Below, piece after piece: positions 1 to 64,000 of a DNA stretch of 64,000 nucleotides. Origin of the DNA: Emcibacter nanhaiensis (GTDB lineage: Bacteria > Pseudomonadota > Alphaproteobacteria > Sphingomonadales > Emcibacteraceae); contig NZ_VFIY01000004.1 of the NCBI RefSeq assembly GCF_006385175.1, forward strand, positions 558,001-622,000, read 5' to 3'. The number at the start of each line of letters is the position of its first letter. Position 1 is the first letter of the stretch. Both the position numbers and the translations under genes were made by a program. The notes beneath the pieces were generated by a model, which saw nothing but the letters and a program-made list of their open reading frames with translations, did not search any database and was not told where the DNA came from.

Positions 1-725
1 AGGACGCCGGCCTGGACATGGTCAAAACCGGCTATGCCCGCACCGCGGAGGAGCTGCTCGGCCAGCTCGCGGTCTATGAACCCGTGGGCCACTATCCCAT
101 GGTGCAGGAATATTGCCCGGGCTTCGGCCTCGGCCAGATGTTCCTGGTGCGCGACGGGCGCATCCTGATGGAGTTCCAGCACGAGCGGCTGCATGAATGG
201 CCGCCGGAAGGCGGCGTCTCCAGCCTCTGTGCCAGCGTGCCGCTGGATCAGCATGTCGAGATCCGGGAAAAATCCCGCAGTCTGCTGGAGAAGCTCAACT
301 GGAACGGCGTCGCCATGGTCGAATACCGGTTCCATCCGGCAAGCGGCACCTATTATTTCATGGAGATCAACGGCCGCTTCTGGGGCAGTCTGCCGCTGGC
401 CACGGCGGCCGGGGTGCCCTTCCCCTCCGCCCTTGTCGCCTGTTGCGGCGAAGGCCGGGAAATTTCCGAGCTTTCCGACTATAAGGCCCTCAAATGCTGT
501 TTCTTGATACCGGAGACCAAACGGCTGATGCGGCTGCTTGTGCAGAAAAACAGGATCAGGGACCCCTTTTACCGGCCCGACACCCTGCGCTCTCTGCTCG
601 GCTATATCGCCGCCCCGTTCCGGCCGGATCTATGCTACTATATTTTTCAGTGGCGCGATCCCAAGCCGTTCTTTTCCGACCTCGGCGGCATGCTGCTGAA
701 ATTCGCCAGGCTGCTGCGCCGTTAA
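1..725 (+). CDS. ATP-grasp ligase, 3' part only
   Basis: The reading frame is already open at the window edge (from base 3), so the start lies upstream and only about 240 C-terminal residues are visible. The segment around 'MVEYRF...FMEINGRFWGS' is the C-terminal catalytic core of the ATP-grasp fold: the Glu and Asn of EINGR are the usual metal/ATP ligands of carboxylate-amine or peptide-type ligases. The exact substrate cannot be read from the sequence. The next gene, convergent and 12 bp away, is an acyltransferase-phosphatase fusion, which fits an exopolysaccharide or surface-modification locus continuing to the left. That link is inference from context. The ATP-grasp assignment itself is fairly firm. 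Confidence 0.8.
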   Translation, partial: DAGLDMVKTGYARTAEELLGQLAVYEPVGHYPMVQEYCPGFGLGQMFLVRDGRILMEFQHERLHEWPPEGGVSSLCASVPLDQHVEIREKSRSLLEKLNWNGVAMVEYRFHPASGTYYFMEINGRFWGSLPLATAAGVPFPSALVACCGEGREISELSDYKALKCCFLIPETKRLMRLLVQKNRIRDPFYRPDTLRSLLGYIAAPFRPDLCYYIFQWRDPKPFFSDLGGMLLKFARLLRR

Positions 726-737
726 AGCCCCATTTCC

Positions 738-2384
738 CTAACTGGTGATATCGGACTTTCCGAGTTCCTTCTTCAGGCTGGTCAGCGCCTGCTGGATACG
801 CATAAAACAGGTGGAAAAATACTCCCGGCTCAGCCGGTGCGGGTCATAGAGCAGCGCCATTCTCGGACTCGCCCAAAGTCCCAGCAGTGCAATCTGCACG
901 TCCTTGTCCGTGGATTGGAGGTAAGGCTCCAGTTTTTTGATATGCCGGTCTTCCATGACAAGGAAAAGGTCGCCGTCCCGGACCTCAAAATCCTCCAGGT
1001 CCGTCGCCCTGTGGCTTTCCAGGTCCACATCATAGTCCTTTGCGACGTCTATCGCCATGGGATAGGCCTCGAGGCCCGTACTGGTGGACAGGCCGATGGA
1101 AACGACGGGAACGTCCGGTGACAGTTTGACCATAAGATGGTGCGCAAACGGGCTGCGGCAGATATTGCCATGGCAGACAAAAACCAGACGGCGCACATCC
1201 TCCTTCCGCAGGTGACTGTATTTCCGGTACGGCCCGAAACGCCACATCAGGTTAGCGATAAACAGACGCACCCAGCCGCGGATGGTTCCATATTTGCGGT
1301 CGATATATTTTTCCACCTGATCAAACACAGTCTGCACCCAGCGTTTCCAGACATGTTTCTTGTTTTCCGTCACCCGGGCGATGAGATAGGCCGTAACAAC
1401 GGTGAGGCCAAGAATAAATGCATATTTCTGGCCGCTCATCGTCTCCTCATAAAAAGCGGCCCGGTAAAACAGAAGCAGCGGCATATGGGTGAGATAAAGC
1501 GTAAAGGTCGACCCGGCAATATTGCGGATGATCTTTTCCAGCCAGACAGGGAATTTTTCCAGGCTATTGCAGATGCCGCGCATCGCCACAAAATGCATGC
1601 CGATAAATATGCCGAGGAGATAGTCGCTGATAAACTGACGGCTGAAGGCCAGGTTTTTGTGATTTTCTGCCCCCATGAAGGCTTCCAGGGTATCCCACCC
1701 CCAGCTGCCGATACGGAAATGAATATAACTGTATATTCCTGCGCCGGAGACCAACAGAAGAAGTGTTGCGATCGCAAGGCCGATATGGCGAAGGCGGTCA
1801 GACCTGTACAAATAGACGCCAAGCCACCACAGCGGCATCAGCAGAAGAATTTTCGGCCCGACAATCAGACAGACCAGGGCAAACAGATAAAACCGTTTTT
1901 TGCCCGGGACAAAACAAAGCGCCGCAAAGCCAATATAGTACCAGACTTCATAGTTAAGGCTCCAATAGGGAACATTGCTGAACGTCTGGATGGAAAGGCC
2001 CCACAATTCACCCGAAAACACCAAAGCACTGATTATTCTCACCGGGATGAGATCCCAGACCTGATAGCCGATGGGATAGGCCTGGCTGTTCAGAAGATTA
2101 AATCCGATGGTGTCGACAAGTAGCGTGATAAAAATGGCCGGAATAGCCACAGAATAGATGCGGGCGACCCTGGCAATGGCATAGGCTTTAAGTGTCTTTT
2201 CCTTATTTTCGGCCGTAAAGGCGATGACATAACCTGAAAGGACGAAGAAAATAATTACCGCTTCATGGCCCAGATTGAAAAGCGTGTGATGCGGGTTATA
2301 CAGCAGTTTTGAATGGAACAGGAGAACCATAAAAGCCGCAAAAAAACGGAGCAGATCCAGATATATCGAAAATAGGCGCGTCAC
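738..2384 (-). CDS. Acyltransferase-3 membrane domain fused to low-molecular-weight protein tyrosine phosphatase
   Basis: 548 residues, GTG start with GGGGAA upstream. Residues 1-350 are an OafA/YrhL-type acyltransferase-3 domain: about ten membrane segments and the N-terminal 'LDLLRFFAAFMVLLFH' pattern carrying the conserved Arg and His. A basic linker follows (residues 350-395). Residues about 398-535 form a low-molecular-weight phosphatase with the P-loop CHGNICRS (C-x5-R, Cys404) and the acid-loop Asp-Pro at 514, so it should be active. The acyltransferase would O-acetylate or acylate a lipid-linked or surface sugar. The phosphatase would normally dephosphorylate a bacterial tyrosine kinase that controls polysaccharide export. 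Having both in one chain is unusual. The frame is continuous, with no sign of a stop or shift at the junction. Confidence 0.88.
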   Translation of the reverse strand: MTRLFSIYLDLLRFFAAFMVLLFHSKLLYNPHHTLFNLGHEAVIIFFVLSGYVIAFTAENKEKTLKAYAIARVARIYSVAIPAIFITLLVDTIGFNLLNSQAYPIGYQVWDLIPVRIISALVFSGELWGLSIQTFSNVPYWSLNYEVWYYIGFAALCFVPGKKRFYLFALVCLIVGPKILLLMPLWWLGVYLYRSDRLRHIGLAIATLLLLVSGAGIYSYIHFRIGSWGWDTLEAFMGAENHKNLAFSRQFISDYLLGIFIGMHFVAMRGICNSLEKFPVWLEKIIRNIAGSTFTLYLTHMPLLLFYRAAFYEETMSGQKYAFILGLTVVTAYLIARVTENKKHVWKRWVQTVFDQVEKYIDRKYGTIRGWVRLFIANLMWRFGPYRKYSHLRKEDVRRLVFVCHGNICRSPFAHHLMVKLSPDVPVVSIGLSTSTGLEAYPMAIDVAKDYDVDLESHRATDLEDFEVRDGDLFLVMEDRHIKKLEPYLQSTDKDVQIALLGLWASPRMALLYDPHRLSREYFSTCFMRIQQALTSLKKELGKSDITS

Positions 2385-2729
2385 TTAAAATTCCCCATGG
2401 GCTTCAGGTGTTATCATTGTAACCTGTAATACCCGCTGAATGCTAAATTATCGTTTACATCGTCAAATTATCTGAGATTCGAAAATAAGGGAGCTTGTTT
2501 CCTTTCAAAACGCCTGATTTCAATATTTTCCCCGCACAAATGTAACCTGCAGGGAATTGACCAGGTTTAAATATTTTTGTTATGCACTATTTTATAAGTC
2601 AGCGTCACTGACGAGAGCTTCTCGCCATATTGGATGCTGCCCTGCACACAGGATCATTGACTTCTCTTCAGAAATGCCTATTCTGCGCGCAAGATATGAA
2701 AAGTGTAAACGGAAAGACTACTCGACCAC
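2385..2729. other. 345-bp intergenic region, long leader of the helicase gene
   Basis: Divergent control region between the acyltransferase-phosphatase gene (minus) and the helicase gene (plus). A plausible sigma-70 promoter for the helicase is TTGACC at 2557-2562 with TATGCA at 2581-2586 (18-bp spacer), which would give a leader of roughly 140 nt. The 9-mer TGTAACCTG occurs twice (near 2418 and 2541). A short inverted repeat GTCAG...CTGAC lies near 2596-2612. No convincing gene is seen. Confidence 0.45.
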
Positions 2730-4046
2730 ATGGGTTTTGAATTTTTAGGTTTAAGTGAACAGCTGCTCGCCGCTGTCGAAGAAGCGGGCTATACCGAGCC
2801 CACCCCCATCCAGGCCAAAGCCATTCCCGCTGTCCTCCAGGGCAAGGATATCCTCGGCATTGCCCAGACGGGAACCGGCAAGACTGCCTCCTTCACCCTG
2901 CCCATGATCGATATCCTGTCCCAGGGCCGCGCCCGGGCGCGCATGCCGCGCAGCCTGATCCTGGAGCCGACCCGCGAGCTTGCCGCCCAGGTGGCGGAAA
3001 ACTTCGAAAAATACGGCAAGAACCACAAGCTGACCATGGCCCTGCTGATCGGCGGAGTCGCCTTTGCCGAGCAGGAAAAGCTGCTGGACCGCGGCGTTGA
3101 CGTTCTGATCGCCACGCCGGGTCGCCTGCTTGACCATCTGGAGCGCGGCAAGGTGATGCTGACCGGCACCGAAATCCTGGTGGTGGACGAAGCCGACCGC
3201 ATGCTGGACATGGGCTTCATCCCCGATGTGGAAAAAATCTGTTCACTGATGCCGCCGCGCTTACAAAGCCTGTTTTTCTCCGCCACCATGCCCAAGGAAG
3301 TGAAGCGGCTGACAGACAAGTTTCTCAAGGACCCCAAGGAAATCACCGTTTCCTCGCCCAAGTCCACGGCCCAGACCATCACCCAGAAGCTGGTCCGGGT
3401 GGCGTCAGACCCCAAGACAAAACGGGCCGCCCTGCGCCATTTGATCAAGACCAATGACGTGAAAAACGGCATCATTTTCTGTAACCGCAAGGTGGATGTG
3501 AAGATCGTCGCCAAGTCTCTGGCGGTGCACGGCTTCAGCGTCGGCGAAATCCACGGCGACCTGCCGCAGGAAACCCGCATGCAGACCCTGGCCAAATACA
3601 AGGCCGGGGAAATCCAGCTGCTGGTGGCCTCCGACGTGGCGGCCCGCGGACTCGACGTATCCGACATCACCCATGTGTTCAACTATGATGTGCCCAACAA
3701 CCCGGAAGACTATATTCACCGCATCGGCCGGACCGGCCGCGCCGGCCGGGAGGGCTGGTCCTTCACCCTGACCACGCCGCGGGACAAGAAATATCTCGAC
3801 GCCCTGCTGAAAATGCTGGGCAAGGATATTCCCGAGGAAAAACTGGAGGGATTCGAGGCCCCCGAACCCCGCGGCCGCAAACCCCGCCAGCAAAAGGACG
3901 ACGGGGCAAAACAGCCGCCTGCCGAGAAGAAATCCTCCTCCCGCAGAAGCCGGGGATCCCGGGACAGAGAGCCGCGCGGCGACGACAAGCCGGTGGTCGG
4001 CATGGGCGACCATGTCCCTGCCTTCCTGATGAGGGATGCAAAATAA
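2730..4046 (+). CDS. rhlE: DEAD-box ATP-dependent RNA helicase, RhlE type
   Basis: 438 residues. All helicase motifs are present in order: Q motif ('GFEFLGLSEQLL...PTPIQ'), AQTGTGKT (motif I), PTRELAAQ (Ia), TPGRLLDH (Ib), VDEADRMLD (II), SAT (III), VASDVAARGLD (V) and HRIGRTGRAGREG (VI). After the second RecA domain (to about residue 370) comes a basic, Arg/Lys-rich low-complexity tail typical of RhlE/DeaD-type enzymes, which binds RNA non-specifically. It unwinds short RNA duplexes in ribosome assembly or RNA decay and often matters in the cold. The ATG has only a weak ribosome site. The long leader upstream would fit cold-type post-transcriptional control, but that is inference. Confidence 0.93.
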   Translation: MGFEFLGLSEQLLAAVEEAGYTEPTPIQAKAIPAVLQGKDILGIAQTGTGKTASFTLPMIDILSQGRARARMPRSLILEPTRELAAQVAENFEKYGKNHKLTMALLIGGVAFAEQEKLLDRGVDVLIATPGRLLDHLERGKVMLTGTEILVVDEADRMLDMGFIPDVEKICSLMPPRLQSLFFSATMPKEVKRLTDKFLKDPKEITVSSPKSTAQTITQKLVRVASDPKTKRAALRHLIKTNDVKNGIIFCNRKVDVKIVAKSLAVHGFSVGEIHGDLPQETRMQTLAKYKAGEIQLLVASDVAARGLDVSDITHVFNYDVPNNPEDYIHRIGRTGRAGREGWSFTLTTPRDKKYLDALLKMLGKDIPEEKLEGFEAPEPRGRKPRQQKDDGAKQPPAEKKSSSRRSRGSRDREPRGDDKPVVGMGDHVPAFLMRDAK

Positions 4047-4185
4047 GCGCCTTCCTTCAAGACCTTATGTACTATTTTTTACCCTTTTTTTACCCTGCTC
4101 CTTAGCCTTTTCTTAGGAATAACTTGGTATCAATTTTATACAAATTGGTAGAACCAAACCTATTCAGCTATGTTGGGAATAAAGT

Positions 4186-5250
4186 ATGTCGTTTATCCAG
4201 GACAGGGATGATATCGAATTTATCCGGGAAACCTCTGACAAGGCTCTGGACCAGATGTCCGAGTATAACGTGGTACCGACGCCGATGAATTACCACGTCT
4301 GGTATACCCATTCCGCAGGTTCTGACCTTTCCCTCAGCAGCACGATCAATAGCTTGATCGGCAAAACCACGCGGTTCAGTTCCGAAATCTGTGAAAACCT
4401 CTATCAACGCTTTTTCTCCGGCGAGATGACCCAGTCCGCCCTCGAGGAAGCCGGCCAGAGTATCCAGAAAGAACTGGTCAAGATTGCCCAGACGCTGAAA
4501 GAAAGTGGCGACAGCACTTCAGAATACAGCAGCTCCCTCACCGGCCACATGGATAATCTGGAAAACATCGAGGCGGGTTCCGAAATCAGCGCTATCCTGT
4601 ACCAGATCCTTGCTGACACTCGCCGGATGCAGGAAAAAAGCCAGAAGATGGAAGCGGACCTGAAGGCCTCTTCCCAGGAAATCCAGAAACTTCAGTCCAG
4701 CCTGGCGGCCGTGCGTCAGGAAAACATGACGGACATGCTGACCAATATCGGCAATCGCAAATGCTTCGAAAACGAGCTGGACCATGCTTTCAAGGAGTGT
4801 GAAGCGAATCAAACAGGCATGAGCCTGCTGATCGGCGATGTGGACCACTTCAAAAAATTCAACGACACCTGGGGCCACCAGGTCGGCGATCAGGTGTTAA
4901 AAGCCGTGGCCCATGTGATGAAACTCCGGATTGGCGAGAAAGGCACCCCTGCCCGTTTCGGCGGCGAGGAATTCTGTGTGGTGCTGCCAGATGTGGAAAT
5001 TGCCGAAGCTGTTGAACTGGCCGACGCCATTCGTGAGTCCGTTTCCCAGCGTTCCATGAAACGTAAAAGCACCGGCGAGCGGATCGGCAAGATTACGGTC
5101 TCCTTCGGTGTTGCCGAATATCGCGCCGGCGACCGCAAGTCAGATATTATCGCCCGGGCCGACGAAGCCCTTTACCTGGCGAAAAAATCCGGCCGCAACC
5201 TGGTGAAAGCGGAAATTGATCTGGAACAGAAGATCGCAAAAACCGCATAA
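4186..5250 (+). CDS. Diguanylate cyclase (GGDEF domain)
   Basis: 354 residues. GGAA lies about 9 nt before the ATG. The C-terminal GGDEF domain (about residues 175-345) has the signature GGEEF at 259-263 and the upstream 'DVDHFKKFNDTWGH' metal/GTP-binding stretch, so it should make cyclic di-GMP. The usual inhibitory RxxD site just before GGEEF is absent ('LRIGEKGTPARF'), so product inhibition may be lost. Residues 1-130 form a helical, soluble domain that I do not recognise, with no membrane segment or PAS signature, followed by a predicted coiled coil (140-180) that would hold the dimer. No receiver domain is present, so the input signal is unknown. Confidence 0.92.
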   Translation: MSFIQDRDDIEFIRETSDKALDQMSEYNVVPTPMNYHVWYTHSAGSDLSLSSTINSLIGKTTRFSSEICENLYQRFFSGEMTQSALEEAGQSIQKELVKIAQTLKESGDSTSEYSSSLTGHMDNLENIEAGSEISAILYQILADTRRMQEKSQKMEADLKASSQEIQKLQSSLAAVRQENMTDMLTNIGNRKCFENELDHAFKECEANQTGMSLLIGDVDHFKKFNDTWGHQVGDQVLKAVAHVMKLRIGEKGTPARFGGEEFCVVLPDVEIAEAVELADAIRESVSQRSMKRKSTGERIGKITVSFGVAEYRAGDRKSDIIARADEALYLAKKSGRNLVKAEIDLEQKIAKTA

Positions 5251-5291
5251 CCGGGGCATTTACCACCCTACTCACACCAAGCCTTCTTTTT

Positions 5292-5306
5292 GTTCTGTTT
5301 TTGTTC
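5292..5306. promoter_or_regulatory. LexA (SOS) box 1 of the small membrane-protein gene
   Basis: GTTC-TGTTTTT-GTTC, a perfect match to the alphaproteobacterial LexA operator GTTC-N7-GTTC. It abuts the candidate -35 TTGACT at 5307-5312. Confidence 0.85.
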
Positions 5307-5335
5307 TTGACTAATCGCCCGCGATAAAATAGAAC
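5307..5335 (+). promoter_or_regulatory. Candidate sigma-70 promoter between two LexA boxes
   Basis: TTGACT (5307-5312), 17-bp spacer, TAGAAC (5330-5335). The -35 touches LexA box 1 and the -10 overlaps LexA box 2, the geometry expected for tight repression by LexA. Confidence 0.6.
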
Positions 5336-5346
5336 AAACAAAGAAC
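5332..5346. promoter_or_regulatory. LexA (SOS) box 2 of the small membrane-protein gene
   Basis: GAAC-AAACAAA-GAAC, the opposite-strand form of the same operator, again a perfect match. It lies 16 bp upstream of the ATG at 5362 and overlaps the -10 region. Confidence 0.85.
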
Positions 5347-5361
5347 ATATAGGAGCAGGTC

Positions 5362-5547
5362 ATGGAAATTTTGACTCATATTGCCGGTCTGGCATTTATC
5401 CCCTTTTTCTTTTTAGCCATTTCCTGGGGAATCCGGGATATTTTCCGCGGCCTGCCGGTTCACATTTCTTTTCGGAACCTGTCCACCCAGGCAACGGCTC
5501 TGATGCCCGGCTTCTTTTTCCGGCCATTCCATACTGTCGGGGGATAA
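5362..5547 (+). CDS. Small SOS-controlled membrane protein, candidate division inhibitor
   Basis: 61 residues. The ATG has an ideal ribosome site, AGGAG at 5351-5355 with 6-nt spacing. Residues 5-27 are strongly hydrophobic ('AGLAFIPFFFLAISWG'), then basic residues (IRDIFRG), and a short tail rich in Phe, Pro and Gly. Two perfect LexA boxes bracket the promoter, so expression should follow DNA damage. In Caulobacter the SOS regulon includes SidA, a 29-residue inner-membrane peptide that blocks division through FtsW/FtsN. This gene has the same class of control and size, but I see no sequence identity to SidA that I could claim. A membrane toxin or other SOS effector is equally possible. That the gene is real is well supported by its ribosome site and operators. 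Confidence 0.72.
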   Translation: MEILTHIAGLAFIPFFFLAISWGIRDIFRGLPVHISFRNLSTQATALMPGFFFRPFHTVGG

Positions 5548-5554
5548 TTACCCT

Positions 5555-5899
5555 TCATCCTTTTTCGATGGCATCGAACACGCCATATTCATGTTCTATG
5601 CTTTGTTCGATCAGATGACGATAGACCGTTTCTGCAAATTCCACATTTAATCCAACAGCGACCGCCTTGGCTTTGATATTGTCGACAACCGCTTCGATCC
5701 TGTCTTCGTCCCGCACCTTGTTGCGCGTCTCTTTGAGAACTGCGGCACGTTCCATAAAAGACAGCCGGAACTTCAGCACTTCCACGATGAACTGGTCCAG
5801 CTTGTCGATTTCCCGGCGCAATTCCGTCATTGTTTCACAGCCTTTGGCTGCGCGGACACAAACCCGCTGATCCTCAATGGACAGCACGAGTGATTCCAT
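5555..5899 (-). CDS. Chorismate mutase, AroQ class (type II)
   Basis: 114 residues from the ATG at 5899, chosen because AAGGAG sits 6 nt upstream (an in-frame ATG at 5914 has no such site). Residues from about 24 form the three-helix AroQ fold: 'LRREIDKLDQFIVEVLKFR', 'VLKETR' and 'VRDEDRIEAVVDN' carry the Arg, Arg, Lys and Arg residues that bind chorismate in this family. It would convert chorismate to prephenate for phenylalanine and tyrosine. A small pyruvate-lyase relative (PchB type) cannot be excluded by sight. It follows the TPR/SPOR gene by 45 bp on the same strand and may share its transcript. It faces the SOS-controlled gene with only 7 bp between the stops. Confidence 0.85.
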   Translation of the reverse strand: MESLVLSIEDQRVCVRAAKGCETMTELRREIDKLDQFIVEVLKFRLSFMERAAVLKETRNKVRDEDRIEAVVDNIKAKAVAVGLNVEFAETVYRHLIEQSIEHEYGVFDAIEKG

Positions 5900-5944
5900 C
5901 GAATACTCCTTCACAAATAAATGATTTAAGGACCAGGCGCCGCG

Positions 5945-7261
5945 TCAGCGACTGGTATAAATAACCAGGCAGTCAATATTCTGTTCCTTGAGGCGGCTGC
6001 ACAGTTCCCGGGCCTCTGCCTTCTCCGCGACATCGGACACATAGAGGCGATAGAGAGCAGTCCCGTCCGGACGGGACACTTCTCCGGTCAGCGGACTGTA
6101 GGAATTCAGCACGTCGCCTGATTTTTTCAGCAGCCTGTTCCAGCCCGCCAGCGCCAGTTTTTCAGAAGGATAAGACCCCAACTGCACGCGATAGACTTTT
6201 TCCGTAGCGGCTACCCCGGACGGTTTTTCCTGGTCCGGCTCTGCAGCCGCTTCTTCCGGCGGTTGTTCTGCCGCTTCGACAGCCGCCCCTGCTGCGGGCG
6301 TTTCCACCTCAGATGTCTGTTGGTCCTCTTTCAGGATCTCCAGGAGCTGTTTCTTTTTCGGATCCAGCGGTTCTTCCGGTGCGGCAGCCATTTCCTGTTC
6401 CGGCATTTCAGCGGATGCAACCTCCTGCCCGGCCGTCGCCTCCGGGGGGAAATCCCTGAGGCCGAGGAAAATGGCCTGGGCCCTCTGTTTCGAGGTCAGG
6501 CTGCCGAGCCACTTATAGAACTGGAAGCTGCTTGGGATTTCCTCCTCGGTCATGAATGTGGCGGCCATTTCCTTTGCAGCCTGCTCTTCGCCGGACAAGG
6601 CGTACGCCATCACCAGGTTCTGCAAGGCGGTCTTGTTATTCACGTCCAAATTGGCAGCCTTGCTCAGGATCCGGATCGCGGGGGCATATTGCCCCTGAAT
6701 GGCAAAGGACAGGCCAAGGTTATTGAGCAGGGAAATATTGTCCGGCTCGTTATTCAGTCCGGCGCCATAGGTGATCTGGGCCTGCTCATGATCCCCTTTC
6801 AGGTCATAGGCCAGTCCCCGAATGTTAAAATAGCGGTAATCCTGCGCCATCGGTCCGGTAATCTGCGACAGATAGTCCAGGGCCGCGTCCGGTTTGTTTT
6901 CGCGGATCAGCATCTGGCTGATGCCGAGCTGTGCTTCCGCGTTGCCGGGGTCGAGTTTAAGCACCGACTGGTAGATTTCGACAGAGGCATCCGCTGCCCC
7001 CAAAACCCGATAGGTTCGGGCCAGCCCGAGTTTGGCACCAAGATGCTCCGGGTTTTCCGTCGCCGCCCGCTGGTACAAGCGCAATGCATTGCCGTAATCG
7101 CCGGTTTTGACAAAGCCATCCGCCATATTAACCAGAGAATCAGCATCAAACACCAGTTCCCCGTTGACCCTTTTCGGGCCCTGGGCACTACAGCCGGCGA
7201 GCAGCAACACCCCGGAAAGCAGGATTGTCAGAAAAATATTATGGCGTCCGATCTGTGACAT
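5945..7261 (-). CDS. TPR and SPOR domain lipoprotein
   Basis: 438 residues. The N-terminus is a lipoprotein signal ('LTILLSGVLLLAGC' with Cys24 as the lipid anchor). Residues about 40-245 hold several tetratricopeptide repeats (for example 'GNALRLYQRAATENPEHLGAKLGLARTY', split here over one and a half repeats). A Pro/Glu/Ala-rich linker runs from about 275 to 345. The last 85 residues form a SPOR domain ('YRVQLGSYPSEKLALAGW'), which binds denuded septal peptidoglycan. The protein is therefore probably anchored in the outer membrane and recruited to the division site as a scaffold for envelope work. TPR plus SPOR lipoproteins are common in this class. The precise partner is unknown. Confidence 0.85.
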   Translation of the reverse strand: MSQIGRHNIFLTILLSGVLLLAGCSAQGPKRVNGELVFDADSLVNMADGFVKTGDYGNALRLYQRAATENPEHLGAKLGLARTYRVLGAADASVEIYQSVLKLDPGNAEAQLGISQMLIRENKPDAALDYLSQITGPMAQDYRYFNIRGLAYDLKGDHEQAQITYGAGLNNEPDNISLLNNLGLSFAIQGQYAPAIRILSKAANLDVNNKTALQNLVMAYALSGEEQAAKEMAATFMTEEEIPSSFQFYKWLGSLTSKQRAQAIFLGLRDFPPEATAGQEVASAEMPEQEMAAAPEEPLDPKKKQLLEILKEDQQTSEVETPAAGAAVEAAEQPPEEAAAEPDQEKPSGVAATEKVYRVQLGSYPSEKLALAGWNRLLKKSGDVLNSYSPLTGEVSRPDGTALYRLYVSDVAEKAEARELCSRLKEQNIDCLVIYTSR

Positions 7262-7342
7262 TGTTCCATATGCCTTTGTTTTTCTTGGTTTTTATTCCCG
7301 TCCAAAGCATACATGGAAGCGTTAACCATAACCAGAAATCTT

Positions 7343-7370
7343 TTGATAAAAGTGAATCGAAAGTTAATAT
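7343..7370 (+). promoter_or_regulatory. Candidate sigma-70 promoter of the 64-residue gene
   Basis: TTGATA (7343-7348), 16-bp spacer, TAATAT (7365-7370), in an AT-rich stretch unlike the flanking genes. It would give a leader of about 45 nt. Confidence 0.45.
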
Positions 7371-7423
7371 TCCGATAATCATTATGTTATATTTTAATGT
7401 GGAATAAATATAAGGATTTAAAA

Positions 7424-7618
7424 ATGGTAGATGTTGCAGAAGCAAGTAAAGCCGCCAATACAGTTCAGGTCGATGCCGGAAGAAGCGGCAGCCTGGAGAA
7501 CAAGGCAGAAATCCAGCAGACGATCCAGAATATTGCTGAGGATTCCTCTATCGAGCGCAAGGAAGTGGAAGCAGATACTGGCCCCAATGTGGGACAGAAT
7601 GTGGACATCCGCGCCTGA
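7424..7618 (+). CDS. Small acidic hypothetical protein (64 aa)
   Basis: 64 residues starting at the ATG 7424, preferred over an in-frame ATG at 7397 because AAGGA lies 7 nt upstream. The protein is polar and acidic (Glu, Asp, Gln and Asn rich), with no membrane segment, signal peptide or Cys, and looks helical in its middle ('ENKAEIQQTIQNIAEDS') with a loose tail. No family is recognised. It has its own candidate promoter, a ribosome site and a rho-independent terminator just downstream, so it is a complete monocistronic unit. It stands alone between the divergent TPR/SPOR gene and the convergent aspS. Confidence 0.7.
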   Translation: MVDVAEASKAANTVQVDAGRSGSLENKAEIQQTIQNIAEDSSIERKEVEADTGPNVGQNVDIRA

Positions 7619-7650
7619 CCGCTGATCTTTTTTACCACACAGGCAGAGAA

Positions 7651-7681
7651 AAAGGCATGACCTCCAGGAAGTCATGCCTTT
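7651..7681 (-). terminator. Terminator of aspS
   Basis: Stem AAAGGCATGAC (7651-7661) and GTCATGCCTTT (7671-7681), 9-nt loop. Read on the minus strand it is followed by a T-rich run, so it ends the aspS transcript, about 40 nt past the aspS stop. Confidence 0.75.
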
Positions 7682-7695
7682 CGCTTATCTGATGC

Positions 7696-7721
7696 GGGAA
7701 GCTTGACGCTTCCCCTTTTTT
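7696..7721 (+). terminator. Terminator of the 64-residue gene, overlapping the aspS stop
   Basis: Stem GGGAAGC (7696-7702) and GCTTCCC (7708-7714), 5-nt loop, then C and six T. The T-run includes the aspS stop codon (7720-7722), so two opposite transcription units interlock here. Confidence 0.75.
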
Positions 7722-9498
7722 ATTTCTGTTCCGGCAGAACCGAACGCAGATGAAGTTCCCGGAGCTGGGCGTTGCTGGCTTCGCTCGGCGCATTCATCAT
7801 CAGGTCTTCCGCTTTCTGGTTCATGGGGAAGACAATCACTTCGCGAATGTTCGGCTCGTCCGCCAGCAGCATGACGATGCGGTCCACACCCGGGGCAATG
7901 CCACCATGCGGCGGGGCGCCATATTTAAGGGCATTGAGCATGCCGGCAAAGCGCTCCTCCACCACTTCGGGGCCATAGCCGGCGATCTCGAACGCCTTGT
8001 ACATGATATCCGGTTTGTGGTTCCGGATCGCCCCGGAGGACAATTCGATGCCGTTACACACGATGTCATACTGATAACCGAGGATATCTTCCGGATCCAT
8101 GGTCTCCAGCGCTTCCATCCCGCCCTGCGGCATGGAGAAGGGATTGTGACTGAAATCCAGTTTCTTTTCCACATCGTCCCATTCATACATGGGGAAGTCG
8201 ACGATCCAGCAGAACCTGAACACGTCCTGTTCGATCAGTTCCAGGTCCTCACCCACTTTGGTGCGCGCGACGCCCGCCAGTTTGGCGGCATCATCTTCAT
8301 TGGCACAGGCAAAGAACACACCGTCATTCTCGCCAAGGCCGGCGGTTTCACGCAACTGGGTCAGGCGTTCCTCGCCCAGGTTCTTGGCGATCGGACCGCG
8401 TCCTTCCCCGTCCTTGAAGATCACATAACCGAGACCGGCATACCCTTCGGACTGGGCCCAGCTGTTCATCTTGTCAAAGAAGCTCCTCGCCTGGGAGGCG
8501 CCGGCGCCCGGGGCCGGGATGGCGCGCACAACTGCGCCTTTCTCGATCATTCCGGCGAAAATGCCGAACCCGGAATCGCGGAACACATCGGTCACATCGC
8601 TGATTTCGATCGGGTTCCTGAGGTCCGGCTTGTCATTGCCGTATTTCAGCATGGAGTCCTTGAACGGAATGCGCGGGAACGGCGCCGGAGTGACTTTCTT
8701 GTCGGAAAACTCCTCGAAGATCCCCTGCATCACCGGTTCGATGGCGGCAAAGACGTCTTCCTGGGTGACAAAGGACATTTCCAGATCAAGCTGGTAGAAC
8801 TCGCCCGGGGAGCGGTCGGCACGGGCGTCCTCGTCCCGGAAACAGGGGGCGATCTGGAAATAGCGATCGAACCCGGCCATCATCAGCAACTGCTTGAACT
8901 GCTGCGGCGCCTGTGGCAGGGCATAGAATTTGCCCGGATGCAGGCGGCTCGGCACCAGGAAGTCACGCGCCCCTTCCGGAGAAGATGCGGTCAGAATCGG
9001 GGTCTGATATTCCTTGAATCCCTGATCCACCATGCGGCGGCGGATGCTGGAAATGACGTCGGAGCGCAGTACAATATTGCGGTGCAGACGGTCACGGCGC
9101 AGGTCCAGGTAGCGATAGGTCAGGCGTGTTTCTTCAGGATATTCCTGATCCCCGAATACCGGCATGGGCAGTTCGTCGGCCTGGGACAGAACCTCGAACT
9201 CCTTGACCTGGATCTCGACCTTGCCGGTCGGCAGGTTCGGATTGATGGTCTCCTCGCTGCGGGCCACCACATTGCCGTCGATGCGGATCACACTTTCCGG
9301 GCGAACGCCTTCCGCTTCCTTGAAGAAGGGGCTTTCCACGTCAATCACACACTGGGTCAGGCCATAATGATCACGCAGGTCAATAAACAGCAGGCCACCG
9401 TGGTCGCGTTTCCGATGCACCCAGCCGGACAGACGGACAGAGTTCCCCACATGGTCTTCACGCAGTTCGGCACAGGTATGAGTTCTGTATTCGTGCAT
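7720..9498 (-). CDS. aspS: Aspartyl-tRNA synthetase
   Basis: 592 residues, the usual bacterial length. The N-terminal OB-fold anticodon domain ('[31 protein letters not shown]') is followed by the class II catalytic core with motif 2 ('[10 protein letters not shown]') and motif 3 near the end ('[13 protein letters not shown]'), and by the inserted GAD domain between about 290 and 420. It charges tRNA-Asp. Most alphaproteobacteria also charge tRNA-Asn with Asp through a non-discriminating AspRS and then use GatCAB. Which kind this is cannot be settled by eye. The gene is divergent from rnd across a 112-bp promoter region. Confidence 0.97.
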
Positions 9499-9610
9499 TG
9501 TATTTTCTTCTATATTTCGTGTTCAATTCAGGTTGTTTTTGTGCTTTATTGCATATTTGTCAAGTCATTCCCATGACATTTCCAAATAAAAGGCAGGATC
9601 GGTTCCCTAA

Positions 9611-10765
9611 ATGAGTGTTATTACAAAAAATCAGCATCTGGCAGAAGTTTGCGAGCGGCTGTCGAGTTCGGAATATGTAACTGTAGACACTGAGTTTTTG
9701 AGGGACAAAACTTACTATTCCAAGCTGTGCCTGATCCAGATCGCCAATGAAGAGGAATATCACGCCATCGACCCGCTGGCCGATGGCATTGACCTTGCCC
9801 CCTTCTATGACCTGATGGCCAATGAAAATGTAATCAAGGTCTTCCATGCCGCCCGGCAGGATATCGAAATTTTCGTCAATGAAACCGGCAACGTCCCGAT
9901 GCCCCTGTTTGATACCCAGGTCGCCGCCATGGTCTGCGGCTTTGGCGACAGCATTGGCTATGACAAGCTGGTCGCCAGTCTGGCCGGCAAAACCCTGGAC
10001 AAAAGTTCCCGCTTCACTGACTGGTCGCGCCGCCCCCTGACCCAGCGGCAAATTGACTATGCCTTGGGCGACGTGACCCATCTCCGGGTCATCTACCGCA
10101 AGCTGCGGGATCAGCTGGACAATAGCGACCGCACCTCCTGGCTGGACGAGGAAATGGAGCAGCTGACCAGTCCGCAGACCTATATCACCCACCCGGAAGA
10201 GGCCTGGAAACGGATCAAGATCCGCAACAACAATCGCCGTTTCCACGCCATTGTGCGCAAGCTGGCGGAATGGCGGGAAATGGAAGCCCAGCGCCGCAAT
10301 ACGCCGCGTAACCGCATCATGCGCGATGAAGTGCTGCTGGAAGTGGCGGCCATCCGGCCCCAGCACAGCAACTCGCTGAATGGAATCCGCGGCCTGCCGC
10401 CCCAGTTCGGGTCCAGCAAGCCCGGTGCCGTCGTCCTCGACTATGTGAAGCAGGCGCTCGACATGCCGGACGAGGAACTGCCGGAAATCGCCCGGCCGAA
10501 GCCGCCGGCCCAGGGGGTCGATGCGGTCATGGAACTGCTCAAGGTTCTGCTCAAGCACAAGTGCCAGAAGGAAGGCGTTGCCAACAAGCTGGTCGCCACC
10601 ATGGACGACCTGGAAAAGCTGGCCGCCGACGATGAGGCGGATATCCCTGCCCTGCACGGCTGGCGCCGCGCGCTCTTCGGCAAGGACGCCCTCGCCCTGA
10701 AACACGGCAAGCTCGGCTTCTCCATGAAGGACGGTGAAATTATTCTGTTTCCTCTGGAAGACTGA
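9611..10765 (+). CDS. rnd: Ribonuclease D
   Basis: 384 residues. The DEDDy 3'-5' exonuclease domain carries Asp26 and Glu28 in 'VDTEFLRDKTYYS', then the FHAARQDIE and 'YALGDVTHLR' motifs with the remaining metal-binding Asp residues and the general-base Tyr. An HRDC domain follows (about 195-275, 'EAWKRIKI') and a second HRDC-like segment reaches the C-terminus. It trims the 3' ends of tRNA precursors and other small RNAs. The 3' end overlaps the convergent ppx gene by 26 bp. Confidence 0.95.
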   Translation: MSVITKNQHLAEVCERLSSSEYVTVDTEFLRDKTYYSKLCLIQIANEEEYHAIDPLADGIDLAPFYDLMANENVIKVFHAARQDIEIFVNETGNVPMPLFDTQVAAMVCGFGDSIGYDKLVASLAGKTLDKSSRFTDWSRRPLTQRQIDYALGDVTHLRVIYRKLRDQLDNSDRTSWLDEEMEQLTSPQTYITHPEEAWKRIKIRNNNRRFHAIVRKLAEWREMEAQRRNTPRNRIMRDEVLLEVAAIRPQHSNSLNGIRGLPPQFGSSKPGAVVLDYVKQALDMPDEELPEIARPKPPAQGVDAVMELLKVLLKHKCQKEGVANKLVATMDDLEKLAADDEADIPALHGWRRALFGKDALALKHGKLGFSMKDGEIILFPLED

Positions 10766-12233
10766 CGGCATCCGGCCTGACCACTGCTTCCAGGCCGAAT
10801 TCAGATGCCAGCTTGTCAAAGCGGCGGCGAACCACCTCGTTGATCAGGTCTTCCTTGCCGGGCTGAAGGTTCAGCAATAGCTGAGAGCCGTCAATTTCCA
10901 GCGATGCCGCATTAAGACCGCGGGCGGTCCCGGCAGACAGCCTCTGCGCCAGGCGAAGCCCCAGGCCCACCCGACGGGCATACTGAACATCTTCTTCACT
11001 GACCAGCGACAGGCAGATATTGGTATTATTATCCCCGATGCTGCCGCCATAACAGACATACAGGGCGAGGCCGATCAAACCGATCCCCCGATGGTCGATG
11101 CCGATCAGGCGGCCGTACATGATTTCCGAAATGACCTTTTCCGCCCGATATTCCGGGTGTCCCCGCCAGCCCACATCACTGAGCATGCAAATGGCCAGAC
11201 GCAGCCTGCGATCCTCCGGCGATTCATTTTCAAACAGCGGTTCAATCCAGTTGAGCAGCCGCAGGCCATGTTCCGGAAAACGCCCGGTCATTTCTGCCAC
11301 TTCATGACAGCCCTGGATCAGCGGATCTTCGTTCTGGACCGAGGACGGCATGCCGTCAAACAACAGGCCTTCCCGGATACCGTAGCCTGATACCACTATT
11401 TCCACCGGCTTGAGCTTTTTCAGTACCCGCCAGAGGATCAGCGCCGACAGGGACAGGACCCTCAGCCTGCGTGTGGAAATGTGTCCGGCGTAGACCTGCA
11501 GTTCCTCCGGCGTCATCTTTGACAGCTTCTTGGCCAGCGCCAGAGCGTCGTCCACTTCGATCCGGTAATTATGGATGTTATTCAGTGGATATCCGGTTTC
11601 CAGCATGTTGATCTTGGCAAAGGCCCTCCATGACCCGCCGACGGCATAAAAGGACTGCCCGGTATACTCATCGAGCCAGTCGACTTCCGACAGCACCCGG
11701 TCGATTTCCTTTTTCGGCGTATGGAAGACCTCTCCCTCCCGATTCTGGAACTGCAGGGGACCGATCGGCAGGGTCACTTTCTCGCACACATCCAGATTAT
11801 TGACATGGATAAGCTCAAGACTGCCGCCCCCCAGGTCGCCCGCTATGCCGTGGGCGCGCGGAAAGGCGCAGACGACGCCCAAGCCCGCCAGACGCCCCTC
11901 TTCTTCCCCGTCGATCACCTCGACGTCGATACCCGTGGTTTCGCGCACCGTCTCAATAAAATCCGGACCGTTTTTTGCGTCGCGAACAGCCGAAGTCGCG
12001 ATCGCCCTGAGATCGCTGATCTCCATCTTGTCGATCAGCAGGGCAAATCTTTTCAGGGTATGCAGCGCCGCCTCCATGGAGTCGTCCATCATCAGGCCGG
12101 TTTCCGATACGCCCCGGCCGAGGCCACACAGGACTTTTTCATTGAAAATGACATAGGGGACACGGCGCCTGCTCTCGTAGACCACCAGGCGAACCGAGTT
12201 GGAGCCGATATCGATGACTGCAAATTTATCCAA
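10740..12233 (-). CDS. ppx: Exopolyphosphatase (Ppx/GppA family)
   Basis: 497 residues, starting at TTG 12233, the point where the family's 'FAVIDIGSNSVRLVVYE' phosphate-1 motif begins. The sugar-kinase/actin-like fold is shown by that motif and by 'GDLGGGSLELI' (phosphate-2, about residues 137-147). A C-terminal HD-like helical domain starts around residue 310. It removes terminal phosphates from polyphosphate, and family members may also act on pppGpp. It lies directly downstream of ppk1 (12 bp) on the same strand, so polyphosphate synthesis and breakdown are made from one transcript. Confidence 0.93.
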   Translation of the reverse strand: MDKFAVIDIGSNSVRLVVYESRRRVPYVIFNEKVLCGLGRGVSETGLMMDDSMEAALHTLKRFALLIDKMEISDLRAIATSAVRDAKNGPDFIETVRETTGIDVEVIDGEEEGRLAGLGVVCAFPRAHGIAGDLGGGSLELIHVNNLDVCEKVTLPIGPLQFQNREGEVFHTPKKEIDRVLSEVDWLDEYTGQSFYAVGGSWRAFAKINMLETGYPLNNIHNYRIEVDDALALAKKLSKMTPEELQVYAGHISTRRLRVLSLSALILWRVLKKLKPVEIVVSGYGIREGLLFDGMPSSVQNEDPLIQGCHEVAEMTGRFPEHGLRLLNWIEPLFENESPEDRRLRLAICMLSDVGWRGHPEYRAEKVISEIMYGRLIGIDHRGIGLIGLALYVCYGGSIGDNNTNICLSLVSEEDVQYARRVGLGLRLAQRLSAGTARGLNAASLEIDGSQLLLNLQPGKEDLINEVVRRRFDKLASEFGLEAVVRPDAVSLPEETE

Positions 12234-12245
12234 GTATCTTCACTC

Positions 12246-14378
12246 TTATAACAGGTGCGGAAGCTCGATTTCCTTCAATGCTCCACCCATACCCGATAGA
12301 CTTGGATTTGTCATGAAATAATGATGTGCAGAAAAGGCTTCCGGTCCGGCTTCCACCCGTTTGTAGGTGTGATCCGGCTGCAGGTACCAGCTCTGGGCTT
12401 CGTCCTTCAGGTTGGCCACCATGATCTGGTCAACGATCTGTGAGCGCACTGTCGGATTATCCACCGGCACCATCACTTCGACCCGTCGATCAAAGTTGCG
12501 CTGCATCCAGTCAGCCGAGGAGATAAAAGCCTTCGACTGGTCTGACGGAAGATCGGCACCATTGGCAAAACAGACAATACGGGAATGTTCCAGGAAGCGG
12601 CCGACGATGCTCTTGACCCGGATGTTTTCCGACATGCCGGGCACCCCCGGGCGCAGGCAGCAAATGCCGCGAATGACAAGGTCGATCTTGACCCCGGCAC
12701 AGGAGGCTTCATACAATTTGTCGATGATGGTCGGATCAACCAGGGCGTTCATCTTGGCCCAGATGGCTGCAGGTTTCCCCTTTGACGCGTTGGCGATCTC
12801 GTTATCGATCTCCCTGATTAACCGGTCACGAATGCCCTGGGGTGAAATCGCGGCCTTCTCCAGCTTGCGCGGTTTTGCGTAACCGGTGAGATAGTTGAAA
12901 ATATGCACCGCATCCCGGCCGAGGGCCTGATCATCGGTGAAGAAGGACAGGTCGGTGTAGATCTTGGCCGTGATCGGATGATAGTTACCGGTGCCGTAAT
13001 GGACATAGGTCCTGAGGCCGTCATTTTCCCGGCGTACAACCAGCGAGACCTTGGCATGGGTCTTCAGTTCCATGAAACCATAGACCACCTGAACGCCGGC
13101 CCGCTCCATATCCCGGGCCCACTGAATGTTGCGGGCCTCGTCAAAGCGAGCCTTCAGCTCCACCAGGGCGGTCACCGACTTGCCTGCGTCCGCCGCATCA
13201 ATCAGGGCGCTGACAATGGGGGAATTCTCGCTGGTCCGGTACAGGGTCTGTTTGATCGCCACCACATTGGGATCGGCTGCCGCCTGGCGCAGAAAGCTGA
13301 CCACCACATCAAAACTTTCAAAGGGATGATGGACGACAAAATCCTTTTCCCGGATCGCGGCGAAACAGTCCCCGCCATGCTCGCGGATCCGTTGCGGGAA
13401 ACGCGGGTTATAGGGGGCGAACTTGAGGTCCGCCCTCTCGTCCACGATAAGCTGGCTTACTTCGGACAACCCCAGAATACCGTCAACCTGAACGACTTCA
13501 TCTTCGCTGATATCCAGTTCCCGCATCACCATTTTTCTGAGCTTTTCCGGCGTACTGGAGGTCATCTTGAGCCGGATCACATGGCCGCGCCGGCGCCTCT
13601 TCAGGGCGGTTTCGAACACCCGCACCAGATCTTCCGCTTCTTCATCCACCTCCATCTCGCTGTCCCGAATCAAACGAAAGATGCCCTCACCCAGAACTGA
13701 ATAGTTGGGGAACAGCCGGTCAAGGAACAGTCGGATGGTATCCTCAAGGGAGATAAAGCGAATCTCGTCGCCGGGCAGCCGAATGAAGCGACGCGCCTGC
13801 GGCGGCACCGGCAACAGAGCCATCAGCGGCGCCCCGGTATCCTCACGCTTGAGGTCAAGAACCAGGGAAAAGCCGAGGTTGGGGATAAACGGGAACGGAT
13901 GGGCGGGGTCCACGGCCAGCGGTGTCAGAATCGGAAAGATATTCTCCAGGAAATATTCCTCCAGCCACTCACCTTCCTCCGCCGTCAGGGTCGTACCATC
14001 GACAAGAAGAATCCCCTCAGCGGCCAGTTCGCCAATAATGCTTGCCCAACGGCGCTGCTGTTCATTGATCAGTTCTTCGGCCAGCCGGTTAATCTGCGTA
14101 AGCTGCTGGACCGGCGTCAGGCCTTCAGGCGTAATGGTCTGAACGCCGGCGTTGATCTGGCCGCGGATACCGGCGACACGGACCATGTAAAATTCATCCA
14201 GGTTGCTGGCGGAAATGGACAGAAAACGCAGGCGCTCAAGCAGGGGATGGTTTTCGTTGAAGGATTCCTCCATCACCCGCATGTTAAACCTGAGCCAGGA
14301 CAGTTCCCGGTTGATATATTTTTCGTGCGGCTCAAAGGCCGAAAAATCGATCGGGCCTTCAGCAATTTCCTGTGCCAT
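12246..14378 (-). CDS. ppk1: Polyphosphate kinase 1
   Basis: 710 residues, typical length. The N-terminal helical domain ('[18 protein letters not shown]') and the head domain lead to two phospholipase-D-like catalytic domains. The histidine that becomes phosphorylated lies in '[11 protein letters not shown]', followed by 'HYGTGNYHP'. The second domain has '[17 protein letters not shown]'. It polymerises the gamma-phosphate of ATP into polyphosphate at the inner membrane. It is part of the minus-strand run DUF2066-hda-ppk1-ppx, an arrangement common in this class. A 75-bp gap separates it from hda and may hold a minor promoter. Confidence 0.97.
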
Positions 14379-14453
14379 ATCCGTTCCCTGGTTCCGAAGA
14401 TATAATGGTTTGACATATCTAACGGAAGATTATTTCATATCTGTTACCAAATC

Positions 14454-15128
14454 TCAATCTTCAAGCGATTCCAACGCTTTCCGGGCAAGAGGAATGGTAA
14501 CGGCTCTCTTTTCCGTCAATGCCAGCCGGTCGATACGACGCACTGTGCGCCGCACGCCGGCAAATGAGCGGTCGATCCGCGGCAACAGATAGTCGAGAAC
14601 CTCGGACGGCAAGATCACCTGAAGATCGGCAAACTGTTTGATAATCACCGACGCCAGAAGACTGTCGTCCGCCTGCCCCATCTCGACAATGGGACAGCTG
14701 AGAATCCGGGACGACAGGTCGGGAAGCGACATTCCCCAGGAACGGGGATGGGTCCGCGCCGTCAGCAGCAGGAAGCTCGCTTTCTCCTTCAGCCAGTTGT
14801 AGCTGTGCAGCAGTTGTTCCTCGCGTCCCGGGCCGGACAGATAGGTGTCCACATCTTCGAAAATATAGGCCTTTTCCCGTCCCACCAGCGGTTGCCCGAA
14901 AAATTCTTCCTCATTAAGCCTGATGGCGCTGCTCCGGTCCTGCCACACATGACTGAGGTGGGTTTTCCCGCAGCCCTCGTCTCCAAACAGGATCAGTACA
15001 TGGGACGGCCAGTCCGGCCAGCGATCAATCCAGTTCACGGCATCTGTATTGGAGGCCGCCACCAGGAAGTCCTCATGGCCAAAGGCCTGCCGGACCGGCA
15101 GGTTGAGGGGGAGTTGAACCGGAGTCAT
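14454..15128 (-). CDS. hda: DnaA-related regulatory protein Hda
   Basis: 224 residues from the ATG at 15128, whose ATGA overlaps the stop of the upstream DUF2066 gene. An in-frame GTG at 15137 is the alternative. The N-terminal 'QLPLNL' is a sliding-clamp-binding motif of the QxxLxL type. An AAA+ domain follows, with Walker A 'FGDEGCGKTHLSHVW' and the Asp-rich 'FEDVDTYL' Walker B. Hda bound to the loaded clamp makes DnaA hydrolyse its ATP and so limits initiation to once per cycle. It lacks the DNA-binding domain of DnaA itself, as expected. Confidence 0.92.
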   Translation of the reverse strand: MTPVQLPLNLPVRQAFGHEDFLVAASNTDAVNWIDRWPDWPSHVLILFGDEGCGKTHLSHVWQDRSSAIRLNEEEFFGQPLVGREKAYIFEDVDTYLSGPGREEQLLHSYNWLKEKASFLLLTARTHPRSWGMSLPDLSSRILSCPIVEMGQADDSLLASVIIKQFADLQVILPSEVLDYLLPRIDRSFAGVRRTVRRIDRLALTEKRAVTIPLARKALESLED

Positions 15129-16267
15129 GGCTGGCACCGCTCGAGACTCAGGATAATTTCCTCGGCCGCCGTCTGGCCGTCTTCCGGCGTGCGCCAGTAG
15201 ACTTCAAAGACAAAGCCCTGTTGGGCCATGGTGAGGAACAGCTGGTCCAGATCGCCGGAATGGTTAATGGTGATTGCGGCATGATCCAGGGCAAGCCGGT
15301 CCACGGTAAAGTCCCGGATCAGGGAAACTTCCCGCAAATGCTCCTGCACATTAACCCAGTCCTCAAGCCCCTTGAACCTGACCTTCATGGAAATCCGGGA
15401 GGCCACACCGAAATGAACCAGAACTTTTTCCCGCCACTGGTTATCCAGATAGATCATGGTTTTTTCGATCGCGCGCTGATAAAGATCGGCAATCACATCG
15501 GTGGACAGGCTGTCTTCGCCCAGTTCAGAAGTGATGGTTTCCCGATGAACCTCCTGTCCGTCCAGCCCCTGCCGGAGCGTCAAGGTCAGCCGGGAGCGGT
15601 CGGTGACCAGATCCCGTTCGAGGGAAGCAATGGCAACGACCAGGGTCTCCAGATTGTTCTTTTTGGCAAAATCGGCGAGCTTGACCGCCAGCCCGTCATA
15701 AGCCTGCCAGCTGTTGATCAACAACCGCTGGGAAAGAGTTGAGGGTGGTATATCGGGCTGGACCAGGTGATTCAGCCCGCCATACTGATCCCAGGCCTGT
15801 TTCCAGCCGTTGTCCCTGTCCCACAGGAAATAGGAACCGTCCTTTTCCAGTACCGGCAGGATGGTCATCGGGGTAGACAGGCTTTCGGCGAAGGGGATCT
15901 GCAGCAGGGAGAGCAGGTCGTAGATCTTGGTGCGGCTGAAATGCACCGTCATGGTGGCGATATAGCGCACACTGGAATTTCGTTCGTCCTGGATTTCAAA
16001 GCCGCTGATCAGTTCGCGGACCTGCCGGTCATCTAAATAGGGAAGTTTCGAAATATCTTCCGGACGCAGAATTTTGGCAAAAAACTTCTGCAGCGCTTCC
16101 CGCTGGCCGTTCAGCAGGGCGATCCGGCGCGCCTGGTTTACGGTGCGGCTGGTCTGGTCCACTTCGATATCGTAAATAGTGTAGATCCGGGCTTCACGCC
16201 CCGGACTGACCTCTGCCTGTGCCACACCAAACATCAAGCAAGACATTAAAATAATGGCATAAGGCAT
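15125..16267 (-). CDS. DUF2066 domain-containing exported protein
   Basis: About 380 residues if started at ATG 16267, where a clear signal peptide begins ('MPYAIILMSCLMFGVAQA', cleavage after AQA). The frame is open for 40 codons more upstream, but these look non-coding. The mature protein begins 'EVSPGREARIYTIYDIEVDQTSRT', with the conserved 'LNGQREALQKFFAKIL' of DUF2066. The family is found next to hda and purM in many alpha- and gammaproteobacteria, and its function is unknown. It is probably periplasmic. Its stop overlaps the hda start, so the two are translationally coupled, although a functional link to replication control is not established. Confidence 0.85.
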   Translation of the reverse strand: MPYAIILMSCLMFGVAQAEVSPGREARIYTIYDIEVDQTSRTVNQARRIALLNGQREALQKFFAKILRPEDISKLPYLDDRQVRELISGFEIQDERNSSVRYIATMTVHFSRTKIYDLLSLLQIPFAESLSTPMTILPVLEKDGSYFLWDRDNGWKQAWDQYGGLNHLVQPDIPPSTLSQRLLINSWQAYDGLAVKLADFAKKNNLETLVVAIASLERDLVTDRSRLTLTLRQGLDGQEVHRETITSELGEDSLSTDVIADLYQRAIEKTMIYLDNQWREKVLVHFGVASRISMKVRFKGLEDWVNVQEHLREVSLIRDFTVDRLALDHAAITINHSGDLDQLFLTMAQQGFVFEVYWRTPEDGQTAAEEIILSLERCQP

Positions 16268-16488
16268 TATTTTTATTTTATTTATCAACAATATTCTGTT
16301 TCCGGTCCGGTAACTGTTTTCATCATTTATCAGGCGAATGACTGCCACTCGGCCATCTCTGTCACCACTGGTGACCAGATATAACACGAAGCGAAAAAAG
16401 TCATAATCAAAAATGACTGTGGCATTTTCATGAAATGCCCCTTATATCTGGGCGTCTGTTAAAAGACTTATATCCGGGATATATACTG

Positions 16489-17607
16489 GTGAGCGATCAA
16501 AATCCAAAAACTTCCTATACCTACAAGGATGCCGGTGTCGATATTGATGCCGGTAATGACCTGGTCAATGCCATCAAACCTGCTGCCGCGTCGACCCGAC
16601 GGTCCGGCGTGACCGAAGACCTCGGTGGTTTCGGCGCCCTGTTCGACCTCAAGGCGGCCGGCTACAACGACCCGATCCTGGTGTCCGGCACCGACGGCGT
16701 CGGCACCAAGCTGAAAATCGCCATTGACTCCGGCAGGCACGACACGGTCGGCATCGACCTGGTCGCCATGTGTGTCAACGACCTGATTGTCCAGGGCGCG
16801 GAACCGCTGTTCTTCCTCGATTATTTTGCCACCGGGCATCTGTCCGTCGAGGCGGGTCGCGATATCGTCGGCGGTATTGCTGAAGGATGCCGCCAGTCCA
16901 ATGCCGCCCTGATCGGCGGTGAGACGGCAGAAATGCCCGGCATGTATGCCGATGGCGATTATGACCTGGCCGGGTTCTGCGTCGGCGCCGTAGAACGGGA
17001 CGAAATCCTGACCGGCGCGACAATTGCCCCCGGAGACGTGGTATTGGGCCTGGCCTCCAGCGGCATTCATTCCAACGGCTTTTCCCTGGTGCGCCGACTG
17101 GTGGAAGACAGCGGCCTCGGCTATGACGCTCCCTGCCCCTATGATGACAGCAAATCCTTCGGCGCGGCCCTGCTGACCCCGACAAAGATCTATGTCAAAA
17201 GCTGCCTCGCCAACCTGAAGGCCGGCACCCTCAAGGGCCTCAGCCATATCACCGGTGGCGGTTTTGTGGAGAATATTCCGCGGGTCCTGCCGAAAAATGT
17301 CGCGGTCGAAGTGGACGCAGGCGCCTGGACCCTGCCGCCGGTGTTCGACTGGCTCAGAACCCGCGGCAATATAACCGCCGCGGAAATGGCCAAGACCTTC
17401 AACTGCGGTATCGGCATGGCTGTGGTTGTCGCGGCCGAAAATGCCGACAGGGCCAAGAAGATTTTCGAGGAGTGCGGCGAAACCGTCTATACTATCGGAC
17501 GGGTCGTGGAGCGCGCTGAAGGCGCCCCGGCCACCGTGGTCAATGGCAAGGCCGGCGACTGGGGCTATACTGAAGACTGGACGGCTGTTTCAGCCGGCAA
17601 GAAATAA
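16489..17607 (+). CDS. purM: Phosphoribosylformylglycinamidine cyclo-ligase
   Basis: 372 residues if started at GTG 16489, where homologues begin ('[22 protein letters not shown]') and GGGA sits 9 nt upstream. An ATG at 16435 would add 18 residues that do not look conserved. Signature motifs are '[16 protein letters not shown]', '[11 protein letters not shown]' and '[13 protein letters not shown]', the ATP-binding PurM/SelD fold. It forms AIR from FGAM, the fifth step of purine synthesis. It is followed after 9 bp by purN, and the two are co-transcribed. Confidence 0.96.
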
Positions 17608-17616
17608 GAGGCGCCC

Positions 17617-18279
17617 ATGCTCGACGTAGCAGTTCTCGTTTCCGGACGCGGCAGCAACCTGCAGGCCCTGATAGATGCTTGCGCCGATGAGGATTTTCCC
17701 GCCCGCATCGTCCGGGTGATTTCCAATAATCCCGATGCCTACGGCCTGGAACGCGCCCGGCAAGCAAACATCCCTACCAGTGTGATCAATCACCGGGACT
17801 ATGACAGCAAAGAAGCCTTCGAAGAGGCCCTGGACAAGGAACTGAATGCCTGTAAAGCGAAAATGATCTGTCTGGCCGGTTTCATGCGGATCCTCGAGGC
17901 CCGGTTCGTGAACCGCTGGAAAGACCGCATCCTCAATATCCATCCGTCCCTGCTGCCCTCGTTCAAGGGACTTCACACCCATGAACGCGCCCTGGAATCC
18001 GGTGTGCGCTTTACCGGCTGCACGGTGCATATCGTGCGGCCGGAAATGGATGACGGCCCCATCATCCTGCAGGCCGCCGTGGCGGTAAACCCGGACGAGA
18101 CGGCCGACGAACTGGCCGCCCGCATCCTGGAATATGAACATATCATCTATCCCGAGGCCCTGCGCCTGATGGCCAGTGGCAAGGCCCGGATCGCCGGGGA
18201 CAAGGTGATCATTGAGTCTGCGGCCTATCCCGACGGCGGCTGGATCAATCCGCTGCCTGGCGACGACCTGGAACTCTGA
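17617..18279 (+). CDS. purN: Phosphoribosylglycinamide formyltransferase
   Basis: 220 residues, AAGAGG ribosome site. It starts with the phosphate-binding 'VLVSGRGSNLQALIDA'. The catalytic Asn-His pair is in 'NIHPSLLPSFKG' and the catalytic Asp in 'MDDGPI'. It transfers the formyl group of 10-formyl-THF to GAR. It is slightly longer than the E. coli enzyme because of a short tail ending in 'PLPGDDLEL'. It is the second gene of the purMN unit. Confidence 0.96.
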   Translation: MLDVAVLVSGRGSNLQALIDACADEDFPARIVRVISNNPDAYGLERARQANIPTSVINHRDYDSKEAFEEALDKELNACKAKMICLAGFMRILEARFVNRWKDRILNIHPSLLPSFKGLHTHERALESGVRFTGCTVHIVRPEMDDGPIILQAAVAVNPDETADELAARILEYEHIIYPEALRLMASGKARIAGDKVIIESAAYPDGGWINPLPGDDLEL

Positions 18280-18287
18280 CCATAAAA

Positions 18288-18308
18288 AAGGGAGCCGCAG
18301 GCTCCCTT
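18288..18308. terminator. Shared terminator of purMN and thiSG
   Basis: Stem AAGGGAGCC (18288-18296) and GGCTCCCTT (18300-18308) with a 3-nt loop. On the minus strand it is followed by CTTTTTTATG, so it best terminates thiSG, but it can also stop purMN. Confidence 0.75.
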
Positions 18309-18330
18309 GTTCATTTAAGCGTTAGGTTGC

Positions 18331-19116
18331 TTAGATCAGCCCTGCCAGCGGCGAGGACGGGTCGGCATAGAGCTTTTTACCCATGCGCCCGGCGAGATAG
18401 GCTTCGCGGCCAGCCTCCACGGCCAGTTTCATGGCCCGGGCCATGCGGATCGGGTCCCTGGCTTCGGCAATGGCCGTGTTCATCAGCACGCCGTCGCAGC
18501 CCAGCTCCATGGCCACGGCCGCATCGGAGGCGGTGCCAACCCCGGCATCCACCAGCACCGGCACATTGGCCTGTTCCACAATCAGTCTGATCTGGACCGG
18601 GTTCTGGATGCCGAGCCCGGACCCGATCGGCGCGCCCAGCGGCATGATCGCGCAACACCCCATGTCTTCCAGCACCTTGGCCTGGATCGGATCGTCACTG
18701 CAATAGACCATCACTTCGAATCCTTCACTGATCAGGACCTCAGCCGCCTTGAGCGTCTCCGGCATATTGGGATAGAGGGTCTTCTGGTCGCCAAGAACCT
18801 CGAGCTTCACCAGGTTCCAGCCGCCAGCTTCCCGGGCCAGGCGCAGGGTGCGCAACGCATCATCGGCCGTAAAACAGCCGGCGGTATTGGGCAGATAGGT
18901 ATATTTCCGGGGATCAATGAAATCCACAAGCATGGGCTGGTTCGGATCGCTGACATTGACGCGGCGCACGGCGACGGTCACGATTTCCGCTCCCGAAGCC
19001 TCTACCGCCGCAGCATTTTCCTCAAATGATTTGTATTTTCCGGTTCCAACGATCAGGCGGGATGTGAACTCCCGGCCTGCGATTGTAAATGTGTCAGTCA
19101 ATTTTTCCACCACCAA
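18331..19116 (-). CDS. thiG: Thiazole synthase
   Basis: 261 residues. The start is one of TTG 19116, GTG 19113 or GTG 19110, all inside the 3' end of thiS, so translation is coupled. TIM-barrel protein with the catalytic Lys in 'LVKLEVLGD' and the phosphate-binding '[17 protein letters not shown]' near the end. It builds the thiazole phosphate of thiamin from DXP, dehydroglycine or iminoacetate, and ThiS thiocarboxylate. No other thi gene is nearby, so the rest of the pathway must lie elsewhere. Confidence 0.95.
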
Positions 19117-19306
19117 TAAAATGTACTATTTCCAGCTGGTCGCCGTCCTCAATCAGTACCTGCTGAAAGGTTGTTTTGGGCACTATTTCCAGGTTCCTTT
19201 CCACAGCAACCTTGGAGGGATCTATATCGAGCTCCTCCAGCAGATCATGGAGGGACATCTGCTTCTCGAGTGTATGTTCGTCACCATTTATCATCAAGCT
19301 GATCAA
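19094..19306 (-). CDS. thiS: Sulfur carrier protein ThiS with a C-terminal extension
   Basis: 70 residues, beta-grasp fold. It carries the sulfur for thiazole formation on a C-terminal Gly-Gly thiocarboxylate. Here the reading frame gives '[11 protein letters not shown]', three residues beyond the glycines. The codons were checked on the minus strand (ATT GGT GGT GGA AAA ATT GAC TGA). A functional ThiS needs the glycine at the free end, so the KID must be removed, or the end is tolerated, or this base string contains an error. The gene overlaps the thiG start by 23 bp. Confidence 0.9.
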
Positions 19307-19528
19307 TGATCTGATCCTTTTTAATTCTTAAGACTTTGCAGGATTAAAGCAATCCTTTATAGTTCGCAAATATTTTGACCATAAAAAGCCCCGAAAAAAC
19401 GACGGCTGACAGGCAAGTAACGAAACCGGTTTTCAAACCGAACATAAGTCATTATACAGGACCACCAGATAACAGTCCGGTAGCACCCGGAATTTATTGT
19501 GTGGAAGTAGGCAAGTAAGAAGGCTTTT

Positions 19529-19975
19529 ATGACAAAGAGCACATCAGGCAATATTCTGATTCTCAACGGCCCCAATCTGAACATGTTGGGCACCCGCGAG
19601 CCGGAAATCTACGGCACAGAGACCCTGTCGGATATTGAGGAAAAGTGCAAGATACATGCTGGCGAGCTTGGCATGACCGTGACCTTCCGCCAGAGCAACA
19701 CCGAAGGTGAAATTGTCAACTGGATCCAGGAAGCTCGGGGCACCGCACAGGCCATCATCATCAACGCCGGGGCCTATACCCATACCTCCGTCGCCCTGAT
19801 GGACGCCTTGCTGGCCGTCGGCTTGCCGGTAATCGAGGTACATTTATCCAATATCTTCAAACGCGAGGAATTCCGTCATCATTCCTATATTTCCCCGGCC
19901 TCTGTCGGGGTGATCTGTGGATTTGGCAGCCGGGGTTATCTTCTGGCGCTGGACGCCCTCGCCGACATACTCTAA
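19529..19975 (+). CDS. aroQ: 3-dehydroquinate dehydratase, type II
   Basis: 148 residues, the normal size of the dodecameric type II enzyme. '[19 protein letters not shown]' includes the catalytic Tyr, '[17 protein letters not shown]' the substrate-binding Asn and His, and '[17 protein letters not shown]' the catalytic His and Arg. It dehydrates 3-dehydroquinate in the shikimate pathway. It is followed after 39 bp by accB on the same strand, and aroQ-accB-accC-aat is probably one transcript. It is divergent from thiS across 222 bp. Confidence 0.96.
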
Positions 19976-20014
19976 GAATAACTGACAAGATTTATAACAA
20001 GGGACTGTAACCAG

Positions 20015-20476
20015 ATGTCAAAAATGCACGTCGATCAGGAACTAATTCGCGACCTGGCAGCACTGCTTAATGAAACCGACCTTTCTGAAATCGAGGTGGA
20101 AGACGGCGACCGTAAAATCAGGGTCTGTCGCAATGTGACTGTTGCCGCAGCCGCCCCCGTGGCCGCACCGGTCGCCGCTGCTGCCGCCGCTCCGGCAGCT
20201 GCCCCGGCAGAAGCCGCATCTGAAAGCTCGGCCGCGGATCATCCCGGCGCGGTGCTGTCCCCCATGGTTGGCACTGTCTATACCGCCCCGGAGCCGAATG
20301 CCGACAACTTCATCAAGGTTGGCGACAAGGTCAGCGCCGGCGATACGATACTGATTGTCGAAGCCATGAAGGTAATGAACCACATCCATGCGCCCAAATC
20401 CGGCACCGTGACCCAGATCCTGGTCGAAAACGGCCAGCCGGTCGAATATGGTGAACCTCTGGTGATCGTCGAATAG
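20015..20476 (+). CDS. accB: Biotin carboxyl carrier protein of acetyl-CoA carboxylase
   Basis: 153 residues. An N-terminal helical part (1-40), an Ala/Pro-rich flexible linker (43-75) and the C-terminal biotinyl domain, with biotin attached to Lys119 in 'VEAMKVMN'. It carries CO2 between biotin carboxylase and the carboxyltransferase for malonyl-CoA synthesis. AAGGGA precedes the ATG. accC follows after 14 bp. Confidence 0.97.
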
Positions 20477-20490
20477 GGTTCTGTACTCAT

Positions 20491-21837
20491 ATGTTTGATA
20501 AAGTTCTTATAGCCAACCGCGGAGAAATCGCCCTGCGTATTCACAGGGCCTGCAGGGAAATGGGCATCCATACCGTTGCCGTCCATTCCGAGGCAGACGA
20601 AAATGCCATGCATGTGCGCCTGGCGGACGAAAGCGTCTGTATCGGTCCGGCCTCCTCGGCAGAAAGTTACCTGAATATCCCGGCCATTATCGCCGCAGCG
20701 GAAATCACCAACGCGGACGCCATTCACCCGGGATACGGCTTCCTGTCCGAGAATGAAAAATTCGCGGAGATCGTCGAGCAGCACAAGATTGCCTTCATTG
20801 GACCGACCGCCCAGCACATCCGCGTGATGGGCGACAAGATTTCCGCCAAGGAAACGGTCAAAAAACTCGGCATTCCGGTTGTCCCCGGTTCCGAAGGCGA
20901 AGTCCGCGATTATGAAACCGCCTCCAAGGTTGCCAAGGAGATCGGCTATCCGGTGATCGTCAAGGCCGCTTCCGGCGGCGGTGGCCGCGGCATGAAGGTG
21001 GTGCATAATGAAGGCGAGCTCCAGAATGCGGTCAGCTCCGCCAAATCCGAGGCAAAAGCTGCATTCGGTGACGACGCGGTCTATCTGGAAAAATTCCTGA
21101 CCCTGCCGCGGCATATCGAGCTGCAGGTCCTGGCCGACGAACACGGCAACTGCATCCATCTCGGCGAACGCGACTGTTCCCTGCAGCGCCGGCACCAGAA
21201 AGTACTGGAAGAAGCACCCTCACCGGCCCTGAACGCCGAAGAACGGGAAAAGATCGGTGAGGTTGTTGCCAAGGCCATCCAGGGCCTGGGCTACCGCGGC
21301 GCCGGTACCATTGAATTCCTTTACGAGAATGGTGAGTTCTACTTCATCGAAATGAATACCCGTCTGCAGGTGGAACATCCGGTGACCGAAATGATCACCG
21401 GCGTTGACCTGGTACGTGAACAAATCCGCATCGCCGCCGGCCTGCCGCTGAGCCTGAAACAGGAAGACATCACGATCTCCGGTCATGCCATCGAATGCCG
21501 GATCAATGCGGAAGATCCCTTCACTTTTATCCCTTCACCGGGCAAGATCGGTGACTATCATACGCCGGGCGGACTCGGGGTCCGGGTGGATTCCGCCCTG
21601 TACAGCGGCTACAGCATTCCGCCCTATTACGACAGCATGATCGCCAAGCTGATCGTGCACGGCAAGACCCGCAATGAGTGCCTGATGCGCCTGCGGCGCG
21701 CCCTGGAGGAATATGTGATCGACGGGATCAAGACCACCATTCCCCTGCATCAGATGCTGATCCGGGAAAATGATTTTGTAAACGGAGCTTATGACATCCA
21801 CTGGCTGGAAAACTTCCTGAATAATCTGGAGACATGA
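20491..21837 (+). CDS. accC: Biotin carboxylase subunit of acetyl-CoA carboxylase
   Basis: 448 residues, full length. Starts '[21 protein letters not shown]' (one residue over a usual family start), with the ATP-grasp Gly-rich loop '[12 protein letters not shown]', the active-site '[14 protein letters not shown]' and the conserved '[12 protein letters not shown]'. It carboxylates the biotin on AccB using ATP and bicarbonate. Its stop overlaps the start of aat in an ATGA, so the two are translationally coupled. Confidence 0.97.
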
Positions 21838-22490
21838 CGGAAATTACAGCAGATCTTCTGCTACACGCCTATAGTCAGGGCATCTTTCCCATGGCGGAGA
21901 GTGCCGACAGCGACGAAATCTTCTGGGTGGATCCCGAACTACGCGGGATCTTCCCCCTGGAGCATTTTCATGTGCCGAACCGACTGGCGCGCAAGATCCG
22001 CCAGCAGCCGTTCGAGATCCGCATCGACACGGCTTTCCGCGAGGTGATGAAGGCCTGCGCCGAAACCATCCCTGACACGGAACGGGACAACACCTGGATC
22101 AACGACACCATCCTCGATCGCTATTGTGAGCTTTTCCGCATGGGCTATGCCCATTCCGTGGAATGCTGGCGCGACGAAAAGCTGGTCGGCGGACTATACG
22201 GGGTATCCATTGGCGGCGCATTTTGCGGGGAAAGCATGTTTCACCGGGAAACCGACGCCAGCAAGGTTGCCCTGGTCTATCTGGTGGCGCGGCTGAAAAA
22301 AGCCGGCTATATCCTGCTGGATACCCAGTTTATTACCGATCATCTGGAAAAGTTCGGCGCCGTGGAAATCCCGAGAATGGAATATAAGGCCAGACTTGCC
22401 CGCGCCCTGGACCTGGAACCGGATTTCTATTCGTTACCGGCAGACGCCGCGCCGGAAACCATCTTGCAACTGGTGACCCAGATATCATAA
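21834..22490 (+). CDS. aat: Leucyl/phenylalanyl-tRNA-protein transferase
   Basis: 218 residues. Family motifs are '[10 protein letters not shown]', '[19 protein letters not shown]', 'WINDTI' and '[18 protein letters not shown]'. It adds Leu or Phe from charged tRNA to proteins with N-terminal Lys or Arg, marking them for ClpS/ClpAP (N-end rule). The 3' end overlaps the convergent DUF2155 gene by 64 bp, which is long for a genuine pair. Both C-termini are readable as protein. Confidence 0.95.
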
Positions 22491-22849
22491 ACCGGATGTT
22501 CCAGCGGAGAGACAGCGGGGCTTGAAGCAAACATCCAGCCGCTGAAGACCTTGTTCCGCTCCTTGCCCTGGCCCACATCGGTGATCTCAAGAAAAGCCAC
22601 ACTCTCCGGGGTTTCCTCCGGCGGATTGGAACGGCAGTGGCGCATGACAATTTCCAGGGTGCCGAACCGCACCGGTTCATCCTGACGTGCTTCAATAGTG
22701 GAAAGCCTTGCGGTAATTTTATCCAGCGCCCCCAGCACCACAACCGCGACCTTTCCGTCTTCACTATTGTCGGAAATCTCGTCAGCCCATACCGCCGACG
22801 TCCAAATGGACTGAAGAAGAACTGAAAGAAGGAGGAGTTTACGCATCAC
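22427..22849 (-). CDS. DUF2155 domain-containing exported protein
   Basis: 140 residues with a signal peptide ('LLLLSVLLQSIWTSAVWA'). The DUF2155 core contains 'ITARLSTIEARQDEPVRFGTL' (the family's 'K.t.r...i...v...v.FGtL' pattern) and ends '[21 protein letters not shown]'. Periplasmic, function unknown. It is found across alphaproteobacteria beside aat and the NDUFA12-like gene. It lies 5 bp after mlaD on the same strand. About 12 residues after 'VTSC' are coded inside the aat overlap and may be lineage-specific. Confidence 0.87.
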   Translation of the reverse strand: MMRKLLLLSVLLQSIWTSAVWADEISDNSEDGKVAVVVLGALDKITARLSTIEARQDEPVRFGTLEIVMRHCRSNPPEETPESVAFLEITDVGQGKERNKVFSGWMFASSPAVSPLEHPVYDIWVTSCKMVSGAASAGNE

Positions 22850-22854
22850 GCAGC

Positions 22855-23307
22855 CTAATCCGACTTCTTGTCATCCGAGCCTGCAAATTTATCCAGCAGT
22901 CCGAGCAGGTCGACGGAGCCCTGGGTATCCAGGATCTCGTCTCCGTCCGCCAGCATCTCGTCACTGCCGCCAGGATCAAGAACCAGATAATTGCCGCCAA
23001 GAAGCCCCTCGGAAGTGATTTTAGCGAAAGTGTCTTCGGGAATTTTGATTTCCGGATCAACTGAAAACTCGACCACAGCCATGAAGGTATCGGGATCGAT
23101 ATATTGTTTGAGCACGCTACCGACCTTGATGCCGCTGACCCGGACATCGCTGCCGACGGCCAGTCCGTCAACCTTGTCGAATTTGGCTATCAGGTGATAT
23201 CCGCCATTGGAGGACAGATTGGCATGGGAATATGCAAAATAAAGAAAACTTCCGGCGATGAAAAGAACCACTGCCCCCACAAGGGTCTCTACCAGATTAC
23301 TTCGCAT
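22855..23307 (-). CDS. mlaD: MlaD-type outer-membrane lipid asymmetry protein
   Basis: 150 residues from ATG 23307, which has AGGAGT 6 nt upstream; a longer frame to 23418 adds a low-quality, non-hydrophobic stretch. One N-terminal membrane anchor ('VETLVGAVVLFIAGSFLYFAY'), then an MCE domain ('YHLIAKFDKVDGLAVGSDV', 'SGIKVGSV', 'LLGGNYLVLDPG'). It binds phospholipid in the periplasm as part of the Mla transport system, which returns misplaced phospholipid from the outer membrane. The ABC components are not in this window. It is placed between the NDUFA12-like gene and DUF2155, as in many relatives. Confidence 0.92.
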   Translation of the reverse strand: MRSNLVETLVGAVVLFIAGSFLYFAYSHANLSSNGGYHLIAKFDKVDGLAVGSDVRVSGIKVGSVLKQYIDPDTFMAVVEFSVDPEIKIPEDTFAKITSEGLLGGNYLVLDPGGSDEMLADGDEILDTQGSVDLLGLLDKFAGSDDKKSD

Positions 23308-23329
23308 ATAATTACTCCTGCTCTCAGTC

Positions 23330-23716
23330 TCAGCTGTTCGGCGTCCAGGCTTCGTAATCGCCTGTTGTTTTCGCCCGAGAACCGGCGGCATTGAGGCTTC
23401 CGCTCGGATAGTAGGCATCCACAGTGCCGGTCAGGTTGGGCTGATGTTCCTTTTCCCAGCTCTTGACCACCGGCGGCTGTTCGACCGGTGTTTCGTCAAC
23501 GGTATAGTGAAGCCAGGCATGCCATTCCGGCGGTATGCGGGACGCTTCGATTTCACCGTTATAAATTACCCAGCGTTTTTTACCCTTTTTCTCATGGTAA
23601 TAAACATTGCCCTGGTCATCTTCGCCAACCTTCTCACCGTTCAGGCTGGTGAAAACCCAGGTGCCGATTGTGCTGTTGTGCCACCAGGTGAAGATTTTTC
23701 TCAGTAAGGAAAACAT
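23330..23716 (-). CDS. NDUFA12-family protein (complex I accessory subunit homologue)
   Basis: 128 residues from ATG 23716, preferred over a TTG at 23743. Matches the NDUFA12 / B17.2 pattern: 'GTWVFTSLNGEKVGEDDQGN', 'YYHEKKGKKRWVIY' and 'SRIPPEWHAWLHYTVDETP'. In mitochondria it joins complex I at the matrix arm. Alphaproteobacteria carry it as one of the few supernumerary subunits. The nuo operon is not here. It heads a minus-strand group with mlaD (22 bp) and DUF2155. Confidence 0.93.
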   Translation of the reverse strand: MFSLLRKIFTWWHNSTIGTWVFTSLNGEKVGEDDQGNVYYHEKKGKKRWVIYNGEIEASRIPPEWHAWLHYTVDETPVEQPPVVKSWEKEHQPNLTGTVDAYYPSGSLNAAGSRAKTTGDYEAWTPNS

Positions 23717-23903
23717 ATCCTGTCCGTCCTGCCTTTTATCCAAGTTTTACTTTCTATACCGTGCCAGCCCCTGCAGAACAACCATAAAACAATGCGCCGG
23801 CGATTATTCTCCGGAAAATCGGGGCAATATTATGGTCCTGGTCCTCCAGGGGCTTAACCAACGATTCGACAAACACAAGATGTAGCAGTCCAGCCCCTGT
23901 CAA

Positions 23904-23919
23904 ACACAATATATCAGAA
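23904..23919 (+). promoter_or_regulatory. Possible NrdR-like box upstream of nrdJ
   Basis: ACACAATATATCAGAA resembles the left half and centre of the NrdR operator (ACACwATATaTwgTGT), but the right half does not match and no second box is seen at the usual spacing. Confidence 0.25.
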
Positions 23920-23997
23920 AAATCGCTATGGAATTAACCACGAGTGCGATACACTTCTTCAATCGTAAAACAGAAGAGAATACGCCGGGGAATTTAG

Positions 23998-26900
23998 ATG
24001 AAGGTTAAACGTCGCTTTACTTCACCAGATCAGTCACCGTACCACAGCCTTGAATTCAGAACGACCGACAGCGAGATCCGCAATCCGGACGGCACGGTTG
24101 TTTTTGAACTCAAGAATATCGAGGTGCCTGCTGACTGGAGTCAGGTTGCGGCGGATATCATTGCCCAGAAATATTTCCGCAAGGCCGGGGTGCCCTGCTG
24201 CCTTCGCCCGGTCAGGGAAGACGGCGTTCCCAGCTGGCTCTGGCGTCATGAAGCTGACGAGTCTGCCCTTTCAAGCCTGCCCGAAGAGAAAAGAAGCGGC
24301 CCGGAAAAAAGCGCCAAGCAGGTCTTTGACCGTTTGGCCGGAACCTGGACCTACTGGGGCTGGAAAGGCGGTTACTTCAGCGAGGAAAGCGATGCCCGGA
24401 CTTTCTTTGACGAGTTGCGCTTCATGCTGGCCAACCAGATGTGCGCCCCCAACTCCCCCCAGTGGTTCAACACCGGGCTGCACTGGGCCTACGGCATCGA
24501 TGGTCCCGCCCAGGGTCACCATTATGTTGATTACAAAACCGGCAAGCTGACCAAGTCCAAAAGCGCTTATGAACATCCCCAGCCCCACGCCTGCTTTATC
24601 CAGGGCGTGTCCGACGACCTGGTCAACGACGGCGGCATTATGGACCTGTGGACCCGGGAGGCCCGTCTGTTCAAATACGGCTCCGGCACCGGCAGCAACT
24701 TCTCCAATATCCGCGGCTCCGGCGAGCCCCTGTCCGGCGGCGGCAAGTCTTCCGGCCTGATGAGCTTCCTGAAGATTGGCGACCGGGCAGCCGGCGCCAT
24801 TAAATCGGGCGGCACCACCAGACGTGCGGCCAAAATGGTCATCGTTGATATCGACCATCCGGACATCGAGGAATTCATCAACTGGAAAGTCAAGGAAGAA
24901 CAAAAGGTCGCGGCCCTTGTCACCGGCTCGAAAATTGTTGAGAAACATCTCCAGGAAGTGATGACCGCCTGCCAGAGCAAATCGCTGGAGCCGGCAGACG
25001 CCTGTGATCCCAATGCGAATGCAGACCTGAAAACCGCGGTGCTTTCCGCCCGCAACGCCCTGGTCAGCGAAAATTACATCCAGCGGGTGATCCAGTTTGC
25101 CAAACAGGGCTATACGGAAATCGAATTCGAAACCTACGACACCGACTGGGATTCCGAAGCCTATATGACTGTCTCCGGGCAGAATTCCAACAACTCGGTC
25201 CGGGTGACCGACGATTTCATGCAGTCGGTCCTGGACGACGGCGACTGGGACCTGATCAACCGCGGCAACGGCAGGGTCGCCAAAACCGTCAAATCCCGCG
25301 CCCTGTGGGAGGATATCGCCCTGTCCGCCTGGCAGTGCGCCGATCCCGGCCTGCAGTTCCATACCACCATCAACGACTGGCACACCTGTCCCCAGTCCGG
25401 GCCGATCCGCGCTTCCAACCCCTGCTCGGAATATATGTTCCTGGACAATACCGCCTGTAACCTGGCGTCCCTGAACCTGATGAAGTTCCGGACCCCGGAC
25501 GACGACTTTGATGTGGACAGCTTTGAACATGCGGTCACCATCTGGACGATTGTGCTCGAGATATCGGTCCTGATGGCCCAGTTCCCGTCCAAGGAAATTG
25601 CCCGCCTCAGCTATGATTTCCGGACTCTGGGACTGGGCTTTGCCAATATCGGCGGACTGATCATGTCTTCCGGCTTCAGCTATGACAGCGATGAAGGCCG
25701 CGCCCTGTGCGGCGCTATTACCGCTCTCATGACCGGTGCAGCCTATCGCACGTCTGCCGAAATGGCCCGCGAGCTTGGCAGCTTCGCATCCTACGAGGAA
25801 AACCGTGAAGACATGCTGCGGGTGATCCGTAATCACCGCCGGGCCGCCTGGGGCAATGAAGACGGTTATGAAGAACTGCACACAACACCGGTGCCACTGG
25901 ACATCCCCAGTTGCCCGTTCCCTGATATTGCCACGGCTGCCGGCCGGGCCTGGGACCAGGCGCTGGAAATCGGCACCCTGCACGGTTATCGCAACGCCCA
26001 GGTCAGCGTGATCGCCCCGACCGGCACCATCGGCCTGGTGATGGATTGCGACACCACCGGGATCGAGCCCGACTTTGCGCTGGTCAAATATAAAAAGCTG
26101 GCCGGCGGCGGTCACTTCAAGATCATCAACCGCCTGGTGCCCAATGCCCTGAAGACCCTGGGCTATACCCCCAAGCAGATCGACGAAATGGTCAAATATG
26201 CAGTCGGTTACGGCACCCTGGACGGCGCCCCGCACATCAACCATCAGAGCCTGAAAGACAAGGGGTTCTCCCAGGCCCAGCTGGATATCCTGGAAGACAA
26301 TATCGGCAGCGCCTTCGACATCAGCTTCGCGTTCAATCACTGGATGCTGGGGCGGGATTTCTGTCGCGACGTCCTCGGGTTCTCCGACGAGCAACTGGAT
26401 GACCTCAGCTTCAACATGCTGGAGGCAATGGGCTTCGATAAAAAACAGATCGAGGAGGCCAATCTTTACTGCACCGGGACCATGACCCTGGAAGGCGCCC
26501 CTCACCTGAAAGAACATCATCTTCCGGTGTTTGACTGCGCCAACCCCTGCGGCAGGATCGGCAAGCGGTTCCTGAGCGCGGAAAGCCATATCCGCATGAT
26601 GGCGGCGGCCCAGCCGTTTATTTCCGGCGCTATTTCCAAAACCATCAACATGCCCAACCGGGCCACGGTCGAGGATTGCAAGAACGCCTATATGCTGTCT
26701 TGGAACCTGGGTTTGAAGGCCAACGCGCTGTACCGCGACGGCTCTAAATTGTCCCAGCCGCTCAACGTCTCTTTGCTGAAGGAAGATGACGCAAAGGAGG
26801 ATGACTCACTCCCGGAAAAGACTCGAATTGTAGCTGAACGCATCGTAGAGCGCATTGTCGAGCAGAATGCCCCGGCCGCGAGACGCAAACTGCCGTCCCG

Positions 26901-27633
26901 GCGCAAGGGCTATACCCAGAAAGCCATGGTCGGCGGCCACAAGGTTTATCTCAGGACCGGCGAGTATGACGACGGCACCCTTGGTGAAATTTTCATCGAT
27001 ATGCACAAGGAAGGCGCGGCTTTCCGCAGCCTGATGAACAATTTCGCCATAGCCCTGTCCATCGGCCTGCAGTATGGCGTGCCGCTGGAGGAATATGTGG
27101 ACGCCTTTACCTTTACCAGGTTCGAACCGTCCGGCCAGGTGGTCGGCAACGACGCCATCAAGATGGCCACTTCCGTTCTTGATTATATCTTCCGGGAACT
27201 CGCCGTGTCCTATCTGGGACGAAACGACCTGGCGCACGTCAACCCCGAAGACCTGATGCCTGATTCCATTGGCGATGGCGACGGCCCGGCGAGAACGGAA
27301 CCCGTCAAAGGCACCGAGCAGGCCCTGGACCGGGTGATGGGGCTGGCCAGTACCGGCTATGTCAGGAAAAGTAATCTTTACGTCCTGAACACGACCGGCG
27401 AGTCGACGGCGCAGGAGGAAATCAAGATGGAAGCCGACGTGGCCTCCTCCCAAACCAAGGCGGTCGTCAATGCCACTGTGATCACACGCGAATCCATGCA
27501 CAGCGAGGTGGTTCAGGCGCGCATGAAAGGCTATGAAGGGGATGCGTGCCAGGAGTGCGGCAACTTCACCATGGTCCGCAACGGCACCTGCCTGAAGTGT
27601 GACAGTTGCGGGGCGACCAGCGGCTGCTCCTGA
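23998..27633 (+). CDS. nrdJ: Vitamin B12-dependent (class II) ribonucleotide reductase
   Basis: 1211 residues, the long alphaproteobacterial form. The N-terminal part carries one redox Cys (Cys199, 'PHACFIQG'). The active-site loop '[16 protein letters not shown]' has the thiyl-radical Cys476 and the partner Cys487. '[13 protein letters not shown]' binds nucleotide. The last 30 residues form a Cys-rich zinc-ribbon-like tail (CQECGNF...CLKCDSCG), which shuttles electrons to the active site. It makes dNTPs with or without oxygen, using adenosylcobalamin. The cell must therefore make or import B12. No cobalamin riboswitch motif is seen in the 254-bp upstream gap. Confidence 0.97.
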
Positions 27634-27737
27634 GCATTTAAGGTTTACGAAATATTTACACAATTCACTCACTCTGATGAACTCATGGGACGACCCCAAT
27701 TCGCGAATGAGTTTTCAACCAGGGTGAGACAACCGGC

Positions 27738-29495
27738 ATGCTTCCTTCCAAAAGGACGCCATATCTTTTCAGAGACAATAAACCGAGATTAAACGTCCCG
27801 TCGGAGTCCCGGATTTTAAGCAAGCAGCTCGCTGACGGCATCGGTGAAATCAAGGTGCTCGGCGACGGGGATTTTATGTTCACCCAATCCAGCGACAGTC
27901 TGATTTCCAAAATCAGTTATGGACAACAGAATCCGGTCGGCAAGCTGATTGGCGAGCTCGACTGGCTTGAAGACAACGGCCAACTGCAGCAGGCTCTGAC
28001 GAAAGCCGCCAGCGAATTCGAAACCACCGACCTGAACTGGCGCTTTGCCCTACCCAACCTGGAAGAAGTCTCCCTCTATTGCCGCCTGATTCCCCTGAAG
28101 AATGAGACCGGCGGCCTGGAAAAACTGGTCCTGTTGACCGCTGACAACAGCTTCGAGGCCGCCTTCGAGCGGGAACTGGAACGCTATACCTATTATGACA
28201 GCCTGACCAACCTGCCGAACAAACATTATTTTTACGAGATCATCGAAAACCGCTTTGGCAACGACCTGCCGCTGGGCGAAACAGCCGTCCTGTTCATCAA
28301 TATCTTCAAGCTGCAGAGAATCAATGAAAGTTTCGGCTATGAGGTCGGCGATGAGCTGCTGCGGGAAGTCGCACAACTGATCCAGGGCTGCCTCCCCGCA
28401 GAAGCTCTGCTGGCGCGCTTCGACGGCGACAAATTCGTCATCCTCCTGACCGACGAAGACATGCAGAATGCTGAAAGTGAAGCCCGCGCCCTGGCAGACA
28501 GCATCCATCATGAACTGGGCCGCAAGATCAGGCTTGGCAAACAATATCTGCAGGTTGCCGCCACCATCGGCATTTCCTCCGGCACTTCCACGCTGCATAA
28601 CCTGATCAACCTGATTCAGGACGCCCATATGGCCATGCAGCGAATCAACGGCCTCAGTTCCGACCGCACCTTGGTTTACCGCCCTGAACTGAAAACCCGC
28701 GCCCAGTCCCTGCTGCGCATGGAACAGGAACTCGGCCACGCCATAGAAAACAAGCAGCTGGAGCTTCACTATCAACCGATTATCAGTCTCAGCACCGGTG
28801 CCATCACGGGCTTTGAAGCCCTGACCAGGTGGTTCCATCCCGAGCGGGGCACGATCTCGCCGGTGGAATTCATTCCCATTGCCGAGGATACTGGTTTGAT
28901 TATGCCCATGGGCCGCTGGTGCATGAACGAAGCCTGCCGGCAACTGAGCGAGTGGATCCGGAAATATCCCGCTGCCTCCTCGCTGAAAATGAATGTGAAT
29001 GTGTCCAATATCCAGATTGCCGAGGACGATATTGTCGCCGTGACCCGGGATGCCCTATACCAGTCCGGCCTGCAGGGAGATCGTCTCAAGCTCGAGATTA
29101 CCGAATCCGCCCTGATGGACAACTCCGACCTGGCCCGCGATATCCTGCTCGATCTGAAATCTCTGAATATCAGCCTGGCCATCGATGATTTCGGTACCGG
29201 TTATTCCTCCCTCAGTTACCTCAACCGTTTTCCCGCTGACACCCTGAAGATCGACCGGTCCTTCATCAGCCAGATGAACAACAGTGAAGACAGCCTGAAG
29301 ATCGTGCATATTATTACCAACCTGGCCACCACCCTTGGCATGGACCTGGTGGCCGAGGGCATCGAGGAAGAATCCCAGCTCAGCATATTACGCAACCTGG
29401 GATGCCACGCCGGACAAGGCTATCTTTTTGCCAAACCCCTGTCCGCCGCCGATGCCGAAGAACTGCTGAAAAACTCCGGTCCGCAGGCAAATTAA
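27738..29495 (+). CDS. Cyclic di-GMP phosphodiesterase with degenerate GGDEF and active-looking EAL domain
   Basis: 585 residues, soluble. Residues 1-140 look like a PAS-type sensor. The GGDEF domain (145-315) is degenerate: the signature reads DGDKF (229-233) and the upstream metal motif is 'INIFKLQRINE', so it cannot make c-di-GMP but may bind GTP. The EAL domain (330-580) keeps its key residues: Glu360 in FEALTRW, Glu453 in KLEITES, Asp483-Asp484 in DDFGTGYSS, Lys504 in KIDRSF and Glu540 in VAEGIE. It should hydrolyse c-di-GMP and opposes the cyclase at 4186. The S24 repressor follows after 58 bp. Confidence 0.93.
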   Translation: MLPSKRTPYLFRDNKPRLNVPSESRILSKQLADGIGEIKVLGDGDFMFTQSSDSLISKISYGQQNPVGKLIGELDWLEDNGQLQQALTKAASEFETTDLNWRFALPNLEEVSLYCRLIPLKNETGGLEKLVLLTADNSFEAAFERELERYTYYDSLTNLPNKHYFYEIIENRFGNDLPLGETAVLFINIFKLQRINESFGYEVGDELLREVAQLIQGCLPAEALLARFDGDKFVILLTDEDMQNAESEARALADSIHHELGRKIRLGKQYLQVAATIGISSGTSTLHNLINLIQDAHMAMQRINGLSSDRTLVYRPELKTRAQSLLRMEQELGHAIENKQLELHYQPIISLSTGAITGFEALTRWFHPERGTISPVEFIPIAEDTGLIMPMGRWCMNEACRQLSEWIRKYPAASSLKMNVNVSNIQIAEDDIVAVTRDALYQSGLQGDRLKLEITESALMDNSDLARDILLDLKSLNISLAIDDFGTGYSSLSYLNRFPADTLKIDRSFISQMNNSEDSLKIVHIITNLATTLGMDLVAEGIEEESQLSILRNLGCHAGQGYLFAKPLSAADAEELLKNSGPQAN

Positions 29496-29520
29496 AGGTT
29501 TCCAACTCCCTAAATAGTCC

Positions 29521-29526
29521 TATAAT
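29521..29526 (+). promoter_or_regulatory. Candidate -10 element of the S24 repressor gene
   Basis: TATAAT in the short gap before the GTG at 29554. The -35 region (around 29499-29504, TTTCCA) is weak, as often at an autoregulated promoter. Confidence 0.35.
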
Positions 29527-29553
29527 GCCTATCGAATAACTTCGGGGCCGGAC

Positions 29554-30249
29554 GTGGACTACAACAGATATTACAAGCAGATCAGAGAAAAACTGGACCA
29601 TTTGATCCGGACCAGTGCGGCCGAGGATTATGCCTCGGTTTCTGCCCTGATCGGCAAAAACCACGCCTATATCCAGCAATATATCAAACGCGGCGTTCCC
29701 AAATGCCTCAACGACCTCGACCTGGCGAAAATCATTGATCACTTCGGACTTGCCGCCGACTATTTCGGCTCGCCGGCGGATTTCCCGACCCCTTCCGTCT
29801 CCGGCGAAAATCTTCCCGGCGACTTTTCCCCTGACGACTATGTGCTGGTCAATGTCTATGACATTCATGCCGCCGCCGGCGCTGGGGCGTTTGCCGAAAA
29901 TAACGACATCCACAATCGTCTTGCCTTCCGCAAAAGCTGGATCAGGACCAGTTCAAACGCCACGCCGGAAAGCCTGGCGGTCATCACCGTCTCCGGCGAC
30001 AGCATGTCCCCCACTCTGCAGGACGGCGACCATATTCTTGTCGATATGAGCGAGCGACAGATCCGCAATGACGGCATTTATGTGCTGAGGAACGATGACA
30101 TGCTGCTGGTGAAGCGGGTTTCCATTAATCCCGTTACCAAACTCTGCACCATCAAAAGCGATAACCCCCAATACGACTCCTGGTCCGACTGCGAACCCGA
30201 TGCCCTCGACATCCTCGGCCGCATCATCTGGATGGGCCGGAAAATCTAG
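29554..30249 (+). CDS. S24-family self-cleaving transcriptional repressor (CI/LexA-like)
   Basis: 231 residues, GTG start. The N-terminal 70 residues form a helix-turn-helix-like region ('SVSALIGKNHAYIQQYIKRG'). A linker with candidate Ala-Gly cleavage sites (108-111, 'HAAAGAGAF') leads to an S24 domain with Ser150 in SGDSMSP and Lys187 in LLVKRV. The 37-residue Ser-Lys spacing is the same as in E. coli LexA. It is not LexA itself: the N-terminus lacks the LexA winged-helix sequence. No phage genes surround it, so it looks like a chromosomal regulator of the RecA-sensitive or stress-sensing kind. Its targets are unknown. Confidence 0.88.
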   Translation: MDYNRYYKQIREKLDHLIRTSAAEDYASVSALIGKNHAYIQQYIKRGVPKCLNDLDLAKIIDHFGLAADYFGSPADFPTPSVSGENLPGDFSPDDYVLVNVYDIHAAAGAGAFAENNDIHNRLAFRKSWIRTSSNATPESLAVITVSGDSMSPTLQDGDHILVDMSERQIRNDGIYVLRNDDMLLVKRVSINPVTKLCTIKSDNPQYDSWSDCEPDALDILGRIIWMGRKI

Positions 30250-30272
30250 TCCTGAATTGCAAAGGAAATGAC

Positions 30273-30662
30273 ATGAGCTCTCCTGAAAAATCCTGCAAAA
30301 GACAGCCGACGATCCGGACGATTCCCAATATTTCCAACCTCAATTCCAACGGTCATATATTCGGCGGCTGGATCCTGGCCCAGATGGACTCGGCCGGCGG
30401 CGTGGAAGCCATCCGCTATGTGGGCGGACCGGTAGCCACCGTTGCTGTGGAAGCGATGAAATTTCACGCCCCGGTGCTGCCCGGCGACTGGCTCAGCGTC
30501 TATACCGAGGTCGCCCGGGTGGGAACCACCTCGATCACCATCAAGATAGAGGTCACGGTCATGCGCCAGGGCGAAGAAGAAGAAATAACAGTCACCGAGG
30601 GCGACTATATCTTTGTCGCCCTCGATGAAAACCACAGGCCCAAGAAGATTGAGCAGCCCTAG
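30273..30662 (+). CDS. Acyl-CoA thioesterase, YciA type (hotdog fold)
   Basis: 129 residues. The single hotdog domain has the family's 'NSNGHIFGGWILAQMDSAGG' (active-site Asp included) followed by 'VAVEAMKFHAPVLPGD'. It hydrolyses short- to medium-chain acyl-CoAs in the cytoplasm. It follows the S24 gene by 23 bp. Its TAG stop lies within a CTAG palindrome shared with the stop of the convergent monooxygenase-like gene. Confidence 0.92.
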   Translation: MSSPEKSCKRQPTIRTIPNISNLNSNGHIFGGWILAQMDSAGGVEAIRYVGGPVATVAVEAMKFHAPVLPGDWLSVYTEVARVGTTSITIKIEVTVMRQGEEEEITVTEGDYIFVALDENHRPKKIEQP

Positions 30663-31273
30663 TCTTTTCCACCAACCTTCTGCGGATAAAGCCAGAACCG
30701 GAACAGCGAGATCAGTCGCGGCATAATCACATAGGTCATCAGCAGCACCTGGAAGATACACTGCACAACGAGCCTGAGTTCCCCCGGCCAGTTGGCATAA
30801 ATCGGGTGGAACAGGTAATTGACCAGCATAACCAGCAGGATCACGGTCGGGATCACAAGGGTCACCATTTTCCAGCGCGGCGGCGGGGCGGCGCTGGGCA
30901 CTTCGGCCATCGGGAACCAGAACTCAAAACCGGACGCCAGGTTGATTTCGGTCTCGCCTTCAACCAGTCCGTCGTCCTCCAGCTTTTGCAGATATTCGGC
31001 CCGCACTGCGGAGTCTTCCCAGGCCCGTTCATGTTCGCGGGTATCGAAATGCAGCATGAAGACATATTTTCCGCCGGTCGCCGGGCTCGGCCGCAGGATG
31101 CTCAGGCTCTGGTGGCCGCAGAAACGCCGGGCGGCAGCGGAAATATCCTTTGCCCACTGCTCGTAAGCGACTTCCTTGCCGGGTCTTACCTTGCGGGCAA
31201 TGGTTACCGTTACCGGCTCATTGTCTTCGGCGGCGGGACAAAACTCAGATGTGTTTACTGCTTGTGCGAACAT
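30659..31273 (-). CDS. Antibiotic biosynthesis monooxygenase-like domain with two membrane segments
   Basis: 204 residues. Residues 20-110 match the ABM dimeric alpha/beta-barrel ('VTVTIARKVRPGKEVAYEQW', 'RAWEDSAVRAEYLQKL'). Two membrane helices follow (about 136-155 and 167-187). This ABM-plus-membrane form is widespread, but no substrate is known. Despite the name there is no antibiotic cluster here. A GAGG ribosome site precedes the ATG. Its stop shares the CTAG with the convergent thioesterase gene. Confidence 0.82.
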   Translation of the reverse strand: MFAQAVNTSEFCPAAEDNEPVTVTIARKVRPGKEVAYEQWAKDISAAARRFCGHQSLSILRPSPATGGKYVFMLHFDTREHERAWEDSAVRAEYLQKLEDDGLVEGETEINLASGFEFWFPMAEVPSAAPPPRWKMVTLVIPTVILLVMLVNYLFHPIYANWPGELRLVVQCIFQVLLMTYVIMPRLISLFRFWLYPQKVGGKD

Positions 31274-31456
31274 TGCTTTACCTCTTTAACGATATTCACA
31301 CTATAAGCCATGCACAGGAAGGATGACAAACGCCAGTTTTACGATTCTGCAATGCAATAAACGCATAGCTAAGCCGGGACAGGACAATCCGGTTATACTT
31401 TTGACAACTTTTCCGGGATATAGTGCTGAAAAAACAAGAAGGGTTACCACGATCAC

Positions 31457-32194
31457 ATGTCTCAGGCAGTTGAAAAAATCCCGCTGTTTCCGGTGGAGAT
31501 ATACCGGACCGAAATAGAAGACCATGTTTCCCTGAACCGGGACCTCATGGCGCTGTTGCAACAGCTCAGGACCGAGAGTAAAGGGATCACAAGGACCAAT
31601 GTCGGCGGCTGGCATTCGGATCTGGACCTGCACCGGCAGGGGCATGATGCGGTGACCCGACTCATGGACAGCGTCCTTGAGGTGGGAGAACAGGCCTGCC
31701 GCGATATCCTGCCCGGCCTGCCGCCTTTGCAAAAAGATGACTGGCATATAGAATCCTGGCTTAACGCCAACGACCAGAATGCCTACAATAACTGGCACGA
31801 TCATGTCAGCTATCATCGCGATCACAGTACCGTCTGGGCCGGCGTCTATTATGTGAACGGCGGCGAGCCGCACGGCGATAAACCGCCGGAAGGCGAAATT
31901 GTGTTCCGGGATGATTTCCTCGGCCCGGACAAGGAAATCTATGCTCCGGCGCGGGGCATACGCACCATTGAGCTGGCGCCCCGGACCGGCAGCTTTTTCA
32001 TCTTTCCGGCCTGGCTCCGGCATTATGTGAAGCCCTATCGCGGCCTTGGCGAACGGGTGTCCCTCGCCTTCAACCTGGCCCACCCGGCCATAGACGTCGG
32101 CATCCGGCCGGAATTCCGCCGCTTCTCCCGGGCGTGGCAGAAGTTCCCGGACCTGATGAAAAAGCTCCGGAAAGTCTCCCCGATCGAACTTTAG
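31457..32194 (+). CDS. Putative 2OG-Fe(II) oxygenase (TIGR02466-like)
   Basis: 245 residues. The core 'ESWLNANDQNAYNNWHDHVSYHRDH' is followed by 'VWAGVYYVNGG', 'GEIVFRDDF', 'TGSFFIFPAWLRHYVKPYRG' and 'RVSLAFNL', which follows the jelly-roll pattern of TIGR02466 proteins: an iron-binding His cluster, a distal His in LRHYV and an Arg in ERVS that would hold 2-oxoglutarate. The substrate is unknown; protein or small-molecule hydroxylation is the family expectation. The second iron ligand of the H-x-D/E motif is not clear by eye. It is transcribed alone. Confidence 0.8.
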   Translation: MSQAVEKIPLFPVEIYRTEIEDHVSLNRDLMALLQQLRTESKGITRTNVGGWHSDLDLHRQGHDAVTRLMDSVLEVGEQACRDILPGLPPLQKDDWHIESWLNANDQNAYNNWHDHVSYHRDHSTVWAGVYYVNGGEPHGDKPPEGEIVFRDDFLGPDKEIYAPARGIRTIELAPRTGSFFIFPAWLRHYVKPYRGLGERVSLAFNLAHPAIDVGIRPEFRRFSRAWQKFPDLMKKLRKVSPIEL

Positions 32195-32205
32195 GCAGAA
32201 TCAAA

Positions 32206-32240
32206 AACCCCGCCGGAGACAGCGTCTCGACAGCGGGGTT
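32206..32240 (-). terminator. Terminator of tRNA-Lys
   Basis: Outer stem AACCCCGC (32206-32213) and GCGGGGTT (32233-32240) with an inner GAGAC/GTCTC stem. On the minus strand it is followed by a T run, placing it right behind the tRNA gene. On the plus strand it may help end the oxygenase transcript. Confidence 0.75.
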
Positions 32241-32244
32241 CTAA

Positions 32245-32320
32245 TGGTGAGCCCTGAAGGATTCGAACCTTCGACCTACTGATTAAAAGTCAGTTGCTCT
32301 ACCAACTGAGCTAAGGGCCC
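32245..32320 (-). tRNA. tRNA-Lys (anticodon UUU)
   Basis: 76 nt including an encoded CCA. Acceptor stem GGGCCCT pairs with AGGGCTC (one G-U), the D arm is 'TAGCTCAGTTGGTAGAGCA', the anticodon loop CTTTTAA gives UUU, and the T arm has GGTTCGAATCC. All arms fold. Confidence 0.97.
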
Positions 32321-32336
32321 GTAAAGGATGAGGCGG

Positions 32337-32365
32337 AACATAGAGTCTGATGCCGCATCGGTCAA
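32337..32365 (-). promoter_or_regulatory. Promoter of tRNA-Lys
   Basis: Minus-strand TTGACC (32360-32365), 17-bp spacer, TATGTT (32337-32342), followed by a GC-rich discriminator (CCGCC), the usual stable-RNA pattern sensitive to growth rate. Confidence 0.7.
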
Positions 32366-32421
32366 TAATTTTCTGACACTTTTTTGTAAAAAAAATTCCT
32401 GCTCTTTTTGAAATGAAATTC

Positions 32422-33582
32422 CTATAGGGGTTCAATGTCGCCAAGTGCCCGTCTCGCGTGGAAATCGGCAACGAAATCAGACAGTTTTCCGGCCGCAATC
32501 GCATCCCGCAAACCCTGCATCAGGTCCTGGAAATAAGTCAGGTTATGCTCGGTCAGCAGCATGGCGCCGAGAATCTCCCCGCTGCGGATCAGATGGCTGA
32601 GATATGCCCGGCTGTATTTGCTGCAGGCGTCACAGCCGCATTCCTCGTCCAGCGGCCGGGGATCGTCCGTGTGGCGGGCATTCTTCAGGTTTACGGTGCC
32701 GCGCCGGGTAAAGCCCTGGGCGGTGCGCCCGGACCGGGTCGGCAATACGCAGTCGAACATGTCGATGCCGCGCTCAACGGCGCCGACAATATCGTCGGGC
32801 TTGCCCACGCCCATCAGGTAGCGGGGAACGTCGGTCGGCATCTTGGGCATGGTATAGTCCAGCACCTCGAACATCACCTCCTGCCCCTCGCCTACCGCAA
32901 GGCCGCCGACGGCCAGCCCGTGGAAGCCCATGTCCCGAAGCGCGTCGATGGATTCAAGGCGCAGGTCCTCGAACACGCCGCCCTGGACAATGCCGAACAG
33001 GGCGTTCTTTGCCGCATGCACGGAGCCGTTATGGAAGGCGTCAAACGAGCGCCGCGCCCAGCGCATGCTGAGCCGCATGCTGTCGGCGGTTTCCTGCTTG
33101 GTCGCCGGATAGGGCGTGCATTCGTCAAACGCCATGACGATGTTGGAGCCGAGCAGGCGCTGGATCTCCATGCTGCGCTCCGGGCTGAGCATATGCTTGC
33201 TGCCGTCGATATGGGACTGGAAGGCGACGCCCTCCTCGGTGATTTTGCGCAACTGGGCCAGCGACATCACCTGGAAGCCGCCGGAATCGGTCAGGATCGG
33301 CCGTTCCCAGTTCATAAATTTATGCAACCCGCCGAGGTTATGGATTCGCTCCGCTGTGGGGCGCAGCATCAGGTGATAGGTATTGCCGAGCAGGATATCG
33401 GCCCCGGTCTCGCGCACCGTTTCCGGCTTCATGGCCTTGACCGTCGCCGCCGTGCCGACCGGCATGAAGGCCGGGGTGCGGATGTCGCCGCGCCAGGTCT
33501 TCAGCACCCCGGTGCGGGCGTTGCCGTCAGTGGCCTCGATCTTCAGTTTGAAATTGTCTTTCATATCTTTCATTTCCGGCAT
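32422..33582 (-). CDS. tgt: tRNA-guanine transglycosylase (queuine/preQ1)
   Basis: 386 residues from ATG 33582, with GGAGG 7 nt upstream inside the queA 3' end. The nucleophile-containing '[16 protein letters not shown]' and substrate-binding '[10 protein letters not shown]' are present. The zinc site is C-x-C-x2-C...H ('[16 protein letters not shown]'). It exchanges guanine 34 for preQ1 in tRNAs with GUN anticodons. It overlaps queA by 13 bp, and the two form the end of the coaD-cyclophilin-queA-tgt run. Confidence 0.97.
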
Positions 33583-34619
33583 ATCTGGTCCTCCCGGCAC
33601 AGCAGGCTGCTGTCACCATAGGAATAGAAACGATAGCCCTCGTCAATGGCGTGCGCGTAAGCGGCTTTCATATTGTCGAACCCGGCAAAGGCGCTGACCA
33701 GCATGAACAGGGTCGATTTCGGCAGGTGGAAATTGGTCATCAGCACATCGACGCAACGGAACCTGTAGCCGGGGGTGATGAAAATATCCGTATCGGCAGA
33801 AAACGGCCGGGTCACGCCCTGCTCGTCGGTGGCACTTTCCAGCAGCCGCAGCGACGTGGTACCGACGGCAATCACCCGGTTTCCCCGTGCGTGCGCCGCA
33901 TTGATTTTGTCCGCCACCTCCGGGGTAATCTCGCCCCATTCGGCGTGCATCTTGTGCTCTTCGGTATCCTCGGCCTTGACCGGCAGGAAGGTGCCGGCGC
34001 CCACATGCAGGGTCACGGTCAGCCGCTCGACCCCGGCATCATCAATCTTCGCCAGAAGCTCGTCGGTAAAATGCAGACCAGCGGTCGGCGCTGCCACGGC
34101 GCCGTCCTTTTCACTATAGACGGTCTGGTAATCCGACAAATCCTGCTCGTCCACCGGTCGCTGTGAGGCAATATAGGGCGGCAACGGCATCACGCCGACC
34201 TCATCCAGCGCCTCGCGGAGCGCGGTGCCCTGGCGGTCAAACTGCAGGGTCACTTCCCCGGCCTCGCCCTTTTCCAGCACTTCGGCGGCGAGCTTGTCCT
34301 GGAAATTGATCACGTCGCCCGGTTTCAGCTTCTTGGCCGGTTTGGCAAAGGCCTTCCAGCACCCCTCGCCCGCATTCATATGCAGGGTCAGTTCGATCTT
34401 GGCGTCGCGCCGTTTGCCGGTGAGCCTGGCCGGAATCACCCGGGTATCGTTGAAAACCATCACATCGCCGGGCCGGAGATAGTCGACAATGTCGCTGACC
34501 TGCCGGTCTTCCAGTTCATTGCCCTTGACCACAAGAAAGCGCGCCCCGGCGCGGTCGGCGGCGGGGCGGAGGGCAATCAGCTCCCGGGGGAGCTCGAAAT
34601 CAAACAGGTCGACTTTCAA
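33570..34619 (-). CDS. queA: S-adenosylmethionine:tRNA ribosyltransferase-isomerase
   Basis: 349 residues, full length. Typical start '[20 protein letters not shown]', then '[18 protein letters not shown]' and '[12 protein letters not shown]'. The C-terminus is '[18 protein letters not shown]'. It transfers the ribosyl part of SAM onto preQ1 in tRNA, the step after Tgt, so the neighbouring genes catalyse consecutive reactions. A small gap (8 bp) separates it from the cyclophilin gene upstream. Confidence 0.97.
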
Positions 34620-34627
34620 GGGGCGTC

Positions 34628-35167
34628 TTATTCCTTCACGTCGGCAGCAACCTGCATCTTGACGATGATGTCGGGATCCGTGAAGCCCGGGCCTTCGCCG
34701 ATTTTGATGTTGTCCACATACTGCATGCCGTCAACCACCCGGCCCCAGACCGTATACTGGCCGTCCAGGTGCGGGGCATGCTCAAAGCAGATGAAGAACT
34801 GGCTGTCGGCGCTGTTGGGGTCCATGGCGCGGGCCATGGACACGGTGCCGCGCAGGTGCGGCATATCGTTGAACTCGGCCGGCAGGTTCTGGCCGGAGCC
34901 GCCGGTGCCGTTACCGAGCGGATCACCGGTCTGGGCCATGAAGCCCGGGATCACCCGGTGGAATTTCAGGCCGTCGTAAAAGCCTTCGCGGACCAGTTCC
35001 TTGATCCGGGCCACATGTTTCGGGGCCTTGTCCGGATACATTTCAATAACAACCCGGCCGTCTTTCAGGTCCAGATACAGGGTGTTCTCGAGGTCCAAGT
35101 CCATGGCTTTTGCTCCTGCCGTAAATAAGATAAAGGCGACCAGCGCCCTGAAAAATGTTTTCATCAT
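34628..35167 (-). CDS. Exported cyclophilin-type peptidyl-prolyl isomerase
   Basis: 179 residues. A signal peptide ('[17 protein letters not shown]') precedes a single cyclophilin domain with the catalytic '[15 protein letters not shown]' and the Gln and Phe of '[11 protein letters not shown]'. It assists protein folding in the periplasm. It lies between coaD and queA on the same strand. Confidence 0.94.
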
Positions 35168-35191
35168 GATTAGTTCCTGGATTTGCGCTGT

Positions 35192-35707
35192 TTATACAGC
35201 TTTCCCCATCTTTTCCAACACTTTTTCACGCACATTTGGCGTAACAAAGGCAGAGATGTCCCCGTCAAAAGAGGCAATTTCCTTGACCAGGCGCGAAGCA
35301 ATGGCCTGGTAGGACGGGTCCGCCATCAGGAAGACCGTCTCCACATCCGGGTTGAGCTTGTAGTTCATGGCCGTCATCTGGAATTCATATTCAAAGTCTG
35401 ATACGGCGCGGAGCCCGCGAAAGATCATGGTGGCGCCGATTTCCTCGGCATAGGTCATCAGCAGGCTGGAGAAGGGCTTCACCTCGATGACCATATTATG
35501 CTCTTTTTCGATGAAGGCGGTCTCCGCCTTCACCAGTTCCACCCGTTCTTCCAGCGGAAACAGCGGATTCTTGGACGGATTGGTGGAAATGCCCAGCACC
35601 AGACGGTCCACCAGCCGGGCGGCCCGCTTGATGATATCCATATGCCCCAGGGTGATGGGATCAAAGGTGCCGGGATAAAGGCCGACGACTTCGCTATGTT
35701 TGCTCAT
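35192..35707 (-). CDS. coaD: Phosphopantetheine adenylyltransferase
   Basis: 171 residues. 'YPGTFDPITLGHMDII' holds the T/HxGH nucleotidyl-transfer motif, and 'ISTNPSKNPLF' and 'RGLRAVSDFEYEFQM' are family hallmarks. It makes dephospho-CoA from phosphopantetheine and ATP. It starts 3 bp after the gyrA stop, so it is probably co-transcribed with it. Confidence 0.97.
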   Translation of the reverse strand: MSKHSEVVGLYPGTFDPITLGHMDIIKRAARLVDRLVLGISTNPSKNPLFPLEERVELVKAETAFIEKEHNMVIEVKPFSSLLMTYAEEIGATMIFRGLRAVSDFEYEFQMTAMNYKLNPDVETVFLMADPSYQAIASRLVKEIASFDGDISAFVTPNVREKVLEKMGKAV

Positions 35708-35710
35708 GGC

Positions 35711-38452
35711 TTACTCCTCGGCTTCACCTTCAGGCGCTGCAGAAGCGGTGTCTTCGCCGGCCGCACCATTTTCCTCGCCTTCTTCCTCTTCCTCATCGCC
35801 GGTATCTGTCACCCGTTCCACGGACACGATATGTTCATCGTCACCGACCTTGAACAGGGTCACGCCCTGGGTGTTGCGGCCGGCGATGCGGACGTCGTGA
35901 ACCGGCACCCGGATCAGGCGGCCCTGGTCGGTCACCATCATCAGCTGGTCCTGCTCCTCGATCGGGAAGGCCCCGATGACGTCGCCGTTACGTTCCGAGG
36001 TCTCGATATTGACGATGCCCTGGCCGCCGCGGTTGGTCACGCGATATTCATAGGCCGAGGTCCGCTTGCCATAGCCGTTGACGGTAACGCTGAGGATGAA
36101 TTCCTCCTGCGCCTGCAGTTCGGCAACCCGGTCTTCGCCCATACCTTCCGGCAGTTCCGGCTCCTCGCCGCGGCGCAGGGCATTGGCGTACCTCAGGTAG
36201 TTATCGCGCTCTTCCATGACAATGTCGGTGCCTTTGAGGATCGACATGGACACCACTTCATCGCCCTCGGCCAGCCGGATACCGCGCACCCCGTCGGAGT
36301 TGCGGCCTTTGAACAGGCGCACCGCGGTGGCGTTGAAGCGGATACATTTGCCGCCCTTGGCCGCCATCAGCACATCATCGCTCTCCTCGCAGGCAGCGAC
36401 CCCGATCAGCTTGTCCCCTTCGCTGAGCTTGATGGCGATCTTGCCGTTGGCGCGGACGTTGGAGAAATCGCTGAGCAGGTTGCGGCGGATATTGCCCTTG
36501 GAGGTGGCAAAGACCGCATGCAGCTCGCCCCAGCTGTCCTCATCCTCCGGCAGCGGCAGGATGGTGGAAATGGTTTCGTCCTGCTGCAGCGGCAGGATAT
36601 TGATCAGGGCCTTGCCCTTGGACTGCGGCGTGCCCGGGGGCAGCTTCCAGACCTTGAGCTTATAGACCTGCCCCAGATTCGAGAAAAACAGCACCGGCGT
36701 ATGGGTGTTGGCGACAAAGACGTTCTGGAGGAAATCCTCCTCTTTGGTCTGCATGCCGCTGCGCCCCTTGCCGCCACGCCGCTGGGCCCGGTAGGTGGTG
36801 AGAGGCACCCGCTTGATGTAGCCCGAGTGGGTCACGGTCACGACCATGTCTTCCTTCTGGATCAGGTCCTCGTCATCGATATCGCCGAATTCGGCCGGGA
36901 CGATTTCGGTGCGGCGCGGGTTGGCGAAGGCTTCGCGGTAGGCGACAAACTCGTCACGCATGATGCCGTAGAGTTTTTCTCTGGAGCGCAGGATTTCCAG
37001 ATATTCCTCGATTTCCTCGGCCAGCTGTTGCAGTTCGCCGCCGATTTCTTCCCGGCCCAGCGCGGTCAGACGATGCAGGCGCAGTTCCAGGATCGCCCGG
37101 ACCTGGGTCTCGGTCAGGATATATTTGCCGTCAACCACGCCGCGGCCCGGTTCGTTGATCAGGTTGATATAGCTTTCCACATCAACCGCATCCCATTCCT
37201 CGGCCATCAGGGCCTCGCGGGCGGCGGCCGGGTTCGGCGCCTTGCGGATCATGGCGACAATCTTGTCCAGGTTGTTGACCGCAATCACCAGGCCGACCAA
37301 CACATGAGCCCGGTCCCTTGCCTTGCCGAGCTTGAACTTGGTGCGGCGGGTAATCACTTCCTCGCGGAAGCGGATAAAGGCCTCCAGGATATCGCGCAGG
37401 TTCATCACCTGCGGCCGGCCGTTGTTCAGCGCCAGGGTGTTGGAGCCAAAGCTGGTCTGCAGCGGGGTATAGCGGAACAACTGGTTAAGCACCACTTCCG
37501 GCACCGCGTCGCGCTTAATCTCGATCACCACGCGCACGCCCTGGCGGTCGGACTCGTCGCGGATTTCGGAAATGCCTTCAATGCGTTTATTGCGGACCAC
37601 ATCGGCGATATGTTCGATCATGCGCGCCTTGTTGACCTGATAGGGCACCTCGGTGACGATGATGGCTTCGCGGCCCTGGCGGATTTCCTCCACATGGGTC
37701 TTGCCGCGCATGACGATGGAGCCGCGGCCCGTCATCGCCGCCTGGCGGGCGCCGGAAGAGCCCATGATCAGGCCGCCGGTCGGAAAGTCCGGCCCCGGCA
37801 CAATCTCGATCAGTTCCTCTAGGCTGGTTTCCGGATTGTCCACCAGCGCACAACAGGCGTCCAGCACCTCGCCCAGGTTATGGGGCGGAATATTGGTCGC
37901 CATACCGACGGCGATCCCGCCCGCGCCGTTGACCAGCAGGTTCGGGAAGCGGGCCGGCAAAACCCCGGGTTCATGTTCGGATTCGTCATAGTTGGGATGG
38001 AAATCGACTGTGTCCTTGTCGATGTCTTCCAGCAGGCCGCCGGCGGCCTTGTCCATGCGCGCTTCGGTGTAACGCATGGCGGCGGCCTTGTCGCCGTCCA
38101 TGGAGCCGAAGTTGCCCTGGCCGTCGATCAGCGGCAGGCGCAGGGAGAAGTCCTGCGACATGCGGACCATGGCCTCGTAAATGGCGCTGTCCCCGTGCGG
38201 GTGGTATTTACCCATGACGTCACCGACCACGCGGGCCGACTTGCGGTAGGGCTTGGTCCAGTCATAGCCGTTTTCATACATGCTGTAGAGGATTCGGCGA
38301 TGCACCGGTTTCAGGCCGTCACGCACGTCCGGCAGGGCGCGGCTCACGATCACGCTCATGGCGTAATCGAGATAGGAGGTTTTCATTTCCTCCTCGATGG
38401 TGATGCTTGAAATGTGTGGATCCGTGGGGTCTAGAACGACATTATCACTCAA
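35711..38452 (-). CDS. gyrA: DNA gyrase subunit A
   Basis: 913 residues. The DNA-cleavage domain has the catalytic Tyr in '[10 protein letters not shown]'. The quinolone-region motif '[17 protein letters not shown]' has Ser at the E. coli 83 position and Glu at 87, the sensitive-type arrangement. The GyrA box QRRGGKG is present in the C-terminal beta-pinwheel, so it should wrap DNA and supercoil rather than act as topoisomerase IV. It ends in a long acidic tail of about 30 residues rich in Glu. The stop is 3 bp from coaD. Confidence 0.98.
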
Positions 38453-38729
38453 GGAATTGTCCCTTATTTTTACTCTTCTATCTGTCCCTCATCATGTTTT
38501 ATTTTCCGGTTATTATGCCCCTTCCAAAACATGACAAATGATGAGGTTCATTGATAGCAATTCCGGGGGGTATTAGCAAGGATCACGACCCCTAAAATGA
38601 CAGTTTTATGAGGCCTGTACGACAGATCGAAACTATCGATGTGAAAGGAAGGCTGAGAGCAGCTATTTCCGTGGTTTTATCACAATTCCGAAGGTTAGGA
38701 CGTCCAATGAAGTCAGGAATGATGTTTAA

Positions 38730-39674
38730 TCAATTAAATCCAGAAATCCGGGCATAGGGCGAGACAAAATCGATATGCGCCGCTTCCTCCCCGGCCCCGA
38801 GCGCCAGATGGATACCCCCGGCGGGCTCGTTCAGTTGCGAATTGATCGACCAGTCGACCTGATCCGACGGCGCCAGCGCGCCGAAGCCCACTTCGGTGAG
38901 GTTGCCCCGCATCATGTCGTCGGTATAGGGCAGGATTTCCGGCAACAAGTCCTGCCCATCCCTGGTCAGGATGCGGGTCATTGTTGAGTCCCGGACTTCC
39001 AGCACCAGCGGAAATTCTCCGTTACTATATCTTTGCGCCAGCATCGACCAGATCTTATGGGCCGGGGGGCCGGACTCAAAATGGCTGTGCAAATGGTGAG
39101 CAACAGACACCCCGTTGCATGCCAGGGTGCCGGTCACATTGAAGGACCCATAGTCGTCGCTGGGCACCAGGCCGATCTCGAAAAACTGGATGATGCTGAT
39201 CCATTCGCCGTGGGAAAGCTCGGGTTTAAGCTTGGGCGCAAACACATCCACATTGTCGCCAAGCTCGATCTGCAGATGACATCCTTCGGAGTCGACCGAC
39301 AGGATATCCCGGGTATGCTGGATATTTTCGATGGCCCTGCGGTTATTGGCACAGGCCGCCGCAAAATCGAGTGTCCCCAGCCGGTTATGCATATAAGCAA
39401 TAGACCTGTCGTCATGGGCAAAGGCCAGCAGTGGAACAAGCAACACGGCTGAACCGGACAACCGCCCATTCAACTCCACATTGGGGTGAATGGCCGGCAC
39501 CGCCGGAACCAATAAAACCTCCTCGGGAATGCCACCCCTGTCATTGCAGACATCGTCAACAGAAAGGGTTCTGAATCCCGACGCCTTGAACTTGTCCAGC
39601 AGGGAGCGGCAATCGCTGACCACCGTCGGCAATTCCTTCGAGGGGAAGATTTCCCTCAATCCCTCAAATGACAT
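38730..39674 (-). CDS. Divergent M29-aminopeptidase/NicX-fold protein, function unknown
   Basis: 314 residues. The C-terminal third follows the M29 (aminopeptidase T) pattern: Glu157 in 'LSHGEWIS', Glu261 in 'LTEVGFGAL', His289 in 'GGIHLALG' and His300-x-Asp302 in 'AAHIDFVSP'. These correspond to the metal ligands of that fold, which is also used by the iron-dependent dioxygenase NicX. It is about 100 residues shorter than typical M29 enzymes and its first 120 residues are not recognisable. It could be a peptidase, a ring-opening dioxygenase, or something new. Its ATG overlaps the stop of a 73-residue gene (TGATG), so both are made together. No nearby gene suggests a pathway. Confidence 0.6.
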   Translation of the reverse strand: MSFEGLREIFPSKELPTVVSDCRSLLDKFKASGFRTLSVDDVCNDRGGIPEEVLLVPAVPAIHPNVELNGRLSGSAVLLVPLLAFAHDDRSIAYMHNRLGTLDFAAACANNRRAIENIQHTRDILSVDSEGCHLQIELGDNVDVFAPKLKPELSHGEWISIIQFFEIGLVPSDDYGSFNVTGTLACNGVSVAHHLHSHFESGPPAHKIWSMLAQRYSNGEFPLVLEVRDSTMTRILTRDGQDLLPEILPYTDDMMRGNLTEVGFGALAPSDQVDWSINSQLNEPAGGIHLALGAGEEAAHIDFVSPYARISGFN

Positions 39675-39895
39675 CAGGGCTGCCCGGGCTCAACCCCTCT
39701 CTTCTTGGCATCCTCGATGATATGCTCGGCAGCCTCCTTGAAAGCCTTGTTAATCGCCTCGCTTGGATAGGAAATTGTATAAGTAACCCGTCGTGTTGGC
39801 TCAGCTTCCGATACCCTGTGCGTGCCGGTGCTGATTGTGACTTCGGAGACATCCTGATCGCCGGCGCCAACAAATTTCAATTTTCTTTCCGCCAT
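39674..39895 (-). CDS. Small hypothetical protein coupled to the M29-like gene (73 aa)
   Basis: 73 residues from ATG 39895, which has an excellent AGGAGGAG site; a longer frame to 39958 lacks one. The protein is basic at the start ('AERKLKFVGAGD'), has a central Thr/Ser/Val-rich strand-like stretch ('EVTISTGTHR', 'RRVTYTISYP') and ends in an amphipathic helix ('INKAFKEAAEHIIEDAKKRG') and 'VEPGQP'. No Cys, no signal peptide, no known family. Coupling to the M29-like gene suggests it is a partner subunit or the substrate of that protein. Confidence 0.7.
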   Translation of the reverse strand: MAERKLKFVGAGDQDVSEVTISTGTHRVSEAEPTRRVTYTISYPSEAINKAFKEAAEHIIEDAKKRGVEPGQP

Positions 39896-39989
39896 ATTCT
39901 CCTCCTGCGTGCTTTTTTGATATATATACATCCTATAATTGTTTTGCAGTTTTTTCAATGAAACTTAGGAGAAATCTAATGTCATAAAA

Positions 39990-40013
39990 AAAGCAGGCCC
40001 GAAGACCTGCTTT
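39990..40013 (-). terminator. Terminator of ssb
   Basis: Stem AAAGCAGG (39990-39997) and CCTGCTTT (40006-40013). On the minus strand it is followed by TTTTTATG, 28 bp after the ssb stop. Confidence 0.75.
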
Positions 40014-40040
40014 CTGAATTCTCAAAATGGCGCTCAAACC

Positions 40041-40535
40041 CTAGAACGGGATTTCGTCATCCATGTCGCCGCCGCCGGACGGGGCTGATCCGCCCCCGGA
40101 GCCGCCACCATAGCCGCCACCGGAGGAGCCGCCGCCGAAGTCATCACCACCGCTGGAGAAGCCGCCACCGGAAGAGCCTTCATTTCGGCCGCCGAGCATG
40201 GTCAGCTCGCCGCGGTATTTCTGCAGCACCACCTCGGTGGTGTATTTTTCCTGGCCTGACTGATCGGTCCATTTGCGGGTCTGCAGCGCGCCCTCGATAT
40301 AGACGGTGGAGCCTTTTTTCAGATACTGCTCGGCCACCCGGCACAGATTCTCGTTAAAAATCACTACCCGGTGCCATTCGGTCCGCTCCTTGCGCTCCCC
40401 GGTCATCCGGTCTTTCCAGGTCTCGGACGTCGCCAGGCTCAGGTTCACCACCGGTGAGCCGTCCTGGGTATGGCGCACTTCCGGATCACGGCCCAGATTC
40501 CCCACCAGAATGACTTTATTGACACTTCCTGCCAT
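40041..40535 (-). CDS. ssb: Single-stranded DNA-binding protein
   Basis: 164 residues. OB-fold ('[20 protein letters not shown]', 'TEWHRVVIF', '[14 protein letters not shown]') to about residue 110, then a Gly/Ser-rich flexible linker, ending in the acidic tip DDEIPF that recruits repair and replication proteins. It is divergent from uvrA with a LexA box in the 173-bp gap, 93 bp from its ATG, so it may be partly SOS-controlled. Confidence 0.97.
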
Positions 40536-40628
40536 CTGTATTTCCTTCTTATTCGTATTTGATATGATGCATCACCATAACGGCCTCAACAGCGTCTGCA
40601 AAGCAAATTTTAGCATCTTTTCCGATGA

Positions 40629-40643
40629 GAACAAAATAAGAAC
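40629..40643. promoter_or_regulatory. LexA (SOS) box between ssb and uvrA
   Basis: GAAC-AAAATAA-GAAC, a perfect alphaproteobacterial LexA operator 65 bp before the uvrA ATG, followed directly by TTGACT (40644-40649), the same box/-35 junction as at the small SOS gene near 5300. Confidence 0.88.
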
Positions 40644-40708
40644 TTGACTTATGGACAAAAAGCGCCAAATTGGCAAAGAGTTAGGACTAAAATGATCAGT
40701 GGTGGACT

Positions 40709-43552
40709 ATGCTGACCAAAATCTCCGTTCGCGGCGCCAAGGAACATAATCTCAAGAATATCGATGTGGATATCCCCCGCGACAAGCTGGTGGTGATCAC
40801 CGGCCTGAGCGGCTCCGGCAAATCCTCCCTCGCCTTCGACACCATCTATGCCGAGGGCCAGCGCCGCTATGTGGAAAGCCTGTCGGCTTATGCGCGCCAG
40901 TTCCTGGAAATGATGCAGAAGCCCGATTGCGAGCATATCGAGGGCCTCTCGCCCGCCATTTCCATCGAGCAGAAGACCACGTCACGCAACCCGCGCTCCA
41001 CCGTCGGCACCGTAACTGAAATCTATGACTATATGCGGCTGCTGTTCGCCCGCATCGGCGTGCCCTATTCCCCGGCCACCGGTCTGCCGATCGAAAGCCA
41101 GACCGTGAGCCAGATGGTCGACAAGGTCATGGCGCTCGAGGAAGGCACCCGGCTCTATCTGCTGGCGCCGATCGTGCGCGGCCGCAAAGGCGAATACCGC
41201 AAGGAGTTTGCCGAGCTGCTGAAGAAAGGCTTCCAGCGGGTCAAGGTGGACGGCGAGTTTTACGAGCTCGACCAGGTCCCGGCACTCAACAAGAAGCTCA
41301 AGCATGAAATCGAGGTGGTGGTCGACCGGCTGGTGGTGCGGGACGGCCTGGAAACCCGGCTCGCCGACAGCCTGGAGACGGCGCTTACCCTGGCCGACGG
41401 CCTCGCCATTGCCGAATATGCGAGTGGTGACAAGGCCGGCGAGCAGATCATGTTCTCGGAAAAATTCGCCTGTCCGGTGTCCGGATTTACCATCGAGGAA
41501 GTGGAGCCGCGGCTGTTTTCTTTCAACAATCCGTTCGGCGCCTGCCCGACCTGCGACGGCCTCGGCCAGAAGCTCTATTTTGATCCGGACCTGGTGGTGC
41601 CGGACAAGTCAAAGACCCTGAAGGACGGCGCGCTGGCGCCCTGGGGCAAGTCCAATGCGCCCTATTACAGCCAGACCATCGACAGCATCGCCCGCCATTA
41701 CGGCTTCCGGACCAATACCCGCTGGGAAGACCTCAAGCCGGAGTATCAGGACGTCTTGCTCTATGGTTCCGGTCATGAAGTGATCGAGATGATCTATATC
41801 GACGGACGCAAGAGCTACACCGTGGAAAAGCCGTTTGAAGGGGTAATCGGCAACATCCAGCGGCGCTGGCGCGAAACCGACAGCAATATGATCCGCGACG
41901 AGCTCGGCAAATACCAGAGCAGCGCCACCTGCGAAACCTGTGACGGCTACCGCCTGAAACAGGAGGCGCTGGCGGTCAAGGTTGACGGCAAGCATATCGG
42001 CGAAGTCTCCCAGCTTTCCGTCAAGGACAGCTTTGACTGGTTCAACAGCCTGCCCGGGCATCTGACGGAAAAGCAGGGCGAGATCGCCACCCGGATCCTG
42101 AAGGAAATTACCGAACGGCTCGGTTTCCTCAATAATGTGGGGCTCGATTACCTGAACCTCAGCCGCAACAGCGGCACCCTGTCCGGCGGCGAAAGCCAAC
42201 GCATCCGCCTCGCCTCGCAGATCGGTTCCGGCCTCACCGGGGTGCTCTATGTGCTCGACGAGCCGTCCATCGGCCTGCACCAGCGGGACAATGACCGGCT
42301 GCTGGAAACGCTGATGAACCTGCGCGACATGGGCAACAGCGTACTGGTGGTGGAACATGACGAGGATGCGATCCGCGCCGCCGACCATGTAATCGACATG
42401 GGGCCCGGCGCCGGGGTGCACGGCGGTGAAATCGTCAGCGAAGGCACGCCGGCACAGATCATGGCCGACCCCAACAGCCTGACCGGGCAATATCTGTCCG
42501 GCACCCGCTCAATCCCGGTGCCCGCAGAGCGCCGCCCCGGGCATATGGCCGGCAAGAAACGCAAGCAGATTGTGGTCAAGGAGGCAACCGGCAATAACCT
42601 GCAGAATGTGACCGCCGCCTTCCCGCTCGGCACTCTGACCTGTGTCACCGGCGTGTCCGGCTCCGGCAAGTCGACCCTGGTGATCGACACCCTGTACAAG
42701 GCCGTGGCCCGCAAGCTCAATAACAACCGCAATGTGCCGGCCCCGCACGGCGACATCACCGGGCTCGAATATATCGACAAGATCGTTGATATCGACCAGT
42801 CCCCGATCGGCCGCACGCCGCGTTCCAACCCGGCCACCTATACCGGCGCCTTTACCCCGATCCGCGACTGGTTCGCCGGTCTGCCCGAGGCCCAGGCCCG
42901 CGGTTACAAGCCGGGACGCTTCTCCTTCAACGTCAAGGGCGGGCGCTGCGAGGCCTGTCAGGGCGACGGGGTGATCAAGATCGAGATGCATTTCCTGCCC
43001 GACGTCTACGTGCAGTGCGATGTCTGCAAGGGCAAGCGCTATAACCGGGAAACCCTGGAGATTACCTACAAGGGCAAGAGTATCTCCGACATCTTGGATA
43101 TGACCGTGGAGGACGGCGTCGAATTCTTTGCCGCCGTGCCGGCGATCCGCGACAAACTCAAGATGCTGAACAAGGTGGGCCTCAGCTACATCCAGATCGG
43201 CCAGGCCGCCACCACGCTGTCCGGCGGTGAGGCGCAGCGGGTCAAGCTGTCCAAGGAACTGTCCAAGCGTTCCACCGGCCGCACCCTCTATATCCTCGAC
43301 GAGCCCACCACCGGGCTGCATTTCGAGGATGTCAGGAAACTAATGGAAGTATTGCAACATCTGGTTGATCAGGGCAATACCGTGATCATCATCGAACATA
43401 ACCTGGAAGTGATCAAGCTGGCCGACTGGATTCTCGACCTCGGGCCGGAAGGCGGCGACGGCGGCGGCCAGATCATCGCCGAGGGGACGCCGGAAGAAAT
43501 TTCTTTGTCAGAAATAAGCTATACCGCGCAATATCTTAAGTCGCTTATATAA
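40709..43552 (+). CDS. uvrA: Excinuclease ABC subunit A
   Basis: 947 residues. Two ABC-type ATPase halves: Walker A '[14 protein letters not shown]' and '[14 protein letters not shown]', signature motifs '[12 protein letters not shown]' and '[12 protein letters not shown]'. Zinc-finger cysteines include [16 protein letters not shown] and CEACQGDG...CDVCKGKR. It scans DNA for bulky lesions and loads UvrB in nucleotide-excision repair. The upstream LexA box makes it an SOS gene, as in relatives. Confidence 0.98.
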
Positions 43553-43577
43553 AATTTGGATAATATTTTCAGCATCG

Positions 43578-43592
43578 TTAACCATTTGTTAA
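43578..43592 (+). promoter_or_regulatory. CtrA box (TTAA-N7-TTAA) downstream of uvrA
   Basis: TTAA-CCATTTG-TTAA followed by CC, a perfect match to the CtrA consensus. It lies 26 bp past the uvrA stop and about 95 bp before a strong terminator, so any transcript it drives is short and non-coding. A TATCCT at 43605-43610 or TCATTA at 43615-43620 could serve as -10, neither ideal. Confidence 0.55.
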
Positions 43593-43604
43593 CCACGCGA
43601 GCCC

Positions 43605-43720
43605 TATCCTGAAGTCATTACAGATACCCAACCTATTCTGTAAAACCTAGTACTCTATTACTCAATACAATCTCCATTGTGACCAGCGCCTGCTTCCCCC
43701 AAGCAGGCGCCTTTTTTTAT
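43605..43720 (+). ncRNA. Candidate small RNA between uvrA and the chemoreceptor gene
   Basis: No open frame, but three hairpins in a row: ACAGA/TCTGT (around 43621-43642), ACAAT/ATTGT with a CTCC loop (around 43667-43680), and the terminator stem at 43686-43710 with a CCCCC loop. The C-rich loops resemble the anti-Shine-Dalgarno loops of several alphaproteobacterial small RNAs. The 5' end is unknown. The stretch may instead be the 3' untranslated tail of uvrA. Confidence 0.3.
43686..43720 (+). terminator. Strong rho-independent terminator
   Basis: Ten-base perfect stem GCGCCTGCTT (43686-43695) and AAGCAGGCGC (43701-43710), loop CCCCC, then C and seven T. It ends either uvrA (stop 134 bp upstream) or a small RNA. 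Confidence 0.92.
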
Positions 43721-43910
43721 TAAAATAAGTCTGAACTACGTCATAACCCATTAGTAGTACTATAGAAATATATAATGGCATATGCCATCATGGGTATTTT
43801 AAACAGTTTCCATTTATGGTAAATAATTTATCACTAAAGATCTAATGCAACCATAAATAAACGCAGGGCAGTCAGGCAGCCATACAGTCAAACAGCAGAG
43901 GGGGAGAACC

Positions 43911-45488
43911 ATGCTGAAACAGACACAGGGTAAATTTGATTCCGATTCAGACTATCTAAATTCCGCCGCCAAATATGATATTTCTCCGCTTCACGGGAAA
44001 ATCATCGAAAGCATCCCCATCAATGTGATGGTATGCGACAAGGAAACATTCACCGTTACCGGCGCCAACCACACCAGTATCCAGACACTTCGAAAGCTTG
44101 AACATCTTATTCCCATCAGGGCCGATGAGCTTATCGGCACCTGTATCGACCAGTTCCACAAACATCCGGAACATCAGCGTAAGCTGCTGGCCGACCCGGC
44201 CAACCTCCCCTACAACACCACCATCTCGTTGGGCGAGGAATATCTGGACCTGCTGGTCCAGGACCTGGATGCAGACCATCTGCTGCTGACCTGGTCGCTG
44301 GTCACCGACCGGGTAAAGACGGAACGTGAAACCGGCCAGTTGCTGGACATGCTGGACAAGATGCCGCTCAACATCATGACCTGCGACCCGGAAACCTTCG
44401 AAATCAACTATGTCAACCAGACCAGCCTGGAAATGTTGCGCAAGATCGAGCACCTGCTGCCGGTCAGGGCAGAAGACGTCAAGGGCAGTTCAATCGATAT
44501 TTTCCACAAAAACCCGGAAATACAGCGCCGGATATTGAGCAATCCGGATAACCTGCCCCACCAGGCCCGCATCCAGCTTGGTAATGAAACCCTGAATCTG
44601 CGCATCTACCCCATCTTCGGAAGCACAGGTAAGTTCAGACGGATCATGGTGTCCTGGGATGTGATTACAGCCCAGGCACTGGTCGAAAAGGAAGTTGAAC
44701 AGATTTCGTCACAGGTCTCCGCCGCGGCGACACAGCTGACCATGACATCCGAGCAACTGAACGTGCAGGCGGACCAGGCCCACGAAAAAGCGGCCCATGC
44801 CGCCGGTGAGGCTGCACAGACCTCCGCCAGTGTCAAAAATGTCGCCGCCGCCACCGAGGAAATGACCGCCAATATTTCCGAAATCCAGCGGCAAATCAAT
44901 CATTCCATGTCGTTTGTACAGCAAGCCGTCGACCAAAGCCGTGACACATCGGAAACCATCAAAACCCTTGATGTCGCCGCCGGTGAAATCGGCTCCGTCA
45001 TCAAGCTGATTGAGGATATTGCCGGCCAGACCAACCTGCTCGCGCTCAACGCCACCATCGAGGCGGCCCGGGCCGGAGAAGCCGGCAAGGGGTTTTCCGT
45101 GGTTGCGTCCGAAGTCAAGAACCTCGCCACACAGACGACGCAGGCAACCACTGATATCACCAACCGGGTCGAGGAAATTCAGAATTCCACCCAGAAGTCA
45201 GTGGAAGCCATTCTCAAGATTTCGGAAACCATCCAGACCGTCAATGATGCCTGCGGCGCCATTAACGACGCTGTGAACGAGCAAAGCGGCGCCACGGCGG
45301 AAATCAGCCGTAACATCCAGCAGGAAGCCGGAAGGTCGGAAAAAATGTCGGATAACCTTGGCGAGATAAACCAGATTATCGACAAAACCGGCATCTCCTC
45401 ACAGGAACTGCAGGCGGCCGCCCGGGAACTCAACAATATGGCCAGGAAACTGTCGGAAGACATTCAGAATTTGCTGAAAAAATCCTGA
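43911..45488 (+). CDS. Soluble methyl-accepting chemoreceptor with two PAS-like domains
   Basis: 525 residues, AGGGGGAG ribosome site. No membrane segment, so it is cytoplasmic. Two repeated sensor units of about 110 residues each begin '[10 protein letters not shown]' and '[10 protein letters not shown]' and share '[12 protein letters not shown]' / '[12 protein letters not shown]' and 'FHKxPExQR'. A methyl-accepting signalling domain follows from about residue 265, with the tip '[20 protein letters not shown]'. The conserved Cys and His of the sensor units could bind a metal, haem or flavin, but this is inference. No che operon is adjacent. A close paralogue follows downstream. Confidence 0.9.
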
Positions 45489-45509
45489 GGCAAACTCCTT
45501 TCCCTATTC

Positions 45510-45540
45510 AAGCCGGGTCATCACACGATCCGGCTTTTAT
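45510..45540 (+). terminator. Terminator of the first chemoreceptor gene
   Basis: Stem AAGCCGGGTC (45510-45519) and GATCCGGCTT (45527-45536) with one G-T pair, then TTAT and a further T-rich run. It separates the two receptor genes into different transcripts. Confidence 0.85.
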
Positions 45541-45601
45541 TTTATATAATTTTCCTCAGAAGAATAGTAATCCGTTGAACTCACTATACTAATAATAGGT
45601 C

Positions 45602-45628
45602 TTAATAGAACATTAAGCTTATTATAAT
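45602..45628 (+). promoter_or_regulatory. CtrA box and -10 of the second chemoreceptor gene
   Basis: TTAA-TAGAACA-TTAA (45602-45616), then a perfect TATAAT at 45623-45628. The first half-site overlaps the -35 position, as at CtrA-activated promoters. The leader would be about 105 nt. Confidence 0.6.
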
Positions 45629-45741
45629 ATGTTGCCCATACAAACAAATAACGACCCGGAAAAAAAATAAACACCGGGGCATACAACGCACAAAGGGTAT
45701 AACCGGATGCGGTTCAGCCGCTCGGTTCAGGAGTATAGTAA

Positions 45742-47328
45742 ATGCTGAAGTTCAAGGGTAAAAAGACTCCCCATAAAATCGCTGCGCCTATTTCTCAAAG
45801 CATCATCCAGGAAAACAATTCGTCATCACTCCACCAAACAGTGATGGAAGCTATTCCACTCAATGTGATGGTTTGTGACAAGGAATCATTTGTCATTACA
45901 CACGCAAACCGGGCCAGTTTGCGAACTCTCAAGAAACTGGAACATCTCATTCCGATCAAAGCCGACAATCTGATCGGCACCTGTATCGATGTCTTTCACA
46001 AGACACCTGAACACCAACGGAAACTGCTGGCCGACCCGGCCAATCTTCCCTTTCAGACGGTCATCTCCCTCGGTGAAGAACACCTGGATCTCATGGTGCA
46101 GGACCTGGACTCGAAAAACCTGCTGCTGACCTGGTCGGTGGTTACCGAAAAAGTCAATATTGAGCGGGAAACCGAGCAGCTCCTGAACATGCTGGACAAG
46201 ATGCCGCTCAATATCATGACCTGTGATCCGCAAACCTTTGACATAAACTACGTCAATGCGACCAGTGTCGAGACCCTGAAAAAAATTGAATCCCTGTTGC
46301 CGGTGAAAGCCGATCAGGTTCTGGGCAGCAATATTGATATTTTCCATAAAAATCCGCATATGCAGCGTGAACTGCTGAGTGATTCCGCGAAGCTCCCCCA
46401 CAAGGCGCGCATCAAACTTGGTGAAGAGACCCTGTTGTTACGGATCAATCCTGTTCACAACAGCAGTGGCAATATCGATCGCATCATGGTGACCTGGGAT
46501 ATCGTCACCAACCAGGTGCGTGTCGAAGAGCAAACCACCCAGATTTCCAATCAGGTTGCTTCTGCGGCTTCACAGCTGTCCGCCACATCCGACTCCCTGA
46601 ACGGGCTGGCGGATGACGCACGCCAGCGGACGGCCGAGTCCTCCGACAAGGCGGAGCAATCCGCCGGAAGCGTCAAAAATATTGCAGCCGCCACGGAAGA
46701 GATGACGGCCAATATCGGAGAGATCCAGCGTCAGGTCAATGCAGCTATGATGGTTGTCAATGAAGCCGTCAACCAGGGCAAGGAAACCATGGACACCATT
46801 CGGAACCTGGATCAGGCTGCGGCGGAAATCGGCGCCGTCATCAAACTGATCGAGGATATCGCCAGTCAGACCAACCTTCTGGCGCTCAACGCCACGATCG
46901 AGGCCGCCCGGGCGGGGGAATCCGGCAAAGGGTTTGCCGTTGTTGCCGGTGAAGTGAAGAACCTGGCAACCCAGACAACCCAGGCCACCACTGACATCAC
47001 CAGTCGCGTGGAAGAAATCCAGAGTTCCACAAAAAGGTCGGTGGAAGCCATCACCAAAGTGTCAGACAGCATTCAATCGGTTAGCGACAGCTGCAGCCTT
47101 ATCACGGGCTCCATCAACGAACAAAGCAGGGCAACGACAGAAATCAGCGTCAACATTCAGGAAGAGGCCGGCCGTTCCACAGTCATGTCCGAGAATATCT
47201 CCCGCATCTCCAGCATCATTGACGAGACCGGTGCGTCTTCACAGGAAGTACAAGCCGCTGCCCGGGAACTCAATAAACTGGCGAGAAACCTCGCCCAGGG
47301 CATCAGTCAGTTGTTGCAGGACCAATAA
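45742..47328 (+). CDS. Soluble methyl-accepting chemoreceptor, paralogue of the preceding gene
   Basis: 528 residues with the same build as its neighbour: two PAS-like units ('[10 protein letters not shown]', '[10 protein letters not shown]', each with FHKxP) and a signalling domain with '[20 protein letters not shown]'. It can be aligned with the gene at 43911 along its whole length, and each protein also carries the internal duplication, so a domain duplication came before the gene duplication. The two first helices differ most. It has its own promoter with a CtrA box, which the first gene lacks, so timing in the cell cycle may differ. Confidence 0.9.
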
Positions 47329-47393
47329 CGGCCAAAAGCAGCTTTTCATCCTTTTCTTCCGGTGCTATGAAGCCCGGGAGAAAAGGATTTTTT

Positions 47394-48767
47394 ATGACTG
47401 ACACCACAGCGAAAGAAGTTCATGTAATCGGCGGCGGCATGGCCGGCACCGAAGCGGCCTGGCAGTTGCTTGAGGCGGGTGTCCCTGTTGTGCTGCATGA
47501 AATGCGCCCAGCAGTGAAAACCGACGCCCATGTCACCGACGGTCTGGCGGAACTGGTGTGCTCCAACAGTTTCCGTTCGGACGATTTTGAGAATAATGCG
47601 GTCGGATTGCTGCATGAGGAAATGCGCCGCTGCGGCAGCCTGGTCATGGAGGCCGCGGCCGCCACCAAGGTCCCGGCCGGCAGCGCCCTCGCCGTCGATC
47701 GGGAACAGTTCAGCCGCTATGTGGAAGACAAGCTCACTTCCCATCCCCTGTTTACGCTGAAGCGGGAGGAAATCCCGGCCATTCCGCCGGCCGAATGGGA
47801 TAATGTCATCATCGCCACCGGCCCCCTCACCTCGGCACGGCTGGCGGAAGCGACCCTGGAACTGACCGGCAAGGATTCACTGGCTTTCTTCGATGCCATC
47901 GCGCCGATCGTCTACAAGGAGAGCATTGATTTCAGCAAGGCCTGGTTCCAGTCCCGCTATGACAAGGGCGAAGGCGCCGACTATATCAACTGCCCGCTCA
48001 GTGAAGAGCTGTATAATGAACTGATTGACGACCTGCTGGATGGCGACAAGGCCGACTATAAGGAATGGGAAAAGGACACGCCCTATTTTGAAGGCTGTAT
48101 GCCCATCGAAGTGATGGCCGAGCGTGGCCGCCAGACCCTGAGCTTCGGGCCGCTAAAGCCGGTGGGCCTGCGCAATCCTCATTCTGACGAGCAGCCCTAT
48201 GCCGTGGTCCAGCTGCGCCAGGATAATGCCCTCGGCACGCTCTATAACATCGTCGGCTTCCAGACCAAGCTTAAATATGGCGCCCAGAAAGAAGTGTTCC
48301 GAAAGATCCCCGGCCTGGAAAAGGCCGAATTCGCCCGGCTTGGCGGCCTGCACCGCAATACCTTCATCAACAGCCCGGAACTGCTGGACAATCAACTGCG
48401 CCTGAAGAAAATGCCGCGGCTGCGCTTTGCCGGCCAGATGACGGGCGTTGAGGGCTATGTGGAAAGCGCCGCCATGGGCCTGATGGCCGGGCGCTTCGCC
48501 GCCGCAGAGAGACTGGGCCGGCAAATCACCCCGCCGCCGGTCACCACAGCCTTCGGCGCCCTGATCAACCATATCACCGGCGGCCATATCCCCGGCGCAC
48601 CGGAACAGAAGACCTTCCAGCCCATGAATATTAATTTCGGCATCATGCCGCCGCTGGAAAGCAACCGCTGGCCCGACGGCCGCAAGATGAAAAAGGCCGA
48701 ACGCAAACCGGCCAAAGCCGCCCGGGCGCTGAAAGACCTGCAGGAGTGGCTAGACGCGCTTGAGTAA
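47394..48767 (+). CDS. trmFO: Methylenetetrahydrofolate-tRNA-(uracil-5-)-methyltransferase
   Basis: 457 residues from ATG 47394, which has AGGA 6 nt upstream; an ATG at 47367 lacks one. FAD-binding '[16 protein letters not shown]' at the start, then '[19 protein letters not shown]' and '[20 protein letters not shown]'. It makes ribothymidine 54 in tRNA using methylene-THF and FADH2, the route used where TrmA is absent. The 3' end overlaps the convergent NDUFAF6-like gene by 18 bp. Confidence 0.97.
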
Positions 48768-49601
48768 AGCGTCGAACATCAGGCGGCACTGACGGGAAAA
48801 GGCATCGGACTTTTCCTGCAGGCTGAACGGGCTAAAACCTGCCTTTTTCAGGCTCTTCAGGTAGCTGCGCGACAGGGAATTGAGCAGAAACATGGAATGA
48901 GCTTCCCCGGGGATTGATCTGCGCCCTGTTTTCAGGTCTCTCAGAACAGCTTCCGCCTCGGCACAAACTTCGCCGGTCACCCGGGCAAGGGACTCACGTT
49001 TCTCCGGCGCCGCCAGGAAGTCCCGGGACAATCCTTCCCGTTCCATCAGGTCCGCAGGCAGAAAGACCTTCCTCAACGACAGATGGTAGGGCACCGCCCG
49101 CACAAGACCGATCATCCCCCAGGCGAGACCGCTGCTTCCGGCATGTTCCAGCAGCACAGGATCAGCCCCGCCCAGAACCTGTGCCGCCAACCGGGCCAGG
49201 TTTCCGGAAGTTTTCTGCAGATAGTCCCTGAGGTCGTCAAGGGACTGTGGATTTTCGTCATAGATATCCTGGCCCCGGGCGTCGATGATTTCAATGAACG
49301 TCTCTCGCGGCAGGCCGTGGCGCCTGATGGTCCCGGCCAGGGCTTCCACCACTTCATGTTTGCGCGGTGTGTCAGCGTATATCTCGTCGATCGCTTCCCG
49401 CCACCATTGCAGGCGGATTTCCCCCAGCATCGGTTCCGATACCGTCTCGCGGATTTTCGCAAGCTCCTGGTTGAAGGCGTAAAGGGCGAACAGATCCGAC
49501 CGCCGCTCCTTCGGGGCGAACAGCACCGTCAGGAACCTGTCATGGTCCTGTTTTCTTACCTGCGCGCCGCAATACTCAAAGATGTTTTTTTCGTCTGTCA
49601 T
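48750..49601 (-). CDS. Squalene/phytoene synthase-fold protein, NDUFAF6-like
   Basis: 283 residues of the isoprenoid-synthase head-to-head fold ('[20 protein letters not shown]', '[16 protein letters not shown]', '[18 protein letters not shown]'). The first Asp-rich motif needed for catalysis reads '[12 protein letters not shown]' and lacks the Asp pairs, and the second ([13 protein letters not shown]) is partial. This is the pattern of NDUFAF6, the complex I assembly factor of mitochondria and alphaproteobacteria, rather than of a carotenoid or hopanoid enzyme. No other isoprenoid gene is nearby. The assignment to complex I assembly is inference from the family. Confidence 0.8.
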
Positions 49602-49734
49602 ACCCTGTTCCGACTTTCATCCTTCATGCCGTAAAACCGTTGCAAGAACAAGCCTAACCGACCGAAAAAAAAGGTTTTTTGACGAAAGCATTCTAACCTG
49701 TTAACCTTGGTCCATCCTGAAAAAGGATAGAGGG

Positions 49735-49766
49735 AAATTTGCCACAAATAAAATACAGGCAAATTT
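49735..49766. repeat. Perfect 9-bp inverted repeat before the small membrane pair
   Basis: AAATTTGCC (49735-49743) and GGCAAATTT (49758-49766), 14-bp AT-rich spacer, 22 bp before the ATG at 49789. It could be an operator for a dimeric regulator or a leader hairpin. A smaller hairpin, ATCCT/AGGAT (49714-49728), lies just upstream. Confidence 0.6.
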
Positions 49767-49788
49767 ATAAATATAGGGACTTTAAAAA

Positions 49789-49929
49789 ATGAGCAAAATA
49801 CTGGAATCCTTGCCGTTGACGGTGGTCGCCGGCATTGTACTTACCATTATTATGGTATTTGCAACAAACTATCTCGAAAACAGTGGCAAATCGGATGCGG
49901 AAAAAGCCGTTTCCGACATGATGAAGTAG
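49789..49929 (+). CDS. Small single-pass membrane protein (46 aa)
   Basis: 46 residues. AGGGA lies 9 nt before the ATG. A single hydrophobic segment (residues 9-27, 'PLTVVAGIVLTIIMVFATN') is followed by a charged tail ('YLENSGKSDAEKAVSDMMK'). It is followed after 20 bp by the PuuD-like gene, and the two look co-transcribed. No family is recognised. It may be a small subunit of the same membrane complex. Confidence 0.75.
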   Translation: MSKILESLPLTVVAGIVLTIIMVFATNYLENSGKSDAEKAVSDMMK

Positions 49930-49949
49930 ATAGAGGGGAAGCAAATATC

Positions 49950-50435
49950 ATGACACATGAATTCGGACTCTTTCTTGTACGTTATCTCCATGTTCTCAGC
50001 GGTGTAATGTGGATTGGCATCCTGTGGTACTTCAACTTCGTCCAGATCCCGAGCATGCCGAAAATCCCTGACGACCAGAAACCGGCCATCAGCAAGGTGA
50101 TCGCCCCTGAAGCTCTGTTCTGGTTCCGCTGGGCCGCGCTCAGCACCATCATCTTCGGCCTGATCCTGGCCTGGATGAACGGCTATATCGTCGAGGCCCT
50201 GACTCTGCAGCAGCCTGATATCGGCTTCGGCATGTGGTTCGGACTGATCATGGCCTTCAACGTCTGGTTCATCATCTGGCCGAACCAGAAGATTGCGCTC
50301 GGCATTGTCGAAGCGGACGCAAGCGCCAAACCGGCAGCTGCCCGTAAGGCGATGCTGTTCTCCCGCACCAACACGCTTCTGTCCATTCCCATGCTGTTCA
50401 GCATGATTTCCGGACAGAACTCCGTGGGACTGTAG
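49950..50435 (+). CDS. PuuD-like integral membrane protein
   Basis: 161 residues with four predicted membrane helices (about 8-28, 57-77, 92-110, 139-156). The pattern 'RYLHVLSGVMWIGILWYFNFVQIPSM', 'FWFRWAALSTIIFGLIL' and 'IIWPNQK' resembles the N-terminal membrane domain of the PuuD urate hydroxylase family (written here in pieces). The conserved His14 in helix 1 and other polar residues suggest haem or quinone binding. The cytochrome c domain of full PuuD is absent, so urate oxidation is unlikely. GAGGGGAAG precedes the ATG. The gene pair lies between the NDUFAF6-like and NDUFAF3-like genes, which point the other way. Confidence 0.75.
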   Translation: MTHEFGLFLVRYLHVLSGVMWIGILWYFNFVQIPSMPKIPDDQKPAISKVIAPEALFWFRWAALSTIIFGLILAWMNGYIVEALTLQQPDIGFGMWFGLIMAFNVWFIIWPNQKIALGIVEADASAKPAAARKAMLFSRTNTLLSIPMLFSMISGQNSVGL

Positions 50436-50455
50436 AAGAGATCACATATCAACGG

Positions 50456-50482
50456 AAAAGGCCGGACATGTTCCGGCCTTTT
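50456..50482. terminator. Terminator of the membrane pair
   Basis: Stem AAAAGGCCGGA (50456-50466) and TCCGGCCTTTT (50472-50482), loop of 5, then TT. It is symmetric, so it can also end the minus-strand transcript of the NDUFAF3-like gene. Confidence 0.85.
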
Positions 50483-50487
50483 TTGAT

Positions 50488-50865
50488 TCAGACGGCGATC
50501 AGGGCCGCGGCTACCCGTCGCCCCTCCAGCAGCAGCACATTGTAGGTCCTGGAGGCCGCGCCGGTGGCCATCACCTCGACGCCGACGCCGTGGCCTTCCA
50601 GATAGCTGCGCAGGTTGCGGTCGAGGAAAATCATATTCTCCCCGGTCCCTATGATCAACAGCTCCAGCTCGTCGCTCATCTCGACGATGCGGGCAAAACT
50701 CTCCGGGCTGAGCTGCTCCTTCGAGGTCACCTCCCAAGGGTAATAGCCCTGGGGTGTGAGCAGGACGGAGCCTTCAACGCGCAGATTCTCCCCGATCCGG
50801 AACCCGCCATTGCCATAAGAGGAAATGCTGGTTTCGGACTGGGATTTGGCTTCTTCAAACTTCAT
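50488..50865 (-). CDS. Mth938-domain protein (NDUFAF3-like)
   Basis: 125 residues, Mth938/DUF498 fold: 'GGFRIGENLRVEGSVLLTPQGYYPWEV', 'IGTGENMIFL' and 'NVLLLEGRRVAAALIAV' (the first written across a conserved strand pair). In mitochondria this family is NDUFAF3, an assembly factor for complex I. Bacterial members, often beside secDF, have no settled function. It follows secF by 9 bp, in the order yajC-secD-secF-Mth938 seen in relatives. Confidence 0.9.
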   Translation of the reverse strand: MKFEEAKSQSETSISSYGNGGFRIGENLRVEGSVLLTPQGYYPWEVTSKEQLSPESFARIVEMSDELELLIIGTGENMIFLDRNLRSYLEGHGVGVEVMATGAASRTYNVLLLEGRRVAAALIAV

Positions 50866-50874
50866 GGGTCGGGA

Positions 50875-51822
50875 TCAGCCTTTTTCCGGCGGCAGAACTT
50901 CCATCCCCTCCGGAATCTCATTGTCCGGCTCCCGGCGCATTTCAAACCACATCAGCACCGGACAGGCGATAAAGATGGAGGAATAGGTCCCGACAAAAAT
51001 GCCCCAGATCATGGCGGCGGTGAAGCCGTGGATATTCTCGCCCCCGAAATAGAACAGTGCCCCAAGCGCCAGCAGCGTGGTGAAGGACGTCATGGTTGTC
51101 CGTGACAGGGTCTCGTTCAGGCTGAGGTTCAGCAGTTCAAGCATGTCCATCTTGCGATATTTGCGCAGGTTCTCCCTGACGCGGTCATAGACAACCACCG
51201 TATCGTTCAGGGAATAGCCGACAATCGTCAGAATCGCGGCAATAATGGAAAGGTTGAATTCCATCTCGATAAAGCAGAACAGGCCGATGGTCAGGCACAC
51301 ATCATGGATCAGGGCGATCACCGCCCCGAGGCCGAACTGCCATTCAAAGCGGAACCAGATGTACACCAGCACCGCGAGAACGGCCAGGGTCACCGACAGG
51401 ACGCCATCCTCAATCAGTTCGCCGGAGACTTTGGGCCCCACCGTTTCCGTCCGCCGGAAACTGACTTCGCCCTCGACCGTTTTGTCCAGGGTGGCCTTGA
51501 CCTCCTCGACAATCTGTTCCAGCGACTTGTCCTGCTGGTATTCCAGGCGGATCAGTACGTCAGTCGGATCCCCGAACTCCTGCACCACCGGGGTGCCCAT
51601 GCCGAGGCTGCCGACGGACTCGCGTATTGCCGCCAGGTCGGCCGTCTGCTCGGTCTTGACCTCCATCAGGACGCCACCCTTGAAATCGATACCGAAGTTC
51701 AGGCCATGGGTAAAGAACAGGATAACCGAGGCAACGAGCATTGACAGGGAAAGGGCAAAGGCCGCCTTCCGGTAATTGACGAATTTGATATTCGTATTAT
51801 CAGGAACCAGTTTAAGTAACAT
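50875..51822 (-). CDS. secF: Protein translocase subunit SecF
   Basis: 315 residues with six membrane helices. 'FGIDFKGGVLMEVKTE', 'LIHDVCLTIGLFCF' and 'VGYSLNDTVVVYDRVRENLRK' are SecF hallmarks. With SecD it uses the proton gradient to pull proteins out of SecYEG on the periplasmic side. The gap to secD is 12 bp. Confidence 0.98.
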   Translation of the reverse strand: MLLKLVPDNTNIKFVNYRKAAFALSLSMLVASVILFFTHGLNFGIDFKGGVLMEVKTEQTADLAAIRESVGSLGMGTPVVQEFGDPTDVLIRLEYQQDKSLEQIVEEVKATLDKTVEGEVSFRRTETVGPKVSGELIEDGVLSVTLAVLAVLVYIWFRFEWQFGLGAVIALIHDVCLTIGLFCFIEMEFNLSIIAAILTIVGYSLNDTVVVYDRVRENLRKYRKMDMLELLNLSLNETLSRTTMTSFTTLLALGALFYFGGENIHGFTAAMIWGIFVGTYSSIFIACPVLMWFEMRREPDNEIPEGMEVLPPEKG

Positions 51823-51834
51823 CGGTCAGGCTCC

Positions 51835-53448
51835 TTATATCTTGAATGTTGTCGGACGCCGCTTGCGCGCCCAAGTAGCCAGGATCAGCCGGCTCAGGCT
51901 GACCGCGGTAAACACGGAGGTGAAGATCCCGCACGCCAGGGTCACGGCAAAGCCCTTAACCGGGCCGGACCCGAACTGGAACAGGATCAGGGCGGCAATC
52001 AGGGTCGTCACGTTGGCGTCCAGAATAGTGCTGAAGGCCTTCTGATAGCCCATGTCCAGCGCCGACAGCGCATTTCGCCCGTTCCTGAGTTCCTCACGTA
52101 TGCGTTCAAATATCAATACGTTGGCGTCAACCGCCATACCGATGGTCAGCACAATACCGGCGATGCCCGGCAGGGTCAGCGTGGCGCCGATCGTCGACAA
52201 CAGGCCGAGGATCATGAAAATATTCACCACCAGAGCTGTATTGGCGACAACACCGAACCAGCCGTAGGACAGCAGGATATAAATCATAACGGCGGCAAGG
52301 CCGATAATGGCCGCCACTTCACCGGCAGCAATGGAATCCGCCCCGAGGTCGGGACCGACGGTACGTTCCTCCAGCACCTTCAGCGGCGCTGGCAGGGCTC
52401 CGGCCCGAAGCAGCATGGCCAGTTCGTTGGCGCTGTCGATGGAGAAATTACCGGTGATGATTCCGGACCCGCCAAGGATCGGACTATTAATGCGCGGAGC
52501 ACTGATGACCTTGTTATCCAGGACGATGGCGAAAGGCTTGCCGACATTCTTGCGGGTGACATCGGCAAATTTCTTGCCGCCGGCACTGTCAAAGCGGAAA
52601 TTCACGGCCGGCTGCCCGTTCTGGTCAAAGCCCTGGCTGGCATCGACAAGGTTTTCCCCGGACAGGATGGCCCGTTTCCTGACCGCATAGGACGGCGCCC
52701 CGGCAGCGGCATCCTCATCACTGGGAGGCACGATTTCAGTACCCGGCGGAACACGTCCGCGGGCGATATCATCCGGGCTGACCGACTGGTCCACCAGGCG
52801 GAATTCCAGCTTGGCCGTCTTGCCCAGAATATCCTTTAGCTCATCAGGGTTATCGATGCCGGGCACCTGGATCAGGACCCGGTCTTCACCATTCTGCTGG
52901 ATGGAGGGCTCCTTGGTGCCCATTTCATCAATACGACGGCGAACGATTTCCACAGACTGGCCAACGGTCAGGCGCTTATATTCCTTGATCGCCCCTTCCG
53001 TCAGCGCGACCTCGATAATCCCGTTGCCCATGTCGGTTACGGAAATATCGTCAGTGCCGATGGATGTCAGGGAGGCCCCGACCATGGCCGCAGCTTCACT
53101 CTTGATCTGGGAAATAGCCTGTTCCTGCTGCGCGGGATTATTGAGGGTGACAATAATCTTGCCGTCACGGATACGGCGACGATGACGTATTTTTTCCGCA
53201 ATCAGGGCATCCCGGATTTCGTCGCTCTTATCCTGCAGGCGGTCCTCAAGAACCGGCCCCATCTCCACCTCCATCAAAAGGTGGGCACCACCCTGCAGGT
53301 CAAGCCCGAGGGTGACCTGCTTGCTGGGCAGGAAGGACGGAATGCCCTTCAATTGTTCTTCAGTGAAAAAGTTCGGTACAGCCGCCAGTATCCCCAATAA
53401 TGATACCAGGCTTATGACAATGACCTTCCAGCGGGGAAAGTTCAGCAT
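51835..53448 (-). CDS. secD: Protein translocase subunit SecD
   Basis: 537 residues, standard for this class. First membrane helix near the N-terminus, periplasmic P1 domain ('LGLDLQGGAHLLMEVE') and the conserved 'TIGMAVDANVLIFERIREEL' in helix 4, where the proton pathway lies. It forms one complex with SecF and YajC, and the three genes are adjacent. Confidence 0.98.
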   Translation of the reverse strand: MLNFPRWKVIVISLVSLLGILAAVPNFFTEEQLKGIPSFLPSKQVTLGLDLQGGAHLLMEVEMGPVLEDRLQDKSDEIRDALIAEKIRHRRRIRDGKIIVTLNNPAQQEQAISQIKSEAAAMVGASLTSIGTDDISVTDMGNGIIEVALTEGAIKEYKRLTVGQSVEIVRRRIDEMGTKEPSIQQNGEDRVLIQVPGIDNPDELKDILGKTAKLEFRLVDQSVSPDDIARGRVPPGTEIVPPSDEDAAAGAPSYAVRKRAILSGENLVDASQGFDQNGQPAVNFRFDSAGGKKFADVTRKNVGKPFAIVLDNKVISAPRINSPILGGSGIITGNFSIDSANELAMLLRAGALPAPLKVLEERTVGPDLGADSIAAGEVAAIIGLAAVMIYILLSYGWFGVVANTALVVNIFMILGLLSTIGATLTLPGIAGIVLTIGMAVDANVLIFERIREELRNGRNALSALDMGYQKAFSTILDANVTTLIAALILFQFGSGPVKGFAVTLACGIFTSVFTAVSLSRLILATWARKRRPTTFKI

Positions 53449-53466
53449 GGGATTACCCCGTTTTGT

Positions 53467-53799
53467 TTATTTTTTCTCGGAATCGTTGGCGGGTTCGGGC
53501 TTGCCCTCGACGGCTGCAAGAGTACTGCGCACGACTTCCACTTTTACGCCTGAGGCGATCTCAACTTCTACAACGTCGTCGGCCACTTTGCTGATTTTGC
53601 CTTTCAGGCCGCCAGAGGTAATGACCCTGTCACCGCGACGCAGGCCTTCCACCATCTGTTTATGTTCCTTGGCGCGCTTCTGCTGCGGACGGATCAACAG
53701 GAAATAAAATACGACGAAGATCAGGATCAGGGGGAGAAAACTCATGATCGGATCGCCGCCGGCTGCTGCGTCCTGTGCATATGCAGTTGAGATAAACAT
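53467..53799 (-). CDS. yajC: Preprotein translocase subunit YajC
   Basis: 110 residues from ATG 53799, where the family begins (a longer frame up to 54057 is spurious). One membrane helix ('IMSFLPLILIFVVFYFLLIRPQ') and then a soluble domain with 'EGLRRGDRVITSGGLKGKI'. An accessory subunit of the SecDF complex. It is first in the yajC-secD-secF-Mth938 operon and divergent from the DUF815 gene across 176 bp. Confidence 0.95.
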   Translation of the reverse strand: MFISTAYAQDAAAGGDPIMSFLPLILIFVVFYFLLIRPQQKRAKEHKQMVEGLRRGDRVITSGGLKGKISKVADDVVEVEIASGVKVEVVRSTLAAVEGKPEPANDSEKK

Positions 53800-53975
53800 T
53801 TTGACACTTCCCTTTTGTGTATTTGATGCAGGAACTATAGCGTTTCTTGCGTTTTTTTCAATCTTCAGTCCGATATAGGATGCGCCCCTGAAAAAAACAA
53901 GGATAAAACAAGGCGGAAAATATTTGAACCGGCGCTTTTCTATGCTACAGCAAGGCAAAATCAAGGATGAGAGAG

Positions 53976-54836
53976 ATGACTGACAGTAAAGAAATACTTC
54001 CTCTGTTGAACAGAATTGCCGATGCGCTGGACCGGATCGCCCCGGCAAGCGCCGCAAATCTTTCCCTGAAAGACGGGGACGCCTTTGTCTGGCAGGCTGA
54101 TCCCGACCGGCTGCAGAAAGTGGAAGACGTCAATCACATCAACCTCGCCCTGCTTAAAGGCATCGACCATGTGACCGATATCCTGCGGCGCAATACCGAA
54201 CAGTTTGCCGCCGGCCTGCCCGCCAACAACGCCCTGTTGTGGGGGGCGCGCGGCATGGGCAAAAGCTCGCTGGTCAAAGCCCTGCATGCGGAAATCAACG
54301 CCGGCACCAAAAGCAAGCTGGCGCTGGTGGAAATCCATCGGGAGGACATTCCCTCCCTGCCCCGGCTGCTGGAGGTTATCCGCGACAGCGGCCGCCAGGT
54401 GATCCTTTTCTGCGACGACCTCTCCTTCGACACCGAGGACAGCACCTATAAGTCGCTGAAAGCGGTACTGGAAGGCGGCATTGAAGGCCGGCCGAAGAAT
54501 GTGGTGTTTTACGCCACCTCCAACCGCCGCCATCTGATGGCGAGGAGCATGATGGAAAACGAACGCGGCACCGCCATTAATCCGTCAGAAGCGGTCGAGG
54601 AAAAAGTCTCCCTGTCCGACCGGTTCGGCCTGTGGCTCGGCTTCCACAGCTGCCCGCAGGAGGTCTTCCTGCGCATGATCGACGCCTATATCGAGCATTA
54701 CAATATCCCGGCCGACCTGGACGAAGTCCACGCCGACGCCAAGGAATGGGCCACCACCCGCGGCTCCCGCTCCGGCCGTGTGGCCTGGCAGTTCATCCAG
54801 GACCTGGCCGGCCGCAAGGGCGTGACGCTGGGTTAA
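53976..54836 (+). CDS. DUF815-family AAA+ ATPase
   Basis: 286 residues from ATG 53976, preferred over ATG 53967 because AAGGA lies 8 nt upstream. Walker A is 'LLWGARGMGKSSLVKAL', Walker B 'VILFCDDLSFD', and 'VVFYATSNRRHLMARSM' is the sensor-1 region. DUF815 proteins are widespread single-domain ATPases of unknown role. It is often next to yajC in alphaproteobacteria, as here. Its stop shares the TTAA with that of the convergent sugar dehydrogenase gene. Confidence 0.93.
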   Translation: MTDSKEILPLLNRIADALDRIAPASAANLSLKDGDAFVWQADPDRLQKVEDVNHINLALLKGIDHVTDILRRNTEQFAAGLPANNALLWGARGMGKSSLVKALHAEINAGTKSKLALVEIHREDIPSLPRLLEVIRDSGRQVILFCDDLSFDTEDSTYKSLKAVLEGGIEGRPKNVVFYATSNRRHLMARSMMENERGTAINPSEAVEEKVSLSDRFGLWLGFHSCPQEVFLRMIDAYIEHYNIPADLDEVHADAKEWATTRGSRSGRVAWQFIQDLAGRKGVTLG

Positions 54837-56008
54837 TTGGCCGCAGGCTTGATGCGGTACAGCTTGCCCTTGCGCTCATCGGTTACAAAATAGAGATTGC
54901 CGTCCGGGCCCTGGCGCACATCACGGACCCGGCCGTATTTGCTTTGCAGCATCCGTTCTTCATGCACCACCTTGCCGTCTTTCAGTTCGAGCCGGACGAT
55001 CATTTCATCCTTGAGCGCCCCGACAAACAGGTTGCCGTGCCACGCCGGAAAGGCCGCACCGTCATACCAGACCATGCCGGACGGCGCGATGGAGGGGTCC
55101 CAGTAGTAAACCGGCTGCTCCATGCCTTCCTTGTGAGTGCCGACGCCGATCTTCTCACCATTGTAATTGACGCCGTAGGTAATAATAGGCCAGCCGTAAT
55201 TCTTGCCGGCTTCGGGATGATTGATTTCATCCCCGCCCCGGGCCGCATGGGCGACAGTCCACAACGAGTGGGTGTCCTTGTTCCACACCGCGCCCTGGGG
55301 GTTGCGGTGACCGATCGACCAGATCGCCGGATGGGCCTTTTTGCCGTCGGCAAAGGGATTGTCGGCGGGAATGGAACCGTCCTTATTGAGGCGTAGGACC
55401 GAGCCCGCCGGATCGAACGGGTCCTGAGCCCGCATGCCGAGCCCCTTTTCCTCGGAAATATAGCGATCGCCGACAGTGACAAACAGGGTGCCGTCATCGG
55501 CAAAGACGATGCGGGAGCCGAAATGAATGGAAAGTTCCGACTTTTTCGGCAGGCTGAAAATGACTTTAAAATCTTCAAGCCTCGGATTTTCATCCAGCAC
55601 CAGTCGGGCGCGGGCAACGGCGGTCCCGGAAACAGCGCCTGACTCATCCGGTTCGGCATAGGTCAGAAAAATGGTGCCGGTCTTGTCAAATTCCGGATCG
55701 ACCGCCACATCCAGCAAGCCGCCCTGCCGGTCATAATGGACCATAGGCACCCCCTTGATCGGCGCCGACAGCCTGTGCCCGCTGACATGACGCAACCGCC
55801 CCGGCTTTTCCGTCACCAGGGCCGAGCCATCAGGCAGAAAGGCGACCGCCCAGGGAAACTGCAGCCCGGTGGCGATGGTTTCAACCTCGACATTGCCATT
55901 TTCGGTTTGATAGTGATCCGCCACCCTGCCCGGCAGGGGCTCAAGCGCGGCGCCACCGACAAACAAAACAGCCAAAAGAAGATATGCTATTTTCCCCACA
56001 GATCCCAT
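54833..56008 (-). CDS. PQQ-dependent sugar (glucose/sorbosone) dehydrogenase-like protein
   Basis: 391 residues. The N-terminus has a signal peptide ('IAYLLLAVLFVGGAALEP'). A six-bladed beta-propeller follows: 'LQFPWAVAFLPDGSALVTEK', 'GGLLDVAVDPEF', 'GNLFVGALKDEMIVRLEL' and 'DVRQGPDGNLYFVTDE'. Periplasmic oxidation of an aldose or similar compound with PQQ is the family role. In many relatives the cofactor is uncertain, and there are no pqq genes here. AAGGAT precedes the ATG. Confidence 0.88.
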   Translation of the reverse strand: MGSVGKIAYLLLAVLFVGGAALEPLPGRVADHYQTENGNVEVETIATGLQFPWAVAFLPDGSALVTEKPGRLRHVSGHRLSAPIKGVPMVHYDRQGGLLDVAVDPEFDKTGTIFLTYAEPDESGAVSGTAVARARLVLDENPRLEDFKVIFSLPKKSELSIHFGSRIVFADDGTLFVTVGDRYISEEKGLGMRAQDPFDPAGSVLRLNKDGSIPADNPFADGKKAHPAIWSIGHRNPQGAVWNKDTHSLWTVAHAARGGDEINHPEAGKNYGWPIITYGVNYNGEKIGVGTHKEGMEQPVYYWDPSIAPSGMVWYDGAAFPAWHGNLFVGALKDEMIVRLELKDGKVVHEERMLQSKYGRVRDVRQGPDGNLYFVTDERKGKLYRIKPAAN

Positions 56009-56066
56009 TTTCTTATCCTTTTGTTTCTTAGCCCTGATGCGGTTTGATCAATCGCTTCGGATCATA

Positions 56067-57029
56067 TCAGATTTTCAGATATTTTTCCGGATTTACGGCT
56101 CTGTTTCCCTTGCGCAGTTCGAAGTGCAGCTGTGGTGTTGTCACCCGCCCGCTTTTGCCCACATGGGCAATGGCCTGCCCCCGTTTTATCTTCTCGCCTT
56201 TCTTGACCAGCAGGCGCGAATTATGGGCATAGGCGGTCATCCAGCCGCCCGCATGACGAATCAGGACCAGGCCACCATAGCCCTTAAGTTTTGAATCCGC
56301 ATGGACCACGACGCCGGCCTCTGCTGCCCGGACCACCTCCCCCTCGCGGGCAGCGATATTGATCCCGTCATTATGCAGTCCCAGCGATTTCGGCCCGAAG
56401 TGCGAGATCACCTTGCCGTTCACCGGCCACATGAATCCCTTGCCGCTTACCGGCGGAGAAGACGGCAGGGCGACTTTGACGGCAGAACTGCCGGAAGAGC
56501 CGTTACCCGGCACATTGAGGGTCTGCCCGACCTTGAGGACATAAGGCCTTTTCAGGCCGTTGAGCTGCGCCAGTTCCCGCATATCCACCCGATAGCGGCG
56601 CGAAATACTGTAAACCGTGTCTCCCTTGCGCACCACATGGTGACCGGAGGTCGGCAAAGACAGGGTCTGGCCCGGTCGCAACAGATATGGCGCCTTGAGG
56701 CGATTGTGGGCGATCAGTTGCTTGACGGTCACCCCGTGACGGCGGGCAATGGCGTATACCGTATCTCCCTTTCTTACCCGGGTGGTTTCACCGGACAGGT
56801 TGACAGACACACTGGGGGCATTGTCCGGCACCGCCACATAGCGGGTCGGCGGCCGCGGCTTGGCGCGCGGTACGGGAATGGGATAGGGCGTGTTTTTTGC
56901 CGTCCAGGTCGGCGCCCGGTTTTCATACCCCATCTGGTAGGGATGCCCTTCCTGGCAGGCAGACAGGAAAAACGACGCTACGAGAGCTCCGGTTACAAGC
57001 GCAAAAATTTTACTGTGAACGCCGATCAT
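56067..57029 (-). CDS. nlpD: NlpD-like lipoprotein with two LysM domains and degenerate M23 domain
   Basis: About 320 residues from ATG 57029, where a lipoprotein signal starts ('ALVTGALVASFFLSAC', lipid on that Cys). A TTG at 57065 would add 12 residues. Two LysM domains ('TVYAIARRHGVTVKQLIAHN', 'TVYSISRRYRVDMRELAQLN') and a C-terminal LytM domain. The zinc ligands are partly lost: 'GLHNDGINIAA' has Asn for the usual Asp and 'TPQLHFEL' has Gln for the first His of HxH. It is therefore probably an activator of cell-wall amidases, like E. coli NlpD. It follows pcm in the order surE-pcm-nlpD, as in E. coli. Confidence 0.88.
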   Translation of the reverse strand: MIGVHSKIFALVTGALVASFFLSACQEGHPYQMGYENRAPTWTAKNTPYPIPVPRAKPRPPTRYVAVPDNAPSVSVNLSGETTRVRKGDTVYAIARRHGVTVKQLIAHNRLKAPYLLRPGQTLSLPTSGHHVVRKGDTVYSISRRYRVDMRELAQLNGLKRPYVLKVGQTLNVPGNGSSGSSAVKVALPSSPPVSGKGFMWPVNGKVISHFGPKSLGLHNDGINIAAREGEVVRAAEAGVVVHADSKLKGYGGLVLIRHAGGWMTAYAHNSRLLVKKGEKIKRGQAIAHVGKSGRVTTPQLHFELRKGNRAVNPEKYLKI

Positions 57030-57071
57030 ACACCGGATTTTAGAAAGTCGTTTTCCCAAGATCAATATGCT

Positions 57072-57722
57072 TCAGGAATCATGCACGATACCGCCCAGTA
57101 GTGGCACAAATTTCACCGGCAGCAGAATTTCCGTTTCATAATCGTCACCCCGGCGGGTAATGCGGTAGATATGCTGGGTTTCCTCCTGGCCGCCAATGGG
57201 AATGACCATGATCCCGCCGTCTTCCTTCAACTGTTCCAGAAGCTTTTCCGGCACCTTGTCGGACGCCGCGGTTACCATAATGCGATCAAAGGGCGCCTGC
57301 TCCGGCCAGCCCTTCATGCCGTCGCCGAACAGGGTGGTAATATTCAAAAGCCCAAGTTCCCTGAACAACTCATCCGCCCTCTGCATCAGGGGCAGATGGC
57401 GTTCGACGGTAAATAAACGACGACAGAGTTTTGACAGGACCGCCCCCTGGTAACCGGATCCCGTCCCCACTTCCAGCACCTTCATCCTGTCGTCGACCAT
57501 CAGTTCCTGGGTCATATAGGCGACAATAAGAGGCTGGGATATGGTCTGACCGCTGGCAATGGGCAGGGCGGCATTTTCATAGGCCTGCTGACGCAGGTAA
57601 TCGGGTATGAATTTTTCCCGCGCAATGCCGCCGAGGGCGTCCAGAACCTTCTCGTCATGGATTCCCTCCATGCGAAGAATCTCCAGAAGCCGCTGTTTCT
57701 TTTCTTGCAGAGAGGCAGACAT
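57072..57722 (-). CDS. pcm: Protein-L-isoaspartate O-methyltransferase
   Basis: 216 residues. 'IASGQTISQPLIVAYMTQEL' and the SAM-binding 'VLEVGTGSGYQGAVLSKL' identify the family. It methylates isoaspartyl residues of aged proteins so that they can be repaired. The ATG at 57722 overlaps the surE stop by 1 base. Confidence 0.96.
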   Translation of the reverse strand: MSASLQEKKQRLLEILRMEGIHDEKVLDALGGIAREKFIPDYLRQQAYENAALPIASGQTISQPLIVAYMTQELMVDDRMKVLEVGTGSGYQGAVLSKLCRRLFTVERHLPLMQRADELFRELGLLNITTLFGDGMKGWPEQAPFDRIMVTAASDKVPEKLLEQLKEDGGIMVIPIGGQEETQHIYRITRRGDDYETEILLPVKFVPLLGGIVHDS

Positions 57723-58504
57723 CAGAAATCCCGGTTAATGCTCTTTCTGAGGCTATTGTAGGTCGTATAGTGGGTCAGGTCCAGATGCAGCGGCGTGACA
57801 GAAATATTGTCCTCCAGCATCGCCTCCAGGTCCGTTGCCTCCACGGCATTGCCGTAAGCCCGGCGAAAACCGATCCAGTAATAATTGTTGTTGCGCAGAT
57901 CCTGCCGTTCTTCAATGAACAGCTCGGCTTCGCTCCGGAATCCCTGGTGGGTGGCGCGGATTCCCTTGACGGTATTGACGTCAGTCGGGAAGTTCACATT
58001 GAGCAGGATACCGTCTTCCCAGCTTTCCTCAATCAGGCTGCGGACAATCTCGAGGCCGTATTTCTCGGCCGTCGGAAACGGTTTTTCCCGGTTTCTCTTG
58101 TCCACATCCTGGCTGAGCGCAATAGAGGGAATGCCGCAGATGGTGCCCTCCATGGCCGCGGCAATGGTGCCGGAGTAGGTCATGTCTTCGGCCAGGTTGC
58201 CGCCGCGGTTGATGCCGGACAGGAGAAGCGTGGGTTTGCCGTCCGGTATGATACTGTGGGTCGCCAGCATCACGCAGTCGGTCGGCGTGCCCATGACCGC
58301 GAATCGACGCTCCGCCACCTGGCGGTAGCGCAGCGGTTCGGTCAACGTCAGGGCATGGCCCTTGCCGCTCTGTTCCACTTCCGGCGCCACAGTCCAGACA
58401 TCGTCGCTGAGTTCATGGGCAATCTTTTCCAGAATTTCCAGTCCCGGGGCATTGATGCCGTCGTCATTGGTAACCAGAATTCGCCGGGGGCTGGGCTGCA
58501 TCAT
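57722..58504 (-). CDS. surE: 5'/3'-nucleotidase SurE
   Basis: 260 residues. The N-terminal '[18 protein letters not shown]' carries the metal-binding Asp pair, and '[10 protein letters not shown]', '[18 protein letters not shown]' are family signatures. It removes phosphate from nucleoside monophosphates and short polyphosphate, so it may work with the ppk/ppx enzymes, though the genes are not linked. It overlaps serS by 4 bp. Confidence 0.97.
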
Positions 58505-59775
58505 GACTTTTTAATCACTTCCTGGCCGCGCATATAGGGCCTGAGAACCGGAGGAACAACAACGGAGCCGTCCGCCTGCTGATAATTTTCAAGCACCGCT
58601 ACCAGAGTTCGCCCGACGGCCAGTCCGGAGCCGTTCAGGGTATGGACAAAGCGGGTTTTCTTCTCGCCCTTCGGCCGGCAGCGGGTATTCATACGCCGGG
58701 CCTGGAAATCGCCGGTATTGGAACAGCTTGAAATCTCGCGGTAGGTATCCTGGCCGGGCAGCCACACTTCCAGGTCATAGGTTTTGCGCGCGGCAAATCC
58801 CATATCCCCGGTGCACAGGGTCAGCACCCGGTACGGCAGTTTCAGCCGCTTCAAGACTTCCTCGGCGATGGAGGTCATGCGCTCCAGTTCGTCCCAGGAC
58901 TGCTCAGGCGTCGTGACACTGACCATTTCCACTTTCTGGAACTGGTGCAGGCGGATCATGCCGCGGGTATCCTTGCCGGCGGACCCGGCTTCGGACCGGA
59001 AACAGGGGGTGAGCGCCGTAAAGCGCAGCGGCAGGCTCTCTTCCTCGACAATATCTTCCCGCACCATGTTGGTCAGCGGGATTTCACTGGTGGAAATCAA
59101 ATAATGACCGGTATCGGTCTTGAACATGTCTTCCTCGAACTTGGGAAGCTGACTGGTGCCGAAAAGCGCCTGGTCCCGCACCAGCGCCGGCGGGGAGACT
59201 TCTTCATAGCCGAATTCGCCGGTATGCATGTCGAGCATGAAGGCCGCAAGGGCCCGTTCCAGACGCGCCAGATCGCCGCGCAGGACAACAAAGCGGGAGC
59301 CGGACATGCGGGCTGCCCTCTCGAAGTCCATTTGTCCCAGCTCTTCACCTATTTCAAAATGCTGCTTCGGCTCGAAATCAAAGGACGGCAGGTCGCCCCA
59401 CTTGCGCACCTCAAGGTTATCTTCTTCACCGTCGCCCAGCGGCACATCATCGGCCGGAATATTGTCCAGCCGCAACAGCCGACCGTTAAGCTCTTCCTCA
59501 AGGTCGCGAATTTCCTCTTCCAGCGCCGGCATCTGCTGTTTCAGTTCGGCCACTTCCCTGATCAGGTCATCCGCATCCTCGCCCTTCGACTTTGCCATAC
59601 CGATGGCCTTGGAAGCTTCATTCCTGCGGCTTTGCGCTTCCTGCAGTTCTGTCTGCTTGGCGCGCCACTTTTCGTCCAGTGCCAGCAGTTCCGCAGACTG
59701 GGGCTCGATCCCTCTTTTCTTCCAACCCTTATCAAATGCCTCCGGATTTTCCCGGATTGCCTTGATATCAAACAT
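58501..59775 (-). CDS. serS: Seryl-tRNA synthetase
   Basis: 424 residues, normal length. Starts '[18 protein letters not shown]' with the long coiled-coil arm (about 25-105) that grips the tRNA-Ser variable arm, then the class II core: '[21 protein letters not shown]' (motif 2, split at the end) and '[19 protein letters not shown]' (motif 3). It overlaps tatC by 8 bp and surE by 4 bp in one long operon. Confidence 0.98.
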
Positions 59776-60595
59776 TCTTCTCTTCCTTGATGGTTAACCT
59801 GATGGCGATAATGGACAATTCATACAGAAGCAGAATGGGAACGCCAAGCAGAATCTGGCTGACAAAATCCGGCGGTGTCATGATGGCGGCAAAGGCAAAG
59901 GCGCCGACCACCACATACTTACGGGATTTCGCCAGGCCTTCGGCCGTGACAATGCCGACACGGGCCAGAAGGAGAAGCAGGATCGGCAATTCAAAGGTAA
60001 AGCCAAACGCCAGGATCATCATCATGACCAGCGACCAATATTCCTTCACCGACGGCATCACCGTCACCGACAGCTTGGCCAAGGGGTGTTCCATCGCTGA
60101 CGCAGCGGCACCCGCTGCCTGGGCGGCATGATCGGGGGAAATCTGGAACGACATGAAGAAATTCCAGGCCAGCGGAATAACAACGAAATAGGACAGCGAC
60201 GCCCCCAGCGCAAACAAGACCGGGGTGCCGATCAGGAACGGCAGAAAGGCTTTCTTTTCATTGCGGTAAAGCCCCGGGGCGACAAACTTCCAGACCTGCA
60301 TGGAAATCAGCGGAAAGGTCACGCAGAAGGAGGCAAAAAAGGCGATCTTGAGATAGACAAAAAACTGCTCGTGAATGCCGATGGCAATCATATTGGGATC
60401 CTGGCCATTCTTGTTGGCCACATCCACAAACGGCTGGGCGAGGAAAGTGTAAATATCCTCGACGAAGACATAACAAATGCCGAAGCCGACCAGCAGATAA
60501 ACCACGCACCAGATCAGGCGCTGGCGGAGCTCTATGAGATGATCGATCAGCGGCGCCGCACTGTGATCCATTTCCTGTACCTGTTCCTCGGTCAA
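59768..60595 (-). CDS. tatC: Sec-independent protein translocase TatC
   Basis: 275 residues with six membrane helices. '[20 protein letters not shown]' is the twin-arginine-receptor region, and '[20 protein letters not shown]' is the helix-5/6 signature. It recognises twin-arginine signal peptides of folded proteins. The insert '[15 protein letters not shown]' between helices 3 and 4 is longer than in E. coli. It overlaps tatB by 4 bp. Confidence 0.97.
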
Positions 60596-60957
60596 GATTC
60601 CTGCCCCTTCACCATGTCACTTTCCGGTTTGGCCGGTTCCTCGTCCCGGGCATTGCCAGAGGACAGCTTTGAAGATTGGGCGACCGCCTTTTCTTCTTCC
60701 TCATCGATGATTTCCGGCTTGTCGTCAATGTCTTCCAGGGGAATGTTGCCCGCTTCGTTCAGCTTGCGGGTTACTTCCTCCAGTTCGACTTCATCGGCAA
60801 TCTGCTTGATCCCGGACTGGAACTCCTGCCCCAACGCCTTGACCTTGCGCACCAACTGGCCGATCGTCCGCAACATTTTGGGCAGGTCCCGCGGCCCCAC
60901 CACAATGATTGCCAGAACGACAATCACAAACATCTCGAACATGCCGATATCGAACAT
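60592..60957 (-). CDS. tatB: Sec-independent protein translocase TatB
   Basis: 121 residues. A short N-terminal membrane helix ('MFDIGMFEMFVIVVLAIIVVGP') with the TatB-type Glu8, 'GPRDLPKMLRTIG' hinge, then an amphipathic helix and a long acidic tail. It forms the receptor complex with TatC. It follows tatA by 17 bp and overlaps tatC. Confidence 0.94.
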   Translation of the reverse strand: MFDIGMFEMFVIVVLAIIVVGPRDLPKMLRTIGQLVRKVKALGQEFQSGIKQIADEVELEEVTRKLNEAGNIPLEDIDDKPEIIDEEEEKAVAQSSKLSSGNARDEEPAKPESDMVKGQES

Positions 60958-60974
60958 TGGGAAATTCCCGGAAA

Positions 60975-61211
60975 TTATTTATTTTCTGTATTTTCCGACG
61001 TTTTTTCGGAGACGACGTCTTCGGACTTCTGGTTGATCACTTTCGGAGGTTCGGGCTTGTTGTTTTCGTCCTCATCATCCTCGGCCATGCCCTTTTTGAA
61101 GCTTTTGATGCCTTTGGCCACATCCCCCATCAGGTCGGAAATGCGTCCCCGACCAAAAAGAAGGATTGCCAGAACGGCAACCAGCAAAATCTGCCAAATA
61201 CTTAATCCCAT
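60975..61211 (-). CDS. tatA: Sec-independent protein translocase TatA
   Basis: 78 residues. '[20 protein letters not shown]' membrane helix, the FGRGRI hinge of TatA, an amphipathic helix ('[19 protein letters not shown]') and an acidic tail. It forms the protein-conducting assembly. It is first in tatABC, behind a 133-bp gap after scpB that may hold a promoter. Confidence 0.95.
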
Positions 61212-61344
61212 GCCTATTCTCCTAATGCACCTTTCCCCTGCCCTCTATAGCTAGGGGGTTGATGCTCAAAATCAATAAAAACGTGCCTGAAAGCAACAAA
61301 AAAATGCGGTTCCACAAAAATGTAACCTGTTCTGCCCAAACGGC

Positions 61345-61941
61345 TCAGGAATTGGGCAATTCGGGCTGTTCCTCGGTTGGTTTGGCGTCCTCGAGCAGAT
61401 TCAGCCGCGACGTGTTGACATTGTCCAGGAAGCCTGCCGCTTTCAGTTCGGCAAGCCCCGGCAGGTCCTTGATGGTCTCCAGGCCGAAATGCACCAGGAA
61501 ATGATCCGATGTCCCATAGGTCTGCGGGCGGCCCGGCGTGCGGCGCCGTCCCATCATCCGGACCCAGTTGGCCTCCATCAGGACATCCAGCGTGCCTTTG
61601 CTCATCGACACCCCGCGTATTTCCTCGATATCCGCCCGGGTGACCGGCTGATGATAGGCGATAATGGCCAGAGTCTCGATCGCAGCGCGGGACAAACGGC
61701 GTTCCTCCTCCACTTCCTTGCGCAGCAGGAAGGCCAGGTCCGGCGCTGTCCGGAACATCCATTTGCCGGCGACTTCGACAAGATTGACCCCGCGCTTTTC
61801 ATACTGCTCCTGTAGCTCCGACAGCAGCTCTTCCACATGGGCGCCTTCCGGCAGGCATTCGGCCAGGGCGATGGCCGACAGCGGCTTGTCACTGGCAAAT
61901 AACAGGGCCTCGACAATCCTGATTTGTTCCGGTTTTTCCAT
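61345..61941 (-). CDS. scpB: Segregation and condensation protein B
   Basis: 198 residues. Two winged-helix domains: 'IRIVEALLFASDKPLSAIAL' and 'AAIETLAIIAYHQPVTRADIEEIRGV' (in pieces). ScpB binds as a dimer to ScpA and with SMC makes the condensin that compacts and segregates the chromosome. Its start overlaps the scpA stop by 1 base. Confidence 0.96.
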   Translation of the reverse strand: MEKPEQIRIVEALLFASDKPLSAIALAECLPEGAHVEELLSELQEQYEKRGVNLVEVAGKWMFRTAPDLAFLLRKEVEEERRLSRAAIETLAIIAYHQPVTRADIEEIRGVSMSKGTLDVLMEANWVRMMGRRRTPGRPQTYGTSDHFLVHFGLETIKDLPGLAELKAAGFLDNVNTSRLNLLEDAKPTEEQPELPNS

Positions 61942-62747
61942 TAGTCCTCCCTGTGCCGGCCGCGGATCATCAGCGGGCCGAATGTCTGCTTCTGTACAAT
62001 CTCGGCTTTACCCTGGCGCGCCATCTCCAGCGTGGCGGTGAATAGCGAGGCCTTGGCCGACCGCATCATGTCATTGCTTTTCAAATCCGCCGGCAGGAAG
62101 GCCTCCAGCGACGTCCAGTCCAGCACCTGACCAATCATGTCTCCCAGGCGCTCCAGGGCCTGGTCCAGGGTATAGACCTCGCGCTTATGAATGCGGATAT
62201 CGGATACGGATTTCCTGATTTTATGTTCCGCATAGCCTTTCAGCAATTCGTAGAGGCTGAGTTCATAGGTGGCATTGCGGGTAATATGGACAGCTTCCGG
62301 CGCGCCGCGCACAAAAACATCCCTGCCCAACTGGTCCCGGGACATGAGCTTGGCGGCGGCGTCCCGCATGGCTTCCAGCCGTTGCAGCTGATAGGTCAGC
62401 CTGGCCGCCAGTTCATCGGCGGATAGCTCTTCTTCGCTTTCCTCGATCGGCAGCAACAGGCGGGATTTCAGATAAGCCAGCCAGGCCGCCATCACCAGAT
62501 AGTCGGCGGCAACCTCAAGGCGCAGGCGACGGGCTTCGGCGATAAAAACCAGATATTGCTCGACCAGTTCAAGGATCGAGATCTGCTTCAGGTCCACTTT
62601 CTGGGTGCGGGACAGGGCAAGCAATACATCCAGCGGGCCTTCGAATCCGCGGATGTCAAGGACAAGACGCTCGGCTTCCTCCATGTCGGATACTGCAGCA
62701 GCAGGATCCGCCTGGTCTTCAAAACCGATGTCACCGGTGGTTGCCAT
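61941..62747 (-). CDS. scpA: Segregation and condensation protein A (kleisin)
   Basis: 268 residues. The kleisin N-domain starts 'LDIRGFEGPLDVLLALSRTQ', followed by 'DYLVMAAWLAYLKSRLLLP'. The C-terminal winged helix ends the protein ('TFGPLMIRGRHRED'). It bridges the SMC heads. The first 25 residues are acidic and not conserved. Transcribed with scpB. Confidence 0.96.
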   Translation of the reverse strand: MATTGDIGFEDQADPAAAVSDMEEAERLVLDIRGFEGPLDVLLALSRTQKVDLKQISILELVEQYLVFIAEARRLRLEVAADYLVMAAWLAYLKSRLLLPIEESEEELSADELAARLTYQLQRLEAMRDAAAKLMSRDQLGRDVFVRGAPEAVHITRNATYELSLYELLKGYAEHKIRKSVSDIRIHKREVYTLDQALERLGDMIGQVLDWTSLEAFLPADLKSNDMMRSAKASLFTATLEMARQGKAEIVQKQTFGPLMIRGRHRED

Positions 62748-62753
62748 ATAGCC

Positions 62754-63452
62754 TCATATAAAAATCAACGCCTGGGCCAAACTTGCGATAAATTCAGCCG
62801 GGGGTCTTATAATGGCGAAAAGCAGATTGAAATTCAATCCCAAGCTTGCGGTGATCATAGGCAGCAGGAAAATCAGCCCGAGCAGGATCCACATGCCGTA
62901 GGGCTCAATACGCGCCAGCGGCATCGCCAGGTTGCGCGGCAGCAACCCAACCGCCACCCGCCCGCCATCCAGCGGCGGGATGGGTAGCATGTTGAAGACC
63001 GCCAGAATGGCGTTGATACGCACCAGATTGATCAGGTTGTCACGATACCAGTCGGCCATCATATCCGGCACCACAATATAGAGGTTGAGAAGCAGGCCGC
63101 CCAGCAGCGCCAGCAGAACATTGGCGCCCGGCCCCGCCAGCGCCACCCACACCATATCCGTTTTCGGATTGTTCAGGCGGCTGAAATTAACCGGAACCGG
63201 TTTGGCGTAGCCGAACAGGAACGGCGTTTTTGTCATCAGCAGGATCAACGGCAGTAACACCGTACCGAAGGGATCGATATGGGCTGTCGGGTTAAACGTC
63301 ACCCGGCCCTGCATTTTGGCCGTATCGTCGCCCAGTTTCCAGGCCACCCAGCCATGAGCCGCCTCATGCATGGTAATTGCCAGCAGCAGGGGAATAATCC
63401 ACACGCTGAGCGTGGTCAGGAGCAGAGGCAGGTCGGTCATATAATCGGACAA
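62754..63452 (-). CDS. M50-type site-2 membrane metalloprotease
   Basis: 232 residues. Zinc motif 'ITMHEAAHGWVAWKLG' (HExxH) and the third-ligand motif 'LPIPPLDGGRV', with several membrane helices. This is the short S2P group without a PDZ domain (YwhC-like), whose substrates are unknown. Start is TTG 63452, right after the nagZ stop; ATG 63440 is an alternative. Neither has a good ribosome site, so it may rely on coupling to nagZ. Confidence 0.92.
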   Translation of the reverse strand: MSDYMTDLPLLLTTLSVWIIPLLLAITMHEAAHGWVAWKLGDDTAKMQGRVTFNPTAHIDPFGTVLLPLILLMTKTPFLFGYAKPVPVNFSRLNNPKTDMVWVALAGPGANVLLALLGGLLLNLYIVVPDMMADWYRDNLINLVRINAILAVFNMLPIPPLDGGRVAVGLLPRNLAMPLARIEPYGMWILLGLIFLLPMITASLGLNFNLLFAIIRPPAEFIASLAQALIFI

Positions 63453-64000
63453 TTACTGAACTTTCTTTTCAAGCATGTCGCCGAGCGCCTCGTTCAGCCA
63501 ATTCTGCAGGGATTTTTTGTCGATTTCCCGGGGCATGCGGCGGCGACCAAGGACATCCCGGATCCAGGCTTCATTGGTCGGATTGAAGTCATAAAGAGAT
63601 TTAAGCACATCTTCGCGTTCTTCAAGGGACGCATTGCAATGAAGGACCAGGTCACAGCCGGCACGGAGGGCGCCCTTGGCGTTTTCCGCCGCTGTGCCGC
63701 TGAGTGCCTTCATACTGATGTCGTCGGAAAACAGGACGCCGGTAAATCCGATTTCCTTGCGGATGATCTGCCGTATCAGTTTGGAGGACAGGGTTGCCGG
63801 ATGTTCCGGATCAATGGCGCTGTAGGTCACATGGGCCGTCATGGCGCAGCCCATACCGGACAAGGCCTGGAACGGCACGAAATCCAGGTTACGCAGGTCT
63901 TCCAGTGGCGCCTCCACCACCGGCAGTTCCTCGTGACTGTCCACTTTGGCCCGGCCGTGACCAGGGATATGTTTGATCATCGGCAACACCCCGCCCGAGA
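63453..64000 (-). CDS. nagZ: Beta-N-acetylhexosaminidase (glycoside hydrolase 3), 3' part
   Basis: Only about 182 C-terminal residues are in the window; the frame is open to the edge ('SGGVLPMIKHIPGHGRAK'). The catalytic His-Asp dyad region 'KHIPGHGRAKVDSHEELP', the nucleophile region 'GVLFSDDISMKAL' and 'AGCDLVLHCNAS' fit NagZ. It removes GlcNAc from anhydro-muropeptides in cell-wall recycling. It heads the visible part of the minus-strand run that continues with the protease, scpAB and tat genes. Confidence 0.95.
   Translation of the reverse strand, partial: SGGVLPMIKHIPGHGRAKVDSHEELPVVEAPLEDLRNLDFVPFQALSGMGCAMTAHVTYSAIDPEHPATLSSKLIRQIIRKEIGFTGVLFSDDISMKALSGTAAENAKGALRAGCDLVLHCNASLEEREDVLKSLYDFNPTNEAWIRDVLGRRRMPREIDKKSLQNWLNEALGDMLEKKVQ

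Follow-up and report, generated by a model that had tools for sequence, protein, structure and literature searches.

A CgnB-like metalloprotein gene and a small conserved gene form a candidate mobile two-gene cassette in Emcibacter and prophages

Crocagin-type proteins and the layout of the locus

The CgnB/CgnE family was described in 2023 (Adam et al.) from Actinobacteria, Cyanobacteria, and Beta-, Gamma-, and Deltaproteobacteria (PMC10070186), and our library search returned no further papers on CgnB. CgnB and CgnE, which take part in making the RiPP crocagin, bind its precursor CgnA with micromolar affinity, and the tetracyclic core requires CgnB, whose zinc ligands are E161, E252, E274, H280, H291, and D293; both proteins differ from aminopeptidases in that the dimer region is absent (PMC10070186). 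CgnB is thought to perform metal-assisted ring chemistry on a peptide, at a proposed step that follows hydroxylation by CgnC. In crocagin, CgnB works jointly with CgnC and CgnE.

We analyzed a 64,000-nucleotide stretch of the Emcibacter nanhaiensis genome (hereafter, the window), where a gene for a 314-aa CgnB-like protein follows a gene for a 73-aa protein between ssb and gyrA (Table 1). Both frames were found where a preliminary description had placed them, joined by a TGATG in which the stop of the small gene and the start of the large gene have one base in common. The small gene starts with an ATG at 39895, preceded by CAGGAGGAGAAT, and stops with a TGA at 39674-39676; the strong ribosome site claimed for it is indeed there, as an AGGAGG just before the ATG. 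The candidate promoter was not significant, as one site was found versus 1.6 in shuffles, and its position at the small gene is only suggestive. A search for RNA families in the region returned none. Upstream of the small gene, we also noted 22-nt inverted arms at 39900-39921 and 39984-40005. Elsewhere in the window, two tandem, very similar chemoreceptor-like genes with PAS-like repeats and a signaling domain (43911-45488 and 45742-47328, + strand) are apparently a duplication.

Table 1. Features of the two-gene locus and its flanks, in window coordinates.
Feature	Position	Strand	Remark
Small conserved gene, presumed substrate/partner	39674..39895 (stop included)	-	73 aa
CgnB-like M29-fold metalloprotein gene	38730..39674	-	314 aa, ATG at 39674
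Ribosome-binding site AGGAGG	39896..39910	-	just 5' of the small-gene ATG, from sequence
Possible sigma-70-like promoter TTGAAA-17-TAGGAT	39930..39958	-	~35 nt before the small gene
ssb	40041..40535	-	upstream flank, outside the cassette
gyrA	35711..38452	-	downstream flank, outside the cassette

Family, fold, and metal site of the 314-aa protein

By sequence and predicted fold, the 314-aa protein belongs to the CgnB/CgnE family, to which it is nearer than to M29 or NicX. A phmmer search of the PDB matched CgnB (6zsv, from Chondromyces crocatus; E 3e-13) and CgnE (6zsu; E 8e-8), and a search with the family profile returned CgnB (E 1e-51), CgnE (E 1e-31), and no other entry. The AlphaFold2 model (pLDDT 88, pTM 0.86) gave CgnB as its best Foldseek match (E 4e-23, TM ~0.8) and CgnE as the next, and the likeness spans the whole length in both sequence and fold, with no extra domains. 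At ~23% identity to CgnB, the large protein shares with it a whole-length fold, six metal ligands, and an adjoining small gene; the CgnB partner, however, is the 21-aa basic CgnA, whereas the partner here has 73-79 aa and is roughly neutral, and CgnC, CgnD, CgnE, and CgnL are absent beside the 314-aa gene.

The M29/NicX fold that the preliminary description had proposed is present in the predicted structure, while the nearest family proved to be CgnB/CgnE. AmpT, PepS, AmpS, and NicX followed at E values of 1e-7 to 1e-9 and TM 0.4-0.5. The three M29 aminopeptidases (AmpT 2ayi, PepS 4ics, AmpS 1zjc) share the core fold and the position of the metal site but are only 11-14% identical to the 314-aa protein, which lacks their N-terminal dimer region; the deviation that had been noticed in the first 120 residues agrees with this known difference between CgnB/E and aminopeptidases. 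NicX (2,5-dihydroxypyridine dioxygenase, PDB 7cn3) shares the core fold at TM ~0.48 and differs in being a small-molecule iron enzyme with 13% identity; we know of no small peptide partner of NicX. Membership in Peptidase M29 was not borne out, with no Pfam family assigned and the aminopeptidase fold matched only partially. Neither protein of the pair was covered above threshold by Pfam, NCBIfam, PHROG, or PADLOC, so that the word "unrecognised" used earlier holds for these collections but not for the large protein, whose family is published (PMC10070186).

All six CgnB ligands are kept, as E166, E261, E283, H289, H300, and D302, and homology and the predicted fold show the dinuclear metal site to be intact. 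Of the ligands listed previously, Glu261, His289, His300, and Asp302 stand; Glu157 has to be replaced by E166, and Glu283 had been omitted. The six residues are present in all five pair members and in other relatives, except in CgnE and, at the E166 position, in distant Streptomyces proteins. CgnE has the same fold and has lost two of the ligands (Lys and Tyr in CgnE) that the 314-aa protein keeps. The CgnB-like gene is single-copy in the Emcibacter genome, with no second, CgnE-like copy, and is thus a single-copy member with its metal site retained.

An M29-like fold, an intact two-metal site, and a small partner predicted to be unfolded are also what one would expect if the 314-aa protein were an active M29-descended metallopeptidase and the small protein its cleaved substrate or a propeptide-like regulator. 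We consider this improbable: The nearest relatives, CgnB and CgnE, displayed no aminopeptidase activity and are missing the dimer region of aminopeptidases (PMC10070186), and the middle and C terminus of the small protein are more conserved than a trimming substrate requires.

The small protein and the occurrence of the pair

The small protein (MAERKLKFVGAGDQDVSEVTISTG...TYTISYPS...KKRGVEPGQP) has four homologues: L010 (a Yersinia frederiksenii prophage, to which the IMG/VR contigs L008, L009, L022, and L023 are identical in sequence), L011 (an alphaproteobacterial MAG), L012 (Acinetobacter), and L024 (an IMG/VR contig). These came from an alignment query, a single-sequence scan of genome contigs having given no match. 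Across pair members, the proteins are 73-79 aa long with pairwise amino acid identities of 47-77%, compared with 19-44%, near random, at codon position 3, which argues that the frame is selected as a protein; the small frame of the preliminary description is thus real and conserved. The alignment displays an M(AE/AK)R-like start, SEV.IS.G.H, an invariant TYTISYP, and a conserved helix-like C-terminal segment. With 11 Ser/Thr among 73 residues, the protein is hardly the Ser/Thr-rich one it had been called; it has 11 K+R versus 12 D+E and neither Trp nor Cys. A structure model from four sequences (pLDDT 56) was disordered outside a C-terminal helix (46-66), a disorder that its low confidence leaves unproven. 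Sub-threshold matches to DUF6641 (E 0.015) and a HicB-like PHROG (E 0.04) were discarded, and matches of the small-protein profile to designed TIM barrels were judged composition artefacts, as no single stretch passed alone. No paper with TYTISYP was found in a library search.

The pair was observed in five unrelated places: the window, the Yersinia prophage, a Pseudomonas-type prophage, Acinetobacter, and the alphaproteobacterial MAG. In each of them, the small gene precedes the large one, with an overlap of 1 nt in the window and 4 nt in the others, and the pair members form one clade on the tree (support 100/99), while comparison of the surrounding genes across the five places revealed nothing in common. 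In the Yersinia prophage, the genes on either side of the pair match the small and large terminase genes in PHROG; the edge of the Pseudomonas-type prophage around the pair carries lysis and SOS genes (umuDC, Rz) and a chemotaxis gene, named from their translations, of which PHROG confirmed UmuD, and the DNA of this prophage is related to Pseudomonas phages; the Acinetobacter region has a transposase-like fragment nearby; and the surroundings in the MAG are unremarkable. In three genomes of the same family as Emcibacter (L036, L043, and L050), gyrA directly follows ssb and the pair is absent, and the pair is likewise missing in front of the large terminase gene of Pectobacterium phage ZF40 and of an E. 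coli prophage, where a DUF2280 or terminase gene comes immediately before it. Since these neighbors adjoin directly in relatives, at least two of the five occurrences of the pair are insertions.

The pair is rare. Of the genomes sampled from the order (149), the class (385), and the phylum (398), only the window's own carried it; a single weak match in the phylum sample (L007; E 1e-4, 88 positions) probably represents an M29 enzyme. We detected no copy in annotated phages or in E. coli genomes. As to whether the two genes keep company, a comparison that the preliminary description had called for, they do travel together, with no constant third enzyme alongside: Across the five loci, no CgnC-like oxygenase, protease, or exporter was a constant companion, and the top oxygenase-like candidate in the rest of the Emcibacter genome was a weak match (E 6e-5, 28% identity). 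The mirror-tree correlation of the two proteins was 0.71, which 6 of 120 label permutations also reached and which thus lends only weak support.

Patchy occurrence, accessory positions in prophages for two of the five copies, and an overlapping order of small then large gene could also mark an accessory that prophages carry for toxin-antitoxin or anti-phage purposes, in which the small upstream gene would encode the antitoxin. PADLOC families were unmatched, the HicB-like PHROG match mentioned above was the only one of its kind, and the known biochemistry of the family is peptide modification; such a function therefore seems unlikely to us. The missing crocagin tailoring genes would also fit a degenerate, nonfunctional remnant of a crocagin-like cluster, but all five distant copies have both genes undamaged and maintained by purifying selection, and we regard this as very improbable.

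Small genes across the family and the proposed role of the pair

In every other family clade that we examined, a clade-specific small gene adjoins the CgnB-like gene. Neighboring small peptides end in YW in the cyanobacterial clade, and Dolichospermum combines a crocagin-like YW-ending peptide with dioxygenase-like and glycosyltransferase-like genes and a second CgnB-like copy. CPC-ending small genes occur in Nocardioides, Thermus, Deinococcus, and Ktedonobacterales, where they are accompanied by ABC or MFS exporters or an NDP-hexose dehydratase; CPC tails were found in only 6 of the 568 ORFs of CPC-type loci, with the neighboring small genes counted in. Short peptides ending in SFSYAR[I/V] lie just downstream of CgnB-like genes in Actinomadura (L018:11050-11202 and L020:7844-7966). 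Two Streptomyces plasmids (L025:5484-6759 and L026:5199-6492) encode a distant CgnB-like protein with Leu at the E166 position, next to a 40-46-aa ORF ending in SKYGKYDRLEG, a GntD-type hydroxylase, and an NRPS, a candidate mixed ribosomal/non-ribosomal cluster. On the tree, four small-gene label groups required three changes, the minimum, and none of 200 shuffles was as low. This is the pattern expected if each small gene encodes its neighbor's substrate, although the grouping is support rather than proof and partly restates relatedness.

In a Thermus plasmid (L002:7656-7913), Nocardioides (L013:9671-9904), and Ktedonobacterales (L014:9304-9606), the tails read CPC plus 2-4 residues, and the small genes lie directly 5' of CgnB-like genes, some near exporters or deoxysugar genes; they may represent an undescribed RiPP type. 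Upstream of the CgnB-like gene on a plasmid of Deinococcus sp. QL22, the product of a small gene (L003:7614-7910) carries three EVKF(T/S)YAPE repeats and a C-terminal CPCGTF and has the look of a RiPP precursor with several cores. Homology of the small protein of the pair to CPC peptides, considered for its RKLKFVGAG / RQVVFAGG resemblance, was unsupported (hhalign E 0.1).

On balance, our judgment tips slightly toward the pair being a mobile cassette reduced to two genes, with a CgnB-type metalloprotein that binds the small protein and modifies it. The 314-aa protein would act as the peptide-binding metalloprotein and the 73-aa product as its dedicated protein substrate, the overlap presumably coupling their translation so that both are made together. 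The large protein may grip its largely unfolded partner and modify or cyclize it, with the invariant TYTISYP or its immediate vicinity as the likeliest target; the metal site would serve as a Lewis acid, a role suggested for CgnB at the crocagin core Tyr. Because no oxygenase, leader protease, or exporter lies alongside, the reaction would be performed by the CgnB-type protein alone or finished by host enzymes. The context supports spreading of the cassette by insertion, in two cases inside prophages, in the manner of accessory, moron-like genes.

The constant linkage and overlap of the two genes, in one clade over five unrelated contexts, support the substrate reading, as does the strong conservation of a small protein predicted to be unfolded save for one helix. 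Against it stand the conserved sequence along most of the small protein, where many RiPP precursors have a variable core; the absence of a positively charged CgnA-like leader and of Trp and Cys; the lack of significant similarity to CPC-type peptides; and the lack of a constant oxygenase, protease, or exporter of the crocagin kind. The crocagin-type precursor end Tyr-Trp was not found, as the small protein ends in GVEPGQP, nor was the crocagin-type set of two CgnB/E copies with a CgnC-like oxygenase, a protease, and a methyl- or glycosyltransferase: We found a single CgnB-like copy, ssb and gyrA as neighbors, and no good oxygenase match.

The preliminary description had left the small protein as subunit, chaperone, or trimmed substrate. 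Its idea of a peptide partner is well supported, and the wider family favors a substrate over the other two. If the small protein helped with folding or metal loading, or were a constant subunit in a metalloenzyme that acts on another target, this would explain the strict linkage, the translational overlap, and its conservation along the whole length, but CgnB and CgnE are soluble monomers that have no partner of this kind (PMC10070186), and the unrelated-looking, precursor-type small genes of other clades are not predicted for a helper, which leaves this option with a small probability. A bolder form of the substrate reading, to which we give a fairly low probability, is a phage-borne stand-alone system in which a CgnB-type protein by itself, without an oxygenase, introduces a novel modification into a conserved 73-79-aa protein at TYTISYP. 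If so, the modified small protein would act inside the lysogen or on competitors.

The fold and family were already known; what is new, as judged from sequence, is a variant that lacks the crocagin oxygenase, protease, and exporter. Its mobile two-gene form with a conserved 73-79-aa partner appears undescribed in the literature that we searched. The family thus extends beyond biosynthetic clusters to mobile elements and prophages, and a clade made up of a CgnB-like protein plus one conserved candidate substrate would offer the simplest setting for finding this fold's intrinsic reaction.
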